Below are positions 1 to 8,974 of a DNA stretch of 8,974 bases, in pieces (position 1 is the stretch's first letter; each line of letters starts with the position of its first letter). Location: NCBI GenBank assembly GCA_021845155.1, contig JAKBSB010000043.1:1-8974 (forward strand), read 5' to 3'. A program made the translations under genes and the position numbers. The notes under the pieces were generated by a model. That model did not search any database and was not told where the DNA came from. It saw only the letters and a list, made by a program, of their open reading frames with translations. This DNA comes from Thermoplasmata archaeon (GTDB taxonomy: Archaea; Thermoplasmatota; Thermoplasmata; Thermoplasmatales; Thermoplasmataceae).

Positions 1-255
1 ATCAATGCAGTCCTGCTTGACTACTGGCACAAGGAGTCCATTCTTGAACATAATTTTCATAGAGTTGGTGTCACAGAGCGGGAATTCGAATATCCGGATC
101 CTCTCTTCAATCCTTCCCTGAAGATCAGCGGCAATGGTAAATGGCATAGAATTCTTGAGATTTTGTATAGTTCTGCGGATTTCAAGAAGCTTTTTGTAGC
201 TTCCGGATGAAAGAATTTCGGTCCTGATGGCATTATGGTCTGTCGTGATAATTGA
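1..255 (-). CDS. Partial minus-strand gene, unknown product, start unresolved
   Basis: Read on the minus strand, this frame is open from a TAA at 258-256 to the left edge, giving about 85 residues. The product is K/R/E/I-rich, with stretches such as EILSSGSYKKLLEIRRTIQ and GRIEERIRIFEFP. Its codon use resembles the neighbours: all three glycines are GGA, arginines are mostly AGG/AGA, and ATA is present. The plus-strand frame in the same phase (1-210) is also open but has no ATA, mostly GGT glycines, and many Trp and His, so I prefer the minus strand. No ATG, GTG or TTG occurs in the first 30 codons. The first in-frame ATGs upstream (264-262, 285-283) are cut off by the TAA. A TATA-like element at 267-276 would put the transcript start near 245. 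Either a rare start codon (ATT 252, ATC 249) is used, or the 5' end is damaged. I do not recognise the family. Confidence 0.45.
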
Positions 256-264
256 TTATGGCAT

Positions 265-277
265 GAATATAAGTTTA
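265..277 (-). promoter_or_regulatory. Possible TATA box for the left-edge gene
   Basis: The minus strand reads AAACTTATATTC here. An archaeal TATA box at this place would start transcription near 245, just inside the open frame of the left-edge gene. Support is positional only. Confidence 0.3.
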
Positions 278-466
278 TGTCCCATGGAAATTTCGCATGA
301 CTGGGTCAATGTGCATACATGATTCACAGTGATGTCGCCGTGGAGTAAATGATCGGTTCATTGATGATAGAGGGCCTCATTATATTGATATTTAAGTTAA
401 GGCAACATATAATTTTCGGCCTGACTTGAAATTAACTTATAAAGCATGATTACCGGGCTCTTCCTC

Positions 467-485
467 AATGATAAAATGTATCATT
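467..485. repeat. Perfect 7-bp inverted repeat (AATGATA-5-TATCATT)
   Basis: AATGATA at 467-473 is the exact reverse complement of TATCATT at 479-485, with five bases between. It lies about 26 bases after the centre of the TATA-like element CTTATAAA at 436-443, so it would sit at a transcript's first bases or act as an operator. A T5 run follows at 530-534. Confidence 0.45.
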
Positions 486-540
486 ACTGCCGTTCTTTCA
501 TAATATTACCCGCAACTTGGAAAAATGCGTTTTTAGATTT

Positions 541-558
541 CGAAAAATGTTTATTTAA
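541..558 (+). promoter_or_regulatory. mptD operon promoter (BRE/TATA)
   Basis: A purine-rich BRE-like stretch (CGAAAA, 541-546) is followed by TTTATTTAA at 550-558. The box centre is about 26 bases before 580, so transcription should begin at or next to the mptD ATG at 581. There is no Shine-Dalgarno before that ATG, consistent with a leaderless mRNA. Confidence 0.55.
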
Positions 559-580
559 CTTCCTGACATATAGGTAGAAT

Positions 581-946
581 ATGCAAGATCCAGCTGAACA
601 TTATTTTAACTGCACGGATAGAGAAAGAGCAACATTTGAGGCAGGAATTAAACTGGGAACAATATATCACCAGTATGTTGGAATCCCCATAAATCTGACT
701 AATCTGGAATCCCTTGAAAATGCTATCAGGGAAAGTGTGCTTGTTCAGCCCTTTGTCAAGGAAGCCAGTGTAAGAATTGACAGGGAAATCGTGAATAAAA
801 GACAGGGAGTTTACAAATACATAACACTCAGTGGAGAGATGATGGATGTGAGCCTTACCATAAAATACAGGAATGAGGAGGTAAAGGCAAGGCTGAGATA
901 TGTGCCCGACATGGATTATCCCCTGATGTATCTGGAAGGTAATTGA
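581..946 (+). CDS. mptD: Archaeal dihydroneopterin aldolase MptD (COG2098 type)
   Basis: The product is a 121-residue cytosolic protein that fits the archaeal dihydroneopterin aldolase family, unrelated in sequence to bacterial FolB. The family cleaves 7,8-dihydroneopterin to 6-hydroxymethyl-7,8-dihydropterin and glycolaldehyde, a step toward tetrahydrofolate- or methanopterin-type cofactors. The hallmark lies at residues 12-37, with RERATFEAGIKLG followed by YHQ and a G-x-P; it holds conserved Glu20 and His30. A second conserved block, ESVLVQPFVKEASVRID, is near residues 52-68. Length matches the family at about 120. The ATG sits at the predicted transcript start, so translation is probably leaderless. 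It is the first gene of an operon with the THEP1-like gene (1-base gap) and trm1. Family membership rests on recalled motif patterns, not a search. Confidence 0.8.
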   Translation: MQDPAEHYFNCTDRERATFEAGIKLGTIYHQYVGIPINLTNLESLENAIRESVLVQPFVKEASVRIDREIVNKRQGVYKYITLSGEMMDVSLTIKYRNEEVKARLRYVPDMDYPLMYLEGN

Positions 947-947
947 A

Positions 948-1493
948 ATGGTGGCGGTGAAGATTGGAATCACTGGACCGGTCGGAAGCATAAAAGCAGA
1001 GGCCCTTGGAAAAATAATGGATATGCTGATCAATGACGGAATGACCATCCAGGGGGTTCTTGTAAACGAGATAGTTGATCATGGAAAACTCAAGGGGTAT
1101 TCCCTCTTCGATATAAACACCAAGAAGAGGGTCAATTTTGCTGATGTGGACATAGTTTCAAGGGTAAAGATTGACAAGCTCGGGGTGGACACAAGGCTGC
1201 TTGAGGAGATACTTATACCAAGCCTCCAGAAAGCAAGGGAAGAAGCTGATGTAATTGTGATAGATGAAGTGGGGAAACTGGAAAACGTCACTAAAAATAT
1301 ACAGAAGGAGATTGTTGAAACACTGAAGTCAGAGAAACCTCTTGTTGTAACTCTCCACAAGAAGTCAAGGAACCCGGTACTGCAGGAAATAAAGGCACTG
1401 GAAGGAATAAGGGTATTTGATATCACCCCCATAAACAGAAATCTGCTTCCTTTCAGGGTCGTAAGAGTTATCAAGGGAGAAGAAGGTAGCTGA
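948..1493 (+). CDS. THEP1-family nucleotide-binding protein with degenerate Walker A
   Basis: This 181-residue protein matches the THEP1 (COG1618) nucleoside-triphosphatase family along its length. The N-terminal strand KIGITG leads into the P-loop region. DVIVIDEVGKLE (101-112) is a fully conserved Walker B. SEKPLVVTLHKKS (128-140) and DITPINRNLLP (158-168) are typical later motifs. The P-loop at residues 10-17 reads GPVGSIKA where GxxGxGK(T/S) is expected: Lys16 is kept, but the second-last Gly is Ile15 and the Thr/Ser is Ala17. That should impair phosphate and magnesium binding, so the protein may bind nucleotide weakly or not hydrolyse it. The ATG follows the mptD stop by one base, with GGAAGGT (934-940) as ribosome binding site. 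Adjacency to mptD and trm1 suggests co-expression, but the job is unknown. Confidence 0.8.
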   Translation: MVAVKIGITGPVGSIKAEALGKIMDMLINDGMTIQGVLVNEIVDHGKLKGYSLFDINTKKRVNFADVDIVSRVKIDKLGVDTRLLEEILIPSLQKAREEADVIVIDEVGKLENVTKNIQKEIVETLKSEKPLVVTLHKKSRNPVLQEIKALEGIRVFDITPINRNLLPFRVVRVIKGEEGS

Positions 1494-2546
1494 TTGTTAA
1501 TCCGGGAAGGAAAGGTACAGCTCGATATTCCTGAGAACAGCCAGACAAAGGGACCTGGAAAAATTGGGTCCGGTTTCTACAACAGGTCCCAGATCATAAA
1601 CCGGGACCTCACAATACTATTTATCAGGCAAACAGGAATAAAGACTTTTCTTGATGGTTTTGGATCAACCGGGGCAAGAGGTTTCAGGGTTGAAAAAGAA
1701 GCTGAGGTGGATGTTACAATCTGCGAAAAGAATCCCCAATCGTTTAAATACCTGGAAAGAAACTCTGAACTTAATGGAAGTTCTGCAACCCTTAAACTGA
1801 AAGATTTTAACAGTGAAGTAAGGGAAGTGCCTTTTGATTTCATTGATGTTGACCCGTATGGTTCCATTGTCAGGTATGCGGACGACGCAATCCGGAACAT
1901 AAGAAATGGAGGTTACGTGGCATTCACGGCAACTGATCTCTCAGCTTTGACAGGGTCGTATCCCTCTAAGGCTTTCCGCAGGTATGGAACACGCCTGCCA
2001 AACGATTCCACGAGGCATGAAGCGGGCATAAGAACACTTATTGCGTATCTGGCACGGAGAGCAGCGGTTTTTGACCGCTACCTGGAGCCACAGGTATCAT
2101 TCTGGAAATCCCATTTCTACAGAGTTATCATTAAGGTGTCAAAGGGTACCTCCGGATCGGATGCGATGCTTGAAAACATAGGTTTCCTGAACAAAAACAG
2201 GGAGATATCCCCAGTCTATCCGTCAATCGAGGAAGGACCGATCTGGACCGGGAAGATCAACAGTGAAAACATGCTTGCAAAAATGGATGTTCCCGATTAC
2301 ATGGAAAATCCGGTTCAGCTGGGAAAGTTTCTTGACCTCATGCGAAACGAGGATATATGCAGGTATTTCATTGACCTCAGGGACCTTGGGAAATCCTTTG
2401 CGACCGACATACCTTCATTCAGTTCAATTTTCCAGTACCTCAATGATGCAGGTATTCACGACTACGGGAGAACTGAGTTTTCCGTGACCGGACTCAAGAT
2501 GAAAACAGGATATGGCATCGTTACGGAACTTTTCAGCAAGAAGTGA
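1494..2546 (+). CDS. trm1: tRNA (guanine26-N2)-dimethyltransferase Trm1
   Basis: This 350-residue SAM-dependent enzyme methylates G26 of tRNA to m2G and m2,2G. Motifs in order: an N-terminal REGKVQLDIP segment; FYNRSQIINRDL (28-39); the SAM-binding loop FLDGFGSTGARG (52-63); the catalytic-type DVDPYG (118-123), where the family usually has DPFG; RYG (163-165) and HEAGIRTLIAYLAR (175-188); SHFYRV (206-211); GPIWTG (248-253), equivalent to GPLW-G; and RTEFSVTGLK near the C terminus. The TTG start directly abuts the previous stop (TGATTG), implying translational coupling. It fits because homologues begin just before the EGK segment. The protein is slightly short for the family. Its only cysteines are Cys77 and Cys288, so the zinc-binding cysteines I expect before GPLW in many homologues are absent. 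Confidence 0.93.
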   Translation: MLIREGKVQLDIPENSQTKGPGKIGSGFYNRSQIINRDLTILFIRQTGIKTFLDGFGSTGARGFRVEKEAEVDVTICEKNPQSFKYLERNSELNGSSATLKLKDFNSEVREVPFDFIDVDPYGSIVRYADDAIRNIRNGGYVAFTATDLSALTGSYPSKAFRRYGTRLPNDSTRHEAGIRTLIAYLARRAAVFDRYLEPQVSFWKSHFYRVIIKVSKGTSGSDAMLENIGFLNKNREISPVYPSIEEGPIWTGKINSENMLAKMDVPDYMENPVQLGKFLDLMRNEDICRYFIDLRDLGKSFATDIPSFSSIFQYLNDAGIHDYGRTEFSVTGLKMKTGYGIVTELFSKK

Positions 2547-2553
2547 TGAAATC

Positions 2554-2617
2554 CTGCCGGCATACAATGGATGTCACCCATATGGCAGATGTAATTCGGC
2601 CGTACCGGTTCCGGCAG
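2554..2617. repeat. Inverted repeat upstream of pyrB
   Basis: CTGCCGG at 2554-2560 is the exact reverse complement of CCGGCAG at 2611-2617. The pair bounds a 64-base segment between trm1 and the pyrB TATA box. In RNA it could close a hairpin, but I find no convincing continuous inner stem. GTAC occurs at 2602, 2617 and 2667. It may be a trm1 3'-end structure or a regulatory site for pyrB. Confidence 0.35.
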
Positions 2618-2652
2618 TACACCCGTAAGGCACCATAAGTCTTTCTGGCAAA

Positions 2653-2663
2653 GATATATAAAA
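2653..2663 (+). promoter_or_regulatory. pyrB promoter TATA box
   Basis: GATATATAAAA lies with its centre about 27 bases before the pyrB ATG at 2686. No Shine-Dalgarno precedes that ATG. The geometry predicts a leaderless pyrB-pyrI mRNA starting at or within a few bases of 2686. Confidence 0.65.
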
Positions 2664-2685
2664 ACAGTACCCATATTCATACCCG

Positions 2686-3600
2686 ATGTTAAAAAACAGG
2701 AGCGTTGTCTCTATTGACGATGTGTCAAAAGAGGATATGACTGAGATTTTTGAAACTTCAGACGAGATGTCAAAGCTGCTTGAACAGCACAAACCCCTGA
2801 AAGTAATGGATGGAAAGATTATGGCTACACTCTTCTATGAGCCGAGTACACGAACGCGGCTTTCCTTTGAAAGCGCAATGAACCGGCTGGGCGGGTCAGT
2901 CATAACAGTTTCTGATACGGGAAGTTCTTCCATTGCCAAGGGCGAGACGCTTGCTGATACCATCCGGATGGCTGAATCGTATTCAGATATCATTGTGATC
3001 AGGCACCCGATGGAAGGAGCGGCAAGACTTGCTTCCAGGTTTTCCTCCAAGCCGGTTATCAATGCCGGAGACGGATCAGGGCAGCATCCTACACAGACAC
3101 TGATGGATCTCTATACCATGAAGAAGGAAAAGGGCGCAATAGACGGGCTTAACATAGCCATGATCGGAGACCTGAGGTACGGAAGAACCGTTCATTCGCT
3201 CATACTTGCCCTTTCAAAGTTCAACGTGAGCATCACCCTTGTCTCGCCACAGGTTCTCAGGATACCTGAACACATACTTGCGAGATTGCCAAAGGGATTC
3301 GATGTAACGGTGACTGACAGCCTTTCTGAAGTACTGAGGAAAACGGATGTTTTCTATGTAACGAGAATACAGAAGGAGCGATTTACAGACCTGAATGAAT
3401 ACCAGAGTGTTATCGGTTCATACTCCGTTGATGAGAAGGCGGTTTCGGAGATGAAGGATGACGCCATAATAATGCATCCTCTTCCCAGGATAGACGAGAT
3501 ATCTCCTGAGGTTGACTATTCCAAAAAGGCTGCATATTTCAGGCAGGCAGCAAATGGTGTACCTGTAAGGATGGCACTTGTTTCAACAATACTGGGGTGA
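2686..3600 (+). CDS. pyrB: Aspartate carbamoyltransferase catalytic subunit
   Basis: The 304-residue product condenses carbamoyl phosphate with aspartate to give N-carbamoyl-aspartate, the committed step of de novo pyrimidine synthesis. Every signature is present: the carbamoyl-phosphate site [12 protein letters not shown] (50-61); the mobile-loop lysine in SSIAKGE (Lys85); IRHP (105-108); [11 protein letters not shown] (134-144); the aspartate-domain [13 protein letters not shown] (160-172); the TRIQKER segment (226-232); and MHPLPRIDE (263-271). Length and order match the catalytic chain (about 305). It should form catalytic trimers that assemble with PyrI hexamer-style as in E. coli. The ATG fits a TATA box 27 bases upstream. 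The stop (3598-3600) abuts the PyrI ribosome binding site, so the two subunits are likely made in coupled amounts. Confidence 0.97.
3594..3600 (+). promoter_or_regulatory. pyrI ribosome binding site inside the pyrB stop
   Basis: GGGGTGA covers the last bases and stop codon of pyrB and stands five bases before ATG 3606. It supports ATG 3606 over the overlapping GTG at 3597, which has no such site before it. Confidence 0.55.
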
Positions 3601-3605
3601 AGAAA

Positions 3606-4067
3606 ATGGAACAGACACTAAAAATTTCGAAAATAAGGGAAGGAACTGTCATAGATCATATTCCTGCCGGCAAGGCAATCAAGGTTCTGGCAATCCTGAA
3701 GATAGATGAGAAGGGATCACAGACAGTAAGCGTTGGAATCAGGGTTCCAAGCGGCAGAATAGGTTCAAAGGATGTAGTGAAAATAGAGGGTAGGTATCTT
3801 GAAAGATTTGAGGTTGACAAAATCTCGCTTATTGCCCCGGAGGCTTCAATAAGTATAGTCAAGAATTATGAGGTCGTTGAGAAGTTCAGGGTGGACCTTC
3901 CGGAGAGAGTAACTGGAATAATAAAGTGCTCAAACCGCAACTGCATAACTAATTCAAGGGAACCTGTTCCAAGCGAGTTCTATGTATCATCAAAAAAGCC
4001 ACTGGTGCTCAGATGCTACTACTGTGAGAGGAACATGCAGGAAAAAGATATACTGAACAACCTTTAG
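3606..4067 (+). CDS. pyrI: Aspartate carbamoyltransferase regulatory subunit
   Basis: The 153-residue PyrI is the allosteric chain of aspartate carbamoyltransferase. Its N-terminal domain binds nucleotides; the C-terminal domain contacts PyrB through a structural zinc. [18 protein letters not shown] (11-28) is the family's opening signature and holds the allosteric-site region. [19 protein letters not shown] and [15 protein letters not shown] follow as in E. coli. Four zinc cysteines form C-x4-C (108, 113) and C-x2-C (137, 140), nearly the E. coli numbering. I chose ATG 3606 because of the GGGGTGA site five bases upstream. A GTG at 3597 overlapping the pyrB stop would add MKK. Allosteric control by nucleotides is expected from the family, but the effector cannot be told from sequence. 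Confidence 0.96.
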
Positions 4068-4076
4068 GTTGTTTAG
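4053..4076. terminator. Hairpin over the pyrI stop, between convergent genes
   Basis: CTGAACAACC (4053-4062) pairs with GGTTGTTTAG (4067-4076) around a TTTA loop. That gives a 10-bp stem with a single G-T wobble at 4055/4074. The pyrI stop codon TAG (4065-4067) lies at the loop. The FtsZ-like gene ends only 21 bases away on the other strand (stop 4091-4089). The hairpin could mark or protect transcript ends from both sides. There is no long T-run, so a role as true terminator is uncertain. Confidence 0.45.
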
Positions 4077-4088
4077 ATGTTACCTGCC

Positions 4089-4865
4089 TCAGGATATCAG
4101 CTGGAGTCTTAGAAGTTCAAGTGCGCCGGACATCCTTGTGGATATAACCTCAAGGTCCCGGGCTATTCTTATATTAAGATTCTTTACCTTTTCAGATATC
4201 TGGGCCATGGTTCCATTCAGGGGACCAAGGTGAATGTCGTTGTCATATTCTCTTATATAGTGGTTTATGTTCGACAGTTCCTTCTTGCCTACTTCTGCCA
4301 GATGCCTCTTTGAGTATTCGTTCACGGAAGGTATGACGACAAGATTGTAGTGTGTTATGTTCCTGTTTGCAAGAAGTTTGGAAAATGCTATATGGAGGGG
4401 CTGGGCAAATTGGCCGCCAAAGCCGCTTACAAGTATGAATGAGTTTGACTTGTCCATCCCGGAGAATATTTCACTGGCAGTTATTGAGGGTGAAAAATCA
4501 TGCGGATTGTAGTCAATGACAGATTCGCTTATTTTTACAGGATCCCTTTCCACAAGTTTTACCTTCTTTGCCTTCTCCTGATCATACTGCAGCTTGCTGA
4601 CCAGCTCAACTTCCATTGGCTCCGGGCCAACTATCTCCAGTATATCCGTATACCTGTCAGCATAGTCGTTTACATGATAGCCGGTCTTGTTCCTTACAAC
4701 TGAATGGTAAACCGCCCTCCTGTATTCCAGTGGCATGATATTTTCAAGTATCCTCCTTCCAGCATTGCCAAATGATATGATTGTGTTATCTGCACGGTCC
4801 TCGTAGTAGTTTCTTACTATCTCGCGGGCCTGCTTTCCCATATTGTTGTCAAATTCATTTTCCAT
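4089..4865 (-). CDS. Short divergent FtsZ/tubulin-like protein, GTPase motif lost
   Basis: This 258-residue protein can be laid over the nucleotide-binding domain of FtsZ. NTIISFGNAGRRILENIM (27-44) matches the first strand and G-rich T1 loop. FILVSGFGGQFAQPLHIAFSKLL (143-165) sits where FtsZ has the strand plus tubulin signature GGGTGTG and following helix. YNLVVIPS and YSKRHLAEVGKKELSNI match the later strand and the EGxxR-type segment. The signature here is only GFGGQFAQP, so tight GTP binding and hydrolysis look lost. The chain ends after a helix like core helix H7 (about 225-258), so the T7 loop and C-terminal domain are missing, against 350 or more residues in FtsZ. A strong AGGAGG site precedes the ATG. 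It is co-transcribed with the RHH gene, one base downstream of it. FtsZ kinship is inferred from pattern; a chaperone-like or scaffold role is possible. Confidence 0.6.
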   Translation of the reverse strand: MENEFDNNMGKQAREIVRNYYEDRADNTIISFGNAGRRILENIMPLEYRRAVYHSVVRNKTGYHVNDYADRYTDILEIVGPEPMEVELVSKLQYDQEKAKKVKLVERDPVKISESVIDYNPHDFSPSITASEIFSGMDKSNSFILVSGFGGQFAQPLHIAFSKLLANRNITHYNLVVIPSVNEYSKRHLAEVGKKELSNINHYIREYDNDIHLGPLNGTMAQISEKVKNLNIRIARDLEVISTRMSGALELLRLQLIS

Positions 4866-4866
4866 C

Positions 4867-5310
4867 TCAATTTCCTCCTTTTTTTAATACGTCTTGATCT
4901 TTTGTTCCTTTTTCCAGGTCCGGTTCGTCCATGAAGATGTCTGAAACACTCTCTGCCAGATTCCTGTACTCCTGGCGCCTTTTTGTGATTAGTTCCGAAA
5001 TAATCCCCTTCTCTGTTGAATAATTTAATATCTCCCCCAGGGCGGAACTGATTGAACTGAAATATCCCTTTCCTATTGCAAGATTCAATGTTTCCAGTAG
5101 TTTCCTGCTTACGTTTACATTTGTCTCTGAAGGTTCTACAAACTGTGCCCTGCTCTTTGAAATAAAATCGATTGATGCATGCCTTATGAATTCCGATCTG
5201 CTTCCAAAGCTGCTGTTTTTCTGAAGAAATTCATCTATTTCCTCGAGATCTGCCTCGGATATTCGGATTGTCAGCTTAGTATCTTTTCCTTCCAATCGGT
5301 TTAACCTCAC
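4867..5310 (-). CDS. Tandem ribbon-helix-helix (RHH) DNA-binding protein, CdrS-like context
   Basis: From GTG 5310 the product has 147 residues. Residues 12-52 (KLTIRISEADLEEIDEFL then FGSRSEFIRHASIDFI) are a classic RHH (CopG/MetJ) domain. Residues 63-100 (NVNVSRKLLETLNLAIGKG then FSSISSALGEIL) look like a second, weaker RHH unit. A charged tail follows (101-147). The frame stays open up to 5409, but a TATA box (5337-5330) lies in that extension and puts the transcript start near 5308-5310. I therefore take GTG 5310, leaderless; TTG 5295, with GGTGAGG before it, is an alternative. The stop is one base from the FtsZ-like ATG. In haloarchaea the RHH protein CdrS is encoded just upstream of ftsZ2 and controls division genes; this gene has the same position. 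It probably represses or tunes its own operon, an inference supported by the GTAC sites around its promoter. Confidence 0.78.
   Translation of the reverse strand: MRLNRLEGKDTKLTIRISEADLEEIDEFLQKNSSFGSRSEFIRHASIDFISKSRAQFVEPSETNVNVSRKLLETLNLAIGKGYFSSISSALGEILNYSTEKGIISELITKRRQEYRNLAESVSDIFMDEPDLEKGTKDQDVLKKGGN
4874..4879 (-). promoter_or_regulatory. Strong Shine-Dalgarno for the FtsZ-like gene
   Basis: The minus strand reads AGGAGG eight bases before ATG 4865, inside the last codons of the RHH gene. This is the best ribosome binding site in the window. It suggests the second gene is translated independently and efficiently from the shared mRNA. Confidence 0.7.
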
Positions 5311-5319
5311 CCTTCTATT

Positions 5320-5498
5320 CGTACGGAAGTATTTAAATTTTTGTAATGTACGGACAAAATATGTACAGAAATTTTCACATTGTATTATTCTTGTTTGATG
5401 ATAATACAATATATCAGCGTACTTTTGACACTAAAAATTGTTAATGGCATGAAATTGTCATACCTATTTTATCGTGTGTACATCTTTATTCTAAGTAC
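5320..5498. promoter_or_regulatory. Cluster of six GTAC-centred palindromic sites
   Basis: GTAC occurs at 5321, 5348, 5363, 5419, 5478 and 5495. Three have six-base palindromic cores: CGTACG (5320-5325), TGTACA (5362-5367) and TGTACA (5477-5482). Two share GTACGGA. I count roughly fifteen GTAC elsewhere in about 8.4 kb outside this and the pyrB leader, so the cluster is strongly enriched. It surrounds the RHH promoter and reaches toward the aIF2-beta promoter, making it a candidate operator array for the RHH protein. Confidence 0.4.
5329..5338 (-). promoter_or_regulatory. RHH-FtsZ-like operon TATA box
   Basis: The minus strand reads ATTTAAATA with its centre about 26 bases before GTG 5310, predicting a leaderless mRNA. 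GTACGGA repeats flank it at 5321-5327 and 5348-5354. A factor bound there would compete with TBP/TFB or block the start site. Confidence 0.55.
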
Positions 5499-5593
5499 GT
5501 TATATTTATATCAAAGATTTAGACTGTTGTTCCATATTTTTTGAGGAAACATTCCTGAATAGCCTAAATCCAGAGTTTATTTTAAACAGTCAA

Positions 5594-5605
5594 AGTATTA
5601 ATAAA
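5594..5605 (+). promoter_or_regulatory. aIF2-beta promoter TATA box
   Basis: AGTATTAATAAA is centred about 25 bases before the ATG at 5624, giving a leaderless or near-leaderless message. An out-of-frame ATG at 5619 lies just before it and runs to a stop after ten codons. Confidence 0.5.
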
Positions 5606-5623
5606 GCTGTCCAATAACATGCC

Positions 5624-6247
5624 ATGGTTCAAGGAGATTACGAAGCCCTTTTGAAGAGGGGAGAAAAGATTTTATCAAAATCAAACAAAAATATGGAGAG
5701 GCTCAAGATACCTGACCCTGACATCATATATGAAGGAAAACTGACCATTGTCAGAAACTTTGGGGATATGCTCAGCCTCATAAACAGGGACCCAAGGCAT
5801 ATTACCAAGTTCCTGATGAGTGAGCTTGGAATCGGGCTGACCCTGAACGGAAAGAGGCTGATAATAAACCGTAAGGTGACTCTGGAACAGTTCATGTCAA
5901 AAATGAACATGTACATGGACACATTTGTCATGTGTTATGAGTGTAATTCACCTGATACAGAGCTCCAGAAGGTCGGAAGAACTACTGTGCTGGTCTGTAA
6001 AGCATGTGGTGCCCAGCACCCCATAAGAATGGGCAGGGAATCAAAGGAAAATGACAGCGACATCGAAGAGGGAAAACAGTATACAATACAGGTTACAAGC
6101 ATAGGTCCGTCAGGGGAAGGCAGAGGGATATTCAGGGGCTACAACATCTTTGTTCCGGGCGTGAAGAAGGGTGAAACTGTAAAGGTCCTGATAAAAAAGA
6201 TAAGAAACAATACAGCTATAGCAGAAGTTGTAGACCGTGAAAAATGA
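5624..6247 (+). CDS. Translation initiation factor aIF2 beta subunit with C-terminal TRAM domain
   Basis: The 207-residue protein is the beta subunit of archaeal IF2, which helps the gamma subunit deliver initiator Met-tRNA to the small ribosomal subunit. Residues 1-25 form the gamma-binding helix region. The central alpha/beta domain follows (about 35-100), with FGDMLSLINRDPRHITKFLMSELG typical of the family. The zinc ribbon is C-x2-C (104, 107) and C-x2-C (125, 128), ending ACGAQHPIR. Ordinary aIF2-beta ends near 140. Here a linker and a TRAM domain (about 150-205, GKQYTIQVTSIGPSGEGRG then IFVPGVKKGE) add an RNA-binding beta-barrel. This fusion is known in some Euryarchaeota. The start is ATG 5624 at the predicted transcript start. 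The 3' end overlaps the PIN gene by 11 bases. Confidence 0.93.
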   Translation: MVQGDYEALLKRGEKILSKSNKNMERLKIPDPDIIYEGKLTIVRNFGDMLSLINRDPRHITKFLMSELGIGLTLNGKRLIINRKVTLEQFMSKMNMYMDTFVMCYECNSPDTELQKVGRTTVLVCKACGAQHPIRMGRESKENDSDIEEGKQYTIQVTSIGPSGEGRGIFRGYNIFVPGVKKGETVKVLIKKIRNNTAIAEVVDREK

Positions 6248-6629
6248 TGATTCTGCAAAGAAGGTTGTCCTGGACACAAACTCCCTTGTTTACGCAGTAA
6301 AAACCCATGTTGATCTCAGGGACCAGGTCACTTATCTTGTGGGCAAGTGCGAAATAATCGTTCCTCAATGTGTCATTGACGAATTGAGGGGACTCTCCTC
6401 TGGAAATGTGAACGCAAGGACTGCTCTTGGAATCGTGAGGAGATTTATTACCATAGAATCTGAAGGAAAAGGCGATGACTGCGTATTCAACACAGCCGTC
6501 GGAATGGGCGCATATGTTGTGACCAATGACAGGAATCTTGCCCTTAAGCTTCACGGAAGCGGCCTGAGATGCCTTATGTTCACGTCTGGGAAAAAACTGG
6601 CTTACTGGAACATCAATACAATAGGATAG
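6237..6629 (+). CDS. PIN-domain nuclease-like protein, FCF1/Utp24 type (COG1412)
   Basis: The 130-residue single-domain protein has the PIN layout: VLDTNSLVYA with Asp13, CVIDELRGL with Glu49, GKGDDCVFNTAV with Asp80/81, and VVTNDRNLALKL with Asp98. All four acidic metal-binding positions are present, so nuclease activity is plausible. The type is closest to archaeal FCF1/Utp24-like proteins, thought to act in rRNA processing, rather than to VapC toxins: no antitoxin gene is adjacent and it sits in a translation operon. Relatives in other archaea are often next to aIF2-gamma genes, which fits its place here after aIF2-beta. The only suitable start is GTG 6237, overlapping aIF2-beta by 11 bases in another frame, so translation is probably coupled. 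The exact substrate is unknown. Confidence 0.82.
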   Translation: MKNDDSAKKVVLDTNSLVYAVKTHVDLRDQVTYLVGKCEIIVPQCVIDELRGLSSGNVNARTALGIVRRFITIESEGKGDDCVFNTAVGMGAYVVTNDRNLALKLHGSGLRCLMFTSGKKLAYWNINTIG

Positions 6630-6645
6630 GCCCCCCGGTCTTTCA

Positions 6646-6666
6646 CATAAACATATTATGTTTCTG
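6646..6666. promoter_or_regulatory. Palindrome at the riboflavin kinase start, candidate RbkR operator
   Basis: AAACATA (6649-6655), one T, then TATGTTT (6657-6663) form a perfect 15-base palindrome. With one mismatch (6648/6664) it extends to 6646-6666. It covers the annotated ATG 6658 and an AT-rich stretch about 26 bases before ATG 6679. An HTH regulator binding here would control the gene that encodes it. Confidence 0.5.
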
Positions 6667-7347
6667 GCTATACCTGATGAAATGAACAGCATAGACCCTG
6701 ATGATTACTGGACATTGAAGACAATCAAAAGGATAATGGGAAAAAGTCCGTGGGTATCCTTATCTTCCAGGGAACTTGGGGAAAAACTCTCAGTGAGCCA
6801 GCAGTCCGCATCACGAATCATACTTAAGCTGATAGATAAAGGGTTTATTCAGAGAAAGATACAGGACAGGAGGCAGAACATATCCATAACCGATGCCGGT
6901 CTCGACGTACTATTTTCAGAGATGAATGATCTTGCTTCAGTCCTGGAAATTGACAGGACTCTTGAGATACACGGAAATGTGATCAGCGGCCTTGGTGAAG
7001 GAAGATACTACATATCCAGGAAATCCTACATCATACAGTTCCAGGAAAAACTGGGCTTTATCCCATACCTAGGTACGCTTAACATCAGGATAGATCCTGA
7101 AAATGAGGGCAAGCTTCGAAGATTGAGAAATTCCACCGGGATTCATATTGAGGGTTTCGTTACGGATGACAGGACTTTTGGAGCGGTCAAGGCATTCTCG
7201 GGAAGTATAGGCGGGCTGGAATGTGCCGCAATACTTCCAGAAAGATCAGTTTACAGCGATGTGCTTGAAATAATATCACCTTTCTATCTGAGAGAAAAAC
7301 TTAAGCTTACTGATGGCAGCAGGATAAACCTGGTTGTGAAGATCTGA
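6658..7347 (+). CDS. ribK: HTH-fused CTP-dependent riboflavin kinase (RbkR type)
   Basis: The 229-residue protein joins a winged HTH to the archaeal CTP-dependent riboflavin kinase, which makes FMN from riboflavin. Residues 34-83 (LSSRELGEKLSVSQQSASRI through GFIQRKIQDRRQNISITDAG) form a MarR-like winged HTH. Residues 104-229 are the kinase, with the glycine-rich HGNVISGLGEGRYY (105-118) and GFIPYLGTLNIRID (133-146), which also fits the nucleotide/flavin site. This fusion is known in archaea as RbkR, a kinase that also regulates riboflavin genes. The ATG at 6658 gives the longest product but has no Shine-Dalgarno. ATG 6679 (222 residues) would suit a leaderless mRNA from the palindromic promoter region and keeps both domains. 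It follows the PIN gene by 28 bases, so it may also be read from the aIF2-beta promoter. Confidence 0.93.
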   Translation: MFLAIPDEMNSIDPDDYWTLKTIKRIMGKSPWVSLSSRELGEKLSVSQQSASRIILKLIDKGFIQRKIQDRRQNISITDAGLDVLFSEMNDLASVLEIDRTLEIHGNVISGLGEGRYYISRKSYIIQFQEKLGFIPYLGTLNIRIDPENEGKLRRLRNSTGIHIEGFVTDDRTFGAVKAFSGSIGGLECAAILPERSVYSDVLEIISPFYLREKLKLTDGSRINLVVKI

Positions 7348-7360
7348 TGGGCATTTACAC

Positions 7361-7618
7361 TCAGAAAGTTACGTCAATCTTCCCCGCTTTAACCTCTTCC
7401 ACTAGTTTGTTGAATTTTTCCATTGCCTTCTGGCGATCCATACCGCATTCGTAATTCTCCATATAAATTTCAAAGCTCTCTTCCTCTTTTTCAGGAACTC
7501 CCTTGAATATCTTGGAATATCCGCAGAATTTCTCTGCATCAAAATTAAGCTTGTAGCTCATCCTTATTGTTACGTCCAGTTCTTTAATGAATATGCTTTC
7601 GTCCAGGTAATCATCCAT
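7361..7618 (-). CDS. Small acidic hypothetical protein (85 aa)
   Basis: I do not recognise this protein. It is 85 residues, highly charged, with no signal peptide or membrane segment. An N-terminal part (MDDYLDESIFIKELDVTIRM) looks strand-like, and the C-terminal part has a predicted helix (MDRQKAMEKFNKLVEEVKAG, 60-79). Two cysteines (32, 58) do not form a metal motif. I chose ATG 7618 because AGGAG (7627-7623) stands four bases before it and a TATA-like element is about 26 bases upstream. The frame stays open to 7678, which would add MCYNRSS and more residues through the promoter. Its 3' end is 13 bases from the ribK stop, convergent. It lies downstream of purL on the same strand, probably with its own promoter. 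Confidence 0.65.
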   Translation of the reverse strand: MDDYLDESIFIKELDVTIRMSYKLNFDAEKFCGYSKIFKGVPEKEEESFEIYMENYECGMDRQKAMEKFNKLVEEVKAGKIDVTF

Positions 7619-7622
7619 GGAA

Positions 7623-7650
7623 CTCCTATTGTAGCACATGATATAATTAT
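7623..7650 (-). promoter_or_regulatory. Promoter and ribosome binding site of the 85-residue gene
   Basis: On the minus strand an AT-rich ATAATTATAT (7650-7641) serves as a TATA-like box. AGGAG (7627-7623) lies four bases before ATG 7618. The two signals together favour that ATG over the upstream in-frame starts. Confidence 0.4.
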
Positions 7651-7721
7651 TGCATTTCAAGAAGAATCCACTGAACATAAATTCCTACCGGGATCCATCC
7701 AGAAGTGATCAGGTTCCCAGG

Positions 7722-7726
7722 AAAAA
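7722..7726 (-). terminator. Possible T-run terminator after purL
   Basis: Five T on the minus strand occur 20 bases after the purL stop, within an AT-rich stretch and without a hairpin. Archaeal RNA polymerase can stop at such runs, but five T is weak. Confidence 0.25.
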
Positions 7727-7745
7727 TGTTATTATGAAGAGATTC

Positions 7746-8974
7746 TCAAAAGTATTCCTCAAGCCCGTTTTCCCATGGAGTCATTATTTCCTCTATCCCT
7801 TTGTTAAGGCTTTCCCGTCCGTTGTCCGTAATTACAATCCTGTCGCCTCCGGTAGTGCCTAAAAAGGTATGGTGGATTCCCTCCATCTCTTTCAGAAACT
7901 GTTCCTCATTTTTCCTGTCGATCTGGACCAGGAATCTGTTCCCTCCTTCTGCAAACAGCTTGTGCACGGTGCGTTCCCCTGAAATCCATGAAATGTCAGC
8001 CTTGATCCCGGTACGGTTTCCGAAGGCCATCTCGCAGATGGATGCAAAAAGCCCCCCCTGTGAAATGTCATGGCAGGCCTCGACAATTCCAGTCCCCTGC
8101 ATCCTCGAAAGGACGGGAGTTATCTTCTCCAGCTCCCTGAGATCAAGCGGTGCTATGCTCTGCCCTTCCATGCCCATATATTCAAGGTATGCACTGCCTC
8201 CCAGGTTGGTTTGCGGTTCACCGATAACATATATATCCCTGTCTTCTGATGTAAAAAATGATGGAGTGTAGTTTCTAACATCCTCGATTATACCGGCCAT
8301 CATTATGGTTGGAGTGGGTTTTATATTTCTTCCTCCCGACTGATTATAAAGAGATACATTTCCGGCAACAATAGGCAGTGAAAACCTCCTGCAGAAATCA
8401 CCGATGGCTCTTATAGATGATACCAGCTGCCCCATTACCTCGGGTTCCTCCGGGTTGCCGAAATTAAGGGAATCAATGACAGAGTGGGGGCTGACGCCGG
8501 CTGCTATGAGGTTTCTGTAAGCTTCGCACATGGTATGCATTGTGCCGTTGTAAGGGTCAATCTTTACCATCCTGCTCAGTGATCCAGATGTTATGCCGAG
8601 TCCCCTGAAAGATGTGTGCACTGGCCTTATTATGGCGCAGTCCGAGTGTGTTTCATGATTTGGGTAACCCTGCTCAGGTCCAACAACAGTGTTCCCTCTT
8701 ACAGTGTGGTCATACTGTCTTGTGACCGGAAACCGGGAGGAGTTGAGATATGCGGACATGAATTTAACGGCAAAGACGTTAAGATCTGAAGGTTCGGGTG
8801 GCATCAGGTACTGGTTTGATGTTGTTTTCTTTTCCGTGAAATTTCTGCAGTACATTGGACCGGATGTCAGGAAAGAGAGATCAAGATTGAGTATCTCTTC
8901 GCCATTGAACTTGAGGATCAGGTTTTCCCCCTCCTTCACTGTGCCAATGACAGAATATTCCACATCCCAGATCT
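7746..8974 (-). CDS. purL: FGAM synthase subunit PurL, C-terminal part (cut by window edge)
   Basis: The frame is open from the right edge to the stop at 7748-7746, giving 409 complete codons. The GTG at 8963 is internal: in-frame codons (I-W-D) continue to the edge, so the true start lies outside. PurL is the synthetase subunit that turns FGAR, ATP and glutamine-derived ammonia into FGAM in purine synthesis, working with PurQ and PurS. Counting from 8963, typical motifs are QYDHTVRGNTVVGPEQ (83-98), KIDPYNGTMHTMCEAYRNL (134-152), DSLNFGNPEEPEVM (164-177), GNVSLYNQSG (201-210), KPTPTIM (215-221) and CHDISQGGLFASICEM in the last third. They cover the end of the first AIRS-like half and all of the second. 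The visible part is a little over half of a small-type PurL (about 700-760 residues). Confidence 0.95.
   Translation of the reverse strand, partial: IWDVEYSVIGTVKEGENLILKFNGEEILNLDLSFLTSGPMYCRNFTEKKTTSNQYLMPPEPSDLNVFAVKFMSAYLNSSRFPVTRQYDHTVRGNTVVGPEQGYPNHETHSDCAIIRPVHTSFRGLGITSGSLSRMVKIDPYNGTMHTMCEAYRNLIAAGVSPHSVIDSLNFGNPEEPEVMGQLVSSIRAIGDFCRRFSLPIVAGNVSLYNQSGGRNIKPTPTIMMAGIIEDVRNYTPSFFTSEDRDIYVIGEPQTNLGGSAYLEYMGMEGQSIAPLDLRELEKITPVLSRMQGTGIVEACHDISQGGLFASICEMAFGNRTGIKADISWISGERTVHKLFAEGGNRFLVQIDRKNEEQFLKEMEGIHHTFLGTTGGDRIVITDNGRESLNKGIEEIMTPWENGLEEYF

Follow-up and report, generated by a model that had tools for sequence, protein, structure and literature searches.

FtsZ is the textbook example of a filament-forming GTPase, with two domains that are regarded as inseparable for its work. 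What, then, is the role of an FtsZ relative that has kept only one of them? The question is raised by a 258-residue protein encoded in the window, the stretch of 8,974 nucleotides from a Thermoplasmataceae archaeon that was analysed here. A sequence-only reading had lined this protein up with the FtsZ nucleotide-binding domain, and had seen in it a non-hydrolysing, single-domain tubulin relative with GFGGQFAQP in the place of GGGTGTG and an end after an H7-like helix. Table 1 lists the features of the locus.

Table 1. Coordinates of the FtsZ-like gene, its sequence elements and its neighbours in the window.
Feature	Position	Strand	Remark
Single-domain FtsZ-like protein, 258 aa	4089..4865	-	ATG-started ORF; GTPase-domain fold through H7
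GFGGQFAQP, residues 148-156	4398..4424	-	Replaces tubulin signature GGGTGTG (T4)
SFGNAG, residues 31-36	4758..4775	-	Replaces T1 loop GxGGxG
YDND, residues 207-210	4236..4247	-	Replaces FtsZ IPND segment (T6)
H7-like C-terminal helix, residues 220-257	4095..4208	-	Protein stops thereafter
RHH (CdrS-like) DNA-binding protein, 142 aa	4867..5295	-	TTG start at 5295
Divergent intergenic region, RHH to IF2b	5296..5623	.	Possible operator, from sequence
IF2/IF5 domain + TRAM protein (IF2b)	5624-6247	+	Conserved divergent neighbour
PIN protein	6237-6629	+	Conserved divergent neighbour
CTP-dependent riboflavin kinase (RFK)	6658-7347	+	Conserved divergent neighbour
IF2b-PIN-RFK, whole divergent block	5624..7347	+	
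Aspartate carbamoyltransferase PyrB	2686-3600	+	Conserved neighbour, other side
PyrI	3597-4067	+	Conserved neighbour, other side
PyrB and PyrI together	2686..4067	+	

Results

A conserved FtsZ-type domain without its GTP signature

The architecture proposed from the sequence was confirmed. The predicted fold is FtsZ-like, with a Rossmann-type GTPase domain that includes H7; the chain ends directly after this helix, and both the T7 loop (NxDxxD) and the C-terminal domain are absent. The protein of the window by itself matched no family in a Pfam search, 25 of 35 members of the window family (f1) matched PF00091 (best 1.8e-9), and the family profile reached 45 PDB sequences, all of which are FtsZ. 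In a regular-expression census the T1, GGGTGTG and T7 motifs were each found in 0/36 window-family proteins, as compared to 24/24 for each motif in a comparison set of complete FtsZs. These motifs predict that the protein does not hydrolyse GTP and probably does not bind it, in agreement with the non-hydrolysing tubulin relative suggested earlier. Ten positions (Y20, G33, P45, L145, G150, Q155, H158, P179, D208 and N231) are invariant among 35 aligned family members, so that the pocket region has not decayed but keeps its own distinct form across the family. The protein thus shares with canonical archaeal FtsZ the GTPase-domain fold through H7, but has neither GGGTGTG, nor T7, nor the C-terminal domain; CetZ, a two-domain tubulin-like protein with an intact signature, differs from it as well.

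The length of the protein is constant, with all seven entries retrieved in a protein search at 258 aa and identities of 78-90% within the genus-level group; all 22 matches of the family profile measure 247-271 aa. Comparison with the gene in genome G094 gave a pN of 0.092 and a pS of 0.732. The nearest genome compared, G001, has 77% of sampled 31-mers in common with the window. The protein search gave relatives under the names Oxyplasma meridianum and Thermoplasmataceae archaeon, and two database entries carry an FtsZ name (P0002, "cell division GTPase FtsZ", JGI; P0010, "FtsZ/tubulin family protein", NCBI), the others being called "hypothetical protein". A C-terminal domain hidden in related genomes, which would have spoken against the earlier reading, was found nowhere at this locus in the window family. 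In genus g20 (L133 and L134) the gene has shrunk further, to 238 and 155 aa, and the signature region reads VSDFAQRYSRE.

The gene follows an RHH regulator

Directly upstream, on the same strand, lies a gene for a ribbon-helix-helix (RHH) protein, whose stop codon is 1 nt before the ATG of the FtsZ-like gene. Its TTG start was chosen by match to G094; the longest possible ORF, reaching 5409, overestimates the gene. In the comparison with G094, 118 of 143 codons, stop included, are alike in product between the two genomes. The identity of the protein is taken from weak single-sequence matches (RHH_8, 0.0077; CdrS and aCcr1, 0.0069), all below cut-off, together with a clear RHH pattern in an alignment over 17 relatives. 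The pairing extends over the family: of the 47 genomes with the FtsZ-like gene, 46 have the RHH gene directly upstream in the same orientation, the exception being G114, where the pair is split between contigs. The same arrangement was seen at 14/14 loci read, at many of them with a spacing of 1-4 nt or an overlap. The RHH proteins have about 120-180 aa by longest ORF, as compared to the 61 positions of the CdrS model. Distances among RHH proteins and among FtsZ-like proteins correlate beyond those of IF2b (partial r 0.30, a value reached in 103 of 5000 permutations), a weak signal of possible coevolution that would fit the adaptor role discussed below but does not decide for it.

The order of these genes recalls the haloarchaea, in which CdrS activates ftsZ2 and whose cdrS-ftsZ2 locus is reported to be conserved across most archaeal clades (PMC7439475); in Haloferax, FtsZ1 and FtsZ2 are described as having distinct parts, with FtsZ2 tied to constriction (PMC8178401, PMC7613921). 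Both loci have in common an RHH regulator gene with an FtsZ-type gene behind it, which in the window, too, probably stems from the FtsZ2 lineage. However, haloarchaeal FtsZ2 is described as complete (PMC7439475), whereas the partner in the window is reduced to one domain without T7, C-terminal domain and GTP signature, and the window RHH protein, unlike that of the haloarchaeal operon, has a long C-terminal extension.

In the intergenic region upstream of the RHH gene, there are six GTAC tetramers, where 0.86 would be expected, and at 5379-5410 an inverted repeat of 10 bp without mismatches. Several relatives also have GTAC near -56 and -187. Over 15 upstream regions GTAC occurs 25 times versus 9.5 expected, but CATG is equally enriched (25 versus 9.5), so that GTAC is weak as a promoter motif and may give only a hint that RHH regulates the gene downstream. 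Direct repeats were absent from the 341 nt upstream stretch searched (5290-5630).

Single-domain relatives in sister families and across the class

With a profile of the window family (A2), short relatives were found in f3 and f5, two sister families within the same order, where an RHH gene is followed by a protein of 242-287 aa at 18/18 loci read. In an alignment of 17 of these proteins (A3), T1 is present in 17/17, the T4 signature in 16/17 by a relaxed expression, and T7 in 0/17. Beyond the order, an RHH gene lies upstream of a protein of 226-303 aa at all 42 class loci, which were picked from the best or short-ORF matches among the matches listed; the strict signature is found in 38 of the 42 and T7 in none. 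The relatives in sister families and class together span 226-303 aa. Among the best 80 loci listed from a collection of named genomes, eight encode short single-domain proteins, all with RHH and titled Methanomassiliicoccaceae, Thermoplasmata or Thermoplasmatota; the remaining 72 encode proteins of 320-703 aa, with a T7 motif in 71 and RHH upstream in 5. In family f2, RHH is followed by proteins of 323-346 aa that have a C-terminal part (3 loci). Two single-domain proteins outside the window family have a degenerate GTP signature, apparently independently of it: MGGSSAYAA in L146 (G038), the one A3 protein that fails the relaxed T4 expression, and MGGHAGTEM in L240 (G134).

The window family thus shares with this class-wide line the missing C-terminal domain, the upstream RHH gene and profile similarity (97-99%), and through f5 also the synteny. 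At 7/8 f5 loci, the RHH gene and the single-domain gene stand divergent from IF2b-PIN-RFK with PyrBI close by, as in the window; the eighth locus is at a contig end. Neighbours of this type were seen at 0/10 f3 loci and at 0/42 class loci, where the stretches read were short. The window locus and the intact f5 loci are therefore linked by common synteny. The line as a whole mostly keeps its GTP motifs, whereas the window family has lost them (0/36, as compared to 38/42 in the class and 16/17 in f3/f5), and the window family is therefore a derived variant.

Some genomes of the class hold further FtsZ relatives. Loci L230-L238 of family f11 (e.g. L230:1330-2178, minus strand) encode a second RHH-linked FtsZ-like protein, whose longest ORFs give 266-374 aa. 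Its GTPase part has diverged, and in its C-terminal part T7 takes a form like PFFSTLSEK. In the 17 f11 genomes examined, which are Methanomassiliicoccales-like, PF00091 matches went no lower than 1.7e-36, and the ORFs with the best matches measured 234-304 aa, so that these genomes seem to have no canonical FtsZ; the one-domain protein and the diverged RHH-linked protein were the only FtsZ relatives found in them. FtsZ-type genes have multiplied in many genomes of families f2-f6 (G002-G041), with between four and nine PF00091 matches per genome, and in G012 (C190:9834-10316) a PF00091 match (1.0e-47) lies inside a stop-free open frame of 1602 aa.

Profiles and trees

By profile comparison the window family is nearer to the single-domain sets than to the complete FtsZs of the order: A2 aligned with A3 at a probability of 99.0% (hhalign, E 8e-18, 192 columns) and with the class set A7 at 97.1% (E 6e-11), as compared to 44.2% (E 2e-4) for the complete FtsZs (A8).

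All trees were quick ones with SH-aLRT as their only support, and their sides are called FtsZ1 and FtsZ2 after the RHH link reported in papers, with no labelled reference FtsZ1 or FtsZ2 among the rows. A tree with f11B kept (28 near-copies dropped out of 135 rows) had f11B inside the single-domain clade, with a support of 80, despite its C-terminal part. With the window family included, all single-domain proteins fell on one side, at an SH-aLRT of 96.6 in a tree from which f11B (nine rows) and four long sequences (f1m_L133, L121, L118 and f35m_L146) were removed as well, and of 89.8 in a second tree with 10/36 window-family rows and without clm_L219. Grouping f1 with the complete FtsZs was not rejected (AU p 0.54 and 0.49), and the tree alone therefore does not decide the position of the window family, whose branch is very long. 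When the window family was left out on purpose, together with two long g18 FtsZs (L155, L162) and the thinned rows, the single-domain proteins and the RHH-linked long proteins joined other archaeal FtsZs (SH-aLRT 97) in a clade that includes the RHH-linked haloarchaeal FtsZ and leaves the complete FtsZs of the order outside. Forcing the intact single-domain proteins together with the complete FtsZs was rejected (p 0.020, in the analysis with 10/36 window-family rows). These trees place the intact single-domain relatives with FtsZ2; for the window family itself the AU test of a grouping with complete FtsZ gave p 0.49.

Co-occurrence with complete FtsZ

A complete FtsZ elsewhere in the genome, whose presence the sequence-only reading had supposed, was indeed found: G001 has a 386-aa frame matching PF00091 at 8.6e-44, and a complete FtsZ is present in 46 of the 47 family genomes with the single-domain gene. 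Of 77 window-family genomes, 46 have both genes, 15 neither, 15 only the complete FtsZ, and one (G115, 85% complete) only the single-domain gene; these counts are not independent, and by genus they become 15 with both, 1 with FtsZ only and 3 with neither. Twelve of the 15 genomes with complete FtsZ and no recognised FtsZ-like copy belong to one genus, g18, in which RHH is followed by an ORF of 235-255 aa at 8/8 loci read, with weak similarity (E 0.002, probability 13%). The idea that the window gene is its genome's only FtsZ2, reduced in place of a complete one, was rejected: there are mostly two complete FtsZs besides, which the tree separates from the FtsZ2 clade.

No recognisable FtsZ-like copy was found in any of the 15 family genomes without a PF00091 match. 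RHH is strong (E<=4e-34) in 14 of them and precedes an ORF of 157-179 aa at 12/12 loci, which neither profile (E 0.03) nor fold search tied to FtsZ. The RHH protein therefore does not need the FtsZ-like protein. In these genera the RHH locus persists beside IF2b (L267-L275, L284-L286), and the conserved ORF behind it gives a confident model (pLDDT 79.7) with no good fold match. The three FtsZ-less genera are probably Acidiplasma, Ferroplasma and Picrophilus, which have been reported to be without FtsZ (PMC10936438).

Discussion

A probable change from filament builder to partner protein

We propose, with a probability of about 0.85, that the protein is the product of an archaeal cdrS-ftsZ2-type operon whose FtsZ part lost the C-terminal domain, including T7, in an ancestor of the Thermoplasmata, and later, in the window family, the GTP signature. 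The two losses appear to be separate steps, since syntenic relatives in the sister family mostly keep the signature; the existence of single-domain relatives with intact motifs, together with the synteny shared with f5, points to loss of the domain probably first and of the signature later. The earlier reading was right about the single-domain, non-hydrolysing tubulin relative as judged by motifs, but it missed both the RHH neighbour and the two separate losses. What is left would be a maintained pseudo-GTPase domain, presumably not binding GTP, that is made together with the RHH protein. Since the gene has been kept next to RHH despite both losses, this FtsZ relative has probably given up building filaments for the role of a regulatory partner.

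The N-terminal domain of E. coli FtsZ alone is reported to be insufficient for hydrolysis (PMC8456036), and without T7 and the C-terminal domain the window protein would be unable to pass on a filament or to trigger hydrolysis in a neighbour. It may instead be an adaptor with two binding partners, the RHH regulator and, through what remains of the FtsZ subunit surface, the other FtsZ of the genome, whereby expression of the division programme would follow the state of the FtsZ ring. Such an adaptor is our most likely mechanism, though a tentative one that stands close to two others considered below; identity and mechanism taken together, we consider the whole account somewhat better than an even bet.

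Alternative explanations

Of the alternatives, one that is possible but doubtful follows the sequence-only reading, by which the protein may cap, scaffold or regulate a true FtsZ: the single domain, having one face of an FtsZ subunit but not the other, could bind the exposed T7 face at a filament end and cap or sequester FtsZ, with RHH only setting its level. The architecture without T7 would suit this, as would the near-restriction of the gene to genomes with complete FtsZ (46/47) and its absence in recognisable form from all 15 FtsZ-less family genomes. Control of this kind exists, since MciZ caps the protofilament end (PMC8456036), although MciZ is described as a 40-aa peptide unrelated to FtsZ, and what the two may have in common is capping as a way of working. 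Against it, the nucleotide face that should dock on T7 is without signature in 36/36 family proteins, and in the 17 f11 genomes examined an intact-motif single-domain protein occurs apparently without a complete canonical FtsZ. About as tentatively, the domain may have left the cytoskeleton and serve purely as a co-regulator that modulates DNA binding by RHH, for example through the C-terminal extension of the latter. Adjacency to RHH at 74/74 single-domain loci read (14 + 18 + 42), the tight spacing at many family loci, the length of the RHH proteins beyond the CdrS model, and a gene kept while all GTP motifs were lost are consistent with this, but the FtsZ-less genera have retained RHH with no recognisable FtsZ-like gene beside it.

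The remaining explanations are less probable. Independent truncation of a complete FtsZ within the window family, in place of descent from an ancient single-domain line, is compatible with the AU tests but unlikely, as the profile comparison, with E-values many orders of magnitude apart, favours the single-domain sets and the RHH partner and the syntenic f5 locus speak against it. RHH proteins commonly serve in toxin-antitoxin and partition modules, and the regulator-first gene order would fit an antitoxin with an FtsZ-poisoning partner or a pair like ParR-ParM or TubR-TubZ; this we find very improbable, given vertical, syntenic inheritance beside housekeeping genes over the family, and a TubZR-type system combines a polymerising tubulin-like protein with centromere repeats, whereas here there is no T7 for filaments and the upstream stretch searched has no direct repeats. 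That the gene is decaying and without function is hardly credible: the lost motifs and the further shrinkage in g20 would fit, but the constant 258 aa, the identities within the genus-level group and the low pN relative to pS argue strongly otherwise.

Place among known FtsZ relatives

The RHH-FtsZ2 pair, FtsZ-like Thermoplasmata sequences near FtsZ2 and FtsZ names for single members are already known. In particular, an uncharacterised FtsZ-like clade between FtsZ2 and CetZ has been described that includes Thermoplasmata sequences (PMC9723716); it possibly overlaps the RHH-linked lines reported here, and the parts of that account available to us mention neither a domain loss nor an RHH partner. 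A literature search that covered few subscription papers and preprints returned no description of a one-domain FtsZ in Thermoplasmata or of a two-step loss.

More broadly, the Thermoplasmata gene of the FtsZ2 lineage could be a one-domain GTP switch, a filament-less signalling partner of RHH from which the window family dropped GTP binding, so that a cytoskeletal domain would now be at the service of gene regulation, with some Methanomassiliicoccales-like genomes dividing without canonical FtsZ; we put this forward as a speculation that is rather less than likely. Since only the two FtsZ relatives described above were found in the 17 genomes examined, division there would run without canonical FtsZ.

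The finding bears on the division genes of the Thermoplasmata, where the tree keeps the order's complete FtsZs apart from the FtsZ2 clade and 17 f11 genomes seem to be without a canonical FtsZ. With the two domains of FtsZ regarded as inseparable, a conserved line that lost first the C-terminal domain and then the GTP site, but never its transcription-factor neighbour, would illustrate the path from a cytoskeletal protein to a regulator, and the intermediates of this path are still alive for testing.
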